From: Dickeya chrysanthemi NCPPB 402
GTDB lineage: Bacteria; Pseudomonadota; Gammaproteobacteria; Enterobacterales; Enterobacteriaceae
NCBI RefSeq assembly: GCF_000406105.1
Contig: NZ_CM001974.1
Span: 171,050-235,049, forward strand
Length of the DNA: 64,000 nucleotides
Direction: 5' to 3'
The notes under the pieces: model-generated
The model's input: the letters and a program-made list of their open reading frames with translations, nothing else
The model's database searches: none
What the model was told of the DNA's origin: nothing
Made by a program: the position numbers and the translations under genes
In this document: positions 1 to 64,000 of the stretch, piece by piece
How positions within the stretch are numbered: the stretch's first letter is position 1
Layout: every line of letters starts with the position of its first letter

Positions 1-6
1 CTATTT

Positions 7-82
7 AGGGGCGTAGTTCAATTGGTAGAGCACCGGTCTCCAAAACCGGGTGTTGGGAGTTCGAGCCTCTCCGCCCCTGCCA
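7..82 (+). tRNA. trpT: tRNA-Trp (CCA anticodon)
   Basis: A 76-nt cloverleaf with a paired AGGGGCG/CGCCCCT acceptor stem, a CTCCAAA anticodon loop (anticodon CCA), a TTCGAGC T-loop and an encoded 3' CCA. In enterobacteria trpT ends an rRNA operon just before hdfR, which is the next gene here, so the window probably opens at the distal end of an rrn operon. Confidence 0.97.
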
Positions 83-90
83 AACAAATT

Positions 91-123
91 AAACCCTTCA
101 TGGTAACGTGAAGGGTTTTTTTT
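91..123 (+). terminator. Rho-independent terminator after trpT
   Basis: A perfect 10-bp stem (AAACCCTTCA / TGAAGGGTTT) with an 8-nt loop runs into eight T residues. It starts 8 bp after the tRNA and would end the upstream rRNA/tRNA transcript. Confidence 0.93.
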
Positions 124-207
124 CGTCCATTGATTTTCATTCCACCTATTCCCATTTGGGCGCACATGCCAACAATACCTTGTCAGGCAGCATAAATAGC
201 TGATCTA

Positions 208-326
208 TTTTCAGTAAGATCAGTACTGAAATATAAGATCCCTGTGTGTTTTATGATGGTACCGGTTTTTGTGGGGATGTTAGGGTTATCGATCTTCCGA
301 AAGTCCGTAGGACTTTCAGGTAGATC
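208..326. other. Noncoding stretch with two hairpins between trpT and hdfR
   Basis: Two inverted repeats are visible: TTTCAGTA/TACTGAAA at 208-231, flanked by GATC sequences, and a longer imperfect one at about 290-326 (GATCT..GAAAGTCC / GGACTTTC..AGATC). The second lies just past the leftward hdfR gene and may be its terminator, although it has no clear T-run on that strand. No gene is seen here. Confidence 0.4.
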
Positions 327-342
327 GTTGAGCGCATCAACG

Positions 343-1170
343 TTAAGAGGCTATGTTGAGGGGAGTTTTCAGTAACTGTTTAATCAATTCCTGTTGATCG
401 CTATTTTCAAGCCAGACAGCATAGCAGGGCCGGACTATCGTGTTAGCTTCAGAAATTAAGAGGAGCTCGGGATAATGCTGTGACCATTCGCTGGGGAGAA
501 ACGCACAACCACCAATAGAAGACATCAATTGGCGCGTCAGGTGTGCGGAGGATGTTGTGAGCGATGGTGCCTGATCACTCGGTAGCCAAGGTGTTTCATG
601 CTGGTGAAAGTCTGCCCCCCACTCCAGTCTGATATAGGGTCTTTCTTCGGTTAGTGTGTTGTTGGCTGACGCGAATAAAGACAAAGAAAAGTTTCCTAAT
701 AACTGACAGGAAAGTTCGTCCATCTTCGGTGATTCTGTGGTTATCAGTAAATCCAGTTGACGCTCATGCAGTTGCTTAATCAGCGTTTGCCGCAACGCGA
801 TTCTTGCTTCTAGCTGCAATAGCGGCCGTTGCTGATAGAGTTCATTTAACCAAGGGGTCAGAAATGCTTCCCATAGCGAAGCTGTAGCACCTATAGATAG
901 CTGACTATGCTGCTGAGAGCGTGCGACTTCTTTCTTGGCAATTTGCCAGGTACCAATGAGGCTTTCAGCATAGGGCAGCAGGCGTTCACCTGCAGGCGTC
1001 AGGCGAATATTGTTGCGGTGCCGAGTGAACAGATTGGCGCCCAATTGATTTTCTAACTGTCTGATGCGGAAACTCACTGCTGATTGTGTCAAATACAATG
1101 ATTCGGCCGCCCGGCCGAAGTGTCTGGTCCGGCTGACTTCCAGAAAGGTTTTCAGTAAGTCGGTATCCAT
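343..1170 (-). CDS. hdfR: LysR-family transcriptional regulator HdfR
   Basis: A LysR-type DNA-binding regulator of 275 residues. The N-terminal winged helix-turn-helix (about residues 1-60: [19 protein letters not shown], then a [13 protein letters not shown] recognition helix) is followed by a substrate-binding-like effector domain. HdfR was named as an H-NS-dependent repressor of the flagellar master operon flhDC. The open frame extends 20 residues further upstream, but family members start at MDTDLLKTF, so that start was chosen. It is divergent from maoP with about 120 bp between them, the conserved enterobacterial arrangement. The effector is not evident from the sequence. Confidence 0.9.
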
Positions 1171-1290
1171 GCTTTTCTCCAAAAATTTTTTGTCGTCATG
1201 ATTTAAATGTTTTGTTTTACAGGAAGTCAAGCCTATCTAATACTCCGCGCCATAAACGGCACGACCATATGAGAATTAGGAGCGTGTAAG

Positions 1291-1629
1291 ATGGCGGAAA
1301 GCTTCTCAACAACTAGTCGTTTTTTTGATAACAGATTTTATCCACGTGGTTTTTCCAGGCATGGTGACTTTACGATTAAAGAAGCTCAACTGCTGGAGCG
1401 TTATGGACATGCATTTAACGAACTTGATTCGGGTAAGCGCCATCCGGTGACGGAAGAAGAAACCCAGTTTGTTGCTGTATGCCGTGGTGAGCGTGCTGCA
1501 CAGACCGAATTGGAAAAAATCTGGGCGAAGTATACCAGTCGTATTCGTCGTCCCAAACGCTTCCACACGCTGTCTGGCGGCAAGCCGCAAATGGACGCTG
1601 TGGAAGAATACACGGAAAGCGATGATTAA
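1291..1629 (+). CDS. maoP: Macrodomain Ori organization protein MaoP
   Basis: A 112-residue basic protein recognised as MaoP (formerly YifE). With the nearby cis site maoS it organises the Ori macrodomain of the enterobacterial chromosome. The whole protein is one conserved domain with the typical start [14 protein letters not shown], a central [13 protein letters not shown] segment and a basic [15 protein letters not shown] stretch. The position beside and divergent from hdfR is the standard one. An AGGAGCG-like ribosome binding site lies just before the ATG. The maoS site would be expected in the hdfR-maoP intergenic region but was not pinpointed. Confidence 0.93.
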
Positions 1630-1633
1630 TCTG

Positions 1634-1656
1634 AATGGGGCTCCGGCCCCATTTTC
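1634..1656 (+). terminator. Terminator between convergent maoP and comM
   Basis: Perfect 8-bp stem AATGGGGC/GCCCCATT with a TCCG loop, followed by TTTT. It begins 5 bp after the maoP stop; comM ends on the other strand at 1692, so the hairpin may serve both genes. Confidence 0.75.
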
Positions 1657-1691
1657 ATATCTGCTGTTAGTTACCGAAGATAAACGTAGAT

Positions 1692-3218
1692 TCATGCCAG
1701 ACTTTTATGTAACTGAATTAATAGACGGTCCATGCTGCGGTAACTGAGTGCTTCGGATAAATGAGCTCGACGTATCTGCTCTTCTCCTCCTAGATCAGCA
1801 ATCGTACGTGAGACTTTTAGTATGCGGTGCCAGGCCCTGACTGATAGTCCCAGTTTACTCATCACCTCTTCCAGATAGGCGGCATCTTCACTCTTTAGTC
1901 TACAGTGGCTGGCGATATCATCCGATTTCATCTGTGCGTTGATTCTGCCGACGCGGTCCAGTTGTCGTTTTCTGGCCTCAAAAACCCGTTCCCTTACGGT
2001 CGCGCTATCTTCACCGATACGTGTTTGCTGTTGAAGAATACCCGGCGGCAGCAATGGCACCTCGATAGATAAATCAAAACGATCCAGAAATGGGCCCGAA
2101 AGCCGGTTGAGATAACGCAGGATTTGTTGTGCTGGCATGCGGTTGTGGATGCCCTGATAGTGGCCTGATGGGCTGGGATTCATGGCTGCGACTAACTGAA
2201 AACGCGCAGGATAACAGACCTTGGCACGGGTGCGGGAAATCACTATCTCGCCGGACTCCAGTGGTTCACGCAGCGAATCCAGCACTCGCCGTTCAAATTC
2301 CGGCAGTTCATCCAGAAATAATACGCCGTTATGTGCCAGAGATATTTCACCTGGTTTGGGCAGCGCCCCTCCACCGACCAGCGCCGTAATAGAGGCGGTA
2401 TGATGAGGGGAACGGAACGGCCGTTTACGCCACTGTGAAAGGCCTGACTGAATATCAATCAGGCTATTAATGGCGGCGCTCTCCAACGCTTCGTCGTCGT
2501 TAAGCTCAGGCAACAAACCGGATAAACGGCTGGCCAGCATGGTTTTACCGGTTCCCGGTGGGCCGAGTAATAGCAGATTATGTCCGCCTGCGGCGGCAAT
2601 CTCCAACGCACGTTTCGCTTGTTCCTGCCCTATTATCTCTTTCAAATCCGGTGCTGGCGTGTGGGCTGGCGCGTTGTAGGCGATGTTATCGCCACGCAGT
2701 AGGGTGGCTTCACCTTGCAGAAAAGCGCAAACTTGCAATAGATGATTAGCGAGAAAGGTATCTCCATGAGGAACCAGTGTCATCTCCATTTTATTGTCTT
2801 CCGGAAGAATCAGGCTCCGGCCTACTTTCTGCGCTTCCAGTGCTGCTGGAATTGCGCCATGAACGCCTCTTAGGCTACCTGACAGCCCGAGTTCGCCGAG
2901 GAATTCATATTGTGCCAGCTTTTCGCCGGCAATCTGTTCTGACGCCGCCAGAATAGCCAACGCGATGGGAAGATCATAGCGCCCTCCCTCTTTAGGTAGA
3001 TCCGCCGGTGCCAGATTGACGGTAATTCGTTTGGCTGGAAAGGTAAAACCGCAGTTGATCAATGCACTGCGTACCCGATCTCGGGCCTCTTTAACCGTCG
3101 TTTCTGGTAGGCCGACCAGCGTCAGTGCCGGTAGGCCGTTACTGATATGCACTTCAATCGAGACTTCCGGTGCCTGCATGCCGATAGTGGCTCGCGTATA
3201 GGTCACTGCCAATGTCAT
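1692..3218 (-). CDS. comM: ComM/YifB family Mg-chelatase-like AAA+ ATPase
   Basis: A 508-residue protein of the ComM (YifB) family. ComM is a hexameric AAA+ helicase that drives branch migration during natural transformation; its role in enterobacteria that are not known to be competent is less clear. An N-terminal ChlI-like domain (GLPETTVKEARDRVRSAL, NLAPADLPKEGGRYDLPIA) precedes a Walker A motif GPPGTGKT at about residues 219-226, then the LFLDELPEF Walker B and a C-terminal Mg-chelatase domain. It is full length and convergent with maoP. The region upstream holds only a transporter remnant. Confidence 0.93.
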   Translation of the reverse strand: MTLAVTYTRATIGMQAPEVSIEVHISNGLPALTLVGLPETTVKEARDRVRSALINCGFTFPAKRITVNLAPADLPKEGGRYDLPIALAILAASEQIAGEKLAQYEFLGELGLSGSLRGVHGAIPAALEAQKVGRSLILPEDNKMEMTLVPHGDTFLANHLLQVCAFLQGEATLLRGDNIAYNAPAHTPAPDLKEIIGQEQAKRALEIAAAGGHNLLLLGPPGTGKTMLASRLSGLLPELNDDEALESAAINSLIDIQSGLSQWRKRPFRSPHHTASITALVGGGALPKPGEISLAHNGVLFLDELPEFERRVLDSLREPLESGEIVISRTRAKVCYPARFQLVAAMNPSPSGHYQGIHNRMPAQQILRYLNRLSGPFLDRFDLSIEVPLLPPGILQQQTRIGEDSATVRERVFEARKRQLDRVGRINAQMKSDDIASHCRLKSEDAAYLEEVMSKLGLSVRAWHRILKVSRTIADLGGEEQIRRAHLSEALSYRSMDRLLIQLHKSLA

Positions 3219-3481
3219 GACTCATTCCTCCCTGTAGCGTGGGCATCATGCCTGTTCGAGAGTTTTGCCACACGGCGGAGATGGTCATTTTGTGAGACGT
3301 TGTCATAAAACAATCTGCTCTTTCAGATGGGATTCATAAAATTGTGTGTGCCCTTCCGTTCGTTGTTGAGGGAATGTTACAAGGAGACTGTGTTCGCAAC
3401 AGATTTATGCCGGGCACAGCATTGCCTGCCGTTCAGCCTGCTAATGACATGTTATTGTCTTTATTATCAGGATTAAAAATT

Positions 3482-3746
3482 ATGTTCGGTTGGACTTCCC
3501 AGCAGCGTAATGCCGCGATTGCCAGCTTTTTGAGCTGGGCGCTGGATGCATTCAATTTCTTCATTCTGGTTTTCCTGCTTAGTGAACTTGCCCAGGCCTT
3601 TCGTCAGCATGGCGCAGATTTCGCTGGCTATGGCGGCGGTGGCCGGTATAGTCGCCATCGTGATCGCGGCGTCGGCGGCATTTGCCGATAGCGGTTGGCT
3701 GACAAAAAAACCAACCTGGATATGTCGTAGATTAGTAACTGAATAA
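3482..3746 (+). pseudogene. Remnant of an MFS transporter gene
   Basis: The frame from 3482 reads MFGWTSQQRNAAIASFLSW, then LDAFNFFILVFLLSELAQAF. This resembles the first membrane helix of MFS carboxylate/sugar permeases (typical family start: R-N-A-x-x-A-S-F-L-G-W-x-L-D-A-F-D-F-F). After about residue 39 similarity jumps to the +1 frame (VSMAQISLAM, then a hydrophobic AVAGIVAIVIAASAAFADSG), which looks like the last helix and tail of such a protein. A full MFS protein has about 400 residues, so most of the gene has been lost by internal deletion plus a frameshift near 3600. The whole 3219-3874 stretch holds no intact gene except that ilvL follows it. Confidence 0.55.
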
Positions 3747-3792
3747 TAAGTTTTTTTGTGATGTTGCTCGGTTTGTTGACCCGATAATCACG

Positions 3793-3833
3793 GAAAAAAA
3801 GAGTTGTCACAGTACGGCTTACTGTGATAACTC
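3793..3833 (-). terminator. Strong hairpin with T-tract on the minus strand, upstream of ilvL
   Basis: Fourteen-base arms (3801-3814 and 3820-3833, one mismatch) around a 5-nt loop. On the minus strand the stem is followed by seven T residues, the form of an intrinsic terminator for leftward transcription. No leftward gene lies directly upstream of it (ilvL points the other way), so it either stops antisense transcription from the ilv promoter region, belongs to a lost gene, or is an operator palindrome. It ends 41 bp before the ilvL start. Confidence 0.6.
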
Positions 3834-3874
3834 TGTAGGTATTCGTTCGACAATAGATTAATGAACAACCTGAA

Positions 3875-3973
3875 ATGAAAGCCTTCAACCTGGTGATTAG
3901 CCTAGTCGTGATTAGCGTGGTGGTGATTATTATCCCACCGTGCGGGGCAGCACTTGGACGAAGAATGGCTTAA
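3875..3973 (+). CDS. ilvL: ilvGMEDA operon leader peptide
   Basis: A 32-residue leader peptide, MKAFNLVISLVVISVVVIII followed by PPCGAALGRRMA. Fourteen of 32 residues are Ile, Val or Leu, and the PPCGAALGR tail matches the E. coli IlvL leader. Ribosome stalling at the Ile/Val/Leu codons when charged tRNAs are scarce would favour the antiterminator and allow transcription of ilvG. It is followed after about 20 nt by the attenuator hairpin. It is shorter than usual annotation cut-offs. Confidence 0.95.
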   Translation: MKAFNLVISLVVISVVVIIIPPCGAALGRRMA

Positions 3974-3994
3974 AAATCAAGGCCGAATTCAAGA

Positions 3995-4027
3995 AAACCC
4001 CCGCACCGAAAGGTCGGGGGTTTTTTT
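3995..4027 (+). terminator. Attenuator terminator of the ilvGMEDA operon
   Basis: Stem AACCCCCG..ACC / GGT.CGGGGGTT with a GAAA loop, followed by seven T residues, just after ilvL and 85 bp before ilvG. Placement and shape are those of the ilv attenuator. Confidence 0.9.
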
Positions 4028-4112
4028 ATGGGCCGGTAATGGCAATAAGGGAGCAAAACATGCCGAGTAGCATAAAATCCTGGTTTCCTCAGGCAGAGTC
4101 GGGGAAATAACT

Positions 4113-5759
4113 ATGAATGGTGCACAGTGGGTGGTACAAGCGTTGCGGGCGCAGGGAGTGGAGACCGTATTCGGTTATCCTGGTGGTGCAATCATGCCGG
4201 TCTATGATGCGTTGTATGACGGTGGCGTGGAACACCTGCTCTGCCGTCATGAGCAGGGGGCTGCCATGGCCGCCATCGGTTATGCTCGTTCTACCGGCAA
4301 GGTCGGGGTTTGCATCGCGACATCCGGCCCCGGCGCGACCAACCTGATTACCGGTCTGGCGGATGCCTTGCTGGATTCCGTTCCCATTGTGGCGATTACC
4401 GGGCAGGTTGGCTCCGCGTTGATCGGAACCGATGCGTTCCAGGAAATCGATGTACTCGGCCTGTCGCTGGCTTGTACCAAACATAGTTTTCTGGTTGAGT
4501 CTATCGACTCATTACCGGAAATCATGGCGGAAGCGTTTGCCGTGGCGCGTAGTGGGCGTCCCGGCCCGGTATTGATCGACATTCCCAAGGATATCCAACT
4601 GGCTGAGGGGGATTTCTCTCCCTGTTTTATGCCGGTGGATGATGCCATGCCTTTTTCGATCCAGCAGGTCACAGAAGCGCGGGCGATGCTGGCGCAGGCG
4701 AAAAAACCGGTGCTGTACATCGGTGGCGGGGTAGGTATGGCGCAGGCGGTTCCGGCGCTGCGCACCTTTATCGAGACGACCCATATTCCCGCAGTGGCGA
4801 CCCTGAAAGGGTTGGGTGCGGTGGAGAAAGACTATCCTTACTATCTCGGCATGATCGGTATGCACGGCACCCGTGCGGCTAACCTGATGGTACAGGAATG
4901 CGATTTATTGGTTGCCGTTGGCGCGCGCTTTGATGACCGCGTGACCGGCAAGCTGAGCGCGTTTGCGCCCCATGCCAGTGTAATCCACATGGATATCGAC
5001 CCGGCGGAACTGAACAAACTGCGTCAGGCGCACGTGGCGTTGCGCGGTGATCTGAATCAGTTGCTGCCGGCGCTGCAACAGCCGCTGAATATCGCCGACT
5101 GGCGTCAGCAGGCCGCGATGATGAGAGCCGAATATGAATGGCGCTATGACCACCCAGGCGAGGCTATTTACGCTCCGGCGCTGCTCCGTACCTTGGCGGA
5201 TCGTATGCCGGCTGAGACGGTGATCACCACCGATGTCGGCCAGCACCAAATGTGGGCCGCTCAGCATATGCACTTCACCCGCCCGGAAAATTTCATCACC
5301 TCAAGTGGGCTGGGCACCATGGGATTTGGCGTGCCGGCAGCGGTTGGCGCACAGGTGGCGCGTCCTGACGATACTGTAATCTGTATTTCCGGTGACGGCT
5401 CTTTCATGATGAATGTGCAGGAGCTCGGCACCATCAAACGAAAACGTCTGCCGCTGAAGATAGTCTTGCTGGACAATCAGCGGCTGGGTATGGTTCGACA
5501 ATGGCAGCAACTGTTTTTCGACGAACGCTACAGTGAAACCAACCTCTCCGATAACCCCGATTTCCTGATGCTGGCCAGCGCCTTCGGCATTCCCGGCCGG
5601 CAAATCACCCGTAAAGACCAGATTGACTCCGCCCTGGATGCGCTGCTGAACAGCGAAGGCCCTTATCTGCTGCATGTTTCCATCGACGAGAATGAGAATG
5701 TCTGGCCGCTGGTGCCACCCGGTGCCGGTAATGAAACCATGTTGGATAAGACAGAATAG
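4113..5759 (+). CDS. ilvG: Acetolactate synthase II, large catalytic subunit
   Basis: A 548-residue thiamine-diphosphate enzyme that condenses two pyruvates to acetolactate, or pyruvate with 2-ketobutyrate to acetohydroxybutyrate: the first common step of valine, leucine and isoleucine synthesis. The N-terminal TPP domain carries the [15 protein letters not shown] segment, and the [11 protein letters not shown]/Mg motif is near residue 427. The frame is intact throughout, unlike E. coli K-12, where ilvG carries a frameshift. It is the first structural gene after the ilvL attenuator, and its small subunit IlvM follows 35 bp later. Confidence 0.97.
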
Positions 5760-5794
5760 TTCGATAACACAGAATAATGGCAGGAGACGTTCCC

Positions 5795-6052
5795 ATGACA
5801 CATCATCAGCTTTCCATTCAGGCCCGCTATCGCCCTGAAGTTCTGGAGCGTGTATTGCGCGTGGCCCGCCACCGCGGCTTTCAGGTGTGCGCCATGAATA
5901 TGACGCAGGCGAACAGTGACGATCAGGTACAAATTGACATGACGGTTGCCAGTCACAGACCGGTGGATTTATTGTCAACCCAATTAAGCAAACTGCTGGA
6001 CATCGCCTGTGTGGAGATCCAGCCGCTCACATCACAACAAATACGTGCCTGA
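5795..6052 (+). CDS. ilvM: Acetolactate synthase II, small regulatory subunit
   Basis: An 85-residue ACT-domain subunit that partners IlvG and is needed for full activity. The sequence shows the family pattern ARYRPEVLERVLRVARHRGF, then VCAMNM and a C-terminal TSQQIRA identical to E. coli IlvM. The open frame begins six codons earlier at 5777, but an AGGAG lies between the two ATGs and is correctly spaced for 5795, and family members start with M-x-x-H-Q. ilvE follows 23 bp downstream. Confidence 0.95.
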   Translation: MTHHQLSIQARYRPEVLERVLRVARHRGFQVCAMNMTQANSDDQVQIDMTVASHRPVDLLSTQLSKLLDIACVEIQPLTSQQIRA

Positions 6053-6075
6053 CGGCATCGGTAAGGAAAGCAATA

Positions 6076-7002
6076 ATGACGAAGAAAGCAGACTATATTT
6101 GGTTCAATGGCGAGATGGTTCCCTGGGCGGACGCCAAAGTACATGTGATGTCCCACGCTTTGCACTACGGTACGTCGGTGTTTGAAGGGGTACGTTGCTA
6201 CAGTTCCCATAAGGGTCCGGTGGTGTTTCGTCACCGTGAACACATGCAGCGTCTGCATGATTCAGCCAAAATTTACCGTATGCCGATCTCCTACAGCGTT
6301 GATGAGCTGATGGACGCCTGCCGAGAAACACTGCGTCGCAATAATCTGACCAGCGCTTATATCCGTCCGCTGGTATTTGTCGGCGATGTCGGCATGGGGG
6401 TTAACCCGCCGGCCGGCTACAATACCGATGTAATTATCGCCGCGTTCCCGTGGGGTGCGTATCTGGGTGAAGAGGCGCTGGATCAGGGCATCGACGCTAT
6501 GGTGTCGTCCTGGAATCGTGTTGCAGCCAATACCATTCCGACCGCGGCCAAAGCAGGCGGTAATTATCTGTCTTCCTTGTTGGTGGGCAGCGAAGCGCGT
6601 CGTCATGGTTATCAGGAAGGGATCGCGCTGGATGTGAATGGTTATGTCTCCGAAGGCGCAGGCGAAAACCTGTTTGAAGTAAAAGAAGGCGTGATTTTCA
6701 CCCCGCCGTTTACTTCCGCCGCGCTGCCGGGCATTACCCGCGATGCCATCATCAAGCTGGCAAAAGACAAAGGCTTTGAAGTGCGTGAACAAGTGCTGTC
6801 GCGCGAATCATTGTATCTGGCGGATGAAGTATTCATGTCCGGCACCGCGGCGGAAATCACCCCGGTTCGCAGCGTGGACGGCATTCAGGTCGGCATCGGC
6901 AAGTGCGGTCCGGTCACCAAACAGTTACAACAGGCGTTCTTTGGCCTGTTCACTGGTGAGACGGAAGACAAATGGGGCTGGCTGGACCCGGTAAACCGTT
7001 AA
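6076..7002 (+). CDS. ilvE: Branched-chain amino acid aminotransferase
   Basis: A 308-residue class IV PLP aminotransferase that catalyses the last step of valine, leucine and isoleucine formation, with glutamate as amino donor. The PLP lysine is K159 in the TAAKAGGNYLSSLL segment; other landmarks are VFEGVRCY near the N-terminus and VSEGAGENLFEV in the second domain. A well-placed AAGGAAA precedes the ATG. It sits between ilvM and ilvD in the usual order. Confidence 0.97.
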   Translation: MTKKADYIWFNGEMVPWADAKVHVMSHALHYGTSVFEGVRCYSSHKGPVVFRHREHMQRLHDSAKIYRMPISYSVDELMDACRETLRRNNLTSAYIRPLVFVGDVGMGVNPPAGYNTDVIIAAFPWGAYLGEEALDQGIDAMVSSWNRVAANTIPTAAKAGGNYLSSLLVGSEARRHGYQEGIALDVNGYVSEGAGENLFEVKEGVIFTPPFTSAALPGITRDAIIKLAKDKGFEVREQVLSRESLYLADEVFMSGTAAEITPVRSVDGIQVGIGKCGPVTKQLQQAFFGLFTGETEDKWGWLDPVNR

Positions 7003-7024
7003 TCGATCAATATCAGACTTTTTT

Positions 7025-7045
7025 CCGGTGGCGTGCCGCCACCGG
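7025..7045 (+). other. Hairpin in the ilvE-ilvD spacer
   Basis: Eight-bp perfect stem CCGGTGGC/GCCACCGG with a 5-nt loop, preceded rather than followed by a T-run. It could stabilise or process the operon mRNA; as a forward terminator it lacks the T-tract. Confidence 0.5.
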
Positions 7046-7074
7046 CTACCCGTTTAAACTGGAGTAATCAGAGT

Positions 7075-8925
7075 ATGCCTAAGTACCGTTCAGCCACTAC
7101 CACGCATGGTCGTAATATGGCTGGAGCGCGAGCCCTGTGGCGCGCCACAGGGATGACCGACGCCGATTTCGGCAAGCCCATCATCGCCGTGGTGAACTCG
7201 TTCACACAATTCGTACCTGGACACGTTCACCTGCGCGATCTGGGTAAACTGGTCGCCGAGCAGATTGAAGCCGCCGGCGGCGTCGCTAAAGAATTCAATA
7301 CCATCGCGGTGGATGACGGCATCGCCATGGGGCATGGCGGTATGCTCTATTCCCTGCCGTCCCGCGAGCTGATCGCCGACTCGGTGGAGTACATGGTCAA
7401 CGCGCACTGCGCGGACGCCATGGTGTGCATCTCCAACTGCGACAAGATAACCCCAGGGATGCTGATGGCGTCGCTGCGCCTGAATATTCCGGTGATTTTC
7501 GTCTCCGGCGGTCCGATGGAAGCCGGGAAGACCAAACTCTCCAATCAGCTCATCAAGCTGGATCTGGTGGATGCCATGATTCAGGGCGCCAACCCGAACG
7601 TCAGCGATGCCGACAGCGATCAGATTGAGCGCTCCGCCTGCCCGACCTGCGGTTCCTGTTCCGGCATGTTCACCGCCAACTCCATGAACTGCCTGACCGA
7701 AGCGCTGGGCTTGTCCCAACCGGGCAACGGCTCGCTGCTGGCGACCCACGCCGACCGCAAACAGCTGTTCCTCAACGCGGGCAAACGCATCGTTGAACTG
7801 ACCAAGCGTTACTACGAGCAGGATGACGCCAGCGCGTTGCCGCGCAATATCGCCACCAAGGCGGCGTTTGAAAATGCCATGACGCTGGACATCGCCATGG
7901 GTGGATCCACCAACACCGTGCTGCACCTGCTGGCGTCGGCGCAGGAAGCGGAAGTGGACTTCACCATGGACGACATCGATCGCCTGTCGCGCAAAGTACC
8001 GCAATTGTGCAAGGTGGCGCCGAGCACCCAGAAATACCACATGGAAGATGTGCACCGCGCCGGCGGCGTCATCGGCATTCTGGGCGAGCTGGATCGCGCC
8101 GGCCTGCTGAACAAGAACGTGAAAAACGTACTGGGCCTGACCCTGCCGGAAACGCTGGCTGCCTATGACGTTATGTTGACGCAGGATGAAGCGGTGAAAA
8201 AAATGTTTGCCGCCGGCCCGGCGGGCATTCGCACCACGCAGGCGTTCTCGCAGGACTGCCGCTGGGAGTCGCTGGATACCGATCGTCAGGAAGGCTGCAT
8301 CCGCTCTCGCGAACATGCTTACAGTCAGGATGGCGGTCTGGCTGTGTTGTACGGCAATCTGGCGCAAGACGGCTGTATCGTGAAAACGGCCGGCGTAGAC
8401 GAAGGCAGCCTGGTGTTTCGCGGGCCAGCCAAGGTCTATGAAAGCCAGGATGACGCGGTAGACGCGATTCTGGGCGGCCGCGTGCAGGCCGGCGACGTGG
8501 TGGTGATTCGCTACGAAGGCCCGAAAGGCGGCCCCGGCATGCAGGAAATGCTCTATCCGACCAGCTTCCTGAAGTCGATGGGGTTGGGCAAAGCCTGTGC
8601 GCTGATCACCGATGGCCGCTTCTCCGGCGGCACCTCTGGTTTGTCTATCGGCCATGCGTCGCCGGAAGCGGCCAATGGCGGAACTATCGGTCTGGTACAG
8701 GATGGCGACATGATTGCTATCGACATTCCTAAACGCAGCATCGCGCTGGACGTGAGCGACGACGAGCTGGCCCGTCGTCGCGAGCAGGAACTGGCGCGCG
8801 GCGATGCCGCCTGGACGCCGAAAAACCGTAATCGTCAGGTTTCCTTTGCGCTGCGCGCTTACGCCAGCCTGGCTACCAGCGCCGACAAAGGCGCGGTCCG
8901 AGACAAGAGCAAGCTGGGAGGCTAA
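7075..8925 (+). CDS. ilvD: Dihydroxy-acid dehydratase
   Basis: A 616-residue iron-sulfur dehydratase that converts 2,3-dihydroxy-isovalerate and 2,3-dihydroxy-3-methylvalerate to the 2-keto acids used by IlvE. Cluster cysteines are visible at C122 ([12 protein letters not shown]) and C195 in the [12 protein letters not shown] motif. The start [17 protein letters not shown] was chosen because it matches family length and follows an ACTGGAG ribosome binding site; the frame extends 14 codons upstream without support. ilvA follows after only 5 bp. Confidence 0.97.
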
Positions 8926-8930
8926 ACGCC

Positions 8931-10475
8931 ATGGCTGTATCACAACCTCTTCCCGCCGAACCCGGCGGAGCGGAGTACCTGCGCGCGGTGTTGCGCGCGC
9001 CGGTGTACGAAGTGGCGCAGGTCACGCCGCTGGAGCGAATGGATAAACTCTCCTCGCGGCTGGGTAACGTCATTCTGGTTAAGCGTGAGGATCGTCAGCC
9101 GGTGCACAGCTTCAAGCTGCGCGGCGCTTACGCCATGATGGCGAGTCTCAGCAACGAGCAGAAATCGCACGGTGTGGTGACGGCCTCGGCCGGTAACCAC
9201 GCGCAAGGCGTGGCGCTGTCCGCCAGCCGCCTCGGCATTCGCGCGTTGATCGTAATGCCGGTCGCCACCGCAGACATCAAGGTCGATGCGGTGCGTGATT
9301 TCGGCGGCGAAGTGTTGTTGCACGGCGCCAATTTCGATGAAGCCAAAGCCAAAGCCATCGAACTGTCGCAACAGCAGCACATGACCTTTGTGCCGCCGTT
9401 CGACCACCCGGCGGTTATCGCCGGGCAGGGGACGCTGGCGATGGAGCTGCTGCAACAGGATGCGCATCTGGACCGCGTATTCGTGCCGGTAGGCGGCGGC
9501 GGGCTGGCGGCGGGCGTAGCGGTGTTGATCAAGCAGTTGATGCCGCAGATCCAGGTGATCGGCGTCGAAGCGGAAGACTCCGCCTGCCTGCGGGCGGCGC
9601 TGGATGCCGGCCAGCCGGTAGATTTGCCGCGCGTCGGGCTGTTTGCCGAAGGGGTGGCGGTGAAACGCATCGGTAACGAAACCTTCCGTCTGTGCCGGGA
9701 GTATCTGGACGATGTCATCACCGTCGACAGCGACGCTATCTGCGCGGCGGTCAAAGATCTGTTCGAGGATGTTCGTGCGATTGCCGAGCCGTCCGGGGCG
9801 CTGGCGCTGGCCGGGATGAAAAAATACATCCAGCAGCACAATATTCAGGGCGAACGGTTGGCGCATATTTTGTCCGGCGCTAACGTCAACTTCCACGGGC
9901 TGCGTTACGTCTCCGAGCGCTGTGAGCTGGGTGAACAACGTGAAGCGCTGATGGCGGTGACGATTCCGGAGCAGAAGGGCAGTTTCCTCAAGTTCTGCCA
10001 GTTGCTGGGTGGGCGTTCCGTCACCGAGTTCAACTACCGTTACGCGGATGCCGACAACGCCTGTATTTTTGTCGGCGTACGGCTGACGCGCGGCAACGTC
10101 GAACGTCATGAGATTCTGGCGGAGTTGCAGGCGGGCGGCTATCAGGTGGTGGATCTGTCCGACGACGAGATGGCGAAACTGCATGTGCGTTACATGGTCG
10201 GCGGCCGACCGTCCAAACCGCTGAAAGAACGGTTGTACAGCTTCGAATTTCCGGAATCGCCGGGTGCGCTGCTGAAGTTCCTCAATACGCTGGGAACGTA
10301 CTGGAATATCTCGTTGTTCCATTATCGCAGCCACGGCACCGACTTTGGTCGGGTGCTGGCGGCTTTCGAACGTACGGAGCATGACCCGGCGTTCGAGCAA
10401 CATTTGCAGGCGTTGGGGTATGAGTGCCACGACGAGACGCAGAATCCGGCGTTTCGGTTCTTCCTGCAAGGCTAA
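8931..10475 (+). CDS. ilvA: Threonine deaminase, biosynthetic
   Basis: A 514-residue PLP enzyme that deaminates threonine to 2-ketobutyrate, the committed step to isoleucine; the enzyme is feedback-inhibited by isoleucine. The PLP lysine is K62 in HSFKLRGAYAMM, and the phosphate-binding glycine loop is the VGGGGLAAG segment. Two ACT-like regulatory regions follow (the first around EQKGSFLKFCQLLGGRSVTEFNYR, the second around FPESPGALLKFLNTLGTYWNIS), as in the long biosynthetic form. It is the last gene of the operon before a terminator. Confidence 0.97.
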   Translation: MAVSQPLPAEPGGAEYLRAVLRAPVYEVAQVTPLERMDKLSSRLGNVILVKREDRQPVHSFKLRGAYAMMASLSNEQKSHGVVTASAGNHAQGVALSASRLGIRALIVMPVATADIKVDAVRDFGGEVLLHGANFDEAKAKAIELSQQQHMTFVPPFDHPAVIAGQGTLAMELLQQDAHLDRVFVPVGGGGLAAGVAVLIKQLMPQIQVIGVEAEDSACLRAALDAGQPVDLPRVGLFAEGVAVKRIGNETFRLCREYLDDVITVDSDAICAAVKDLFEDVRAIAEPSGALALAGMKKYIQQHNIQGERLAHILSGANVNFHGLRYVSERCELGEQREALMAVTIPEQKGSFLKFCQLLGGRSVTEFNYRYADADNACIFVGVRLTRGNVERHEILAELQAGGYQVVDLSDDEMAKLHVRYMVGGRPSKPLKERLYSFEFPESPGALLKFLNTLGTYWNISLFHYRSHGTDFGRVLAAFERTEHDPAFEQHLQALGYECHDETQNPAFRFFLQG

Positions 10476-10492
10476 AGCAGTAAGCTGCGCCG

Positions 10493-10534
10493 AATGCGCC
10501 CGACGGTGTTACGCCGCCGGGCGCATTTTATTTT
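10493..10534 (+). terminator. Terminator of the ilvGMEDA operon
   Basis: Ten-bp stem AATGCGCCCG/CGGGCGCATT closed by further inner pairing, then TTTTATTTTA. It lies 17 bp after the ilvA stop. Confidence 0.9.
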
Positions 10535-10583
10535 AGGGCGTGCTGCGGTAGGCTTGATGTCTCATCAGTCAGGGACACACATC

Positions 10584-11324
10584 ATGGCAACGGGATTTAA
10601 CGGTTTTTCACCGCATACGCTGACGTTTTTGCAGCAGGTACGTCAGCAGGACAGTAAAGAATGGTTTGAAGATCACCGGCAAACGTATGAAGACCAATTG
10701 TTGACGCCGTTTCGCTCGCTGGTCGATACGCTGTCCATCGCCATGCTGCAAATTGACGACCATTTTGAAACCAAACCGGCGGTGGGCAAAACCTTATCCC
10801 GCATTCACCGCGATACCCGCTTTTCCCATGACAAATCCCGCTATCGCGACAAGATGTGGTTCACCTTTAAACGCACCCATAAAGATTGGACCGATGCACC
10901 AGTCTACTTTTTCGAGCTGACGCCGACCGACTGGAGCTACGGTTTGGGGTATTACAGCGCCAGCCGCACCACCATGGAGCTGTTCCGGCAGACGCTGCGT
11001 GATAACCCGCTGGGTTTTCTGAAGGTGGCGGCCTGCCTGGGGCACGAGTTTGAGCTGGTGGGCGAGAGTTACAAACGGCCGCTGATTAAAGAGCAACCCG
11101 CGGAACTGGCAACCTGGTACAACCGTAAATCGTTTGCGGTCATAGCCACCCGGCAGGATCAGGAGCCGTTGTTTAGCGGTGAGCTGGTGCCGCTGCTGGC
11201 GAAAGGCTTTACCCGGCTGGAGCCGCTGTACCATTATCTGATGAAGATCGAAGCGATGAAGAAAGCGGCGGAACCTGAAAAAGTCAGCCCCGCCTTTCTG
11301 GATGAGAAGTGGTTTAGCCGCTGA
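10584..11324 (+). CDS. DUF2461 family protein
   Basis: A 246-residue conserved protein of unknown function with the DUF2461 pattern: a start at FSPHTLTFLQQVRQQDSKEWF, a central LSRIHRDTRFSHDKSRYRDKMWFTF block and a basic C-terminus. No catalytic role is established for the family. The longest frame begins at 10494 inside the ilvA terminator; the start at 10584 (MATGFNGFSPHTL) fits the family and lies outside the hairpin. No signal peptide or membrane segment is seen. It is convergent with the LprI-like gene, with only 3 bp between the two stop codons. Confidence 0.75.
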   Translation: MATGFNGFSPHTLTFLQQVRQQDSKEWFEDHRQTYEDQLLTPFRSLVDTLSIAMLQIDDHFETKPAVGKTLSRIHRDTRFSHDKSRYRDKMWFTFKRTHKDWTDAPVYFFELTPTDWSYGLGYYSASRTTMELFRQTLRDNPLGFLKVAACLGHEFELVGESYKRPLIKEQPAELATWYNRKSFAVIATRQDQEPLFSGELVPLLAKGFTRLEPLYHYLMKIEAMKKAAEPEKVSPAFLDEKWFSR

Positions 11325-11327
11325 GGG

Positions 11328-12095
11328 TTATTTCCCCTTTGCCATCAAATAATCAAACAGATAGCTTTCACCGGCGGCGTCAAACACGGTGATTTGCAAC
11401 TGCCGGTTATCCACGCAGGTTAACAACAGTTTTTTCTGACCGCCGAAGCTGCTTTCGGTCTGGCCGATGGCTTGCGTGTCGGTCATCTGGCGGGCGCTGA
11501 GCGTGATGTCATCCAGTTTATTGGCATAACGAAACGCCACCGAGCCGGTACCGGTAATATCGCCGTCTTCGGTATTCAGCGTCAGGTTGACCAGATGATA
11601 TGGCGCTTTCTGATCGTACATTTCTTTGAAGTAATCGCTGAGCTCGTCGTATTCCTGAGTGGATAGCTGCAGGTAGTACTCGTAGCTGTAGTCGCCGTCA
11701 AAGCAACCGCTGCGACGTGACAGGGCGATCGGGTCCGGCAGGGGATGCTGGGTGACGTCGTTCAGGTAGCGCAGGCGGTTGAGCTGCTGCTGGTAGCTCA
11801 GCCGCAGGCACTCTTCATCCCGACAGGTATTACGGCTGGATAGCCAACTGCGCTGAAACTGAGTCAGGATTTTTTCCTGCGCGACGCGTTCGGGGTTGCC
11901 GGTGAGAAACGCACGTGATTTCTGCCACTCTTTCGCCAGCTCGTCATCCAACTGGCTGAGCGCCGGTGTCTGGCAAATCAGCTTTTCCTGCGCCGAACTG
12001 GCTTGCTGGCAGGGAAAGCTGGCGGCCAGCGCCGGGAGCGCACTGCCCCCCACAACCAATGGCAGCAGCCACGTAGCGAGCAATCGTTTCATCAT
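11328..12095 (-). CDS. Secreted protein with LprI-like N-terminal (DUF1311) domain
   Basis: A 255-residue exported protein. The signal peptide is clear (MMKRLLATWLLPLVVGGSA, cleavage near ALAA|SFPC). The next 80 or so residues have the DUF1311/LprI pattern: paired cysteines (FPCQQASSAQEKLIC, then NTCRDEECL), the Q-L-D-D-E-L segment and RSWLSSRNTCRDEEC, shared with proteins linked to lysozyme inhibition. The C-terminal half is not recognised. The start ATG overlaps the ilvY stop (ATGA), so it is probably translated from the ilvY transcript. A link to branched-chain amino acids is not apparent. Confidence 0.7.
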   Translation of the reverse strand: MMKRLLATWLLPLVVGGSALPALAASFPCQQASSAQEKLICQTPALSQLDDELAKEWQKSRAFLTGNPERVAQEKILTQFQRSWLSSRNTCRDEECLRLSYQQQLNRLRYLNDVTQHPLPDPIALSRRSGCFDGDYSYEYYLQLSTQEYDELSDYFKEMYDQKAPYHLVNLTLNTEDGDITGTGSVAFRYANKLDDITLSARQMTDTQAIGQTESSFGGQKKLLLTCVDNRQLQITVFDAAGESYLFDYLMAKGK

Positions 12096-12979
12096 TTTTC
12101 CTGTAAGGTTTCCCAAAATGCTGCGATCAACGGGGAGCTAAGGTGTTTTTTCTGTACGCAGACGCCCAATTCGAACGGCTCCATCGCCTGTGCTTCTAAT
12201 ATTGATACACGATTACGCACCGGTTCAGGGCTGTTTTCAAGTACCACATCAGGGATCAATGCGATACCGCAGCCCAGTGCGACCATCGACACCATCGCTT
12301 CGTGTCCGGATACGGTGGCGTAAATAGGCGGATTGGTAATGTGTTGACGGCGGAACCAGACGTCAATTCTTTTCCGCACCGGGCCGTGCTCCGGCAGAAT
12401 AAACGGAATTTGCGACCAGTCCGGATGCGGTTGCAACGCCTGCGTTTGTACCGGGCAGGGCAGTGCCGGAATGATCAGCACCAGCGGCACCTTGCCGATA
12501 GGCATGAACTCCACACTGGTCGGCAACGTTTCCGGGTGGCCGGCGATGCCGAGATCCGCTTCGTTGGACTGCACTTTATCCAGCGCGTCGGCGGCATCCC
12601 CCGTGGTCAGTTTGATTTCCACCAGCGGGTGTCGCGCCCGGAAACGGTCGAGAATCGGCGGCAAGTGGCTATAGGCGGCGGTTACCGAGCAAAATAGCCG
12701 TAGTTCGCCGCTGAGCGACTGGCCTTGCTGCTGCAAAATCAGGCGCAATTGCTGGTATTGCAGCAGGGTTTGCTGCGCGAAGGTTTTCAGGTGTTCGCCG
12801 GCATCGGTCAGGCGCACGGTACGGTTGTCGCGCAGAAACAACGCCTGACCGATATCCTCTTCCAGCCGCTGAATCTGGCGCGACAGCGTGGAGGGGCTGA
12901 TGTGCATCGCTTTGGCGGTGCGGCCGAAGTGGCGGCTCTCCACCAGATGCAAAAACAGTTTCAGATCCCGTAAGTCCAT
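12092..12979 (-). CDS. ilvY: LysR-family activator of ilvC
   Basis: A 295-residue LysR-type regulator. It has an N-terminal helix-turn-helix (MDLRDLKLFLHLVESRHFG, SPSTLSRQIQRLEEDIG) and an effector domain. IlvY activates ilvC when acetolactate or acetohydroxybutyrate accumulate, and represses itself. It is divergent from ilvC, with a 169-bp AT-rich intergenic region containing a TTGCAA repeat. Length and gene order match E. coli. An LprI-like gene overlaps its stop codon. Confidence 0.96.
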   Translation of the reverse strand: MDLRDLKLFLHLVESRHFGRTAKAMHISPSTLSRQIQRLEEDIGQALFLRDNRTVRLTDAGEHLKTFAQQTLLQYQQLRLILQQQGQSLSGELRLFCSVTAAYSHLPPILDRFRARHPLVEIKLTTGDAADALDKVQSNEADLGIAGHPETLPTSVEFMPIGKVPLVLIIPALPCPVQTQALQPHPDWSQIPFILPEHGPVRKRIDVWFRRQHITNPPIYATVSGHEAMVSMVALGCGIALIPDVVLENSPEPVRNRVSILEAQAMEPFELGVCVQKKHLSSPLIAAFWETLQEK

Positions 12980-13002
12980 GCGCGCAGTGTCTCGTTTTAG
13001 TG

Positions 13003-13017
13003 TTGCAATTCTTGCAA
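13003..13017. promoter_or_regulatory. Candidate IlvY operator between ilvY and ilvC
   Basis: Two TTGCAA palindromes separated by 3 bp (TTGCAATTCTTGCAA), about 25 bp upstream of the ilvY start and 130 bp upstream of ilvC. TTGCAA-type sequences occur in the divergent ilvY-ilvC regulatory region of E. coli. Assignment is by position and sequence only. Confidence 0.5.
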
Positions 13018-13148
13018 TATGACGTTGTTAATATATCAATTTAAGCAATGTATTTCCTGTCATATCATAATGACATTCTGATGGCGGTGGTTATCGCCGT
13101 CCCGAACATAAAGCCAATGCAAACACAATATCAAATGGAGCACGCCTC

Positions 13149-14627
13149 ATGGCCAATTACTTCAATACACTGAACCTGCGTCAGCAGCTGGCGCAATTAG
13201 GCAAATGCCGTTTCATGAGCCGCGACGAATTCGCGGATGAAGCCAGCTACCTGAAAGGCAAGAAAGTGGTCATCGTAGGGTGTGGCGCTCAGGGGCTGAA
13301 CCAGGGTTTGAACATGCGCGATTCCGGTCTGGATATCGCCTACGCTCTGCGTGCCGAAGCCATCGCCGAAAAACGTGCGTCATGGCGCAAGGCGACTGAA
13401 AACGGCTTTAAAGTCGGTACGTATGAAGAGCTGATCCCGCAGGCGGATCTGGTGGTTAACCTGACGCCGGACAAACAGCACTCTGCCGTAGTTCAGGCGG
13501 TACAACCGTTGATGAAACAGGGTGCGGCGCTGGGTTATTCCCACGGTTTCAACATCGTTGAAGTGGGCGAACAGGTTCGTAAAGACCTCACCGTGGTGAT
13601 GGTTGCGCCGAAGTGTCCGGGCACCGAAGTGCGTGAAGAATACAAACGTGGTTTCGGCGTGCCGACGCTTATCGCCGTTCACCCGGAAAACGACCCGAAA
13701 GGCGAAGGCATGGCGATTGCCAAAGCCTGGGCGGCGGCGACCGGCGGTCACCGTGCCGGCGTACTGGAGTCCTCTTTTGTCGCTGAAGTGAAATCTGACC
13801 TGATGGGTGAGCAGACGATTCTGTGCGGTATGTTGCAGGCGGGTTCGCTGTTGAGTTTCGACAAGCTGGTGGCCGACGGCGTTGACCCGGCTTACGCGGA
13901 AAAACTGATTCAGTTCGGCTGGGAAACCATCACCGAAGCGCTGAAACAGGGCGGCATCACCCTGATGATGGACCGTTTGTCCAACCCGGCCAAGCTGCGT
14001 GCGTTCGCACTGTCTGAACAGTTGAAAGGCATTATGGCGCCGTTGTTCCAGAAACACATGGATGACATCATCTCCGGTGCGTTCTCCAGCGGCATGATGG
14101 CCGACTGGGCTAACGACGACGTGAAACTGCTGACCTGGCGTGAAGAAACCGGCAAAACCGCGTTTGAAAACGCGCCGCAGTTCGAAGGTAAAATCGACGA
14201 GCAGGAATACTTCGACAACGGCGTACTGATGATCGCGATGGTGAAAGCCGGTGTAGAACTGGCGTTCGAAACCATGGTGAGCGCCGGTATCATCGAAGAG
14301 TCCGCCTACTACGAATCACTGCACGAACTGCCGCTGATCGCCAACACTATCGCCCGTAAGCGCCTGTATGAAATGAACGTGGTCATTTCCGACACCGCAG
14401 AGTACGGCAACTACCTGTTTGCCAACGCGGCGGTTCCGCTGCTGAAAGGCGCATTCATGGACAGCCTGCAGCCGGGCGATCTGGGCAAACCGGTTGCGGC
14501 GAACAGTGTGGACAACGCGCAACTGCGTGACGTGAACGAAGCCATCCGTAACCACCCGATCGAAACCGTTGGTAAGAAACTGCGTGGCTACATGACCGAC
14601 ATGAAACGTATTGCGGTCGCCGGCTAA
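13149..14627 (+). CDS. ilvC: Ketol-acid reductoisomerase (class II)
   Basis: A 492-residue NADPH-dependent enzyme that isomerises and reduces acetolactate or acetohydroxybutyrate: the second common step of branched-chain amino acid synthesis. Its length and the duplicated C-terminal knotted domain are those of the long class II enzymes of enterobacteria. The Rossmann motif is [20 protein letters not shown] near residues 33-54. It is preceded by a GGAG ribosome binding site, divergent from its activator ilvY and followed by a terminator. Confidence 0.98.
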
Positions 14628-14651
14628 GACCATTAGCACCTATCGCATATC

Positions 14652-14683
14652 AAAACGGGGCGTGGATTGCGCCCCGTTTTTTT
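14652..14683 (+). terminator. Terminator of ilvC
   Basis: Stem AAAACGGGGC/GCCCCGTTTT followed by seven T residues, 25 bp after the ilvC stop. GC content falls sharply after it. Confidence 0.93.
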
Positions 14684-14818
14684 GCTTGTTTAAATGAAAA
14701 GCAATATATTAAGTTTTTCAGGTTAATCTGGTTAAGTCTTTTTGATATAACCGAAAAATTTTCAGCCAGAATGGGTTTATAAATAAATTTTTGATGAGAC
14801 TCCATGGAAGGAATTAGT

Positions 14819-15196
14819 ATGCGATATCCAACTGCGACAGAAGGCGTGTCTGTCGATGCCAATATGTCTTATCTTAGGCAGAAATATGGAAGAATTGTGG
14901 GGCCGCTAGATTATTATGATTTTTACAAATTAGTCCGAAATAAAGGCCCCTGGGATTTTAAGCAGAAAGGGCGGAAGTATGAGAACTTCGGTAACTTTCA
15001 TTACGGCGCAGTTGGTTATGCTGCTGGCATACCTGAAAATATTTTGTTAAGAGCCGCAGGGTGTGCGCAGATGCGCGCAGGGAATTATCAGCCAGATAAT
15101 AGCGTTTGTTGGGATGATGAACCTTATGGTGATGACCCTAATGATCAGGAATATATTAAGTTAGGAATAGAGTATGCCAAAAGTAAAGGTTACTAA
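14819..15196 (+). CDS. Orphan polymorphic toxin, type 44 (Ntox44-like) domain
   Basis: A 125-residue protein that appears to be a free-standing polymorphic toxin type 44 domain. Recognisable blocks are KGPWDFKQ (42-49), FGNFHYGAVGYAAG (57-70), LLRAAGCAQ (76-84) and YGDDPNDQEYIKLGIEY (103-119), the usual order in C-terminal toxin modules of Rhs and contact-dependent proteins. Predicted activity for the family is nuclease; I see no established catalytic residue. No carrier, PAAR, Rhs or secretion domain precedes it: ilvC ends under 200 bp upstream. The start at 14819 follows an AAGGAA ribosome binding site; an in-frame ATG at 14804 lies before that site. The stretch is clearly AT-richer than its neighbours, suggesting transfer. 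The next gene overlaps its end by 23 bp. Confidence 0.6.
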   Translation: MRYPTATEGVSVDANMSYLRQKYGRIVGPLDYYDFYKLVRNKGPWDFKQKGRKYENFGNFHYGAVGYAAGIPENILLRAAGCAQMRAGNYQPDNSVCWDDEPYGDDPNDQEYIKLGIEYAKSKGY

Positions 15197-15578
15197 TATA
15201 TTGAAATGGCTGCTCTCTTTTATTGTTTTGTTTATTCTTTTTGTGGCGCTTTTTTTCTTTTGGTTTATCTATTTCCCGAGTGAGGAATATAGTCAGGTAA
15301 GTGAATATAGATTTGGTGGTAATAATATTAGGGTAAATGTTTTACAGCTTGAAAGTGGTGGTGCTACGGTAGGCTTTGTGTATTCTTATACAGTAAGTAT
15401 TGAAGGTGGAGTACCGGTAGAAATCCTCAAAACGAATACTCGTGATGCAGAAATTACGATGAATAATGGGGTCTTAAACATTAGCCTCACGGGTGAAGTT
15501 TATAAACTGGATAACCGCATTCGGTTACATAACAAGCATGAAATACTGAAAACCCGCATTACCGTGACTCACCCATAA
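15174..15578 (+). CDS. Membrane-anchored protein, probable immunity partner
   Basis: A 134-residue protein with one strongly hydrophobic N-terminal segment (about residues 9-34, ILKWLLSFIVLFILFVALFF and on) and a roughly 100-residue extracytoplasmic part rich in beta-strand residues. The ESGGATVGFVYSYTV segment recalls small DUF5412-type anchored proteins, a weak resemblance. It overlaps the preceding toxin-like gene by 23 bp in another frame, with its own AGGA ribosome binding site inside that gene. Overlap, small size, low GC and membrane topology fit an immunity protein acting at the periplasmic face. No direct evidence of toxin binding can be read from sequence. Confidence 0.5.
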   Translation: MPKVKVTNILKWLLSFIVLFILFVALFFFWFIYFPSEEYSQVSEYRFGGNNIRVNVLQLESGGATVGFVYSYTVSIEGGVPVEILKTNTRDAEITMNNGVLNISLTGEVYKLDNRIRLHNKHEILKTRITVTHP

Positions 15579-15616
15579 TACGGCCCGATGACCCGGGCCG
15601 AATTGTTATCAAAGGA

Positions 15617-17116
15617 TCAGGCATCCGCCGGTGCGGATTTGAATTCCCGCTCGGCCTGATGGAAGCGCTCGGTCACGACGGCGGACGGCGCCCGGCCCAG
15701 CAAGCTCACCACCATAATCGCGGCGCAGGACAGCAAGAAGCCGGGGATGATTTCATACAAATTCAGCCAGCCGTACTGTTTCCAGACGATCACGGTTGTG
15801 GCGCCGACCAACATGCCAGCCAGCGCCCCATTACGGGTCATGCGCGGCCACAGCAGGGAAATCAGAATGACCGGGCCGAAGGCGGCGCCGAAGCCGGCCC
15901 AGGCGTAACTGACCAGCCCCAGAACCCGGTTTTCGGGGTTCACCGCCAGCGCAATCGCGATGACCGATACCAGCAGCACCATCGCGCGGCCGACCCACAC
16001 CAGCTCTCTCTGGCTGGCGTTTTTGCGCAGAAACGGTTTGTACAAATCTTCGGTGATGGCGCTGGAACACACCAGCAACTGGCAACTGAGCGTACTCATG
16101 ACGGCCGCCAGAATCGCGGAGAGCAATATGCCTGCGATCCACGGGTTAAACAGCAGACGCGCCAGTTCGATGAAGACGCGCTCACCGTTCTGGGTGACGT
16201 TGCCGGCCTGCTCAGGATTGCCGGTGAAGTAAGCAATGCCGAAGAACCCGACGGTAACGGCACCGGCCAGACAGAGCACCATCCAGGTCATGCTGATACG
16301 GCGGGCGTTGCGAATGGTGTGGTGTGAATCGGCGGCCATGAAACGCGCCAGAATATGCGGCTGGCCGAAATAACCCAGCCCCCAGCCCAGCAACGACAGG
16401 ATGGCGATGGTATCCAACCCTTTGAACATATCCAGATTAGCCGGGCTCTTGCTTTCGATCACCGCCAGCGACGGCGTGATGCCGCCCACCGACAGGATGA
16501 CGATCACCGGCGTCAGGATCAGCGCGAAAATCATCAGGCTGGCCTGCACGGTGTCGGTCCAACTGACTGCCAGATAACCGCCGATAAAGGTATAAGCAAT
16601 GGTTGCCGCGGCACCCGCCCACAGGGCGGTATCGTAGCTCATGCCAAAGGTGCTTTCGAACAGGCGGGCCCCCGCCACAATGCCGGAGGCGCAATAAATA
16701 GTGAAAAACACCAGGATCACCAGCGCTGAAATCACCCGCAGCAATTTACTTTTATCTTCAAAGCGATGACTGAAATAATCCGGCAGCGTCAGCGCGTTAT
16801 GGTTAACCTCGGTGTGTACCCGCAGGCGCCCGGCTACCCAGGTCCAGTTCAGGTAAGCACCGATGGTCAGGCCAATCGCTATCCAGCTTTCGGAGATACC
16901 CGACAAAAACACGGCGCCCGGTAACCCCATCAGCAGCCAGCCGCTCATGTCGGACGCTCCGGCGGATAACGCGGTGACCACACTCCCCATACGGCGACCA
17001 CCCAGAATATAGTCGCCAAAATTGTGGGTGGCGCGATAGGCCATCAGGCCGATCAACACCATCCCGAAGATGTACACCAGAAAGGTGACCAGCAATGGTG
17101 TGCTCATCGTCGTCAT
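15617..17116 (-). CDS. putP: Sodium/proline symporter
   Basis: A 499-residue member of the sodium:solute symporter family (LeuT fold, 13 predicted helices) that imports proline with Na+. The family landmark GASDMSGWLLMGLPGA is present near residues 54-70. The frame opens at 17128, but GGAGAAAA lies correctly before the ATG at 17116 (MTTMSTPLLVTF), which also matches PutP of E. coli. It is divergent from putA; together they form the proline-utilisation locus controlled by PutA. Confidence 0.96.
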   Translation of the reverse strand: MTTMSTPLLVTFLVYIFGMVLIGLMAYRATHNFGDYILGGRRMGSVVTALSAGASDMSGWLLMGLPGAVFLSGISESWIAIGLTIGAYLNWTWVAGRLRVHTEVNHNALTLPDYFSHRFEDKSKLLRVISALVILVFFTIYCASGIVAGARLFESTFGMSYDTALWAGAAATIAYTFIGGYLAVSWTDTVQASLMIFALILTPVIVILSVGGITPSLAVIESKSPANLDMFKGLDTIAILSLLGWGLGYFGQPHILARFMAADSHHTIRNARRISMTWMVLCLAGAVTVGFFGIAYFTGNPEQAGNVTQNGERVFIELARLLFNPWIAGILLSAILAAVMSTLSCQLLVCSSAITEDLYKPFLRKNASQRELVWVGRAMVLLVSVIAIALAVNPENRVLGLVSYAWAGFGAAFGPVILISLLWPRMTRNGALAGMLVGATTVIVWKQYGWLNLYEIIPGFLLSCAAIMVVSLLGRAPSAVVTERFHQAEREFKSAPADA

Positions 17117-17477
17117 TATTTTCTCCATTGTGATGCTATCCGTCAGTCCTGCGCTCCGGTAGGCCGGGCACTGTCCGGCTTGCCGGAACGGATTCGCGAT
17201 TTAGTTGCTACGGGTTGCACCTTTCTGCTGATGGTTGAGCCGACATCAGTACCAATCTGGCCTGGTTTGCCGAAAAGGCCGACTGTCGCTATCAGCGAAA
17301 TGGGCGGCAAATATGGTGAAAAGCGTAGTTTATTAACAAGGTTGCACAAAGTTGCAACATGCCGGATAGTAGCTTTGCTTTCCAACATAACTTTCTTATA
17401 CCCGTCATATTTCAGGTTGCAGGCGCGTTGTACTTTCCCGCAAGCCGAATTATTGAGGGTATATAACAGGAGCGGAT
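17117..17477. promoter_or_regulatory. putP-putA intergenic control region with PutA operators
   Basis: The 361-bp region contains four exact GTTGCA hexamers on the plus strand at 17214-17219, 17341-17346, 17351-17356 and 17416-17421; the two in the middle are 10 bp apart, one helical turn. GTTGCA is the recognition core of the PutA ribbon-helix-helix domain. Without proline, PutA would bind here and repress both genes; with proline it moves to the membrane and acts as an enzyme. Confidence 0.8.
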
Positions 17478-20400
17478 ATGGGCACCACCACCATGGGCGT
17501 CAAGCTTGATGAGGCCACGCGCGAGCGTCTCAAAGCCGCGGCGCAGCGTATCGATCGTACGCCGCACTGGCTGATTAAACAGGCCATTTTCAGCTATCTC
17601 GAACGCCTTGAAAGTGGTGCGGACACGCCTGAAATTCCTCAACCAGCCGGGCAGGACCCGATTGAGGCGGCAGAGATTATGCCGCAATCGCCGCAAGAAG
17701 AAACCCACCAGCCGTTTCTGGACTTTGCTGAACAGGTGTTGCCGCAGTCGGTATTGCGTTCCGCTATCACCGCCGCATACCGACGGCCGGAAACAGAAAT
17801 GGTGCCGATGTTGCTGGAACAGGCGCGTATGCCGGAGGCGATGTCGCACGCCGCCAGCACGCTGGCGGCTCGTCTCGCGGCGACGCTGCGCAATCAGAAA
17901 AACAGCGGCGGTCGCGCGGGCATGGTGCAGAGCCTGTTACAAGAATTCTCGCTGTCATCGCAGGAGGGGGTGGCATTGATGTGTCTGGCGGAGGCGCTGC
18001 TGCGTATCCCGGATAAGCCGACGCGGGACGCATTGATTCGCGACAAAATCAGTACCGGCAACTGGCAGTCACACGTTGGGCGCAGTACATCGTTATTCGT
18101 CAACGCCGCGGCCTGGGGGCTGCTGGTCACCGGCAAGCTGGTTTCGACCCATAATGAATCCCATCTGTCCGGCGCGCTTAACCGTATCATCGGCAAAAGT
18201 GGCGAGCCGCTGGTACGCAAAGGCGTGGACATGGCGATGCGGCTGATGGGCGAACAGTTCGTCACCGGGGAAACCATCGCCGAGGCGCTGGCGAATGCCC
18301 GTAAGATGGAAGCGCGAGGTTTTCGCTATTCCTATGACATGCTGGGTGAAGCGGCACTGACCGCAGATGACGCCGAGGCCTATTTAGCTTCCTACCAGCA
18401 GGCGATTCACGCTATCGGTAAAGCGGCCGGCGGGCGCGGTATTTACGAAGGGCCGGGTATTTCCATCAAACTGTCGGCGTTGCATCCGCGTTACAGCCGG
18501 GCGCAATACGAACGGGTGATGGATGAGCTTTATCCGCGCCTGTTATCGCTAACGCGGCTGGCGAGGCAATACGATATCGGCATTAACATTGATGCCGAAG
18601 AGGCGGACCGGCTGGAGCTGTCGCTCGATTTGCTGGAGCGGTTGTGTTTCGACCCGCAGTTGGCGGGGTGGAACGGCATCGGTTTTGTGATTCAGGCTTA
18701 CCAGAAGCGTTGCCCGTTCGTGATAGACGCATTGATTGACCTGGCGCGCCGCAGCCAGCGGCGGCTGATGATTCGGCTGGTGAAAGGCGCTTACTGGGAC
18801 AGCGAAATCAAGCGCGCCCAGATGGATGGGCTGGAAGGTTACCCCGTCTATACCCGCAAGCTGTATACCGATATTTCCTATCTGGCCTGTGCCCGCCGCC
18901 TGCTGGCGGTGCCGAACCTGATCTACCCACAGTTCGCCACCCACAACGCCCATACGCTCAGCGCCATTTATCATCTGGCGGGCAACAATTACTACCCGGG
19001 GCAGTACGAGTTCCAGTGTCTGCACGGCATGGGCGAGCCGCTGTATGAGCAGGTGGTGGGTAAGGCGGCGGACGGCAAACTGAACCGCCCGTGTCGAATT
19101 TACGCCCCGGTCGGCACCCATGAAACGCTGCTGGCTTATCTGGTGCGCCGTTTGCTGGAAAATGGCGCCAACACCTCGTTTGTCAACCGGATTGCCGACC
19201 CGTCGGTAGCGCTGGAGACGCTGGTGGCCGACCCGGTCAGCGAAGCGGAAGTGCTGGCCGCGCGGGATGGGCAGGTCGGACAGCCGCATCCGCGTATTCG
19301 GTTGCCGCGAGCGCTATATGGCGGCACGCGGCGCAATGCCGGCGGGCTGGATTTATCCAACGAACACCGGCTGGCGTCGTTGTCCAGTGCGTTGCTGAGC
19401 GGCGCCGCCCGGTTGTGGCAAGCGCAACCGATACTGGCCGTTGAGGGCGCTGGCGGTGGCGAAGACCGGCCGGTGATTAACCCGGCTGAACCGCGTGATG
19501 TGGTGGGGTATGTGCGCGAAGCGCAAGCGCAGGACATCGCGCCGGCGCTGGAACAGGCTGCCAGCGCCGGCGATATCTGGTTTGCCACACCGGCTGCCGA
19601 ACGGGCGGCGATTCTGTCGCGTGCCGCCGACTTGCTGGAAAATCAGCAACAGCATTTGTTGGGGTTGCTGGTACGCGAAGCGGGCAAAACGCTGGCGAAC
19701 GCGGTGGCGGAAGTGCGTGAAACGGTGGATTTCCTGCGTTATTACGCCGCTCAGGTCAGCGAGACGTTCAACAATCATGACTATCGCCCGCTGGGGCCGG
19801 TGGTGTGCATCAGTCCGTGGAACTTTCCATTAGCGATTTTCACCGGCCAGATAGCGGCGGCGCTGGCGGCGGGTAACAGCGTGCTGGCCAAACCGGCGGA
19901 ACAGACCCCGCTGATTGCCGCGCAGGCGGTGCAGATACTGCATGAGGCCGGTGTGCCGACCGGGGCGTTGCAATTGTTGCCGGGCGCCGGCGAAACCGTC
20001 GGCGCAGCACTGGTGCGTGACGAGCGGGTACGCGGGGTGATGTTTACCGGCTCCACCGCTGTTGCCGCGCAGTTGCAGCGAGTGCTGGCCGGACGGCTCG
20101 ACCCGCAAGGGCGTACCACGCCGTTCATCGCCGAAACCGGCGGCATCAACGCGATGATTGTCGATTCCTCCGCGCTGACCGAGCAGGTGGTGGCGGATGT
20201 CGTGACCTCGGCGTTCGATAGCGCCGGTCAGCGTTGTTCGGCGTTGCGGCTGTTATGCGTGCAAGAAGAGGTGGCGGAAAAAACTCTGGCGATGCTGCGT
20301 GGGGCGATGGCGGAGTGCCGTATGGGGAACCCGGAGCGGCTTTCTACCGACGTTGGGCCGGTGATCGACGCTGAGGCGAAACAGCAGATTGCGCGCCATA

Positions 20401-21455
20401 TTCAAACTCTGAGAACGAAAGGACGGCCGGTGTTTCAGACCGCCTGGACGAACGGCCGGGACGAAGCGGAATGGACCCGCGGGCATTTCATTCCCCCGAC
20501 GTTGATTGAACTGGAGAGCGTGGAGGAGTTGCAACAGGAGGTGTTCGGTCCGGTGCTGCATGTGGTGCGCTACTCCCGTAGTCAACTGGATGCGTTGATC
20601 GGGCAAATCAACGCCGCCGGTTATGGGCTCACGCTGGGCCTGCATACCCGTATTGACGAGACGATTACCCGGGTGACCAGTCAGGCGAAGGTGGGCAACT
20701 TGTATGTAAACCGTAATATGGTCGGGGCGGTGGTCGGCGTGCAGCCGTTTGGCGGCGAAGGGTTGTCCGGTACCGGACCTAAAGCGGGCGGGCCACTCTA
20801 TCTTCACCGTTTGCTGTCGCACCGCCCGGATGATGCGGCGATACAGACGCTGGCACGTCAGGACAGCGAGCGCCCGGCAGATTTCACCGCACGCCAGACG
20901 CTGTTGGCGGGATTACAGGCGCTGGAAACCTGGGCGGGACAGGTTCAGCGTGACGCACTGGTTTCATGCTGCCAGCGTTACGGCGAACTGACGCAGAGCG
21001 GCACCGTTCGGGTGTTGCCCGGCCCCACCGGCGAGCGTGATACCTATACGCTGCTGCCGCGCGAGCAGGTGCTGTGCGTAGCAGATAACGACGATGATGC
21101 GCTGGTGCAACTGGCGGCGGTGCTGGCGGTGGGCAGCCGGGCGTTGTGGTTTGATACGCCGGAGCGGCAGGTACGGTATCGGCAACTGCCTGAACAGGTA
21201 CAGACACGGGTGGCATTTTGCCGCGATGGAGTGACGGACGGCAGCCGGTTTGACGCCGTGATTTTTCACGGCGATGCCGATCAGTTGCGTCACTTGTGCG
21301 AACAACTGGCGCAGCGCGACGGCGCGATTGTCGGCGTGCAAGGGTTATCCCGCGGAGAAACCGACATTGTGCTGGAACGGTTGCTGCTTGAGCGCTCGCT
21401 CAGTATCAACACCGCCGCAGCCGGCGGTAACGCCAGCCTGATGACGATTGGATAA
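17478..21455 (+). CDS. putA: Trifunctional PutA: repressor, proline dehydrogenase, P5C dehydrogenase
   Basis: A 1325-residue protein that oxidises proline to glutamate. The ribbon-helix-helix DNA-binding domain spans residues 1-47 (GVKLDEATRERLKAAAQRID, then PHWLIKQAIFSYLE). The FAD-dependent proline dehydrogenase barrel follows (about 250-560, with GPGISIKLSALHPRY and MIRLVKGAYWDSEI). The P5C dehydrogenase domain lies about 640-1100, with catalytic C920 in SAGQRCSALRL. A C-terminal aldehyde-dehydrogenase-like extension completes the type B/C architecture. It is an autogenous repressor through the GTTGCA sites in front of it. Confidence 0.97.
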   Translation: MGTTTMGVKLDEATRERLKAAAQRIDRTPHWLIKQAIFSYLERLESGADTPEIPQPAGQDPIEAAEIMPQSPQEETHQPFLDFAEQVLPQSVLRSAITAAYRRPETEMVPMLLEQARMPEAMSHAASTLAARLAATLRNQKNSGGRAGMVQSLLQEFSLSSQEGVALMCLAEALLRIPDKPTRDALIRDKISTGNWQSHVGRSTSLFVNAAAWGLLVTGKLVSTHNESHLSGALNRIIGKSGEPLVRKGVDMAMRLMGEQFVTGETIAEALANARKMEARGFRYSYDMLGEAALTADDAEAYLASYQQAIHAIGKAAGGRGIYEGPGISIKLSALHPRYSRAQYERVMDELYPRLLSLTRLARQYDIGINIDAEEADRLELSLDLLERLCFDPQLAGWNGIGFVIQAYQKRCPFVIDALIDLARRSQRRLMIRLVKGAYWDSEIKRAQMDGLEGYPVYTRKLYTDISYLACARRLLAVPNLIYPQFATHNAHTLSAIYHLAGNNYYPGQYEFQCLHGMGEPLYEQVVGKAADGKLNRPCRIYAPVGTHETLLAYLVRRLLENGANTSFVNRIADPSVALETLVADPVSEAEVLAARDGQVGQPHPRIRLPRALYGGTRRNAGGLDLSNEHRLASLSSALLSGAARLWQAQPILAVEGAGGGEDRPVINPAEPRDVVGYVREAQAQDIAPALEQAASAGDIWFATPAAERAAILSRAADLLENQQQHLLGLLVREAGKTLANAVAEVRETVDFLRYYAAQVSETFNNHDYRPLGPVVCISPWNFPLAIFTGQIAAALAAGNSVLAKPAEQTPLIAAQAVQILHEAGVPTGALQLLPGAGETVGAALVRDERVRGVMFTGSTAVAAQLQRVLAGRLDPQGRTTPFIAETGGINAMIVDSSALTEQVVADVVTSAFDSAGQRCSALRLLCVQEEVAEKTLAMLRGAMAECRMGNPERLSTDVGPVIDAEAKQQIARHIQTLRTKGRPVFQTAWTNGRDEAEWTRGHFIPPTLIELESVEELQQEVFGPVLHVVRYSRSQLDALIGQINAAGYGLTLGLHTRIDETITRVTSQAKVGNLYVNRNMVGAVVGVQPFGGEGLSGTGPKAGGPLYLHRLLSHRPDDAAIQTLARQDSERPADFTARQTLLAGLQALETWAGQVQRDALVSCCQRYGELTQSGTVRVLPGPTGERDTYTLLPREQVLCVADNDDDALVQLAAVLAVGSRALWFDTPERQVRYRQLPEQVQTRVAFCRDGVTDGSRFDAVIFHGDADQLRHLCEQLAQRDGAIVGVQGLSRGETDIVLERLLLERSLSINTAAAGGNASLMTIG

Positions 21456-21486
21456 TGGCAGGCGGCATTCGCCGCCTCTACTTCGG

Positions 21487-21768
21487 TTAGTTACGGTACA
21501 ACACCTTGATGATGTGGTAGCCGAACTGGGTTTTTACCGGGCCGAAGGGTTTGAGCAGCTCGGAGGAAAACACCGCCTTGTCGAAATCCGGCACCATGTC
21601 GCCTTTACGGAATTCTCCCAAATCACCGCCATTACGCTTTGACGGGCAGGTCGAGTGTTTTTTTGCTAACTGCTGGAAATCTGCTCCCTTCTCCAGTTGA
21701 GCCAGAATGTCGGTGGCCTGTTGTTCGGTATCCACCAGAATGTGCAATGCTGCCGCGGTATTTGCCAT
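21487..21768 (-). CDS. ppiC: Peptidyl-prolyl cis-trans isomerase C (parvulin)
   Basis: A 93-residue single-domain cytoplasmic parvulin that catalyses proline cis-trans isomerisation. The sequence shows the parvulin pattern [20 protein letters not shown], then [27 protein letters not shown] and FGYHIIKVL. The start [12 protein letters not shown] follows an AGGAGCG ribosome binding site; the frame extends six codons upstream without support. It is convergent with putA (31 bp apart, with a GGCGGC/GCCGCC hairpin between) and divergent from rep, as in E. coli. Confidence 0.95.
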
Positions 21769-21952
21769 AGTACGCTCCTTGAGCAAAGGGAAAGCCGATG
21801 TTGCAAGGCACAGCCTAGCACCCCCTTATCAGGAAAGGAAATGCGGGGCGCGTTCAGAAACGGATTAGCGGAGCCTCGCGCCGGCCCGGACTTTTGCTAC
21901 ACTCCTCTTCTGTTACAATCCCCTTCTGTTTGAACGTCGAGCACGAAATACC

Positions 21953-23977
21953 ATGCGCATGAATCCCAGCCAACAACACGCCGTTGAATTTGTAACCGGT
22001 CCCTGTCTGGTGCTGGCCGGGGCGGGATCCGGCAAAACCCGCGTGATTACCCAGAAAATTGCCCACCTGATCCGAGGCTGTGGCTATCAGGCGCGTCATA
22101 TCGCCGCGGTGACCTTTACCAACAAGGCCGCCCGGGAAATGAAAGAACGTGTGGCGCAGACGCTGGGTCGTCAGGAAACGCGTGGTCTGCTGATTGCGAC
22201 CTTCCATACACTGGGGCTGGAGATCATCAAGCGCGAATACGCGGCGCTGGGCATGAAATCCAACTTTTCGTTGTTTGACGATCAGGATCAACTGGCGCTG
22301 CTCAAAGAGCTGACGGAGCTGTGGCTGCAAAATGACAAAGATTTGCTGCAACAGCTGGTGTCCGCCCTGTCTAACTGGAAAAACGACCTGATTGACCCGG
22401 CGCAGGCGGCGGCACAGGCGCGTTCGGAGCGGGACCGGTTGTTCGCGCATTGCTACCGGTTGTATGACGATCATCTGCGTGCCTGCAACGTGCTGGACTT
22501 TGATGACCTGATTCTGCTGCCGACGTTGCTGCTCAAACGTAATGAAGAGGTGCGCGAGCGCTGGCAAAACCGTCTGCGTTATCTGCTGGTGGATGAATAT
22601 CAGGACACCAACACCAGCCAGTACGAACTGGTGAAGTTGCTGGTGGGCAACCGGGCGCGTTTTACCGTGGTGGGCGACGACGACCAGTCGATTTACTCCT
22701 GGCGAGGGGCTCGCCCGCAGAACTTGTCGCTGTTGCAGCAGGATTTTCCGCAGTTGCAGGTTGTCAAGCTGGAACAGAATTACCGCTCGTCCGGGCGCAT
22801 TCTCAAGGCCGCTAACATCCTGATCGCCAACAATCCGCATGTGTTCGAAAAACGGCTTTACTCAGAGCTGGGGTACGGCGAAGAGCTGAAAATCATCACC
22901 GCCAATAACGAAGATCATGAGGCCGAGCGGGTGGTGGGCGAGCTGATTGCCCACCACTTTATCCAGAAAACCCAATATGGCGATTACGCTATTCTCTATC
23001 GCGGTAATCATCAGTCCCGGCTGTTCGAAAAGGTGCTGATGCAGAACCGTATCCCCTATCGCATTTCCGGCGGTACGTCGTTTTTCTCTCGCCCGGAAAT
23101 CAAGGATTTGCTGGCTTACTTGCGTGTGCTGACCAACCCGGAAGACGACAGCGCGTTTTTGCGCATCGTGAATACGCCTAAACGTGAAATCGGCCCGGCG
23201 ACGCTGCAAAAACTGGGCGAGTGGGCCAGGCAGCGTAACCGCAGCCTGTTTAATGCCAGCTTCGATATGGGGCTGAGCCAGACTCTGAGCGGGCGCGGGC
23301 TGGAGTCATTGCAGCGTTTCACCCAGTGGATGGGTGACATTGCCCGCCTGGCGGAGCAGGAGCCGGTGAAGGCGGTGCGCGATCTGATCCACGGGCTGGA
23401 TTACGAAAGCTGGTTGTACGAAACCTCGCCCAGCCCGAAGGCCGCGGAAATGCGCATGAAAAACGTCAATACGCTGTTTACCTGGATGACGGAAATGCTG
23501 GAGGGCAGCGATCTGGACGAGCCGATGACGCTGACTCAGGTGGTCACCCGGTTTACCCTGCGCGATATGATGGAGCGTAACGAAGCCGAGGAGGAGTTGG
23601 ATCAGGTGCAACTGATGACGCTGCACGCCTCCAAAGGGCTGGAGTTTCCTTACGTGTATCTGGTCGGCATGGAAGAAGGATTGTTGCCGCACCAGACCAG
23701 CATCGACGAGGACAATGTCGACGAGGAGCGCCGTCTGGCCTACGTCGGTATCACCCGGGCTCAGAAAGAGTTAACGTTCACCCTGTGCCGCGAGCGGCGG
23801 CAATACGGCGAGTTGATCCGCCCGGAGCCCAGTCGTTTTTTGCTGGAACTGCCGCAGGATGATGTGATGTGGGAAACCGAACGCAAAGTCGTCAGCCCGC
23901 AGGAGCGGATGCAGAAAGGGCAGAACCATCTGGCGAACCTACGCGCTCAATTGGCGAAGGCCAGAGACAAAGGCTAA
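21953..23977 (+). CDS. rep: ATP-dependent DNA helicase Rep
   Basis: A 674-residue superfamily 1A 3'-to-5' DNA helicase that works with the replisome to clear protein barriers and restart forks. Walker A AGAGSGKT is at residues 22-29; further motifs are [13 protein letters not shown] (Ia), VDEYQDTN (II), [11 protein letters not shown] (III), [11 protein letters not shown] (IV), [15 protein letters not shown] (V) and VGITRAQ (VI). The start [13 protein letters not shown] matches E. coli Rep. Convergent with pehX; in E. coli the next gene would be gppA, so the two peh genes are an insertion at this point. Confidence 0.97.
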
Positions 23978-23991
23978 CACGGGAAGCGGAT

Positions 23992-24015
23992 ACGCCGGGC
24001 GCCATGGCCCGGCGT
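23992..24015. terminator. Hairpin between convergent rep and pehX
   Basis: Perfect 9-bp stem ACGCCGGGC/GCCCGGCGT with a 6-nt loop, 14 bp from each stop codon. There is no T-run on either strand, so termination is likely but not certain. Confidence 0.5.
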
Positions 24016-24029
24016 GTTGAGGCTTACCG

Positions 24030-25838
24030 TCAGGGGGTGACGGTTTTACCGTCTACGGTCACGTTTTTCACGGTACCGAATTTCCACGGTGAAGAGCCGC
24101 TGCGCAGATTGCTGAACGTCAGGTTGTTGAACTGGCTGTCGCTCAGGTCGCTGATTGACGTCGGGCTTACGCCGCTGAGTTTCATGTTGCTGAAGATAAA
24201 CTGGCTATGCCAGATATCTTTGCTGCTGTCGCCGGTGATCTCAATCGCCGGGTTTGAGCCGGTACTGTCCTGCACGGTGACGTTTTTGACGGTGAAGTCA
24301 TAGAATCGTGCGGGCACTTTGGCCGGGGTATAGTCGATGGTGCCGTTGTTGTCGGCGTAACTTAACGTCACGATGACGGCCTGTTTGGCCAGGTTTTTCA
24401 TCGCGCTGTTGCGGAACACGATGCCATGTGCGCCGCCGCCGATGGCCGGGGCGCTCTTGGCGCGCAGACCCACATCGTTCTGGGTTATCACGTTGTTTTC
24501 CGCCAGAACATCGACAATCCCTGCGCCGGTGTGGCTGCCTAACACCACAGCGCCGTGGCCGTGACGGAAAAAGTTGTTGAACAACCAGGCGTTTTGCGAA
24601 GGCTCTTGCTTCTGTGCGTCCTGGCCCATCCCTGCTGCGAAGTTGATGCTATCGTCCCCGGTATCGAACACGCTGTTGAATACCATGATGTTTTGGCTGT
24701 TGCCAAATTCGACGCCATCGCCATTGTTGGCATTGAACGTCTGGTGGATAACGCTGTTTTCCACCACATTCTCGCTTTCCAGGAACATGATGCCGTGGTT
24801 AGCTGGGTTGCGGATGGTGACATCGGCGATATAAGCGTTTTGGACGCCGCGTAGGGTGACCAAACTGGAGCGGCGCTGGCTGTAGGCGGTTTTGGTATCC
24901 ATGCCGGTAGCCACGGCCGCCGCAACCTGGTTTTTCGCCAGAATGCCATCTTTGCTCACTTTGCTGTTATCACTCTTCACGTACTGCGGCAGGGTATTGC
25001 CCAGTTCATCTTTGGCATCCGCACTGCGTTTCCAGCCGTTGCCGTCGATAATGCCTTTACCGACGATACGGATGTTTTTAAAGGTGCCCACAGCCGAGCT
25101 GTTTTTATCGATAGCGTTCAGCAGTGAAGCAGGGCGTACCTGCGAGACGTAGCTATAAATTTTATACGCATCGGGATAGTCGGCCGCATTATCCGACCCC
25201 AGCAGCGTTGCACCTTGCAACAGATTCAGCGTCATATCGCTTTTCAGCCACAGAGCGCCGGTTTTGAACACCCCGGCCGGAACGTCGATACGGCAACCGG
25301 TTGGGCAGGCGTCAATCGCTTTCTGAATCGCGCTGGTATTGAGCGTAGTGCCGTCGCCTTTGGCGCCGTACTGGGTGATGTTGATGACTTTGGGTACAGC
25401 GGTGGTGGTGGTGGTAACTGTGTTACTGTCGTTCGAAGTTGTGCCATCGGCATAGACTGTACGAACGGTAAACTGATAATCGGTGCCGGCTTTCAGACCA
25501 TCGACTTTAGCGTTTTGCAGGACAATTCGGTGGTGAAAATTCGCGGCGTCACTTTTGTAGAACGCACTGATGTACGGTTTGGCCGGCGAGTTTTTGTCAT
25601 TATTTTGGCTGGCGAGTCCAATCAACTGGCCATTTTGGTAAATCTGATAGTCGGTAATGTTGGACGTGTCTTCCGGCGTGTCCCACACCAGCATGACGCT
25701 ATGGTCGTCGTAAGACAGTGTGGGAATCTGGAGTTTTTGCGGTGCCTGAGCCGTTGCCGCCAGTGCTGGTGTACTCATCAGGCATGTGGCTACTATCGAG
25801 GCAAGGGCCGAACGACGTGAAAATGTGATGACTTTCAT
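24030..25838 (-). CDS. pehX: Exo-poly-alpha-D-galacturonosidase (GH28)
   Basis: A 602-residue secreted pectinase that releases digalacturonate from the non-reducing end of polygalacturonate. The signal peptide ends near TPALAA (about residue 27). A fibronectin type III-like domain spans about 40-150 (DDHSVMLVWDTPEDTSNITD). The GH28 beta-helix follows (ITQYGAKGDGTTLNTSAIQK), with the catalytic region NNGDGVEF, TGDDS (about 393-396), GHGAVVLGSHTGAG and a final RAK where most GH28 enzymes have RIK. Length equals PehX of Erwinia chrysanthemi. In Dickeya these genes are induced by pectin breakdown products through KdgR; the promoter holds a nested inverted repeat. Confidence 0.92.
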   Translation of the reverse strand: MKVITFSRRSALASIVATCLMSTPALAATAQAPQKLQIPTLSYDDHSVMLVWDTPEDTSNITDYQIYQNGQLIGLASQNNDKNSPAKPYISAFYKSDAANFHHRIVLQNAKVDGLKAGTDYQFTVRTVYADGTTSNDSNTVTTTTTAVPKVINITQYGAKGDGTTLNTSAIQKAIDACPTGCRIDVPAGVFKTGALWLKSDMTLNLLQGATLLGSDNAADYPDAYKIYSYVSQVRPASLLNAIDKNSSAVGTFKNIRIVGKGIIDGNGWKRSADAKDELGNTLPQYVKSDNSKVSKDGILAKNQVAAAVATGMDTKTAYSQRRSSLVTLRGVQNAYIADVTIRNPANHGIMFLESENVVENSVIHQTFNANNGDGVEFGNSQNIMVFNSVFDTGDDSINFAAGMGQDAQKQEPSQNAWLFNNFFRHGHGAVVLGSHTGAGIVDVLAENNVITQNDVGLRAKSAPAIGGGAHGIVFRNSAMKNLAKQAVIVTLSYADNNGTIDYTPAKVPARFYDFTVKNVTVQDSTGSNPAIEITGDSSKDIWHSQFIFSNMKLSGVSPTSISDLSDSQFNNLTFSNLRSGSSPWKFGTVKNVTVDGKTVTP

Positions 25839-25887
25839 CCTTGTTCCTTAGTTCTCTTTTAAATTGATGGCGGTGTTTTATCCGTGT

Positions 25888-25929
25888 GGGATGTTTTTTT
25901 CAAAATACTATTTTATAAAAATACATCCC
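25888..25929. promoter_or_regulatory. Nested inverted repeat upstream of pehX
   Basis: An outer GGGATGT...ACATCCC repeat (25888-25894 / 25923-25929) encloses an AAAATACTATTTT palindrome at 25902-25914, about 50-90 bp before the pehX start. This is a plausible operator or promoter core. It resembles a KdgR box (GAAA-N6-TTTCA) only weakly. The rest of the 25839-26173 spacer contains the 21-bp palindrome described separately and no gene. Confidence 0.4.
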
Positions 25930-25983
25930 GTATTTCTTTTTTCCCCGGAAGGGATCACAAATCAATCGAGGGGATAAAAGAAA

Positions 25984-26020
25984 GGGGTAACCAATTGTTA
26001 CCCCTAACCGATTGTTACCC
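25984..26020. repeat. GGGGTAAC palindrome with a 17-bp tandem repeat, copy 1
   Basis: A 21-bp near-palindrome (GGGGTAAC..GTTACCCC, 25984-26004) followed by a second 17-bp unit (TAACCGATTGTTACCCC, 26005-26021 region) differing by one base from the last 17 bp of the first. The same 21 bp occur at 28140-28160. Both copies start exactly 146 bp upstream of a peh start codon. On the minus strand the hairpin is followed by TTTCTTTT and could terminate the paralog's transcript. Confidence 0.8.
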
Positions 26021-26173
26021 CTTCTTGCGGTTAAGATGGCCGTTGGCGTCGACAGGCCGATCCGACGAGCTTGTGCTGGTGATGCCACCACCAGCACAAG
26101 CCCGCGACGGCGTTTAAAGAAAAACGCCGGGTCTGCCCCTACAGTTGTCAGTCATCAGGTCGTACTGTTGCCA

Positions 26174-27994
26174 TCAATGAGCAGGGGGTACGGCTTGTCC
26201 ATTTACCGTGACATTTTTCACTGCGCTGAATTTCCACGGTGATGAGCCTGCTCTCAGGTTGCTGAAGGTAACATTATTAAACTGACTATCCGTCAAATGG
26301 CTGATTGAGGTCGGCATGATGTTGGTGAGCTTCATGTTGAAGAAATTCAACTGGCTGTTCCAGACTTCGTGAGTACTGTTGCCCTCGATTTGAATTGACG
26401 GGCTGCTGTCGATGATATTCTGTACCGTGACATTTTTGACGGTAAAGTGATGGAAGCTGGCCGGTACGCTGGCTGGGGTATATCTAGTAGAACTATTGGC
26501 ATCCACGTAATTCAATGTGACTAAAACCGCCTGCGTCGCCAGATTTGCCATCGCGTTATTACGGAAGATAATGTCGTGCGCGCCGCCGCCGATGTCTGGC
26601 GAACTTTTGGCACGCAAGCCAATATCGGTTTGATTCATCACGTTATTCTCCGCCAGTACATTGATAATGCCTGCACTGGTATGGCTGCCCATGACTACGG
26701 CACCGTGGCCGTGGCGGAAGTAGTTATTAAACAGCCAGGCATTTTGGGCAGGGTTTTGTTTTTGGGCCTCTTGCCCGAGGCCCGCCGCAAAATTGATACA
26801 GTCATCACCGGTATCGAACACACTGTTTAACACCATGATATCCTGACTGTTTGTGAACTCGACGCCATCGCTGTTATTGGCATTGAAGGTCTGGTGAGTG
26901 ACGCCATTTTCAATCAAGTTCCGGCCACCAATGAACACGATGCTGTGATTGGACGGATTGCGGATCGTGATATCGGCAAGGTAGGCGTTCTGGACGCCGT
27001 GCAGGGTGATCAGGTTGGAACGATACTGGCTGTAAGCGGTTTTGAGGGCTATGCCTTTCGCCAGCGCCGCCGCTACCTGATTTTTTGCCAGAATGCCGTC
27101 CTGGCTGACATTGCTATTGTTGCTCTTTACATATTGCGGCAGGCTGTTACCCAATTCATCTTGGCTATCGATGCCGTGTTTCCAGCCGCTGCCGTCAATG
27201 ATACCGTTGCCGACGATACGGACATTTTGAAACACTCCAGCTTTAGAACCGGGTTTACTGTCAGCATTTAGCAGCGAGACTGGTAGCATCTTTGCTGAAT
27301 TATTGCTCATGGTGTAAACGTCTGGGTAATCTGCGGCTTGGTCGGAACCAAACAGGGTCGCACCTTTTGACAGATACAGCGTCATGTTGCTTTTCACCCA
27401 CAGGGCACCGGTTTTGTATATCCCAGGTGGTACATTAACCCAACAGCCTGGCGGACAGGCATCAATCGCTCGTTGGATCGCACTGGTATTCAACGTGGTG
27501 CCATCGCCTTTGGCACCGTAATGGGTAATGTCGATAACCAGTGGTCTAGCGGTGGTGGTGACCGTGACCCCATTGCTGTCAGTAGAGACACTGCCGTCGG
27601 TATGGACTGCCCGTACCGTAAACTGGTAGCTGGTACTGGGTTGTAGTCCTTCGATTTTCGAGCTTTGCATCACCACTCTGTGGTGAAAATGGCCGACATC
27701 GTTTTTATAAAATGCATTGATATATGGTTTGGCCGGCGAGTGCTGGTCGTTATTCTGGCTAGCGGGCCCGATAGGTAGGCCATTTCGGAGGATTTGGTAA
27801 TCGGCGATAGCGGATGTATCTTCTGGCGTATGCCAGACTAACACCACGCTGTGGTCATCGAGAGACGGCGCAAGCGCCTGTAAGACTGGCGTTATTGGCT
27901 CACTTGTCGGCATAGCCTGAACCTGATTGCTGAACAGATATACCGACGTTATCAACACCAGAGTATGGTGCTGTGAAAATCTGATGGCTTTCAT
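26174..27994 (-). CDS. Second exo-polygalacturonosidase, PehX paralog (GH28)
   Basis: A 606-residue paralog of the neighbouring pehX, similar over its whole length, probably the gene called pehV or pehW in Dickeya dadantii, where three such genes are clustered. Signal peptide about residues 1-27 (ending QVQAM), fibronectin III-like domain (DDHSVVLVWHTPEDTSAIAD), then the GH28 helix with NNSDGVEF (pehX has NNGDGVEF), TGDDC, GHGAVVMGSHTSAG and RAK. The aspartates of the active site are kept. Same orientation as pehX, 335 bp upstream of it, with a palindrome at the same distance from its start codon. Separate promoters are likely. Confidence 0.9.
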   Translation of the reverse strand: MKAIRFSQHHTLVLITSVYLFSNQVQAMPTSEPITPVLQALAPSLDDHSVVLVWHTPEDTSAIADYQILRNGLPIGPASQNNDQHSPAKPYINAFYKNDVGHFHHRVVMQSSKIEGLQPSTSYQFTVRAVHTDGSVSTDSNGVTVTTTARPLVIDITHYGAKGDGTTLNTSAIQRAIDACPPGCWVNVPPGIYKTGALWVKSNMTLYLSKGATLFGSDQAADYPDVYTMSNNSAKMLPVSLLNADSKPGSKAGVFQNVRIVGNGIIDGSGWKHGIDSQDELGNSLPQYVKSNNSNVSQDGILAKNQVAAALAKGIALKTAYSQYRSNLITLHGVQNAYLADITIRNPSNHSIVFIGGRNLIENGVTHQTFNANNSDGVEFTNSQDIMVLNSVFDTGDDCINFAAGLGQEAQKQNPAQNAWLFNNYFRHGHGAVVMGSHTSAGIINVLAENNVMNQTDIGLRAKSSPDIGGGAHDIIFRNNAMANLATQAVLVTLNYVDANSSTRYTPASVPASFHHFTVKNVTVQNIIDSSPSIQIEGNSTHEVWNSQLNFFNMKLTNIMPTSISHLTDSQFNNVTFSNLRAGSSPWKFSAVKNVTVNGQAVPPAH

Positions 27995-28139
27995 CTGTTT
28001 TCCCTTTTTCCCGAAATCAAGTAGCTGATCAGTATTTCATACAGAGAGATGCATATTTTTAAGACGTCGTGTTCGACAAAATAGGCATCGCATTCCTATT
28101 TCAGAAATCGAGTAAATAATAGTCAATGAGATGAAGAGA

Positions 28140-28160
28140 GGGGTAACCAATTGTTACCCC
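28140..28160. repeat. GGGGTAAC palindrome, copy 2
   Basis: Identical 21-bp near-palindrome to the copy at 25984, lying between the gppA stop (28170) and the second peh gene. The matching sequence continues into the TTCTTGC segment next to the gppA stop. It probably served as the gppA terminator and was copied when the peh gene was duplicated. Confidence 0.8.
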
Positions 28161-28169
28161 TTCTTGCCG

Positions 28170-29666
28170 TCAGATGGCGTGTTCTTCGATGGTGAGCTGC
28201 CAGTGAACATAGCTCTGCCACAGGCTTTCCTGCGATAGGGCTTCGGTTCTCAGCGGGTGTTGATCGAGCCAGCCAGCGGGTAGGATGACGCGCAGGCTTT
28301 CGCCTTCCACCCGTAGCCGAACGGCTGGCAGCGTGTCGTCGCGTCGGCGGCTGGCAAAGATAATCGCCAGTCGCAGCAGGCGGCATAACCGCTGTGCCAG
28401 ATTAACCGGCAGGGCGTTTTGTTGAGTTAGCGGAATAGGATCGATGGTATTGCTTTGGTTTTGCAGGAGCGTCGCCAGGAGTTTTTTCTGGGCGGGTGTA
28501 AAACCGGGTAGATCGCTGTTGCGAACCAGATAGGCGGCATGCAACGGCGCCTGACGAAAATCGACGCTCAGGCCGATTTCATGAATCAGACAGGCGCTAC
28601 TCAGTAATTCTCGACATCGTCCATCCAATTGCCAATCACGCGCAACCTGTTGCAGAAAATTGTCCGCCAGCTGCCTGACTCGTTGTGCCTGTTCGCCATC
28701 CAGCAGGTAACGGCGTTGCAAGTTTTGCAATGTACGGTGGCGAATATCCTGCGCAATCGGCAGGTGCAGCATACCGTAGACCAGACCCTCCCGCAGCGCG
28801 CCGCCTGCCAGTGTCATCGAATCGATGTCCAGTTCCTGAAAGATTGCCAGCAAGATCGACAAACCGCTGGGAAACACTAACGCTCGCTCCAGCGTCAGCC
28901 CTTCAATTTCCAGCTCTTCCAGTTTGCTGCACTGAATTGCGCGCTGTTTCAACTGGCGCAGTTTACCGAGGGTGATGTATTCGTCCATCCCCTGCGCCAC
29001 CATGATTTCCTGCAACGCCTGTACGGTACCGGATGCGCCGACGCAAATCTGCCAGCCCTGTCGGCGCAGGATATCTTTCACCGGTTGTAGCATTTCACGG
29101 GCGGCTTGTTCGGCCCGATCAAAATGCGCCACGGTCAGATCGCGATCGGTAAAGTAGCGTTCCAGCCAGGTGACGCACCCCATCGGCAGGCTGAATAGCT
29201 GGGTGTGGTGGGCGCCGGTGCCGGTCGCCAGCTCGGTGCTGCCGCCGCCGATATCCACCACCAGCCGCTGTTCCGGCCCGCCGGTGGTATGGGCAACGCC
29301 CTGATAGATTAGCCGTGCTTCTTCTTCGCCGCTGATAACCTGAATCGGCAGGCCCAGGATGTGCCGGGCTCGATCAAGGAATTCGTCGGCGTTGGTGGCC
29401 AGCCGCAACGTGGCCGTCGCCACTACCCGCACCTGTTGCGCCGGAATATCCTGCAACCGTTCGGAAAACAGCGCCAGGCATTGCCAGCCGCGCTGCATTG
29501 CCTCGGGTGAGAGACGATTATTGGCATCCAGCCCGGCGGCAAGCCGGACTTTGCGCTTGATGCGAGCCAGCGTCTGTACGCTGCCTGCCACCTCGCGCAC
29601 CACCAGCATATGAAAACTGTTGGACCCTAAATCAATCGCGGCGTAAAGAGAAGAAGCGCTCGGCAT
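28170..29666 (-). CDS. gppA: pppGpp 5'-phosphohydrolase / exopolyphosphatase
   Basis: A 498-residue Ppx/GppA-family phosphatase (ASKHA fold) that converts pppGpp to ppGpp in the stringent response and may also act on polyphosphate. Phosphate-binding loops are visible: [17 protein letters not shown] at the N-terminus and [14 protein letters not shown] near residue 145; the C-terminal half is an HD-like helical domain ([11 protein letters not shown]). The frame extends 26 codons upstream into rhlB, but [15 protein letters not shown] at 29666 gives the family length and starts 8 bp after the rhlB stop. Position next to rhlB identifies it as GppA rather than Ppx. Confidence 0.94.
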
Positions 29667-29673
29667 CGGCAAC

Positions 29674-30960
29674 TCAACCCGGTCGTTTTCGATTGTTACG
29701 GGGCGCACCGCTGCGACGAGGCGCGCCGGGACGACGAGGACCACCGCTGGTACGCGGACGGCTCAAGCGTTTAGGCTCAGGCAATCCGGTCATCAGCGCT
29801 TCGCTGCTGTATTTGCTCACCGGGATATGATGGCCGATATAGTCTTCAATGGCGGGCAGATTCAGCGCGTATTCTTCACAGGCCAGGCTGATGGACACAC
29901 CGCTGGCACCCGCACGTCCGGTACGGCCGATGCGATGGACGTAATCTTCGCAATCGTCGGGCAGGTCGTAGTTGAATACATGGGTGACGGCCGGAATATG
30001 CAAGCCACGCGCCGCCACATCGGTAGCCACCAGAATATCCAGATTGCCCTGGGTGAATTCTTCCAGAATACGCAGCCGTTTTTTCTGCGCCACGTCGCCG
30101 GTCAGCAAGCCGACGCGGTGACCATCGGCGGCCAGATGGCCCCAGATATCTTCGCAACGGTGCTTGGTGTTGGCGAACACGATGCAGCGATCCGGCCACT
30201 CTTCCTCGATCAACGTTTGCAGCAGGCGCATCTTCTCTTCATTGGAAGGGTAGAATAGTTCTTCCTTGATGCGATGACCGGTTTTCTGCTCCGGTTCCAC
30301 TTCGACGTATTCGGCGTTGTTCATCTGCTCAAACGCCAGTTCCCGCACGCGGTAGGACAAGGTGGCGGAAAACAGCATGTTCAGGCGTTGATTGGCCGAC
30401 GGCATGCGGCGGAACAACCAGCGGATGTCCTTGATAAAGCCAAGATCGTACATGCGGTCGGCTTCATCCAGCACCACCACCTGAATGGCGCCCATATTAA
30501 CGTGGTTCTGCTTGGTGTAATCGATTAAACGACCGGTGGTGCCAATCAGAATATCGACGCCGTCTTCCAGCACTTTCAGCTGTTTGTCGTAGCCGTCGCC
30601 GCCGTAAGCCAGCCCCAACCGCAGGCCGGTCGCCTTTGCCAGCGCTTCGGCATCGGTATGGATCTGTACTGCCAGTTCACGTGTCGGCGCCATAATCAGG
30701 GCGCGGGGTTGATTGGCCTGGCGTTCGGTGGAATTGGGGTGAGTTAACAAATAATGAAATGTAGACGCCAGAAACGCCAGCGTCTTGCCTGTTCCTGTTT
30801 GCGCCTGGCCCGCTACGTCACGGCCTGACAGGGTCAGCGGCAACGCCAGCGCCTGAATGGGCGTGCAGTTATGAAAGCCTTTTTTTTCAAGAGCTTCAAT
30901 AACCTGCGGATGCAGTGCGAAGTCGGAAAACTTCTGTTCGGTTAAGTGTGTTTTGCTCAT
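29674..30960 (-). CDS. rhlB: ATP-dependent RNA helicase RhlB
   Basis: A 428-residue DEAD-box helicase; it unwinds structured RNA for RNase E in the degradosome. The Q motif lies near FHNCTPIQ, Walker A AQTGTGKT at residues 53-60, DEAD in [18 protein letters not shown] in MLFSATLS and the final [10 protein letters not shown]. The C-terminal tail is basic and rich in R, P and G ([20 protein letters not shown]), as in RhlB. It is divergent from trxA and upstream of gppA in one unit, the standard order. Confidence 0.97.
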
Positions 30961-31079
30961 AGCGTGGTAGAATATCAGTTAACTATTGCTTTACGAAAGC
31001 GTATCCAGTGAAATAAAGTCAACCTCATAGTTGGTTAATGCTACACCAACTGGGTAGAGACAATCCTGCGGAGTAAAAC

Positions 31080-31406
31080 ATGAGCGATAAAATTATTCAT
31101 CTGACAGACGACAGCTTCGAGACGGACGTATTGCGGTCTGAACATGCAACACTGGTTGATTTCTGGGCTGACTGGTGTGGTCCCTGTAAAATGATTGCTC
31201 CGATTCTGGATGAGATCGCCGATGAGTTCGATGGCAAACTGAAAATCGCCAAGCTCAACATCGATGACAACCCGGCTACCGCGCCGAAATACGGTATCCG
31301 TGGTATCCCGACGCTGTTGCTGTTCAAAAACGGCGAAGTCGCCGCAACAAAAGTCGGCGCGTTGTCCAAGGGCCAATTGAAAGAGTTTCTGAACGCTAAT
31401 CTGTAA
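31080..31406 (+). CDS. trxA: Thioredoxin 1
   Basis: A 108-residue cytoplasmic disulfide reductase with the WCGPC active site (C33 and C36 including Met). The sequence is close to E. coli Trx1 throughout ([13 protein letters not shown], then [20 protein letters not shown] and [15 protein letters not shown] with the cis-proline). A GGAGTAAAAC segment precedes the ATG. It lies between divergent rhlB and rho, as in other enterobacteria. Confidence 0.98.
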
Positions 31407-31826
31407 TCCGTCACCTACGCTTTCCTGGGCGGCAGGGGGGGATGAGATTTTCTCATTCTGACCGCTGGACGCCCACCGGGAAGCGTGCTAGATTCGTCAA
31501 TACTGCATATCGTACTTACCTTATAGTTTGAGCCCTTAGGCTTGAGCCTGAAGTTAGAATCTAAAGTTTTATCCCATATCAGATTCGGAAATCATTAATT
31601 TTCAATGCGTTAGTGCCCTTTCTGGCGATCTGATAGTTTTACATTAATTTAGTTTTACGGTGTCTTCGACCTTTTGTCATGTGTGTGCGTAGCATCAGTG
31701 CCATTGAGCCTGAGCAACACGCAACACAATGCCGACGATTGAAGGCTGTTAAGCGGCATGGATGTTCCTGCCATACCATTCACGTTAATAGTTCGAGATT
31801 TACCCCGAGTTTAAGAACCCACCATT
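31407..31826 (+). other. trxA-rho spacer: rho leader region
   Basis: A 420-bp leader without an intact conserved gene. In E. coli the long rho leader allows Rho to stop its own transcription early, and the same is likely here. A TTTGAGCCCTTAGGCTTGAGCC segment near 31526-31550 contains short repeats. A short candidate leader peptide is listed separately. No clear intrinsic terminator follows trxA. Confidence 0.5.
31442..31531 (+). CDS. Candidate rho leader peptide (RhoL-like)
   Basis: A 29-codon frame (MRFSHSDRWTPTGKRARFVN, then TAYRTYLIV) starting right after a run of AGGGGG. It occupies the place of rhoL between trxA and rho, and shares only the MR start, basic character and size with E. 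coli RhoL. The G-run is very close to the ATG for a ribosome binding site. It may be chance. Confidence 0.25.
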   Translation: MRFSHSDRWTPTGKRARFVNTAYRTYLIV

Positions 31827-33086
31827 ATGAATCTTACCGAATTAAAAAATACGCCAGTGTCTGAGTTAATTACTCTTGGCGAAAATATGGGGCTGGAGAA
31901 TCTGGCTCGCATGCGTAAACAGGATATTATTTTCGCTATCCTCAAGCAGCACGCGAAAAGTGGTGAAGACATCTTTGGCGATGGCGTACTGGAAATATTG
32001 CAGGATGGTTTTGGTTTCCTCCGCTCCGCAGACAGTTCCTACCTCGCCGGCCCTGATGATATCTACGTTTCCCCCAGCCAAATCCGACGCTTCAACCTCC
32101 GCACTGGCGACACCATTTCCGGTAAGATTCGTCCTCCGAAAGAAGGTGAACGCTATTTCGCGCTGTTGAAGGTTAACGAAGTTAACTATGACAAACCGGA
32201 AAATGCCCGCAGCAAAATCCTGTTTGAAAACCTGACGCCGCTGCACGCCAATTCGCGTCTGCGTATGGAGCGCGGCAACGGTTCTACCGAAGATCTGACC
32301 GCTCGCGTGCTGGATCTGGCCGCCCCGATCGGCCGTGGGCAGCGTGGCTTGATCGTCGCGCCGCCGAAAGCCGGTAAAACCATGCTGCTGCAAAACATCG
32401 CTCAGAGCATCGCTTACAATCATCCTGATTGTGTGCTGATGGTGCTGCTGATTGATGAGCGTCCTGAAGAAGTGACGGAAATGCAGCGTCTGGTGAAAGG
32501 GGAAGTGGTCGCGTCAACCTTCGACGAACCCGCCTCACGCCATGTTCAGGTTGCCGAAATGGTGATCGAGAAAGCCAAGCGCCTGGTTGAGCACAAAAAA
32601 GACGTGATTATTCTGTTGGACTCGATCACCCGTCTGGCCCGTGCTTACAACACCGTGGTGCCGGCATCCGGCAAAGTGCTGACCGGTGGTGTCGACGCCA
32701 ACGCCCTGCATCGTCCGAAGCGTTTCTTCGGTGCGGCCCGTAACGTTGAGGAAGGCGGCAGCCTGACCATCATCGCCACCGCGCTGATCGATACCGGCTC
32801 GAAGATGGACGAAGTGATTTACGAAGAGTTCAAGGGCACCGGTAACATGGAATTGCACCTGTCTCGTAAGATTGCTGAAAAACGCGTGTTCCCGGCCATC
32901 GACTACAACCGCTCCGGTACCCGTAAGGAAGAGCTGTTGACCACGTCCGAAGAGCTGCAGAAGATGTGGATTCTGCGCAAGATTATCCATCCGATGGGTG
33001 AAACCGATGCGATGGAGTTCCTGATCAACAAACTGGCGATGACCAAAACCAACGACGAATTCTTCGATATGATGAAACGTTCGTAA
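31827..33086 (+). CDS. rho: Transcription termination factor Rho
   Basis: A 419-residue hexameric RNA helicase that terminates transcription. The N-terminal Rho domain and cold-shock-like RNA-binding fold ([36 protein letters not shown]) are followed by Walker A APPKAGKT at residues 178-185, Walker [17 protein letters not shown] and the R-loop. Length equals the E. coli protein. Rho probably controls its own long leader. Confidence 0.98.
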
Positions 33087-33123
33087 CCGGTTATGCCATA
33101 GATGCCATAAAAGAAAACGCCAC

Positions 33124-33150
33124 ACGCCACGATACCGTGGCGTTTTTTTT
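33124..33150 (+). terminator. Terminator of rho
   Basis: Stem ACGCCAC/GTGGCGT, 6-nt loop, then eight T residues, about 38 bp after the rho stop. Confidence 0.92.
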
Positions 33151-33324
33151 GTTTCTGTCCGGGCGGTTTTATCTGTGTTGGCGGACATGCAGTGTCTTTG
33201 AGCTCGCACCTCATCATGTTTTGTTACCCGAACGCGCAGGAACTTTCTGAAAAATTTGGTAAATTAGCGGCGGCTGGCATAATTCCCGGTAGTATCATCA
33301 GGCACTGATAAGCGTGAATAAATC

Positions 33325-34386
33325 ATGATGAATGCTCAATTAGTCGCCGTATTCCTGTGTTCTTTCTGCTCTCTGCTGCTGGCGCGCAACGTGGCGAGAA
33401 AAACCGGTCTGGTTGACAGACCAAACCACCGTAAACGCCACCATGGCGCCGTGCCGTTGGTTGGTGGAATCTCTGTTTACATCGGCGTTTGCCTGTTGCC
33501 GTTGCTTATTCCTGAACCGATTCCCCATTTCCTGATTTACCTGATGTGTTCAGGTCTGCTGGTGATGGTGGGTGTGCTTGATGATCGCTTTGATCTCAGC
33601 ATTGGCGTACGGCTTGCCGTACAGGCCGTCGTGGCCATATTGATGATGGCGCTGGCTGGCCTTATGTTACAGCACCTGGGGTCTATTTTGGGGCCGGCCT
33701 GGGATATCGCGCTGGGGCCGGTTCGTTATTTTATGACGCTGGTGGTGGTGTGGGCGGCTATCAATGCCTTTAACATGGTCGATGGTATCGATGGCTTGCT
33801 GGGCGGGGTGTCCGGTGTGTTGTTCGCAGGGCTCGGTTTGTTGTTTTATCACCACGGTAATCGTGTGCTGGCGTTATGGAGTTTCGCCATGCTTGCCGCC
33901 ACCTTGCCGTACATTCTGTTGAATCTTGAGTGTCTGGGGCGGCGTTATAAAGTGTTTATGGGGGACGCGGGCAGTACCATGATTGGCTTTACCGCTATCT
34001 GGTTGCTGTTGCAGGGTTCTCAGGGGCCGGTCAGCGTCATCCGGCCGGTTACCGCGTTGTGGGTTATCGCTATTCCGTTGATGGATATGGTAGCGATTGT
34101 CTATCGCCGGTTGCGTAAAGGCACGAGCCTGTTCTCGCCGGATCGCCAGCATATCCACCATTTGCTTATGCGGGCGGGGTTGACGCCCGGTCAGGCTTGT
34201 TTGTTGATTACGCTGGTTGCGGCGTTGCTGGCTGGCGTGGGCATCGTCGGCGAGATGTTGGCTGTGCCTGAGTCCGTGATGTTCGTGCTGTTTCTGTTGG
34301 TGTTCGGCGGTTATGGCTACTGTATTAAGCGGGCGTGGCGGGTGGCGCGTGTTGTCCGGCGCTGGCGAAGTCATCGTTATTGTTGA
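33325..34386 (+). CDS. wecA: UDP-GlcNAc:undecaprenyl-phosphate GlcNAc-1-phosphate transferase
   Basis: A 353-residue polytopic membrane enzyme with about 11 helices that starts lipid-linked synthesis of enterobacterial common antigen and often of O-antigen. Family motifs are present: GGISVYIG near the N-terminus, the Mg-binding GVLDDRFDLS, NAFNMVDGIDGL and the cytoplasmic HIHH histidines in SPDRQHIHHLLMRAG. A second Met follows directly and could be the true start. First gene of the ECA cluster, 240 bp after rho. Confidence 0.96.
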   Translation: MMNAQLVAVFLCSFCSLLLARNVARKTGLVDRPNHRKRHHGAVPLVGGISVYIGVCLLPLLIPEPIPHFLIYLMCSGLLVMVGVLDDRFDLSIGVRLAVQAVVAILMMALAGLMLQHLGSILGPAWDIALGPVRYFMTLVVVWAAINAFNMVDGIDGLLGGVSGVLFAGLGLLFYHHGNRVLALWSFAMLAATLPYILLNLECLGRRYKVFMGDAGSTMIGFTAIWLLLQGSQGPVSVIRPVTALWVIAIPLMDMVAIVYRRLRKGTSLFSPDRQHIHHLLMRAGLTPGQACLLITLVAALLAGVGIVGEMLAVPESVMFVLFLLVFGGYGYCIKRAWRVARVVRRWRSHRYC

Positions 34387-34407
34387 TGAATCAATGCGGG
34401 AAACGTA

Positions 34408-35433
34408 ATGAAACGGGAAATATCCCCTCAGGCGGTGTCGTTGGATAATGAACTGGACATTCGTCGGCTCTGCCGCGTGCTCTGGCAAGGCAAGCGCTGG
34501 ATTGTCGGCTCGGCGGCGTTGTTTATTCTGTCGGCGCTGGTGTATTCCTGGATGGTGTTGCCGGTGTGGCGCGCTACCGCAGTTACCGATAAACCGGCGG
34601 CGGCCATGTTGTCGACGTTTTTCGAGCAACAACAGTGGCTACGCTCGTTGGATACGTCGGCTACCGCCGTGTCGGATGGTAATGCCATCGTAGCGGATGC
34701 CTATACCGAATTCGCGATGCAGGCTGGCGCTTACGATACCCGTCGTGAGTTCTGGCTACAGTCGCCTTATTACCGCGAGCGTCAGCAAGGGGATGGCAAG
34801 GCGGATGCCGTTCTGCTGGATACGCTTATCAACGATATTCAGTTTGTGCCGCACGATGACGCCAAAAAAACCAACGATACCCTCAGGCTGGCGGCCGATA
34901 ACCCGCAAGACGCCAGCAACCTGTTGCGACAATATGTGCAGTTTGCCAACCAGCGTGCGGTTAATCATTTGAATCAAAATCTGGCTGGGCGTTGGGCGGC
35001 ACGCATTCGGTTTGAACATGCCTGGTTGCAGCGGGAAGAAGCGGTCGCGCGTGCGGCCTATGACCAGGATCTGCGCCGCGTGATGCAAGCACTCGCCATT
35101 GCCCGTCAGCAAGGCATTTCGCAGCCGAAGGATGAAGCGCCGCCAGACTCGGCGCTGTTTTTGCAGGGCGTGAGCGGGTTACAGGTGCGTCTGGATGTGC
35201 TGAAAGCGAACGGGCCGGTATTCGATGCCGATTACGCGCCGCGTCAGGCGGTGCTGGCGATGCTGGAAAGCGGCCCGGCGCTGGCTGAGCGGTATCAGAC
35301 CTACCGCTATCTGCATACGCCGGAAGAGCCGGTTCAGCGCGAGAGTCCGCGCCGTGGTTTTCTGCTGCTGATGTGGGGCAGTATCGGCCTGCTGGTCGGC
35401 GCCGGATTGGCGCTGGCGCGGCGTACCCGTTAA
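34408..35433 (+). CDS. wzzE: ECA polysaccharide chain-length modulator WzzE
   Basis: A 341-residue polysaccharide co-polymerase with two membrane segments (about residues 32-52 and 318-336) around a large periplasmic helical domain. It sets the chain length of ECA polymerised by WzyE. The LCRVLWQGKRWIVGSAALFI and C-terminal PRRGFLLLMWGSIGLLVGAG segments are typical Wzz membrane ends. It starts 22 bp after wecA and is followed by wecB. Confidence 0.94.
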   Translation: MKREISPQAVSLDNELDIRRLCRVLWQGKRWIVGSAALFILSALVYSWMVLPVWRATAVTDKPAAAMLSTFFEQQQWLRSLDTSATAVSDGNAIVADAYTEFAMQAGAYDTRREFWLQSPYYRERQQGDGKADAVLLDTLINDIQFVPHDDAKKTNDTLRLAADNPQDASNLLRQYVQFANQRAVNHLNQNLAGRWAARIRFEHAWLQREEAVARAAYDQDLRRVMQALAIARQQGISQPKDEAPPDSALFLQGVSGLQVRLDVLKANGPVFDADYAPRQAVLAMLESGPALAERYQTYRYLHTPEEPVQRESPRRGFLLLMWGSIGLLVGAGLALARRTR

Positions 35434-35513
35434 GTGAACAGGGTGTTGATGGCGATATGGGCCGGTCATCCCTTTTTTGCCGTGGCGGCAAACCGGAATA
35501 AAGAGAGTCATCA

Positions 35514-36644
35514 GTGAAAGTCTTGACGGTCTTCGGCACTCGCCCTGAAGCGATAAAAATGGCGCCGATAATACGGGCGATGTCGCAGGATACTTTCTTT
35601 GAATCCCGCGTCTGTGTGACGGCGCAACATCGTGACATGCTTGATCAGGTACTGCGTCTGTTTGAGATTACGCCGGATTACGACCTGAATATTATGCAGC
35701 CGGATCAGGGGCTGGTGGAGATTTCCTCTCGTATTCTCTCGGGTTTGGGGCCGGTATTAACCGCGTTCCAGCCTGACCTGATGCTGGTGCACGGTGATAC
35801 CACGACCACGCTGATGGCCAGCCTGGCGGCGTTTTACCACCATGTTCCGGTTGCTCATGTCGAGGCCGGGTTGCGTACCGGCATGCTGACGTCTCCGTGG
35901 CCGGAAGAGGCTAACCGGCTACTGACGGGCCGCCTGGCTGCCTATCACTTTGCACCGACGACCACTGCGCGACGCAATTTGCGGCGAGAGCAGGTGCCGT
36001 CTTCCCGTATCTGGGTAACGGGCAATACGGTCATTGACGCCTTGTTCTGGGTTCGGGATCGGATCACCGATGACAAGGCATTGCACGCTCAGTTGCAGGA
36101 AAGGTATCGCTTTCTGGACCCGGCGCGAAAAATGATGCTGGTCACCAGCCATCGGCGGGAAAGTTTCGGCGAAGGGATGGAGCGAATTTGTCACGCGCTG
36201 GCGGCGCTGGCCCATCATCATCCGGATATTCAGATTGTGTATCCGGTACACCGTAATCCCCATGTCAGGGAGCCGGTTCAGCGTATCCTCCACGGCATTG
36301 ATAACGTATTTCTGATAACGCCGCAGGACTATTTGCCGTTCGTCTATCTTATGCATCGTGCCTGGCTGATTCTGACGGACTCCGGAGGGATTCAGGAGGA
36401 AGCGCCTTCACTTGGAAAACCGGTGCTGGTGATGCGCGAGACAACCGAGAGGCCGGAGGCGCTGGCGGCCGGCACCGTGCGACTGGTGGGAACCGATACC
36501 GCCACGATTGTGCGTGAGGTGTCCCGGCTGTTGGCGGATGCCGCCCTGTATCAGGCGATGAGCTATGCCCACAACCCTTATGGCGATGGAGTGGCCAGCC
36601 AGCGAATTCTTTCCGTTTTGAAACAACACCGGGTGACTGCATGA
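35514..36644 (+). CDS. wecB: UDP-N-acetylglucosamine 2-epimerase
   Basis: A 376-residue epimerase that converts UDP-GlcNAc to UDP-ManNAc for ECA. The sequence opens with [20 protein letters not shown] and contains [24 protein letters not shown] and [20 protein letters not shown], all typical. The start codon is GTG, preceded by AAGAGAG, and this start aligns with E. coli WecB. The last four bases overlap the wecC start (ATGA), indicating coupled translation. Confidence 0.97.
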
Positions 36645-37903
36645 GTTTTAATCGTATCTGTGTGCTGGGGCTGGGATATATCGGCCTGCCGACTGCTGCG
36701 GTGTTGGCTGCACGGCAACAGGCTGTTTTTGGCGTGGATGTGAACCCGCACGTGGTGGAGACTATCAACCGGGGCCATACTCATATCGCAGAGCCGGGAT
36801 TAGCGCAGGCGGTGCAGCAGGCAGTGGCGCAAGGATATTTACAGGCCGGCAGTCATCCGGTATCGGCACAGGCCTTTCTCATCGCAGTGCCGACCCCGTT
36901 AACAGCGGGCCATCAGCCGGACGTCTCGTTTATTGACGCCGCCGCGTTGTCGCTGGCGCCGGTGTTGAAGCCGGGAGATGTGGTGATTCTGGAATCCACC
37001 TCGCCGGTCGGCACCACCGAGCGGATGGCTGCCAGGCTGGCGCAGGCGCGCCCGGACCTGAGCTTTCCCCAGCAGGCCGGCGTTGCGTCAGATATCCGCA
37101 TCGCTTATTGTCCGGAACGGGTGTTGCCCGGCCGCATCATGGCGGAGCTGCTTAGTCAGGATCGGGTGATTGGCGGAATGACGCCGCGTTGCGCAGCGCG
37201 GGCCAGCGAGTTGTATCGCCTTTTCCTTGACGGGGAATGTGTGATGACGGATGCGCGAACGGCAGAAATGTGCAAGCTGACGGAAAACAGCTTTCGGGAT
37301 GTGAATATTGCATTTGCCAATGAATTATCGCTGATTTGCGCCGAACAGCAGATCGATGTGTGGGCGTTGATTCAACTGGCTAACCGCCACCCGCGCGTCA
37401 ATATTTTGCAGCCGGGGCCGGGTGTGGGCGGTCACTGCATCGCGGTTGACCCCTGGTTTATCGTGGCGCAGCACCCGCAGCAGGCACGTCTTATTCGTAC
37501 CGCCCGCGAGGTGAATGACGCCAAACCGGGCTGGGTGGTGGATCAGGTGAAAATCAGGGTGGCGGACGCGCTGGCGCAGGAAGGGAAATCCGCTCGTGAG
37601 CTGCGCATTGCCTGTCTGGGGCTGACATTCAAGCCCGATGTGGAAGACCTGCGCGAGAGCCCGGCGCTGGCAATCGCGGAACAGGTTGCCGAATGGCATG
37701 TCGGCCCAACCTGGGTGGTTGAGCCTTATATCCGGCAGTTACCGCCGGGTTTGCAGGGAAAAGCGGAGTTGGTGAATAGCGATCGCGCGCTGAGTGAGGC
37801 GGATATGCTGGTGTTGCTGGTGGATCACCGGCAGTTCAGGGCGATTGCCCCTGAACAGGTAGCGCAACGTTGGGTGGTGGACACCAAAGGCGTCTGGCGG
37901 TGA
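36641..37903 (+). CDS. wecC: UDP-N-acetyl-D-mannosamine dehydrogenase
   Basis: A 420-residue NAD-dependent dehydrogenase that oxidises UDP-ManNAc to UDP-ManNAcA, the second ECA sugar. Rossmann motif [18 protein letters not shown] lies at residues 5-22, the GGHCIA segment holding the catalytic cysteine around residue 265, and [17 protein letters not shown] in the C-terminal domain. It overlaps wecB. In E. coli rffG and rffH follow; here only a 47-bp spacer separates it from wecD. Confidence 0.97.
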
Positions 37904-37950
37904 AGCGGCGTCGGTGACCTCTGTTGATTCTGCGTTAACCGGAGTGACCT

Positions 37951-38667
37951 ATGCCTGTTCGTGCTGAGATTTGTGCCGAAATTGAACCGCTGGTTTGGGA
38001 AAGTGAGTTTTTTCAGCGTATTAGCGGAAGACTGAGCTTCGCCGACGCCGCACCGCCGTTAACCTCCGCGGATCTGGATCGCTATGAGTTATGCCAGGCC
38101 AAACTGGCGGCAGGCGATTTGGCAACGGCCGATGCGTTGTCAGCGCTGGGATTCCGGTTAGCGGAAGGCGAAGTGGATTTCAGTATGCCGGTTGTACCCG
38201 CCGCCCGTGCCGTGTTTGCCGTCGGCGTGCGTGAGGCTGAAGTGGGCGATATCCCGGCGCTGCGGGCGGCGGCGGCGAAAAGTTTTGTGCTGAGCCGGTT
38301 CCGATCGCCGTGGTATCGACCGGATGATTGCGGGCGGTTTTACGCCCGTTGGGTGGAGAAGGCGGTCTATGGCACTTTTGATGACGCCTGTCTGGTGCTG
38401 GGGGGACAAGGCGGCCCGCTGCAAGGTTTTGTGACGCTACGCCAGACATCACCGAACGCGGCGCGCATCGGCGTGTTATCCGCCTGGCCGGGGATGACCG
38501 GCCAGGGGATTGGTCAGCGGTTGATGCAGGTGGCGCGGGTCTGGTGCCAGCAGCGCGGCATTCGCCGGTTGACGGTGGCGACCCAAACCAGCAATCTGGC
38601 GGCATTACGGCTCTATCTGCGCAGCGGTGCGCGGGTGGAGAGCACCGCTTACTGGTTTTATCGATAA
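37951..38667 (+). CDS. wecD: dTDP-4-amino-4,6-dideoxygalactose N-acetyltransferase
   Basis: A 238-residue GNAT-fold enzyme that acetylates dTDP-fucosamine to give dTDP-Fuc4NAc, the third ECA sugar. The C-terminal GNAT half contains the acetyl-CoA loop region GMTGQGIGQRLMQVARVW and RRLTVATQTSNLAALRLY. Placement between wecC and wecE is that of rffC/wecD. Confidence 0.93.
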   Translation: MPVRAEICAEIEPLVWESEFFQRISGRLSFADAAPPLTSADLDRYELCQAKLAAGDLATADALSALGFRLAEGEVDFSMPVVPAARAVFAVGVREAEVGDIPALRAAAAKSFVLSRFRSPWYRPDDCGRFYARWVEKAVYGTFDDACLVLGGQGGPLQGFVTLRQTSPNAARIGVLSAWPGMTGQGIGQRLMQVARVWCQQRGIRRLTVATQTSNLAALRLYLRSGARVESTAYWFYR

Positions 38668-38701
38668 AGGTTGTGCTGATGACGGCCCCGCGGGTGACGA
38701 G

Positions 38702-39832
38702 ATGATCCCTTTTAACGCCCCCCCGGTAGTGGGATCGGAACTGGAGTATATGCAGGCGGCGATGCGTAGCGGCAAACTTAGCGGCGACGGCATGTTTACC
38801 CTCCGTTGTCAGCAGTGGCTGGAGCATTACTCGGGCAGTTGCAAAGTGCTGTTGACGCCTTCCTGTACCGCGTCGTTGGAAATGGCGGCGTTGTTGCTGA
38901 ATATCCAGCCCGGCGATGAAGTGATCATGCCGAGTTATACCTTTGTCTCCACCGCCAACGCCTTTGTGCTGCGTGGCGCCACCATTGTGTTTGTCGATAT
39001 CCGACCGGATACCCTCAATCTGGATGAAAACCGCATTGCAGCGGCGATTACGAACAAGACGCGTGCCATCGTCGTGGTGCATTACGCCGGTGTGGGCTGC
39101 GACATGAACGCCATTATGACGTTGGCGCAGCAACACGGGCTGTTTGTGGTGGAAGACGCCGCGCAGGGGATGATGTCGCACTATCAGGACCGGCCGTTGG
39201 GCGCTATCGGCCATATCGGTTGCTTTAGTTTCCATGAAACCAAGAATTACACCGCAGGCGGAGAAGGCGGCGCGACGCTGATCAACGACCCCGAGCTGGC
39301 GGCGCGGGCCGAGATCATCCGTGAGAAAGGCACCAACCGCAGCCAGTTCTTTCGTGGCCAGGCGGATAAGTACACCTGGCGCGATATCGGCTCCAGTTAT
39401 CTGATGGCGGATATTCAGGCGGCGTATCTGTGGGGGCAACTGGAGGCGGCGCAGCGCATCCATGACCGGCGTCTGGCGTTATGGCGACATTATGCGCACG
39501 CCTTCGCGCCGCTGGCGGCGTCGGGTCGCGTAACATTGCCGGTGATCCCGGCGGATTGCCGTCACAACGGTCATCTGTTTTTCCTGCGCCTGGGTAATGA
39601 AGCGGAGCGCTCGGCGTTTATCAGCCATATGAAAGCCGCGGACATACTAACAGTGTTTCACTACATTCCGTTGCACGCCAGCCCGGCGGGGCGGCGGTTT
39701 GGCCGCTTTGTCGGCGAAGACCGCCATACCACGCGGGAAAGCGAACGGCTGGTGCGCCTGCCGCTGTTCTACAACTTGTCTGATGCTGACCAGCGTACCG
39801 TCATCCATTCGGTGCTGAGTTTCTTTTCCTGA
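38702..39832 (+). CDS. wecE: dTDP-4-amino-4,6-dideoxygalactose transaminase
   Basis: A 376-residue DegT/DnrJ-family PLP aminotransferase that makes dTDP-fucosamine from the 4-keto-6-deoxy sugar. The PLP lysine is K181 in SFHETKNYTAGGEGGA; other landmarks are LLTPSCTASLEMAALLL and VVEDAAQG. The frame extends 25 codons upstream into wecD, but MIPFNAPPVVG gives the exact family length. Its stop shares one base with the wzxE start (TGATG). Confidence 0.96.
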   Translation: MIPFNAPPVVGSELEYMQAAMRSGKLSGDGMFTLRCQQWLEHYSGSCKVLLTPSCTASLEMAALLLNIQPGDEVIMPSYTFVSTANAFVLRGATIVFVDIRPDTLNLDENRIAAAITNKTRAIVVVHYAGVGCDMNAIMTLAQQHGLFVVEDAAQGMMSHYQDRPLGAIGHIGCFSFHETKNYTAGGEGGATLINDPELAARAEIIREKGTNRSQFFRGQADKYTWRDIGSSYLMADIQAAYLWGQLEAAQRIHDRRLALWRHYAHAFAPLAASGRVTLPVIPADCRHNGHLFFLRLGNEAERSAFISHMKAADILTVFHYIPLHASPAGRRFGRFVGEDRHTTRESERLVRLPLFYNLSDADQRTVIHSVLSFFS

Positions 39833-41082
39833 TGTCGCTGGCGCGGGCATCGCTGTGGACGGCGGCCTCCACACTGGTCAAAATCGGCGCGGGGCTGGTG
39901 GTCGTCAAACTGCTGGCGATGACGTTCGGCCCGGAAGGCGTGGGGCTGGCCGGTAACTACCGCCAGTTGATCACCGTACTGGGGGTGATGGCCGGCGCGG
40001 GCATCGCCAACGGCGTGACCCGGGCGGTGGCCGCCACACCGCCGGACCCAGACCGCCCCAATCCGCTGCTGGGAACGGCGGTATCACTGTCGATGGGGTT
40101 CTCGTTGTTGCTGGCGTTGTCGCTATGGTTGCTGTCTGCGCCGTTATCGCGCCTGCTGTTTGGTGATGATGCCTACCAACCGGTCATGCGGGCGCTGGCT
40201 TGTCTGCAACTGGGGATCGCGCTGGCCAGCCTGCTACTGGCGATACTGAAAGGGTATCGGGATGTGCAAGGCAATGCGCTGGCTGTGATAGCTGGCAGCC
40301 TGCTGGGTGCCGTGGCATATGGCGTGAGTTTCTGGCTCGGGGCTTATACCGGTGCGCTGGTGGGCCTGGCGCTGATGCCGGCGTTGGTGTGCGTGCCTGC
40401 GTTGGTACTGTTATTACGGCGAACGCCGCTATATTTGCGAGCACTCACACCGTTCTGGTCATGGCCGTTGGCGGCTCAGTTAACCCGGTTCAGCCTGATG
40501 ACGTTGATGACTGCCGTGACGCTGCCCGTCGGTTACGTAATGATGCGAAACCTGCTGGCCGCTCATTACACCTGGCAGGAGGTCGGGCTATGGCAGGGGA
40601 TGACGACCATTTCCGATGCCTGGCTGCAGTTTATTACCGCTTCGTTTACCGTTTATCTGCTGCCTGCGCTGGCGCGCCTGCAGGATAAAAATGCCGTCCG
40701 ATATGAGATTTTCAGCGCATTGCGGTGGGTGCTGCCGGTGGCGGCGCTGGTGGCCGCGGCGATTTGGCTGGCCCGCGATGTGGCGATTCATATCCTGTTT
40801 TCCGGCGCGTTTTCGTCCATGCGAGGGCTGTTTGCATGGCAACTGGCGGGTGATGTATTGAAAGTGGGTGCTTACGTTTTTGGTTATCTGGTGATCGCCA
40901 AAGCCTCGCTGCGGTTCTATGTGCTGGCGGAACTCAGTCAGTTTCTGCTGTTGACCGGGTTTGCCCGCTGGCTGATTCCATTGCATGGCGCGCTGGGCGC
41001 ATCGCAGGCGTATCTGGCAACCTATGCGGTCTATTTTTTGTTGTGTTGCGGCGTTTTCATGCTGTATTGCAGGCGAGCATGA
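39832..41082 (+). CDS. wzxE: ECA lipid III flippase
   Basis: A 416-residue polytopic membrane protein of the MOP/Wzx superfamily, about 12 helices, that flips the undecaprenyl-linked ECA trisaccharide to the periplasm. The N-terminal [20 protein letters not shown] segment and hydrophobic profile match WzxE. Start overlaps the wecE stop, and the end overlaps wecF by 4 bp (ATGA). Confidence 0.94.
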
Positions 41083-42164
41083 CCACACTTATTCATGTCC
41101 TGGGGGCGGACATACCCCACCATAATCAAACGGTGTTGCGTTTCTTTAATGACACGTTGGCGACGTCGCTGCCGTTGTATCAGGTCCGTCGGTTCATGGT
41201 CGTTTCGGCGGCGGAACTCTCCGTGCCGGCCTATCCGATGTTGCAGATAGCGCGTTTCGCTGACCAGAAAGCGCTGGCGCGTGCCGTGGTGGCGCAGGCA
41301 CGGGAAGATCGGTCAGTGCGTTTCTTTTTTCACGGCCAGTTTAACCCCTGGTTGTGGCTGGCGTTGCTGTGTGGCGGTATCCGCCCGACGCAGGCCTACT
41401 GGCATATCTGGGGCGCAGACCTGTATGAAGAAGCCCGTGGCTGGCGCTACCGCTGGTTTTACCGCCTGCGGCGACTGGCGCAACGACGGCTCGCTCGGGT
41501 GTTCGCCACGCGCGGCGATATCGATTATTTCCGGCGGCGTTATCCGGCCGCGGCGACATCGCAGCTCTATTTTCCCACCCGCATGGGCTCGTACGCGGCG
41601 AGTCCAGATGAAAAAGCGCCGGATGCGCCGCTGACTATTCTGGTCGGCAACTCCGGCGATCGCAGCAACCGTCATCTGGCGGCGCTTGACGCCATCCATC
41701 GTCAGTTTGGCATGCAGGTGTGGGTGATCGTGCCGATGGGTTACCCGGCCGGTAATCATGCCTACGTTGAGCAAGTATCGCAGCATGGGCTGGCGTTGTT
41801 CGGCGCTGAACGCTGCCGTGTCCTGCGTGAATCACTGGCGTTCGACGACTATCTGGCGTTGTTGCGCACTTGCGATCTGGGCTACTTCCTGTTTCACCGT
41901 CAGCAGGGGATCGGCACCTTGTGTTTGTTGATCCAACTGGGTGTGCCGTTCGTTATCAGCCGTCATAACCCGTTCCGGCAGGATTTGGCGGAACAGCGCT
42001 TGCCGGTGTTGCTGGGCGAGGAGAAGCTGAACGAAATCATGGTGCGTGATGCACGTGAACAACTGAGGCGGGTAGATACCCGGCAGATTGCGTTCTTTAG
42101 CCCCGGCTATGAATCAGGATGGCGACAGGCATTGGCGTTAGCAGCGGGAGACGACGATGACTGA
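41079..42164 (+). CDS. wecF: TDP-Fuc4NAc:lipid II Fuc4NAc transferase
   Basis: A 361-residue glycosyltransferase of the WecF (RffT) family that adds the third sugar of ECA. The N-terminus [20 protein letters not shown] matches E. coli Wec[16 protein letters not shown] lies in the second domain. The frame extends 12 codons further up, but the chosen ATG overlaps the wzxE stop and gives the family length. The end overlaps wzyE by 8 bp. Confidence 0.95.
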
Positions 42165-43485
42165 GTGGACGTTTTTCGGGTTGTGGCTGGTCTGGCTGTG
42201 TGGCGGCGGCGTGGTGCTGTGGCTGTGCGGATGCGAGTTTCGCCGCTGGCGTTTCAACTTCAACGTGCTGTTTTCGTTGCTGTACTTACTGACGTTCTAC
42301 TTCGGCTTTCCGTTGACCGCCGTGCTGATATTTCGTTTTGGCGTGGAGACGGCCTCACCGCTGAATTTGTTATTGGCGCTGCTGTCCGCCACGGCATTTT
42401 ATGTCATCTATTATGTCAGCTATCACACCCGGCTACGGCCGGTGCCGCCGGCATCGCGTCCGTTGCCGCTGACTATGACGCGGCTGGAAGCGCTTCTCAC
42501 CGGTGGGTTGCTGGCGCTGGTGGCGCTGACGACCGCAGCGGTGTTTTTTGCCAACAACGGCCTGTTGCTGTTCAAGCTCAGCTCCTACAGCCAGATCTTT
42601 TCTCGCGATATCGCCGGCGTCGCCCTGAAGCGCTTCTTCTATTTCTTTATTCCCGCCATGTTGATGTGGTATTTCCTGCACCAGACCCGACGTGCCTGGC
42701 TGATTTTCCTGTTGGCGACGGTCGCGTTTGGCGGGTTGACCTACCTGCTGGTGGGGGGGACTCGCGCCAATATCATCATCGCTTTCGCTCTGTTTCTGTT
42801 TATCGGCCTGCAACGCGGCTGGATTGCGCTGTGGATGCTGGCGGCGGCAGGCTGCGTCGGTATTGTGGCGATGTTCTGGCTGGCGCTCAAACGATACGGG
42901 CTGGATGTGCGCGGTGAGCAAGCGTTTTATACGTTCTTGTATTTAACGCGGGATACCTTTTCGCCGTGGGAAAATCTGGCGACGTTGTGGCAACATCTTG
43001 ACCAGATTACCTTGCAGGGTCTGGCACCCATCGTGCGGGATTTTTATGTCTTTATTCCCACCTGGCTGTGGCCGGAGCGGCCGCCGCTGGTGCTGAATAG
43101 CGCCAACTATTTCACCTGGGAAGTGCTGAATTACCATGCCGGGCTGGCGATATCGCCGACCTTGCTCGGCTCGTTGTTGATCATGGGCGGACCGCTGCTT
43201 ATCCCGCCGGGCGCCGTCGCGGTCGGGTTGCTCATCAGAGGGTTTGATAGCCTTTACCGTTACGGGCGGCAGGCGGAAAACCGTTATCTGTCGGCCGTAT
43301 TGCAGGCGTTCTGCTTTGGTGCGGTGTTCAATCTGATCGTGCTGGTGCGAGAAGGCGTCGATGCGTTTGTCTCGCGGGTGGTGTTTTTCTGTCTGATCTT
43401 CGCTGCCTGCCTGCTGGCGGCCAAGTTGTTGTACTGGCTGCTGTTGCGTGCCGGTGTGGTGGTGAGTCAAGGAGAAGTGGAATGA
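42157..43485 (+). CDS. wzyE: ECA polymerase WzyE
   Basis: A 442-residue integral membrane protein with about 11 helices that joins ECA repeat units in the periplasm. The sequence is highly hydrophobic and carries the conserved [18 protein letters not shown] loop and [14 protein letters not shown] segment. It overlaps wecF upstream and wecG downstream (ATGA), so the end of the cluster is translationally coupled. Confidence 0.95.
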
Positions 43486-44216
43486 ATGATGTGCCGCAGT
43501 ACGCCATTCGCGGCATCCCGGTGCAGGGGTTTCGGGACCGGGAACAGTGTGTGTCGACGCTGTTTGCGGGCGGCTCGCCGCAGGCGGGAACGCTGATTGC
43601 CATCAATGCTGAAAAGGTGTTGGCTGCCGAGCACGATGCGACATTGCGTGAACTGATGGGACAGGAAGGGCACTGTAACTATGCCGACGGTATCAGCGTC
43701 GTGTGCTCTATTCGCCGCAAGTATCCGGGCGCGCAGGTGGAACGTATCGCCGGCGCTGACTTGTGGGAAGCGTTGATGCAGCGCGCCGGACAGATGGGAA
43801 CGCCGGTGTTTTTGCTGGGCGGCAAACCCGCGGTGCTGGCGGAAACCGAACGCAAGTTGCGCGAGCAGTGGCAGGTCAACATTGTGGGTGTGCAGGACGG
43901 TTATTTTGCGCCGGAACAGCGTCAGTCCGTTCTGGCGCGCGTACGTGACAGCGGCGCTCAACTGGTGACGGTGGCGCTGGGTTCGCCCCGGCAGGAGTTG
44001 CTGATACGTGATTGCCGCCAGCTATACCCTGATGCGCTCTATATGGGGGTGGGCGGCACCTATGATGTGTTTACCGGTCAGGTTAAGCGCGCCCCGCTGA
44101 CGTGGCAGCGTTATGGGGTGGAATGGCTGTATCGCTTGTTGACGCAACCCAGCCGTTTTCGCCGCCAACTCAAACTATTACGCTATCTGGCCTGGCATGT
44201 CGGCGGCAGACTTTAG
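43482..44216 (+). CDS. wecG: Lipopolysaccharide N-acetylmannosaminouronosyltransferase
   Basis: A 244-residue WecG/TagA-family glycosyltransferase (RffM) that transfers ManNAcA onto lipid I, the second step of ECA assembly. Typical blocks: [44 protein letters not shown] and [21 protein letters not shown]. Last gene of the ECA cluster; 287 bp of apparently empty sequence with small hairpins follows before thrP. Confidence 0.96.
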
Positions 44217-44503
44217 GCTCGCCTTATCGCGATATCAACCTGGTTTTTTTCATACCGCCCCACTTTTTTCCCGGCTTTATCGTTGTGATCAAGATCTGTC
44301 CGCGCTGTTTATTTCATCATATTCAGGTACGGGAAAGGTAGGAATCCGGTTTGCATTGCGGTATCTTCTCGGCCGTTTTTTCGGTCGGGGAGCTGTTATG
44401 CCTTGCCGGGAGAGAGTCGGTATCCCCTTTAAAGCATGATGGGTATAAAACAATAACGCTTTTGATACCGGCGTAAAAAGGATCCATTGAAGACAGAGGT
44501 TAT

Positions 44504-45898
44504 ATGGCAAATACAGAAAAACAGGACAAGCTCCACCGTGGGCTGGAAGCGCGACATATCGAGCTTATCGCGCTGGGCGGCACCATTGGTGTGGGGTTGT
44601 TCATGGGAGCGGCAAGCGCCCTGAAATGGGCCGGGCCGTCCGTGCTGCTGGCCTATATCGTGGCGGGCGTTTTTGTGTTCTTTATTATGCGCTCGATGGG
44701 CGAAATGCTGTTTCTGGAGCCGGTAACCGGTTCGTTCGCGGTTTACGCCCACAATTACCTGAGCCCGTTCTTCGGCTATCTCACGGCCTGGGGGTACTGG
44801 TTCATGTGGATGGCGGTGGGGATTTCGGAAATTACCGCTATCGGCGTGTATGTACAGTACTGGTTCCCGACGCTACCGCAGTGGATACCGGCGATTGGCG
44901 CGGTGGCGCTGGTGGCTGCCGCTAATCTGGCTGCCGTTCGGTTGTACGGTGAAATTGAGTTCTGGTTCTCGATGATCAAGATCACCACCATTGTGGTGAT
45001 GATCGTGGTGGGTGTGGGCATTATTTTCTTTGGCATCGGCAATCACGGCCAGGCGACCGGGTTCACCAACCTGACCGAACATGGCGGCTTTCTGGCGGGC
45101 GGCTGGAAAGGGTTGTTGTTTGCGCTCTGTCTGGTAGTGGCGTCTTATCAGGGGGTAGAGCTGGTCGGTATTACCGCCGGTGAAGCGCGCAATCCGCAGG
45201 TGACGCTGAAACGGGCGATCAACAATATCCTGTGGCGTATTCTGATTTTCTATGTCGGCGCCATTTTCGTGATTGTGACCATTTTCCCGTGGAATGAAAT
45301 CGGCACGTCCGGCAGTCCGTTTGTGCTGACCTTTGCCAAAATCGGCATTACTGCCGCCGCCGGCATCATCAACTTCGTGGTGCTGACTGCGGCGTTGTCC
45401 GGTTGCAACAGCGGTATGTATAGCTGTGGGCGTATGCTCTATTCGCTGGCTAACAACCGCCAGTTGCCGGCGGCATTGGGCCGTGTAACGGCAGGCGGTG
45501 TGCCGGCCATCGGCGTCATGGTGTCGATTCTGTGCCTGGTGGCGGGTTCTGCATTGAACTACGTTATTCCTAACCCGGAAAAAGTGTTCGTGTACGTCTA
45601 CAGCGCCAGCGTATTGCCGGGCATGATTCCTTGGTTTGTGGTGCTGATCAGCCAGTTGCGTTTTCGCCAGCAACACCAGTCGGCGATTGCCGGCCATCCG
45701 TTCAAGTCCATTCTGTTCCCGTGGGTGAATTACCTGACGATGGCGTTTCTCCTCTGTGTGCTGGTCGGGATGTATATCAACGAAGACACGCGCATGTCGC
45801 TGGTGGTCGGCGGTATTTTCCTGGCGGCGGTCAGCCTGATTTATGTGGCGCTGGGGTTAGGTAAGAAACAGATGCAAATGCAGACCGAAGCAGAGTAA
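44504..45898 (+). CDS. thrP: APC-family amino acid permease, threonine/serine transporter ThrP (YifK)
   Basis: A 464-residue amino acid permease with 12 predicted helices. The N-terminus has the AAT-family signature [21 protein letters not shown] and [36 protein letters not shown] lies in the middle. The E. coli gene in the same place, between wecG and the argX tRNA cluster, is yifK, reported to carry threonine and serine. Specificity is inferred from position and similarity. Confidence 0.88.
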
Positions 45899-45995
45899 TC
45901 GTGGCTGGCGGCGGGTGGTGACGGTGGATTGAAGCGGCTTTTGACCGTAAATGAGCAAAGCATAAGCAAACGCATCATTTCTGTGAAAAAAGCAC

Positions 45996-46024
45996 TGGAC
46001 AGCCCCCTATTAAATCCGTACTAT
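45996..46024 (+). promoter_or_regulatory. tRNA operon promoter
   Basis: A TGGACA -35 element (45996-46001), exact 17-bp spacer and TACTAT -10 (46019-46024), then a GC-rich CCCCACCCGC discriminator typical of stringently controlled stable-RNA promoters. The first tRNA starts 22 bp after the -10. Confidence 0.85.
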
Positions 46025-46045
46025 CCCCACCCGCAACGGCGCTAC

Positions 46046-46122
<77 letters not shown>

Positions 46123-46203
46123 TTAAGTTGGGCGCGGGAGCTGCGGAGGTACTTATTACCCCGTAAATCGAGTACCGGAATACGTAGTAAAGCAGTGGTA
46201 TAT

Positions 46204-46280
46204 GGTGGCTATAGCTCAGTTGGTAGAGCCCTGGATTGTGATTCCAGTTGTCGTGGGTTCGAGTCCCATTAGCCACCCCA
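46204..46280 (+). tRNA. hisR: tRNA-His (GTG anticodon)
   Basis: 77 nt including the encoded extra G at position -1 specific to tRNA-His; anticodon loop TTGTGAT, acceptor GTGGCTA/TAGCCAC, encoded CCA. Confidence 0.97.
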
Positions 46281-46299
46281 GTTTTAAAGTTTGTGACGC

Positions 46300-46385
46300 G
46301 CGAAGGTGGCGGAATTGGTAGACGCGCTAGCTTCAGGTGTTAGTGTCCTTAGGACGTGAGGGTTCAAGTCCCTCTCTTCGCACCA
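46300..46385 (+). tRNA. leuT: tRNA-Leu (CAG anticodon)
   Basis: 86-nt class II tRNA with a long variable arm (TGTCCTTAGGACG region), anticodon loop TTCAGGT, acceptor GCGAAGG/CTTCGC and encoded CCA. Confidence 0.95.
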
Positions 46386-46412
46386 CACAGACGATTAGCA
46401 TGACATCATGAT

Positions 46413-46489
46413 CGGCGAGTAGCGCAGCTTGGTAGCGCAACTGGTTTGGGACCAGTGGGTCGGAGGTTCGAATCCTCTCTCGCCGACCA
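46413..46489 (+). tRNA. proM: tRNA-Pro (TGG anticodon)
   Basis: 77 nt, acceptor CGGCGAG/CTCGCCG, anticodon loop TTTGGGA, TTCGAAT T-loop, encoded CCA. Last tRNA of the cluster, followed by a terminator. Confidence 0.96.
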
Positions 46490-46502
46490 TCCCATTCTTA
46501 AG

Positions 46503-46534
46503 AAACGGCAGTCCATACGGACTGCCGTTTTTTG
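46503..46534 (+). terminator. Terminator of the tRNA operon
   Basis: Perfect 12-bp stem AAACGGCAGTCC/GGACTGCCGTTT with an ATAC loop and a T-run, 13 bp after proM. Confidence 0.94.
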
Positions 46535-46582
46535 CTTTTAGCTCACGGTAAAAAACGTCGTGGTTGAGGCGAAACAAGTCAC

Positions 46583-47392
46583 TTATTCCGCTTTACTGTT
46601 TTCAAGCACCTTATCGCTACCGAAATATTTCTCTGCCAGCGCTTTTAGCTGACCATTCTGACGCAGTTCCTGTATTTGTTGGTTAAACTCCGCCAGTAAT
46701 TTGTTACCTTCCGTTGTCTTGGCGAACGGGAAGGAAACTTGTTCGTTTGAGATGGGGCTACCGACCAGTTTTAGCGGCAAGTGACGCTTGTTAATTTCTG
46801 CCAGCAGGATGGGGCGCGAGTTAACATAGCCCTGAACACGGTTATTGATAACATCATTAATGGCACCATCGCGGGTTTCATAGGTGCGAATGGTAACGTC
46901 ATTATTGGGGAAAGCGTTGCGCAGATTGGTGACATGAGTAGAACCCAGCACGCCAGATACCGTTTTACCTTTAAGATCATCCAGAGATTGAATGTCTTTG
47001 TTGTTAATACTGGTGACGACTTGCGATGCGTAGTTGAGATACGTGTTGGTGAAGTCGTATTTTTTCTGACGCTCGGTTGTTTTCACAAAATTATTGGCGA
47101 CAGTATCCAATTTTCCTGCTTCCAGTTGGCCCATCAGTCCGCTGAAATCAGCAGTGGTCCAGACTATCCGGTAACCCAGTTTATGGGCGATGGTTTCTGC
47201 CACTTCCACATCATAACCTACTAATGTGCCGTTCTCTTTATAAGAACCCGGAAAACTTTGACCTGTGGTGCCCACGCGTAGCACTTTATTCTGCGTCTCC
47301 GCACTCCTGTTGTTATCGCAGCCAACCAGCATTACGGCGGCAAGAAGAGGGAATAGTGCAGTACTGAGGTAGCGAGTCAATCGGGTTCTCAT
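46583..47392 (-). CDS. Orphan amino acid ABC transporter binding lipoprotein
   Basis: A 269-residue periplasmic solute-binding lipoprotein of the polar amino acid family (SBP family 3). The signal ends in a lipobox LVGC with lipidated C25. It is closely similar to the binding protein at 51355-52134: both share RIGxTGQSxPxSxK-type, VGYDVEVAETIA, TADFSGLMGQLEA, VTIRTYETRDGA and YVNSRPILLAEINKR blocks. It has no permease or ATPase gene beside it, so it may feed the importer encoded 5 kb away, giving that importer a second substrate range. Transcribed away from the dehydrogenase gene; ends about 50 bp from the tRNA terminator on the other strand. Confidence 0.85.
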   Translation of the reverse strand: MRTRLTRYLSTALFPLLAAVMLVGCDNNRSAETQNKVLRVGTTGQSFPGSYKENGTLVGYDVEVAETIAHKLGYRIVWTTADFSGLMGQLEAGKLDTVANNFVKTTERQKKYDFTNTYLNYASQVVTSINNKDIQSLDDLKGKTVSGVLGSTHVTNLRNAFPNNDVTIRTYETRDGAINDVINNRVQGYVNSRPILLAEINKRHLPLKLVGSPISNEQVSFPFAKTTEGNKLLAEFNQQIQELRQNGQLKALAEKYFGSDKVLENSKAE

Positions 47393-47695
47393 TATGTGAT
47401 TCCTGTATGAACATTCCTGGTTTGGATAGGGTCGGGTTTGATAGCGGTATCTGTCGCAACGTATTCATCAGCTCTGGGGTAATTACAGGTAAAAACAGTG
47501 GGATAAGCATTAAAAACGGTGATGGATCGTTGTTTGTAGAAGGGACTATATCATTCAAAATAAAGGAGAATTTATACCATCATATTATATCTTATCATTA
47601 TTTGAGTGGTTACAACGCGCAGACAGGATTTTACTATTGTGTTCTGTAGGCTGTGCGAATGGGTTGGTACAGCATAGAGACATCAAGGAACTGCT
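47393..47695. other. AT-rich divergent intergenic region
   Basis: A 303-bp spacer between the orphan binding protein and the dehydrogenase, with A/T-rich runs around 47540-47640. It must hold the two divergent promoters. Small open frames in it lack conserved features. No clear operator was recognised. Confidence 0.4.
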
Positions 47696-48769
47696 ATGTT
47701 TGCCATAAAATCCCCTGGGGTCTATCACCATCAGTCAGGTTTGCTGTCACGCATCGGTGAGTTAATTGCACCGTTTTCGGGTCGTATCGCGGTATTAACC
47801 AGCCCGCGAGCTTGGGATGCGGTGCAAAGTAGGCTGTCTGAGAGTTTGACGAAGGCTGACGTACAGTTTGCCGTGCATCTGTTGGAAGGTGAATGTACGC
47901 GCGATGCTATCGCATACCATCGGCATCAAATTGCCCAACAGGGCGTTCATTTTGTGCTGGGTGTCGGCGGTGGCCGAGTGATGGACTGCGCCAAAGCGGT
48001 TGCTGACGGATTGGACAACGGCCAGGTCGCGACTTTGCCGACGATTGCTGCCACCTGTGCTGCCTGGTCTCCTATCAGTATCTTGTATGATGAACGGGGC
48101 GGGCATCAGGGAACGCAGGTATTACAGCGTATGCCTGAGATGGTGCTGGTGGACAGTGATGTGATTGCCCGTAGCGGTGTGCGCTATTTGAAAGCAGGGA
48201 TCGTCGATGCCCTTGCCAAATGGTATGAGTTTCAACCCTATCTGGCGAAAAACAGCGATAATCTGGCGCTGAACCTCAAAATACAGGCGGCGGCGCTCGC
48301 GAAAGACACTTTTGTACAATGGGGCGAACAGGCTTTGCATGACAATGCAGAACAGCGGGTCACACGGGCATTGCAAAAGGTGATCGATGCCAATATTGCC
48401 TTGGCAGGACTGGCTAACAGTATGCGTGATGATTCACCTTCGCCTGGCGTCGCCCACGCGATTCATAATCGCATGACACACCTTCCTGAATTGCATGACT
48501 GGCTACACGGCGAGAAAGTAGGATACGGATTACGGGTACAGTCGCTGTTGGCGCGTGGCGACGGCTCGGTTGATCCCGATTTGCTGGCACACTTACAGCG
48601 TTATGATGCTCCCGCACGTTTACCGGCGTCGGAGGCGCGTTATGTCGAACTGGCAGAAACACTGTCTGAAACATTTAAATTTCCAGAGACGAGTGCCGCT
48701 TTGCTGCCATTTTCGCTCACACCAGAGACAATTCGGCACGCGGTGCTTGCGACGCAGTACAGCGCCTGA
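47696..48769 (+). CDS. Iron-containing alcohol dehydrogenase, GldA/HcxA-like
   Basis: A 357-residue member of the glycerol dehydrogenase-like family. The NAD-binding GVGGGRVMDCAKAVAD lies at about residues 91-106, and the metal ligands of the family are in place: D171 (AGIVDALAKWYE), H254 (AHAIHN) and H271 (LHGEKVGYG). The TIAATCAAWSPIS segment is almost the same as in E. coli HcxA (YbdH), which reduces 2-keto acids to hydroxy acids, so a hydroxycarboxylate dehydrogenase role is more likely than glycerol oxidation. Substrate is unknown. Upstream of the 2SC-type cluster and in the same direction, with the NTF2-like gene between. Confidence 0.75.
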   Translation: MFAIKSPGVYHHQSGLLSRIGELIAPFSGRIAVLTSPRAWDAVQSRLSESLTKADVQFAVHLLEGECTRDAIAYHRHQIAQQGVHFVLGVGGGRVMDCAKAVADGLDNGQVATLPTIAATCAAWSPISILYDERGGHQGTQVLQRMPEMVLVDSDVIARSGVRYLKAGIVDALAKWYEFQPYLAKNSDNLALNLKIQAAALAKDTFVQWGEQALHDNAEQRVTRALQKVIDANIALAGLANSMRDDSPSPGVAHAIHNRMTHLPELHDWLHGEKVGYGLRVQSLLARGDGSVDPDLLAHLQRYDAPARLPASEARYVELAETLSETFKFPETSAALLPFSLTPETIRHAVLATQYSA

Positions 48770-48847
48770 TTTGCTTTTCATCCCCGATTGGAGTATCTCT
48801 TTATTTGAATTTTTATTCACTTAAATTGCATTTAAATGGGGATTGAG

Positions 48848-49183
48848 ATGTCGATTATTGCGCCGGTAGAAAAACAGTTTGCTGCTTATAACGCCCATGA
48901 TTTGGCGGCTTTTTCCGCCTGTTTTCATGAGAACTTCCGGGCTTATCGCATGCCGTCGGAAAGTCCGTCCATAGTGGGGAAAGCCGCGTTGACGGCGTTT
49001 TATCGCGATCACCGTTTCAGTAATCCGGCACTGCGTGCTGAACTGGTGTCCCGTACGGTACTGGGTAACCAGGTTTTTGATCATGAAAAGATTTACGGCC
49101 TCAGCCCTGAGCCTGTCGAAAGTATCGCCGTGTTTGAAGTGAAAGACGGGTTGATTACGACGGCATGGTTCTACTTTGCCTAG
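48848..49183 (+). CDS. NTF2-like (SnoaL-type) small protein
   Basis: A 111-residue protein with the cone fold pattern of NTF2/SnoaL families: VEKQFAAYNAHDLAAFSACF at the start, a central IVGKAALTAFYRDH segment and a last strand FEVKDGLITTAWFYFA. Such proteins are steroid-isomerase-like enzymes or small ligand binders; no substrate can be assigned. The ATG at 48848 follows GGGGA and was preferred to the in-frame ATG at 48836. It lies 78 bp after the dehydrogenase and may share its transcript. Confidence 0.65.
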   Translation: MSIIAPVEKQFAAYNAHDLAAFSACFHENFRAYRMPSESPSIVGKAALTAFYRDHRFSNPALRAELVSRTVLGNQVFDHEKIYGLSPEPVESIAVFEVKDGLITTAWFYFA

Positions 49184-49290
49184 TCGCCGCTTAGTCGTCA
49201 TGTTCGCGGAGGCGCCATCATTGCGTAGTTATGCAGATGCTGTGGTTTCCGCCATGACCCGCCCGTCAATGTGGTTGCAAAATAAATAAT

Positions 49291-49306
49291 TGTGAGCGAA
49301 ATCATA
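49291..49306 (+). promoter_or_regulatory. CRP-like site upstream of the lyase operon
   Basis: TGTGA-N6-TCATA, matching nine of ten bases of the CRP consensus arms, 135 bp upstream of the lyase start. The 49184-49440 spacer also holds short repeats (GGCGG..ATATCGCC). Control by catabolite repression is suggested, not shown. Confidence 0.4.
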
Positions 49307-49440
49307 AAACAATAAAGCATATGTTAGATCGATCGGGTATATAGGCGGGAATATCGCCGGTGATATAGTCGCCAACAAACAACAGCGTCGTCTTGACCCG
49401 CCTCTCTTTCCCCCATTATTACAATGTAAACGAGTGAGTT

Positions 49441-50805
49441 ATGGCATCACATCTGATTGATTTTCTTCTTATTGGAAATAATTTTGGCACACCAGAAATG
49501 CGCGCCGTATGGTCAGAGCAAAATCGTCTGACCCGCCAGGTTGACGTGGAAATCGCGTTAGCGCTGGCAGAAGGCGAACTGGGTGTCATTCCGCAGGACG
49601 CGGCCAACACCATTGCTTCCCACGCCAACGCCAGTGCCCTGAATATTGAAGAGATCGCCCAGGATGTGGTGCGCATGAAGCACTCTCTGATGCCGACTAT
49701 CGCCGCGATTCAAAAGCAGTGCGGCGAAGCCGGCGAGTATATCCATTATGGCGTGACCACGCAGGATGTGGTGGATACCGCCACCGTGCTGCAACTGCGT
49801 CAGGCATTCGACATTGTGGTACGTGACACCCGGCTGGTCGCTATTGAACTGAAACGGCTGGCGAAGAAATACCAGTATACGTTGATGACCGGCCGTACCC
49901 ACGGTATGCAGGCGTTGCCGACCACCTTCGGTTTCAAGCTGGCGGTATGGCTGGACGAGTTCGTGCGTCACCTGCAACGCCTGAATGAAATCCGCGATCG
50001 GGTGCTGGTAGGCAATATCAACGGCGCTATCGGCACCTACGCCTCTTTTGGCGAATTGGGGCCGGAAATCGAACGCCACACCCTGACCCGTCTGGGCTTG
50101 AATACCCCGAATATTGGCTGGCAGTCTGCCCGCGACCGCTTCTCGGAGTACGCGTCGGTGGCGGTGCTGGTAAGCGGTACGCTCGGTAAAATCGGCAACG
50201 AGCTGTACAACCTGATGCGTACCGAAATCAACGAAATCGAAGAACCGTTCTCCGAAGGGAAGATCGGCTCTACCACCATGCCGCACAAACGCAATCCGGC
50301 CGCGCTGGAAGGGCTGGCCAGCCTGACGGCGCCGCTGTTCAAGAGCGCCGCCCTGATCCACGAATCGATGAAAGTCGAACACGAACGTGATGCCATGAGC
50401 TGGCGTGCGGAGTGGATAGCCCTGCCGGAAATCAACATCTATCTGTCGGCGCAATTGCAGAACGCGCTTGGTATTCTGCGTGGTATGTCGGTGAATGAAA
50501 AGCAGATGCGTGCCAATCTGGATTTGCAAAACGGCCTGCTGCTGTCGGAAAAGGTGATGTTTGAAATCGGCAAACTGCTTGGTAAGCAAACGGCCCATCA
50601 TCTGGTGTACGAGTGCTCTATGGCGGCATTTGAGCAGAACCGTGAATTTAAAGCGTTGCTGCTGGAACACCCGGTACTGTCGCAGCACCTGACGGCGGAT
50701 ACGCTGGATACCTGGCTGGACCCGGCGAATTACGTTGGCAGTGCGCCGCAAAAAGTGGATGAGGTGATCCAGTACGCGGATAACACCGGCTTGCTGGCCG
50801 AATGA
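49441..50805 (+). CDS. Probable S-(2-succino) lyase (2SL), fumarase/ASL superfamily
   Basis: A 454-residue enzyme of the fumarase/aspartase/adenylosuccinate lyase superfamily. Conserved regions: HYGVTTQDVVDT with H102, TGRTHGMQALPTTFG with H154, and the flexible signature loop GSTTMPHKRNP at residues 276-286. The loop has Thr at 278, where most relatives have Ser (GSSTMPHKRNP), the usual general base. Members release fumarate. It is not PurB: no purine genes are nearby and the downstream genes are an acetyltransferase, an amino acid importer and an M20 deacetylase. A 2SL from Dickeya dadantii that splits N-acetyl-S-(2-succino)cysteine into fumarate and N-acetylcysteine has been reported in such a cluster. 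Function is inferred from context; the family is certain. Confidence 0.8.
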   Translation: MASHLIDFLLIGNNFGTPEMRAVWSEQNRLTRQVDVEIALALAEGELGVIPQDAANTIASHANASALNIEEIAQDVVRMKHSLMPTIAAIQKQCGEAGEYIHYGVTTQDVVDTATVLQLRQAFDIVVRDTRLVAIELKRLAKKYQYTLMTGRTHGMQALPTTFGFKLAVWLDEFVRHLQRLNEIRDRVLVGNINGAIGTYASFGELGPEIERHTLTRLGLNTPNIGWQSARDRFSEYASVAVLVSGTLGKIGNELYNLMRTEINEIEEPFSEGKIGSTTMPHKRNPAALEGLASLTAPLFKSAALIHESMKVEHERDAMSWRAEWIALPEINIYLSAQLQNALGILRGMSVNEKQMRANLDLQNGLLLSEKVMFEIGKLLGKQTAHHLVYECSMAAFEQNREFKALLLEHPVLSQHLTADTLDTWLDPANYVGSAPQKVDEVIQYADNTGLLAE

Positions 50806-50816
50806 CGGGAGACACA

Positions 50817-51341
50817 ATGACTACCGTATTTCGTCAGGCGACGCTTGCCGATGATGACGCGTTTCTGGCGCTGGCGCTGGCCGCCTATGCACCGGTGCGC
50901 GAGCTCGGCATCAAGTTTGACGCCGCCTATGCGGACATCGACATGGTGCGCCGCCATCTGCGCAGCAATGGGGTGTACGTGATGGAGAAAGACGGGCGTC
51001 TGGCCGCGTCTGTCACCCTTCGCTATCCGTGGGGGCCGAATCCCGGTCCTTACGGGTTGCCGCACATCGGCTGGTTCGCCACGCATCCGGATTTTAAACA
51101 GCAAGGGCTGGGTAAACAGATGCTGGACTGGCTGGAGCAGGCGGTGCTGAAAGATCAGTTAAAAGCGCCTGCCGTGACGCTGGGTACCGCCAAACAGCAC
51201 CCCTGGTTGCTGGAGATGTACCGGAAATATGGCTTTCAGGAAGTCGGCCAGGCGGATTTAGGGAAAGGACACCTCACGATTTATATGCGAAAAGTCCTGG
51301 ATCAGGACCTGTATCTCCACTGGGAAAAGAAGCACCCCTAA
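50817..51341 (+). CDS. GNAT N-acetyltransferase, YxeL-like
   Basis: A 174-residue single GNAT domain. The acetyl-CoA loop is visible in WFATHPDFKQQGLGKQMLDWLEQ (QQGLGK), with the GLPHIG strand before and LGTAKQHPWLLEMYRKYGFQEVG after. In the 2SC pathway the first cytoplasmic step is N-acetylation by YxeL, and this gene sits where that enzyme would be. The start MTTVFRQATLADDD at 50817 follows GGGAGAC; an ATG five codons earlier overlaps the lyase stop. The binding-protein gene starts 13 bp downstream. Confidence 0.75.
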   Translation: MTTVFRQATLADDDAFLALALAAYAPVRELGIKFDAAYADIDMVRRHLRSNGVYVMEKDGRLAASVTLRYPWGPNPGPYGLPHIGWFATHPDFKQQGLGKQMLDWLEQAVLKDQLKAPAVTLGTAKQHPWLLEMYRKYGFQEVGQADLGKGHLTIYMRKVLDQDLYLHWEKKHP

Positions 51342-51354
51342 GAGGCGTTATTCG

Positions 51355-52134
51355 ATGACTATGAAAAAAATTATCCTCCCTGTTTTAGCCTTGTCAGCCG
51401 CCATTCTGGTTGCTGGTTGCGATTCTCAGAACAGCAACGAAAAGGTGCTGCGTATCGGCGCCACCGGGCAGAGTTATCCGAGTTCCTTCAAACAGGACAG
51501 CAAGCTGGTCGGGTTTGACGTGGAAGTGGCGGAGACTATCGCCAAGGATCTGAACTATAAAGTCGAGTGGGTGACGGCGGATTTCAGCGGCCTGATGGGG
51601 CAACTGGAAGCGAATAAGCTGGACACTATCGCCAACGTAGTGGCGATTACCCCGGCGCGTCAGGAGAAATACAGCTTCTCCACACCGTACAGCTACTACG
51701 GCAGTCAGATTGTCACGCATAAAGACAATACCGGCATCAATACGCTGGATGACCTGAAAGGGAAAACCGTGGCGGGTGTGCTGGGCTCCAACCACGTCAA
51801 CAACCTGAAAAAAGCCTTCGCCGACGGCAGCGTGACGATTCGCACCTATGAAACCCGCGATGGCGCGATGAGCGATGCGCTGGCCAAGCGTGTTGAAGGT
51901 TACATCAATTCCCGCCCGATCCTGCTGGCGGAAATTAACAAACGCAACCTGCCGTTCAAGATGGTGGGTGAACCGCTGGTAGTCGAGCAGGTCGGTTTCC
52001 CATTCCATAAAGATCAGAAAGGCGACGAACTGCGCAAGAAGTTCGATGACGAACTGACCAAAATGCGCAACGATGGCCGCCTGAAAGCCCTGTCGGTTAA
52101 ATACTTCGGTGAGGATATTACGGCGGGCAAATAA
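51355..52134 (+). CDS. Polar amino acid ABC transporter binding lipoprotein, YxeM-like
   Basis: A 259-residue lipoprotein (lipobox VAGC, lipidated C22) of SBP family 3. The LRIGATGQSYPSSFKQDSKL, then LVGFDVEVAETIAKDL and TADFSGLMGQLEANKLDTIAN segments are typical of cystine/diaminopimelate-type binding proteins. It is the substrate-capture part of the importer encoded by the next two genes; in the inferred pathway the ligand would be S-(2-succino)cysteine or its acetylated form. Very similar to the orphan binding protein at 46583. Confidence 0.85.
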   Translation: MTMKKIILPVLALSAAILVAGCDSQNSNEKVLRIGATGQSYPSSFKQDSKLVGFDVEVAETIAKDLNYKVEWVTADFSGLMGQLEANKLDTIANVVAITPARQEKYSFSTPYSYYGSQIVTHKDNTGINTLDDLKGKTVAGVLGSNHVNNLKKAFADGSVTIRTYETRDGAMSDALAKRVEGYINSRPILLAEINKRNLPFKMVGEPLVVEQVGFPFHKDQKGDELRKKFDDELTKMRNDGRLKALSVKYFGEDITAGK

Positions 52135-52206
52135 CCTTGCTGGCTCACTCAACTTCTGCAACGCCAGCTCTATTGTGGGCTGGCGTTCGCTGTAATGGTA
52201 TGGCTC

Positions 52207-52878
52207 ATGAATATCGATCTTTCCTACCTGTTGAAGGTTTTTCCCCAGGTACTGATGTACTTACCCACCACACTGCTGCTGGCGGTGGTGTCGATGCTGA
52301 TTGCCATCGTTTTAGGCTTGGTGCTGGCACTGGTTCGTGAGAGCCGGTTTGTGGTGGTGTCGAAACTGGTGGAAATCTATATTTCGCTGTTTCGCGGCAT
52401 CCCGTCGCTGGTTCAGTTATTCATCATCTATTTTGGGTTGCCCCAGTTGTTCCCGTCGCTCAACGGCCTGTCTGCCATGACGGCGGCGATTATCGGTTTT
52501 AGCCTGAAAAACTCCGCTTATATGGCGGAAATTTTCCGGGCGGCGCTGGCGTCGGTGGATTTCGGCCAAACCGAAGCGGGTCTGTCGGTGGGAATGAATA
52601 AAGTGCAGATCTACCGCCGTATTGTGCTGCCGCAGGCGATGCTCAATGCGCTGCCGGCGACCGGCAACACCTTTATTTCACTGATTAAAGACACCTCGGT
52701 AGCCTTTGCGCTTGGTGTGTCGGAGTTGTTTGCCGAAGGTAAGATGATTGCGGCCGAATCGCTGCGCTTCTTCGAAACCTTCCTGGTGGTCGGGCTGATT
52801 TACTGGCTGCTCATCGTGGTCTATTCCTGGCTGCAATCTCAGTTGGAGAAGAAACTCAGCCACTCACGGCAGCGTTAA
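52207..52878 (+). CDS. Polar amino acid ABC transporter permease, YxeN-like
   Basis: A 223-residue inner-membrane permease of the HisM/GlnP type with about five helices. It has the EAA loop (EAGLSVGMNKVQIYRRIVLPQAML), which couples to the ATPase, and the N-terminal FPQVLMYLPTTLLLAVVSM helix. Only one permease gene is present, so it should work as a homodimer. The frame opens at 52195; M at 52207 (MNIDLSYLLKVFP) fits the family better, though neither start has a strong ribosome binding site. The ATPase gene follows 9 bp later. Confidence 0.88.
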   Translation: MNIDLSYLLKVFPQVLMYLPTTLLLAVVSMLIAIVLGLVLALVRESRFVVVSKLVEIYISLFRGIPSLVQLFIIYFGLPQLFPSLNGLSAMTAAIIGFSLKNSAYMAEIFRAALASVDFGQTEAGLSVGMNKVQIYRRIVLPQAMLNALPATGNTFISLIKDTSVAFALGVSELFAEGKMIAAESLRFFETFLVVGLIYWLLIVVYSWLQSQLEKKLSHSRQR

Positions 52879-52887
52879 GGAGCCGAC

Positions 52888-53649
52888 ATGATTAGTGTAA
52901 AAAACCTGACTAAACGTTTTGGCGACCAGGTCGTGCTGAACAATATCAGTCTGGATATCGCGCAGGGCGAAGTGGTGGCGATTATCGGGCCTTCCGGCTC
53001 GGGCAAATCCACCCTGTTGCGGTGCCTGAATCTGCTGGAAAAACCGGAGTCCGGCGTTATCGCCATTGGTGAGCAGTCGCTGGATACCCGCCGCTATAGC
53101 GGCAAGGAAGAGTATGCGCTTCGGCGTCAGACGGCGATGGTATTCCAGAACTACAACCTGTTCAAAAACAAAACCGCGCTGGAAAACATCACCGAAGCCC
53201 TGATTGTGGTGAAGAAGATGCCGAAAAAGCGGGCGGACGAGATAGGGTTGTCGCTGCTGGAACTGGTGGGGCTGTTGCCGCAGGCGCATCAATACCCGGT
53301 GACGTTGTCTGGCGGCCAGCAGCAGCGTGTCAGCATTGCTCGTGCGCTGGCGGTGGATCCGAAAGCCATCCTGTTTGACGAACCGACCTCGGCGCTTGAT
53401 CCGGAACGTGTACATGAAGTGCTGCAGGTTATCCAAAAACTGGCGGGACAGAACACCACCATGGTGATCGTGACCCATGAAATGCAGTTCGCCAAAGAAG
53501 TGGCGGACCGGGTGATCTTTATGGCTGATGGACACATCGTGGAGCAGGGACCAGCAGAGAAAGTGATCAGTTTCTCCGATAATCCACAGACCCGTCGTTT
53601 CCTGCGGCAGCTCACCACGATTCAGGAACCGTCAGAGTTCGATATCTGA
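52888..53649 (+). CDS. Polar amino acid ABC transporter ATPase, YxeO-like
   Basis: A 253-residue ABC ATPase. Walker A GPSGSGKS is at residues 34-41, the signature LSGGQQQR at 140-147, Walker B AILFDEPTSALDP just after, and the H-loop in IVTHEMQFAKEVADR. It powers the importer formed with the two preceding genes. AAGGAG lies 8 bp before its ATG. An 80-bp spacer with a GGCCCG/CGGGCC hairpin separates it from the amidohydrolase. Confidence 0.92.
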   Translation: MISVKNLTKRFGDQVVLNNISLDIAQGEVVAIIGPSGSGKSTLLRCLNLLEKPESGVIAIGEQSLDTRRYSGKEEYALRRQTAMVFQNYNLFKNKTALENITEALIVVKKMPKKRADEIGLSLLELVGLLPQAHQYPVTLSGGQQQRVSIARALAVDPKAILFDEPTSALDPERVHEVLQVIQKLAGQNTTMVIVTHEMQFAKEVADRVIFMADGHIVEQGPAEKVISFSDNPQTRRFLRQLTTIQEPSEFDI

Positions 53650-53729
53650 TTAATAACGTATTCACCTGCAGGCCCGGCTCGTCGGGCCAGCCCTATGATG
53701 ACGGGGCAGAAGAAGAGGAGTGACCCTAC

Positions 53730-54890
53730 ATGAAAGAGTATGCTCAGCATGCGCCGTTGGCGCAGTTTATTCAGGCGTTTCGGCACGACTTGCATCAGCA
53801 TCCGGAATTGTCCAATCAGGAGTTTGAAACCACGCGAAAAATTCGCGCCGTACTGGAAAAAGAAGGCATCCGCATCCTTGATCTACCGCTGAAAACCGGT
53901 CTGGTCGCGGAAGTCGGCGGCTTGCAGGATGGCCCGTTGGTGGTGGTACGTTCCGATATTGATGCACTGCCGATTGAAGAAGAGTCCGACGTCGAATTCA
54001 GTTCGAAGAATGCCGGCGTGATGCATGCCTGTGGACACGATTTTCACTCATCGGCGGCGCTGGGCGCGGCGATTTTGCTTAAACGCATCGAGCCGGAACT
54101 GAAAGGTACTGTGCGCATTCTGTTTCAGGCGGCGGAAGAAACCGGATTGGGCGCGCCGGAAGTGATTGCCGTCGGCGCGTTGGACGGTGCGACCGCCATT
54201 TTCGGCATTCATAACGACCCAACGTTACCGGTCGGCGTGATTGGCGGTAAAGACGGCGCACTGACCGCCGGGGTGGACCGTTTCGAAATCAAGATTGCCG
54301 CCAAAGGATGCCACGCCGCTAAACCGCATGAAGGCAACGATCCGATCATTATTCTGGGACAACTGATTTCCGCGGTGCAGACTATCATCAGCCGCACTGT
54401 GCCGTCAGACAACAACGCAGTGGTGTCGATAACTCAGGTACACAGCGGCAGCACCTGGAATGTGATTCCGGACACCGCCTATGTGGAAGGCACTGTGCGT
54501 ACGTTCAGTCAGGAGGTGCGCGATTTGATCGAACAGCGTTTCCGCCAGATTGTCGCCGGTATCGCCAGCACTTTCGGCGCGGAAATCGAATTTATCTGGC
54601 ACGCAGGGCCGCCGTCGGTAGTGAACACGCCGCACTGGGTGGATTTTGCGTTGCAGGTGGCGGATGCCGAAGGGTTTGAGGCGCGCCGCGTTGACGCCAG
54701 CCCGATCGGCGAAGACTTTGCGTTCTACCAGCAAAAGCTGCCGGGCACCTTTATGATGGTGGGTTCCGGCGGCCCGTACGCGCTGCATCACCCCAAATTC
54801 CGCGTGGATGACAAGGCGCTGTTCCCGACAGCGCATTATCTGTATCAACTGGCGAAGCAAAGCCTGGAGCAACTGTCGCAGACGGCCTGA
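53730..54890 (+). CDS. M20 amidohydrolase (N-deacetylase), YxeP-like
   Basis: A 386-residue member of the M20D/amidohydrolase family, metal-dependent N-acyl amino acid hydrolases. Probable metal ligands: C101 and H103 in MHACGHDFHS, E136/E137 in QAAEETGLGAPE, and a later histidine in GIHNDPTLPVG. FEARRVDASPIGEDFAFYQQKLPG near the C-terminus is also typical. In the 2SC pathway the last step is removal of the acetyl group from N-acetylcysteine by YxeP; gene order and family fit. A GAGGAG ribosome binding site precedes the ATG. Last gene of the cluster. Confidence 0.82.
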   Translation: MKEYAQHAPLAQFIQAFRHDLHQHPELSNQEFETTRKIRAVLEKEGIRILDLPLKTGLVAEVGGLQDGPLVVVRSDIDALPIEEESDVEFSSKNAGVMHACGHDFHSSAALGAAILLKRIEPELKGTVRILFQAAEETGLGAPEVIAVGALDGATAIFGIHNDPTLPVGVIGGKDGALTAGVDRFEIKIAAKGCHAAKPHEGNDPIIILGQLISAVQTIISRTVPSDNNAVVSITQVHSGSTWNVIPDTAYVEGTVRTFSQEVRDLIEQRFRQIVAGIASTFGAEIEFIWHAGPPSVVNTPHWVDFALQVADAEGFEARRVDASPIGEDFAFYQQKLPGTFMMVGSGGPYALHHPKFRVDDKALFPTAHYLYQLAKQSLEQLSQTA

Positions 54891-54917
54891 TTGCCAGCCA
54901 TACCATGATTGACGACG

Positions 54918-54941
54918 ACGGCCACGGTTATCCGTGGCCGT
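54918..54941 (+). terminator. Probable terminator of the 2SC-type operon
   Basis: Perfect 10-bp stem ACGGCCACGG/CCGTGGCCGT with a TTAT loop, 27 bp after the amidohydrolase stop, followed by GTTGTCTCT, a weak T-tract. Confidence 0.7.
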
Positions 54942-54969
54942 GTTGTCTCTGGCTCGGGTAAACATGGAC

Positions 54970-55082
54970 TGTAGTTTTTTGACGACAGTGTCGGGGTTTG
55001 TTGTCGCTGATGAGAGACATATAACCCATTGAATTTTAATAAATATAAATAGCATCACCGGAAATGTCTCTGATTAGCGACA
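54970..55082 (+). promoter_or_regulatory. Three GlrR-type activator sites upstream of glmZ
   Basis: TGTC-N10-GACA occurs exactly at 55002-55019 and 55065-55082, and with one mismatch (TGTA) at 54970-54987. This is the recognition pattern of the sigma-54 activator GlrR, which controls glmY and glmZ in enterobacteria. A WATCAA-type IHF candidate (TATCAATGAATAG, 55163-55175, one mismatch) lies between these sites and the promoter, as needed for DNA looping. Confidence 0.75.
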
Positions 55083-55203
55083 GTGTAAACAAGAGCGCAC
55101 CTGGTTTCTCAGCAAGTAGGATGTACCGGTAGTCAACGCCAAGTCATCATTAATTCTTTATTTATCAATGAATAGATTTTTTTATCTGACTTTTATTTAA
55201 AGT

Positions 55204-55218
55204 TGGCACTATTAATGC
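55204..55218 (+). promoter_or_regulatory. Sigma-54 promoter of glmZ
   Basis: TGGCAC-N5-ATGCA places GG at 55205-55206 and GC at 55217-55218, exactly ten bases apart as required at -24/-12. The predicted start, 12-13 bases on, is 55230-55231, where the GlmZ sequence begins. Confidence 0.85.
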
Positions 55219-55230
55219 ATTATTGCGGGG

Positions 55231-55436
55231 GTAGATGCTCATTCCACCTTCTATGTTTGCTTCGGCTTCATAAACCTGGGAATGACGCAGAGCCATTTAC
55301 GGTGCCTGGCGTTCGGTTATTGATGAAGTGTTGTTTCATTGCGGTTGGACGCAACGTTGAGTGGGGCACCTTAAAGTTGTCTTTCAGACCTGAACTTTAT
55401 TACACGCTTGTCGCTGGTCGGCAAGCGTTTTTTTTC
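55231..55436 (+). ncRNA. glmZ: Small regulatory RNA GlmZ
   Basis: About 206 nt, recognised from near-identity of several blocks with E. coli GlmZ: the 5' GTAGATGCTCATTCCA, GGAATGACGCAGAGCC, TTACGGTGC, CAACGTTGAGTG.GGCACC and the TTTCAGACCTG segment near the glmS-pairing site. It ends in a hairpin (ACGCTTG/CAAGCGT, 55404-55428) with eight T residues. With Hfq, GlmZ activates translation of glmS (glucosamine-6-phosphate synthase); RapZ directs RNase E to inactivate it and GlmY protects it. Its place next to hemY is the same as in E. coli. The 81-codon frame across it is not a gene. Confidence 0.93.
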
Positions 55437-55483
55437 GCCATTATTTAGTGAAATCATGGTGTTATCTGAGAAATGAAAGTGAG

Positions 55484-55505
55484 AACCGGCGCGATGGCGC
55501 CGGTT
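55484..55505 (-). terminator. Hairpin after hemY
   Basis: Nine-bp stem AACCGGCGC/GCGCCGGTT just past the hemY stop on the minus strand, followed there by a T/C-rich stretch. Likely the end of the hemCDXY transcript. Confidence 0.6.
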
Positions 55506-55513
55506 TGGGTCGA

Positions 55514-56710
55514 TCAGGCGTCGTGGGATGTCTGTAGCGTCAACAACAAGCCGTCACGCCGCATGCGGGCGGCGTCTTCGGGGCGCTTTAGCCGGTCGAA
55601 GGCATCAGCGCACCAGGCGTAGTCATAGGCATCCGGCCGTAGCGCCAGCGCGGCGGAGAATGCATCGCTGGCTTGTTGCCACTCTCCATGTTTCATCAGC
55701 AATTGCCCCAGCGTACTGTGTAACAGCGCATCGTTATGGTGCTGCTTCAGGCGTTGGCGCAACAGTTTTTCCAGCGGTTCAGGCTGGCCGGCATTCAGCC
55801 GGGGAATCAACTGTACCAGCCGATGGTCAAACTGCTGCTTTAGCCCATCGACAATGATGTCTTGCGCCGTCGTGTGGTCATCACACACGATCAGCCGCTC
55901 GGCCATCGCCACCTGCATCGGTAGCGCCTGACGCGCTTTGCGCGGTTGGTTTTTCCACCATTGCTTCAGCCCTTCGCTGCCGCCTTCCGACATCGCTTGA
56001 TCCATCAGGCCGATAGTGGCTCGCTGCTGCAGTTCGTCCAGATACGGCTCATCATGCAAGCGGGTTTTACGCATCGCCGGCAGAATATCCAGCAACGCGC
56101 TGTAGGCGTGGGTGCGCAGAAACGACTGTTCCGCCAGACGCAGCACCTCCGGGTGGCGCGGTGCCACTTCCAGCAAACGATCTATGCCGTGGCGGGCAGC
56201 ATGATCTTCGTTACGTGCCAGTTGGATGCGTACGCGGGTGATATCCACCGGTAACTGGTTGCTGTCGGCGATTTCCGCCGCCCGTTCCAGATATTGCCGG
56301 GTACGGAATTCGTCGCCGCGTTGCTGGGCCGCTTCCGCCGCCAGCAGATAGTTCACGACCGGCTGCTCGGCATGATCGGCATTGCGGGTCAGCAATTTTT
56401 CTACCTGCAGATAGTCGCCTTCGGTCAGTTTCAACAATGCGGCTTTAGTCTGTTGACGCGCCCTGGTGCGTTTACGTCCGATGAACCAGCCGCGAGTACG
56501 TACACCGGTACGCAGTACCCGGCGCACTACCCATTCCACCGCCAGAAAAGCCAGCATGAACAGTACCAGCATGATCACTAACCCGGTGACGCTGGTTTCA
56601 ATGTTGTAACTGTCGGTTTGGATCAACACGTAACCCTGATGACCGGCCAGCATGGGGCCCACGATAATACCGGCGATCAGTACCACAAATAACAGAAGTA
56701 CCTTCAGCAT
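55514..56710 (-). CDS. hemY: HemY, TPR-like inner-membrane protein of the hem operon
   Basis: A 398-residue protein with two N-terminal membrane helices (about residues 1-25 and 40-60) and a cytoplasmic or periplasmic tail of TPR-like helical repeats (ALLHSTLGQLLMKHGEWQQA, SDAFSAALALRP). It is cotranscribed with haem biosynthesis genes, but it is not the protoporphyrinogen oxidase also called HemY in Gram-positives; its role is unclear. It starts 2 bp after the hemX stop. Confidence 0.94.
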   Translation of the reverse strand: MLKVLLLFVVLIAGIIVGPMLAGHQGYVLIQTDSYNIETSVTGLVIMLVLFMLAFLAVEWVVRRVLRTGVRTRGWFIGRKRTRARQQTKAALLKLTEGDYLQVEKLLTRNADHAEQPVVNYLLAAEAAQQRGDEFRTRQYLERAAEIADSNQLPVDITRVRIQLARNEDHAARHGIDRLLEVAPRHPEVLRLAEQSFLRTHAYSALLDILPAMRKTRLHDEPYLDELQQRATIGLMDQAMSEGGSEGLKQWWKNQPRKARQALPMQVAMAERLIVCDDHTTAQDIIVDGLKQQFDHRLVQLIPRLNAGQPEPLEKLLRQRLKQHHNDALLHSTLGQLLMKHGEWQQASDAFSAALALRPDAYDYAWCADAFDRLKRPEDAARMRRDGLLLTLQTSHDA

Positions 56711-56712
56711 AC

Positions 56713-57846
56713 TCAGCCCTCCTGTGATGTGGCGGAGGCGGATGGCTGCGCCAACAGGTTGCGAACCCGGGTTTGCATCAGTTTATCCAGTAACGGCTGG
56801 CTTTGTAGTTCGCTCGGCACATCCATCGCCACCGATTGTTGGCTCAATGTATCTAATTGATCCAAAAACGCTTTGGTGGTTGGATCGCTTTCGTCAAAGT
56901 AGGCGCGTACCCAGGTTGCGGCGGTTTCCAACGACTGGCGGTAGGTCTCGTTTTGATGGCGCGGCACCGCTTGTGCCGCGACCAACAAGCGAGAGCGGAT
57001 GTTTTCACGTAGATAGACATCCTGATTCGGCGCCAGCAGCGGTTCGGCGCTGTCGTCACGGCGATGAATAGTGATGAAATCCGACAGGAAATTGTGCCAG
57101 CTCTTGCTCAGATTTTGCCGCCACTCGCTCAGCGAAGCCGATAATGTAGAGTCGCTTTCTTCCATCGGCGCTTCATCGGCGTCGGTATCGGCCAGCCGCA
57201 GATTGTCTACCTGATCAGCCAGTTGATTCACTTTGAGAATGATGCCGTCGAAGTCAACCTGGCTGACGCCCGCCAACATACCGATGTCGTGGGTGATGGC
57301 TCGTCGTACGTCGAGGAGGCTCGGGTCATTCATGTCGGCCAGACTGGCGTCGGCGCTTTTGAGCAAGGCACCGGCGGTGGTGACGTCTTTGTCACTCCAT
57401 AATTTTCGACCTGCCTGTTTCACCAGAAAATCAGCTTGCGCCAGCAACCAGGTTTTTGAGTCGTTGTTGGCGAGGGTCGCCAGTTTTTCCTGCATTTCCC
57501 CGGCCTGCCGAGTCAAGGCGGCCAGACGTTGCCCGTCGGCACTCAAGGTTTTAGCCTGCTGATCCAGCGTTTGCTGCCATTGCTGTTGCGCTTGTGATTG
57601 TTGTTTTTGCAATGCCGCGAGCTGTTCCTGTAATTGGTTTAGCACGGCATTCTGGCGGGCCATTTGCTGGTGGGCGTAATAATACACGCCGCCGCTCAGC
57701 GCCAGCGAAACCACGATAGCGATGGCGCCCACGACCAGACCGTGTCGCGGCGCCCTGGAAACAGGCGGCTGTTTTTGCGGTGAGGAGGATTCAGCCCGTT
57801 CAACCACCTCTTCGGGAGGCGTTGAGGAGGTAATGTGTTCCGTCAT
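56713..57846 (-). CDS. hemX: HemX, membrane protein of the hem operon
   Basis: A 377-residue protein with a short cytoplasmic N-terminus, one membrane helix (about residues 37-56, [20 protein letters not shown]) and a Gln-rich coiled coil ([20 protein letters not shown] and on), then a C-terminal domain. Once proposed as uroporphyrinogen-III methylase, it lacks that enzyme's signature; function is uncertain. 88 bp separate it from hemD. Confidence 0.94.
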
Positions 57847-57934
57847 ATGAGTACATCCTATGATCAGGGTAATGGTAAGTAATCCAGGGTCTGATTTAGT
57901 CGCATAACGAAGCCGCGTAACCGCATGAGCGACA

Positions 57935-58675
57935 TCACTGTAGCGCGCGCATCAGCGCATCGTTGTCCGCGTTATCGGCGATCAGAACATCGCGCCAGCC
58001 TAACTCGCGGGCCACGCCGGCCAGGCGTTCGCTAACCACCACGACCCGACAACCCGTCAGCCAGGTCGTGCGATAATAATCAGGCACCAAAGTATAAAAC
58101 TGTTGCAGCATTTCTCCGCTGGTGATTACCAGCGTATCGATACCGAGGCGTTGCCAGCGCTGGCATTGTTCCGCGCCGTCGTAGACCACCGGGTTACGCT
58201 GATAACATTCGCAGTAGCGCACCTGCGCGCCGCGTTGCTGCAAGGTTTCGCCGAGCAGTTCCCGCCCGCCATTACCGCGCAGCAGCAACGCCTGCTTACC
58301 CGTTACCTGTTGTAACTCCTGGGACTGCAATAATGTTTCGCTGGTCGCGCGTTCCGGCGGGTAGTGTACCGGCAAACCGCTGACGGTATGCAAAGCCAGC
58401 CCGGTAGAGCGCCCTACCGCAAAGTAGGTGAGTGACTCCGGCCAGCGCATTCCAGCGCGAGACAGCGCCGGATCGGCATATTCCACGACTTGTTGCGATA
58501 AGGCGAAGACTAAATCACCGGGGCGTAGCGCCTGTAACATGGCAGGCAATTGCGCCAATTCGTCGCCCGGAGAAAATTCGATTAACGGACTGTGGTAGGC
58601 CGGCAGGCCTGCCATTCTGAGACGGGCTACCAGCTGCTCACCCGCAGGAGAGGGACGGGTAACCAGAATCGTCAT
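57935..58675 (-). CDS. hemD: Uroporphyrinogen-III synthase
   Basis: A 246-residue two-domain enzyme that cyclises hydroxymethylbilane with inversion of ring D, giving uroporphyrinogen III for haem, sirohaem and cobalamin. Family landmarks: [19 protein letters not shown] at the start, [10 protein letters not shown] and [20 protein letters not shown], and a late TSGEMLQQF. Its ATG overlaps the hemC stop, so the two consecutive pathway enzymes are coupled. Confidence 0.96.
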
Positions 58676-59610
58676 GACGAGGCTCCTCCGTAAACCGATT
58701 GCAGAATATCACGCGCGCCGCGTTCGAGTAGTTCGTCCGCCAGGGCGATGCCAAGTGTTTCTGCATCCTGACGCGAGCCGCGGCGTTCGGCATAAATAAT
58801 GCGGCTGCCATCCGGTGCGCCCACCAACGCCCGCAGATATAACGTCTCATCCTGCAGTTCGGCGTAACTGCCGATAGGAACCTGGCAACCGCCTTCGAGC
58901 CGGGTATTCATCGCCCGCTCGGCCAGCACCCGCGTTGCGGTATCTTCATGATTGAGCGGTGCCAGTAGTGCGCGGGTACGAGCATCATCCAGCCGGCACT
59001 CCACGCCAACCGCGCCCTGACCGACCGCCGGCAGCGATTGTTCCGGGCTGAGCGCGGTACGGATACGATGTGCCAGACCGAGGCGTTTTAGCCCCGCAAC
59101 CGCCAGAATAATTGCATCGTAGTCGCCGTTATCCAGTTTGGATAAGCGGGTACCGACGTTACCGCGCAGATCGCGCACGACCAGGTCCGGCCGGTAGGCG
59201 CGCAACTGGCATTGGCGACGCAAGCTGGAGGTCCCTACGCAAGCGCCTTCGGGCAGATCGTCAAGCGTAGCGTAGTGGTTGGAGACAAAGGCGTCGCGCG
59301 GATCGTCACGCTCACAGATGGTGACCAGCCCCAGCCCCTCAGGAAATTCGACCGGTACATCTTTCATGGAATGCACTGCGATATCGGCCCGGTTTTCCAG
59401 TAGCGCCAGCTCTAATTCTTTGACGAACAATCCTTTTCCACCGACTTTGGCCAGCGGTGTATCCAGCAATACATCGCCACGGGTGACCATTGGCACCAGT
59501 TCGACTTGTAAACCGGGGTGGCAGTCTTCCAGACGCTGCTTCACAAAGTGAGCCTGCCATAATGCCAGCGGGCTCTGTCGGGTGGCGATTCTTAGAATAG
59601 TGTCTACCAT
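58672..59610 (-). CDS. hemC: Hydroxymethylbilane synthase (porphobilinogen deaminase)
   Basis: A 312-residue enzyme that joins four porphobilinogens to hydroxymethylbilane. The dipyrromethane cofactor is bound by C242 in [15 protein letters not shown]. Other blocks: [35 protein letters not shown] and [11 protein letters not shown]. The frame extends 57 codons upstream, but [13 protein letters not shown] at 59610 gives the family length. Divergent from cyaA, as in E. coli. Confidence 0.97.
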
Positions 59611-59938
59611 GCTTGATACCGTATTGATCCTTTTTTTCCATCGTACCATTGAAGGCGAGCCGGTGTCAGTTGCCCGGCCGTGGTGGTGATGGGCGCGTGA
59701 GACGACAAAACCTTGTGCAGGGATAGCCGGAAGTCGCAAAAGCGGCGATAATATGTTCAATGCTGAAGCATCAATAAACAAATCCGACTTTCTTTAGTTT
59801 CTTTACGCCCTTTCGGCAAGGTGTTAAATTGATCACGTTTCCAGCAATAAACTGCTCGCCATTCTTCCAATATCTATCTTGGGCAGGCTGGAAAACAACG
59901 GTTTCTTTATAGGCACTGGGATAAGCAGGCGAAACGTC
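59611..59938. promoter_or_regulatory. cyaA: hemC-cyaA divergent control region with CRP site
   Basis: A 328-bp spacer. At 59821-59838 it holds GTGTTAAATTGATCACGT, the same as the known CRP site of the E. coli cyaA promoter (TGTTA-N6-TCACG), which lets cAMP-CRP limit its own synthesis. The hemC promoters must lie on the other strand. No gene is seen. Confidence 0.75.
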
Positions 59939-62497
59939 TTGTACTTCTACATCGAGACACTGAAGCAAAGGCTGGATGCGATCAACCAATTGCGTGTGGA
60001 TCGTGCTCTGGAAGCAATGAAACCCGCTTTTCAGCAGGTTTACAGTCTTTTGCCAGTTTTATTACATCATCATCATCCGCTGATGCCTGGCTATCTGGAA
60101 GGCAAGGTTCCGCACGGCATTTGTCTTTTCTCCGCGGATGAAAAACAGCAACACTACCTCGATAGCGTGGAATTGCGCTGGGGCGAGTTGTCTGTGCCGG
60201 ATCGCAAAGGCGAATTGCCGATCACCGGCGTCTATTCCATGGGCAGCACCTCGTCCATCGGTCAGAGTTGCAGTTCCGATCTCGACATTTGGGTTTGCCA
60301 CCAATCCTGGCTGGATAGCGAAGAGCGCCAGCGTCTACAGCAAAAATGCTCGCTGTTGGAAAAATGGGCGGCCGGCCAGGGCGTCGACGTCAGCTTTTTC
60401 CTGATGGATGAAAACCGCTTCCGCCATAACGAGAGCGGTAGCCTCGGTGGTGAAGATTGCGGTTCCACCCAGCATATCCTGTTGTTGGACGAGTTTTACC
60501 GCACCGCGGTGCGCATGGCAGGCAAGCGCATTTTATGGAATATGGTGCCGGTGGAAGAAGAAGAGCACTATGATGAATTCGTGCTTTCTCTGTACGCCCG
60601 CGGCGCATTGGCGCCGAATGAATGGCTGGATTTGGGCGGGCTGAGCGCGCTGTCGGCGGAAGAATACTTTGGCGCCAGCTTGTGGCAGTTGTATAAGAGC
60701 ATTGACTCCCCTTATAAAGCGGTGTTGAAAACCCTGCTGCTGGAAGCCTACTCCTGGGAATATCCTAATACCCGGTTGTTGTCGAGCGAGATCAAAGCGC
60801 GTTTGCACAACGGCGAAATTGTCTCGTTCGGGTTGGATCCCTACTGCATGATGTTGGAGCGCGTCACCCAGTATCTGAATGCGATTAATGACCCGACCCG
60901 ACTGGATCTGGTGCGGCGCTGTTTCTACCTCAAAGTCTGTGAAAAACTCTCCCGCGAGCGCGCGTGTACCGCCTGGCGTCGCCAGATCCTGACGCAGTTG
61001 GTACAGTCCTGGGGATGGAGCGACGAACGGCTGGTGATGCTGGATAACCGCGCCAACTGGAAAATCGGGCAGGTGCGCGAGGCGCACAACGAGCTGCTGG
61101 ATGCGATGATGCAAAGCTATCGCAACCTGATCCGCTTTGCCCGCCGCAATAATCTGAGCGTTAGCGCCAGTCCACAGGATATCGGGGTACTGACCCGCAA
61201 ACTGTATGCCGCCTTCGAGGCGTTGCCGGGCAAGGTGACGCTGGTGAACCCGCAGATTTCCCCCGACCTGTCGGAACCGAATCTGACCTTTATTTATGTG
61301 CCTGCGGGGCGCGCTAATCGTTCCGGCTGGTATCTGTACAATCAGGCGCCGTCGATGGACGCCATCATCAGTCATCAGCCGCTGGAATATAACCGCTATC
61401 TCAACAAGCTGGTGGCCTGGGCGTATTTTAATGGCCTGCTGACCTCTGCCACCCGCTTGCATATCAAAGGCCATGAGCTGTGCGATATCACCCGGTTGCA
61501 GGAACTGGTGTTGGATGTGTCCAGCCACTTCCCGCTGCGTGTAGCGGCACCCACGCCGAAAGCGTTGTACAGCCCGTGTGAGATTCGCCATCTGGCGATT
61601 ATCGTTAATCTGGAGCATGACCCGACGGCGACATTCCGCAATCAGGTGGTGCATTTTGATTTCCGCCAGTTGGATGTCTTTAGCTTCGGCCAGCAACAGC
61701 AATGTCTGGTCGGCAGTATTGATTTGCTGTACCGCAATTCGTGGAATGAGGTGCGTACTCTGCATTTCAGCAGCGAGCAGGCGATGTTGGAAGCGCTGAA
61801 AACCATTCTTGGCAAAATGCATCAGGATGCCGCCTTGCCGGAGTCGCTGGAAGTGTTCTGTTATAGCCAGCATTTGCGCGGTTTGATCCGGACCCGTGTG
61901 CAGCAATTGGTGTCTGAATGCATTGAGTTGCGTCTGTCCAGTACCCGTCATGAGCCCGGCCGCTTTAAGGCAGTGAAGGTCGCGGGTGAGACCTGGGGAT
62001 TGTTCTTCGAGCGTTTGAGCGTCTCGGCGCAGAAACTGGAAAATGCGGTGGAGTTCTACGGCGCGATTTCCAATAACAAGTTGCAAGGGCTGCCGGTTCA
62101 GGTGGAAACCAACCATATTCACCTGCCGCCGGTGGTGGATGGCGTCGCCAGTGAAGGTATTATCCAGTTCTTCTTTGAAGATCAGCCGGATAATCAGGGG
62201 TTCAATATCTATATTCTGGATGAGTCGAACCGGGTGGAAGTTTATCACCACTGCGAAGGCAGCAAAGAAGAGCTGGTGCGCGATGTCAGCCGCTTCTACT
62301 CCTCATCGCATGATCGCTTTACCTACGGTTCCAGCTTTATCAATTTCAACCTGCCGCAGTTCTATCAGATCGTTCAATTGGACGGCCGCACGCAGGTGAT
62401 CCCGTTCCGCAGCAGCGCGCTGTCTCATCTGTGCGTCACCCCCTCGTCTGAGGACAAGACGAGTCTGGTATTGAACCAACGTTTGCAGATGCTCTGA
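59939..62497 (+). CDS. cyaA: Class I adenylate cyclase
   Basis: An 852-residue enzyme that makes cAMP from ATP. The catalytic N-terminal half has the nucleotidyltransferase motif [19 protein letters not shown] with GS at 102-103 and metal-binding D114 and D116; the C-terminal half is regulatory and receives PTS signals. The start chosen is TTG at 59939 ([20 protein letters not shown], read as Met), the conserved weak start of enterobacterial cyaA; a longer frame from an upstream ATG at 59879 has no family support. The weak start and the CRP site upstream both keep cyclase levels low. Confidence 0.96.
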
Positions 62498-62527
62498 TTC
62501 AGGGCCGGAAATCCGGGATGCATGAAG

Positions 62528-62550
62528 TTGGGGCGCGCGGCGCGCCCCAA
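62528..62550. terminator. Bidirectional hairpin between cyaA and cyaY
   Basis: An 11-bp perfect inverted repeat TTGGGGCGCGC/GCGCGCCCCAA around one G, followed by TCTGTTTTAG on the plus strand. It lies between two convergent stop codons. Confidence 0.75.
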
Positions 62551-62556
62551 TCTGTT

Positions 62557-62877
62557 TTAGTCGAAATGAATCTCTTCGCCACTTTGTTCCGAGCAAGCCT
62601 GCGCCAGCAGAGTCATGAAATCACTGCCGCTTCGGTCGCAAATCCAGCAGCCGTTCTGATAGTCGAAGTGGTAGCCGCCGCTTTTGGTCGCCAGCCAGAC
62701 CTGATGCATCGGTTCCTGCCGATTGATTACGATCTTGCTGCCGTTTTCAAAACTCAGTGTCATCACGCCGCCGTTGGTTTCGTAGTCGATATCCGCATCG
62801 CCATCAAACTGGTCCAGCGTTTCTTCTATCTTTAGCATCAGCGCGTCGGCCAATTGATGAAACTCGCTATCGTTCAT
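62557..62877 (-). CDS. cyaY: Frataxin-like iron-binding protein CyaY
   Basis: A 106-residue frataxin homolog that binds iron through acidic surface residues and modulates Fe-S cluster assembly by IscS. The acidic N-terminal helix ([33 protein letters not shown]) and the strand block [40 protein letters not shown] are typical. Convergent with cyaA and divergent from lptM, the usual arrangement. Confidence 0.97.
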
Positions 62878-62954
62878 ATTCGATTCCTATTGATTTTCAT
62901 GATCCACCTGCGATTATAGAGAGCATAGGTATCCGAATGACAGGTTTTAACGAA

Positions 62955-63119
62955 ATGAAAACTCTTTTTCGTCAGGGCGCACTGGCACTACTGGTGCTGT
63001 CGCTGGCTGGTTGTGGTTTAAAAGGTCCGCTCTATTTTCCGCCGGAGCAGCCGGTTCCGGCTAAAAAAACGCAGCAGCAAAACACCCAGGCTCCGCAAGC
63101 ATCATCCGCACGGCAGTAA
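62955..63119 (+). CDS. lptM: LPS translocon maturation chaperone LptM (YifL)
   Basis: A 54-residue lipoprotein: signal MKTLFRQGALALLVLSLAGC with the lipobox LAGC and lipidated C20, then the conserved GLKGPLYFPPEQP and a Gln/Lys-rich tail. LptM assists oxidative maturation of the LptDE outer-membrane translocon. An in-frame ATG at 62937 has a slightly better ribosome binding site (TAGGT), and would only lengthen the signal by six residues. It is followed by dapF. Confidence 0.9.
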   Translation: MKTLFRQGALALLVLSLAGCGLKGPLYFPPEQPVPAKKTQQQNTQAPQASSARQ

Positions 63120-63208
63120 GCCGCCGTGATACATAGGATGACTGAGGGTAATCTCGCGGGCTGCGACAGAATCACTGGCGCGCCCGTTTAACGCAGCGGG
63201 GTCAGGAA

Positions 63209-64000
63209 ATGCAGTTCTCTAAAATGCACGGTCTGGGCAATGATTTTATGGTTGTCGATGCTGTGACGCAGAATATCTATTTTTCACCGGAACTGATCCG
63301 CCGCTTGTCGGATCGGCATTGTGGGGTGGGGTTTGATCAACTGTTGATCGTCGAGCCGCCTTACGATCCCGAACTGGATTTTCACTACCGGATCTTCAAT
63401 GCCGACGGCAGCGAAGTGGCGCAGTGTGGCAATGGCGCGCGCTGCTTTGCGCGTTTTGTCCGCCTGAAAGGGTTGACCAGCAAGCGTGAGATTAATGTCA
63501 GTACGCATAACGGCCGGATGGTGCTGTCGGTAACGGAAGATGAACTGGTGCGGGTCAATATGGGCGAGCCCAATTTTGAGCCTCAGCAGGTGCCGTTTCG
63601 CGCCGTGAAGCCGGAAAAAACCTATATTCTGCGTGCCGCTGAACGCACGGTATTGTGCGGCGTGGTGTCGATGGGTAACCCGCACTGCGTGCTTCAGGTG
63701 GAGAATGTCGATAGCGCGCCGGTGGAAGAATTAGGGCCGTTGCTGGAAAACCATGAGCGTTTTCCGGAGCGTGCCAACGTGGGGTTTATGCAGGTGGTCA
63801 ATCCCCATCTTATCCGGCTGCGTGTGTTCGAACGTGGCGCGGGCGAAACGCAAGCCTGTGGCAGCGGCGCTTGCGCTGCGGTCGCGGTAGGGATCCAGCA
63901 AGGGTTGCTGGCGGCGGATGTCAAAGTGCAATTGCCGGGCGGCGAACTGGACATTCATTGGGACGGCCCCGGCCAGCCACTGTTTATGACCGGCCCGGCG
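63209..64000 (+). CDS. dapF: Diaminopimelate epimerase, C-terminus cut by window end
   Basis: The first 264 codons of a protein normally about 274 residues long; the missing end lies outside the window. DapF interconverts L,L- and meso-diaminopimelate for lysine and peptidoglycan. The two catalytic cysteines are present: C73 in [10 protein letters not shown] and C217 in [12 protein letters not shown]. The start [13 protein letters not shown] follows a CAGGAA ribosome binding site and matches E. coli DapF. Confidence 0.97.

Follow-up and report, generated by a model that had tools for sequence, protein, structure and literature searches.

The six-gene locus at positions 49441-54890 of the window (the whole 64,000-nucleotide stretch of Dickeya chrysanthemi DNA analysed here) is very probably a Dickeya operon for the lyase-type salvage of S-(2-succino)cysteine (2SC), a stable compound formed when fumarate damages thiols, and a marker of disease. 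The ORF listing of the window places all six ORFs on the + strand, with an overlap of 4 bases between ORF 1 and ORF 2 and remaining intergenic gaps of 9 to 80 bases, and, together with the Pfam matches, confirms the six same-direction genes of the preliminary description (lyase, GNAT, ABC binding protein, permease, and ATPase, and M20 enzyme). The operon and its neighbours are arranged as follows:

46583..47392, - strand: second binding protein without its own permease (SBP_bac_3; 58% identical to the operon's binding protein)
47696..48769, + strand: iron-type alcohol dehydrogenase (Fe-ADH; GldA/HcxA-like), an accessory neighbour of 2SL loci
49441..50805, + strand: predicted S-(2-succino) lyase (2SL), fumarase/ASL superfamily (454 aa; Pfam Lyase_1 and ADSL_C)
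50802..51341, + strand: GNAT acetyltransferase, YxeL/ScmL-like, putatively N-acetylating 2SC (179 aa; Pfam GNAT, Acetyltransf_1)
51355..52134, + strand: amino-acid ABC binding protein, YxeM-like (259 aa; SBP_bac_3)
52195..52878, + strand: ABC permease, YxeN-like (227 aa; BPD_transp_1)
52888..53649, + strand: ABC ATPase, YxeO-like (253 aa; ABC_tran)
53730..54890, + strand: M20 hydrolase, YxeP/ScmP-like, putative N-acetylcysteine deacetylase (386 aa; Peptidase_M20 and M20_dimer)
54918..54941, + strand: terminator-like hairpin 3' of the operon (pattern match only)

Pattern matching finds 15 such terminator-like sites in the region, compared with 7.2 expected. The operon genes are under purifying selection, with dN/dS values of 0.02-0.11 in six within-Dickeya comparisons (L001, L002, L064, L094, L095, and L098), and the two proteins run against defence-system models gave no match.

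The locus is less surprising because it has already been published, with Hillmann et al. (2022) describing yxe loci in which a 2SL replaces yxeK, and assaying the 2SLs of Dickeya dadantii and Enterococcus italicus (PMC9706529). The D. dadantii 2SL (UniProt E0SKP1) converts N-acetyl-2SC to fumarate and N-acetylcysteine, in agreement with the preliminary description, and allows a B. subtilis yxeK mutant to use 2SC as a sulfur source (PMC9706529). The window derives from the same genus as this assayed enzyme, with no difference seen between the operons, and shares the lyase clade, GNAT, ABC importer, M20 enzyme, and gene order with the D. dadantii and E. italicus 2SL loci, except that in L045, the E. 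italicus locus, an additional YxeQ gene precedes the others. The GNAT, importer, and M20 enzyme are also common to the B. subtilis yxe/scm operon (yxeKLMNOPQ), and a YxeQ-clade gene is present in the Dickeya genome, however the B. subtilis operon contains the FMN monooxygenase YxeK where the window has a lyase, and yxeQ is unlinked in Dickeya.

In the proposed mechanism, the binding protein, permease, and ATPase would import 2SC or a close relative, and the GNAT would acetylate the amino group of 2SC, as published for B. subtilis YxeL. The lyase would then catalyse the beta-elimination of N-acetyl-2SC to fumarate and N-acetylcysteine, as published for the 2SLs of D. dadantii and E. italicus, with the M20 enzyme predicted to release cysteine, as published for B. 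subtilis ScmP. This interpretation as a 2SC breakdown operon, also that of the preliminary description, is supported by the lyase clade, the E. italicus-like gene order, and the published work (PMC9706529), and would show how Dickeya can recover cysteine from 2SC, which is likewise already in print. The 2022 paper left undecided whether the 2SC acted upon is of endogenous or environmental origin (PMC9706529), and plant debris as the source of imported 2SC is conjecture.

The sequence of the window lyase assigns it to the 2SL clade, with our tree, in which long-branch warnings were raised among the outgroups, placing it in a single 24-row clade (support 99/98) together with the assayed E. italicus 2SL. 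The latter, from locus L045, was the assayed reference used for comparison and is 62% identical to the window lyase; the lyases of the other Dickeya genomes are 93-98% identical in 8/8. The grouping with PurB or another clade that the preliminary description had set as counter-evidence is not observed. It is highly improbable that the lyase instead represents a further adenylosuccinate lyase, or some other housekeeping enzyme of this superfamily, situated beside an unrelated cystine or peptide operon. Whilst the lyase exceeds the cut-off of the TIGR00928 purB model (367 vs 326 bits), the genome's own PurB (796 bits vs a cut-off of 446) and ArgH are located elsewhere, and both fall outside the 2SL clade. 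The lyase also scores below the cut-offs for the other members considered, with its second-best NCBIfam match, the XcbD model NF052536 (a 3-sulfopropionylcysteine synthase of the same superfamily), reaching 449 bits against a cut-off of 600, the PcaB models 398 against 595 and 278 against 356 bits, and the argH model 59 against 280 bits; the tree likewise argues against all three identities.

The neighbours of the lyase were compared across 58 places, comprising 57 fetched loci and the window, in a sample chosen by the lyase and containing many loci of Pectobacterium or Gilliamella. A lyase match covering >60% of its length is present in 55 of these 58 places, with L054, L056, and L057 containing pieces only. 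Contrary to the neighbours being unrelated, the GNAT accompanies the lyase in 54/55 loci, the sole locus lacking it being L055, whose lyase is 34% identical and lies outside the 2SL clade. The GNAT, binding protein, permease, and ATPase occur together in 49/55 loci, and together with the M20 enzyme in 36/55 (identity of at least 38%). The co-occurrence of the lyase with its neighbours is more than chance.

The GNAT is 48-54% identical to the GNATs of five Bacilli monooxygenase loci (L108, L111-L114), with no PDB match found for it at E 0.001, and the top PDB match of the M20 hydrolase is B. subtilis YxeP (1ysj, 404 bits). The ATPase scores below the TcyN cut-off (314 vs 406 bits). The warning in the preliminary description that generic annotation would mislead is borne out for the lyase, which passes the purB model, but not for the cystine transporter, with the binding protein falling below that model's cut-off (150 vs 312 bits). 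Searching the window's genome with an enterobacterial ScmK-like query (E 0.001) yielded a single NtaA-family match, which groups with YtnJ (100/100) in our tree, apart from the ScmK-type monooxygenases. YxeK was not found in the genome by this query and tree, as expected if 2SL replaces YxeK; the replacement claimed in the preliminary description stands, but not its description of YxeK as an FAD enzyme, with YxeK/ScmK being FMN-dependent (PMC12757645).

A role of the operon with wider or different S-substituted cysteines, or of the lyase in the direction of synthesis, with 2SC just one substrate, appears unlikely. The equilibrium and kinetics of 2SLs favour synthesis, which is the faster reaction, and several small thiols are succinated, however the best substrate tested was N-acetylcysteine/N-acetyl-2SC, glutathione and CoA were unused, and 2SL supports growth on 2SC (PMC9706529). 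The second binding protein and the Fe-ADH near the operon would be consistent with a wider substrate range, and are present in 11/55 and 15/55 loci respectively. The lyase lies within 0.8 kb of the Fe-ADH in 4/4 Dickeya genomes possessing the latter, and the other 5/9 lack the Fe-ADH at a level of at least 91%. Elsewhere the Fe-ADH accompanies a ScmK-like monooxygenase, in most cases with an aspartate aminotransferase as well. A role for the Fe-ADH in the lyase reaction is unsupported.

The preliminary description is right to call the operon complete as regards the lyase-variant enzymes, but overlooked yxeQ (MmgE/PrpD family), which is not within the six-gene operon. The YxeQ orthologue is encoded at an unlinked position (G000:C21:688287-689615) adjoining acnB, and 9/9 Dickeya genomes have a YxeQ match, one of them partial. 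In our tree, from which nine near-duplicate rows were removed beforehand, the unlinked YxeQ falls within a 31-row clade (100/99; 30/31 rows distinct) together with the YxeQ of both lyase-type and monooxygenase-type loci. The residues H90 and Y137, placed by alignment to solved relatives, are kept in 31/31 rows of this clade, with the Tyr absent from both PrpD controls and present in 3/5 other MmgE proteins outside the clade. This catalytic His/Tyr pair is that of MmgE/PrpD-family epimerases of 2-substituted succinates, and is common to iminodisuccinate epimerase and methylsuccinate isomerase, in a family whose reactions take place at the C2 position of four-carbon dicarboxylates (PMC12290011). 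YxeQ matches 2hp3 at 148 bits, however a different substrate is expected for YxeQ, which forms its own clade among tree rows that exclude those two enzymes.

From these comparisons we propose, with about even confidence, that YxeQ/ScmQ epimerises 2SC or N-acetyl-2SC at the succinyl carbon, with yxeQ gone from the locus but retained in the genome in Dickeya, Pectobacterium, Brenneria, and Pantoea. Such an epimerase would be needed because spontaneous succination would yield two diastereomers, of which 2SL (and YxeK) would use one, with YxeQ probably making both usable. The available portion of PMC11820211 mentions only possible isomers of a product made with maleic anhydride, and was rejected as a source on stereochemistry. 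The 2022 paper called yxeQ of 'unknown function' (PMC9706529), and neither a proposed epimerase role nor an assay of YxeQ was found in the literature searched; this proposal is the new part of the present analysis, the operon itself being already published. If true, it would provide a function for the single pathway gene called 'unknown', explain the presence of yxeQ with both cleavage chemistries, and supersede the label 'cis-aconitate decarboxylase'.

It is possible, though doubtful, that the unlinked YxeQ-like protein instead acts outside 2SC salvage, as a cis-aconitate decarboxylase or other aconitate-metabolism enzyme. This would be in keeping with the adjacent acnB, with its top PDB match, deposited as 'Bacillus subtilis IRG1', with its faster divergence than the lyase in Dickeya (71-85% vs 93-98% identity), and with the candidate operator of the operon not being found upstream of yxeQ. 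The placement of YxeQ with the YxeQ of 2SL and monooxygenase loci and the fully kept His/Tyr pair argue against this, as does the active site of bsIRG1, which, in the available portion of PMC7347537, is that of iminodisuccinate epimerase, with the mammalian H277/Y318 not conserved; the decarboxylase label for the IRG1-type protein is there based on structure and docking. YxeQ is also not PrpD (19 bits vs a cut-off of 458).

An operator common to the operon and the unlinked yxeQ was rejected, with the palindrome GATCTANNATAGATC giving no match at up to two mismatches in the window or the yxeQ loci L091, L104, L116, L117, and L119. The palindrome has 15 matches over the 36 loci scanned, compared with 19 in one shuffle, and the sole argument for it as a candidate operator is its fixed place, 112-115 bases upstream of the lyase with zero mismatches in 10 loci (Pectobacterium, Brenneria, and Samsonia).

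The six-gene operon of the preliminary description is confirmed by ORFs and protein families at 49441–54890 on the + strand, in the order lyase, YxeL-like acetyltransferase (GNAT), binding protein, permease, ATPase, and YxeP/ScmP-like M20 hydrolase, with the lyase and GNAT ORFs sharing 4 bases. The window occupies G000:C21:171050-235049 of its own 4.70 Mb genome, with hemY, a HemX-type gene, and hemD downstream of the operon, and the following features beside it:

46583–47392, second binding protein, divergent, upstream of the operon
47696–48769, iron-type alcohol dehydrogenase (Fe-ADH), upstream of the operon
48836–49183, SnoaL-like ORF, upstream of the operon
54918–54941, terminator-like hairpin, 3' of the operon (pattern match)

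The second binding protein, 58% identical to that of the operon and without its own permease, forms with Fe-ADH a divergent pair (46583–48769) immediately upstream of the operon. In Pectobacterium, Brenneria, and Samsonia, ten loci, among them L003 (position 8886), carry a perfect palindrome, GATCTANNATAGATC, 112–115 bases upstream of the lyase; it is degenerate in Dickeya and is a candidate operator.

The reading of these genes as a system for S-(2-succino)cysteine (2SC) breakdown is supported by a 36-row tree, in which a 24-row S-(2-succino) lyase (2SL) clade (99/98) unites the lyase with its counterpart from Enterococcus italicus DSM 15952 (L045), the source of one of the enzymes assayed in PMC9706529. 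The PurB and ArgH encoded in the same genome, whose names were verified, are among the 12 rows beyond this clade, where the program flagged long branches, and the grouping with PurB or another characterised clade that had been raised against this reading did not occur. The motifs HYGxTTQD, GRTHGMQALPTTFG, and GSTTMPHKRNP are intact. The lyase scores above the TIGR00928 purB cut-off, so that automated annotation could call it an adenylosuccinate lyase, as had been anticipated for generic pipelines. Matches of at least 91% were found in 10 of 58 genomes searched, comprising the window's own, 8 others of its genus (93–98%), and G022 (91%), with a top match of 45% in the remaining 48; the closest named loci are those of Dickeya undicola (98%) and D. 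oryzae (97%). The presumed orthology of the window lyase to the assayed D. dadantii 2SL (UniProt E0SKP1) rests on the 93–98% conservation within Dickeya.

The operon system is already in print (PMC9706529), and its recognition here is a correct rediscovery. In that 2022 survey, 2SL is present in 27 of 102 yxe loci, with the D. dadantii (DSM 18020) and E. italicus enzymes chosen because their loci resemble the B. subtilis operon apart from the replacement of yxeK. There, 2SL complements a yxeK mutant on 2SC, yields fumarate and N-acetylcysteine, and strongly prefers N-acetyl-2SC, with an equilibrium far toward synthesis, and the D. dadantii enzyme is slower, with a higher fumarate Km. B. subtilis ScmP is described as deacetylating N-acetylcysteine (PMC12757645). 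In the flexible catalytic loop (approximately 50284–50301) the window lyase reads GSTTMPHKRNP, compared with GSSTMPHKRNP in E. italicus, and any connection of this difference with the kinetics of the D. dadantii enzyme would be guesswork.

What is new beyond the published system is our proposal, to which we give an even chance, that YxeQ, the MmgE/PrpD-family protein of yxe loci, may act as an epimerase of the succinyl carbon of 2SC or N-acetyl-2SC. Addition of a thiol to fumarate creates a new stereocentre. The solved relatives nearest to Dickeya YxeQ are B. subtilis 'IRG1' (bsIRG1; 7bra, 254 bits), which, judging by its protein length, is probably YxeQ itself, and iminodisuccinate epimerase (2hp3, 148 bits), with 7bra aligning to YxeQ-clade members at 254–256 bits. 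The available text of PMC7347537 equates the active site of bsIRG1 with that of iminodisuccinate epimerase, reports no conservation of the mammalian H277 and Y318 in bsIRG1, and contains no assay of this protein. One family member has been shown to be a methylsuccinate isomerase, with a two-base His/Tyr mechanism proposed for it and iminodisuccinate epimerase (PMC12290011). R88, H90, Y137, H142, K190, and K255 (Dickeya numbering) are present in all 31 YxeQ-clade rows, and the Tyr is absent from both PrpD and two of five other MmgE proteins. In the available text of PMC9706529, YxeQ is of 'unknown function', and a word search found no diastereomer, stereo-, or epimer-. Counting against an epimerase role, Dickeya yxeQ is unlinked and adjoins acnB, YxeQ evolves faster than the lyase, and the candidate operator of the operon is absent at Dickeya yxeQ.

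The sole MmgE/PrpD match in the window's genome (G000:C21:688287-689615), flanked by acnB and, on the opposite side, by a 437-aa gene and lpd, is 55% identical to YxeQ of a Rahnella 2SL locus. All nine Dickeya genomes have a match (residues 1–280 only in G008), and YxeQ also stands apart from 2SL in Pectobacterium (L104, L119), Brenneria (L116), and Pantoea (L117). In a 38-row tree, from which nine near-duplicate rows were first removed, these unlinked proteins share a 31-row clade (100/99; 30 distinct) with YxeQ of 2SL loci and of seven Bacilli monooxygenase loci, whilst two MmgE of another Dickeya (L099), one each of L100, G299 (L115), and the bin_230 MAG (L118), and two PrpD fall outside. 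A YxeQ-clade protein occurs in 9 of 10 2SL genomes checked, the exception being the bin_230 MAG. Of 12 Bacilli matches, nine were fetched, with a monooxygenase at eight of these loci and 2SL at none. In L100 (6040–8974), a lyase 45% identical to 2SL is immediately followed by its MmgE/PrpD gene, possibly another lyase and epimerase pair, and in L099 (3798–11789; Dickeya G007) both MmgE/PrpD genes and an ABC transporter gene set separate the 2SL operon from hemY.

Conservation of the gene set was counted over 57 loci and the window, selected by lyase and many from two genera. The lyase match exceeds 60% of its length in 55 of these 58 places, although the lyase of L055 (34% identical) does not belong to the 2SL clade; a Gilliamella, a stink-bug symbiont (Plautia stali), and Serratia rubidaea (L054, L056, L057, around 9001) have the gene in pieces only. 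At 38% identity or above, with binding-protein and ATPase counts possibly containing paralogues, the 55 loci include GNAT in 54, GNAT and importer genes in 49, M20 in 39, all five partners in 36, YxeQ in 25 (2 further at 36–37%), Fe-ADH in 15, a second binding protein in 11, and an NtaA-family monooxygenase with aspartate aminotransferase in 6. In the actinobacterium Georgenia (L048, around 9001), 2SL is accompanied by GNAT, importer, and a weak match to YxeQ; the lyase groups, with low support, inside the proteobacterial ones, and horizontal transfer is therefore possible.

Of 247 genomes sampled across the order, 13 have 2SL (E ≤ 1e-125), 5 have Dickeya-type YxeQ (E ≤ 1e-60), and 4 have both (Fisher p = 2e-5, ignoring kinship). 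The other nine 2SL genomes belong to one genus (g74), which a lyase identity of 74–76% suggests is Gilliamella; if so, YxeQ adjoins the 2SL operon there and scores below the threshold. In the sole genome with YxeQ without 2SL (G266), GNAT-M20-YxeQ runs divergently to Fe-ADH, a ScmK-like monooxygenase, and aspartate aminotransferase (L103:3506-10452), which is the locus in an enterobacterial monooxygenase form. In trees, the enterobacterial monooxygenases are sister to those of Bacilli (48–52% identical to three of them) and separate from YtnJ. Some fall below the 50% limit set for YxeK in PMC9706529, and may therefore have been hidden from that survey.

Fe-ADH accompanies the ScmK-like monooxygenase in L020, L021, L031, L033, L034, L041, L103, and L117 (fragments in L057). 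Where loci of Dickeya, Brenneria, Symbiopectobacterium, and Pectobacterium carry Fe-ADH, its companion is instead the second binding protein. Fe-ADH occurs at 91% or above in four of nine Dickeya genomes, always within 0.8 kb of the lyase, with dN/dS of 0.07–0.14 in three Dickeya comparisons, and we interpret it as accessory to the wider locus. A second cluster in the window's genome (L090:3324-8223), with a YtnJ-type monooxygenase, GNAT-like ORF, binding protein, permease, and ATPase, probably serves other S-alkylcysteines.
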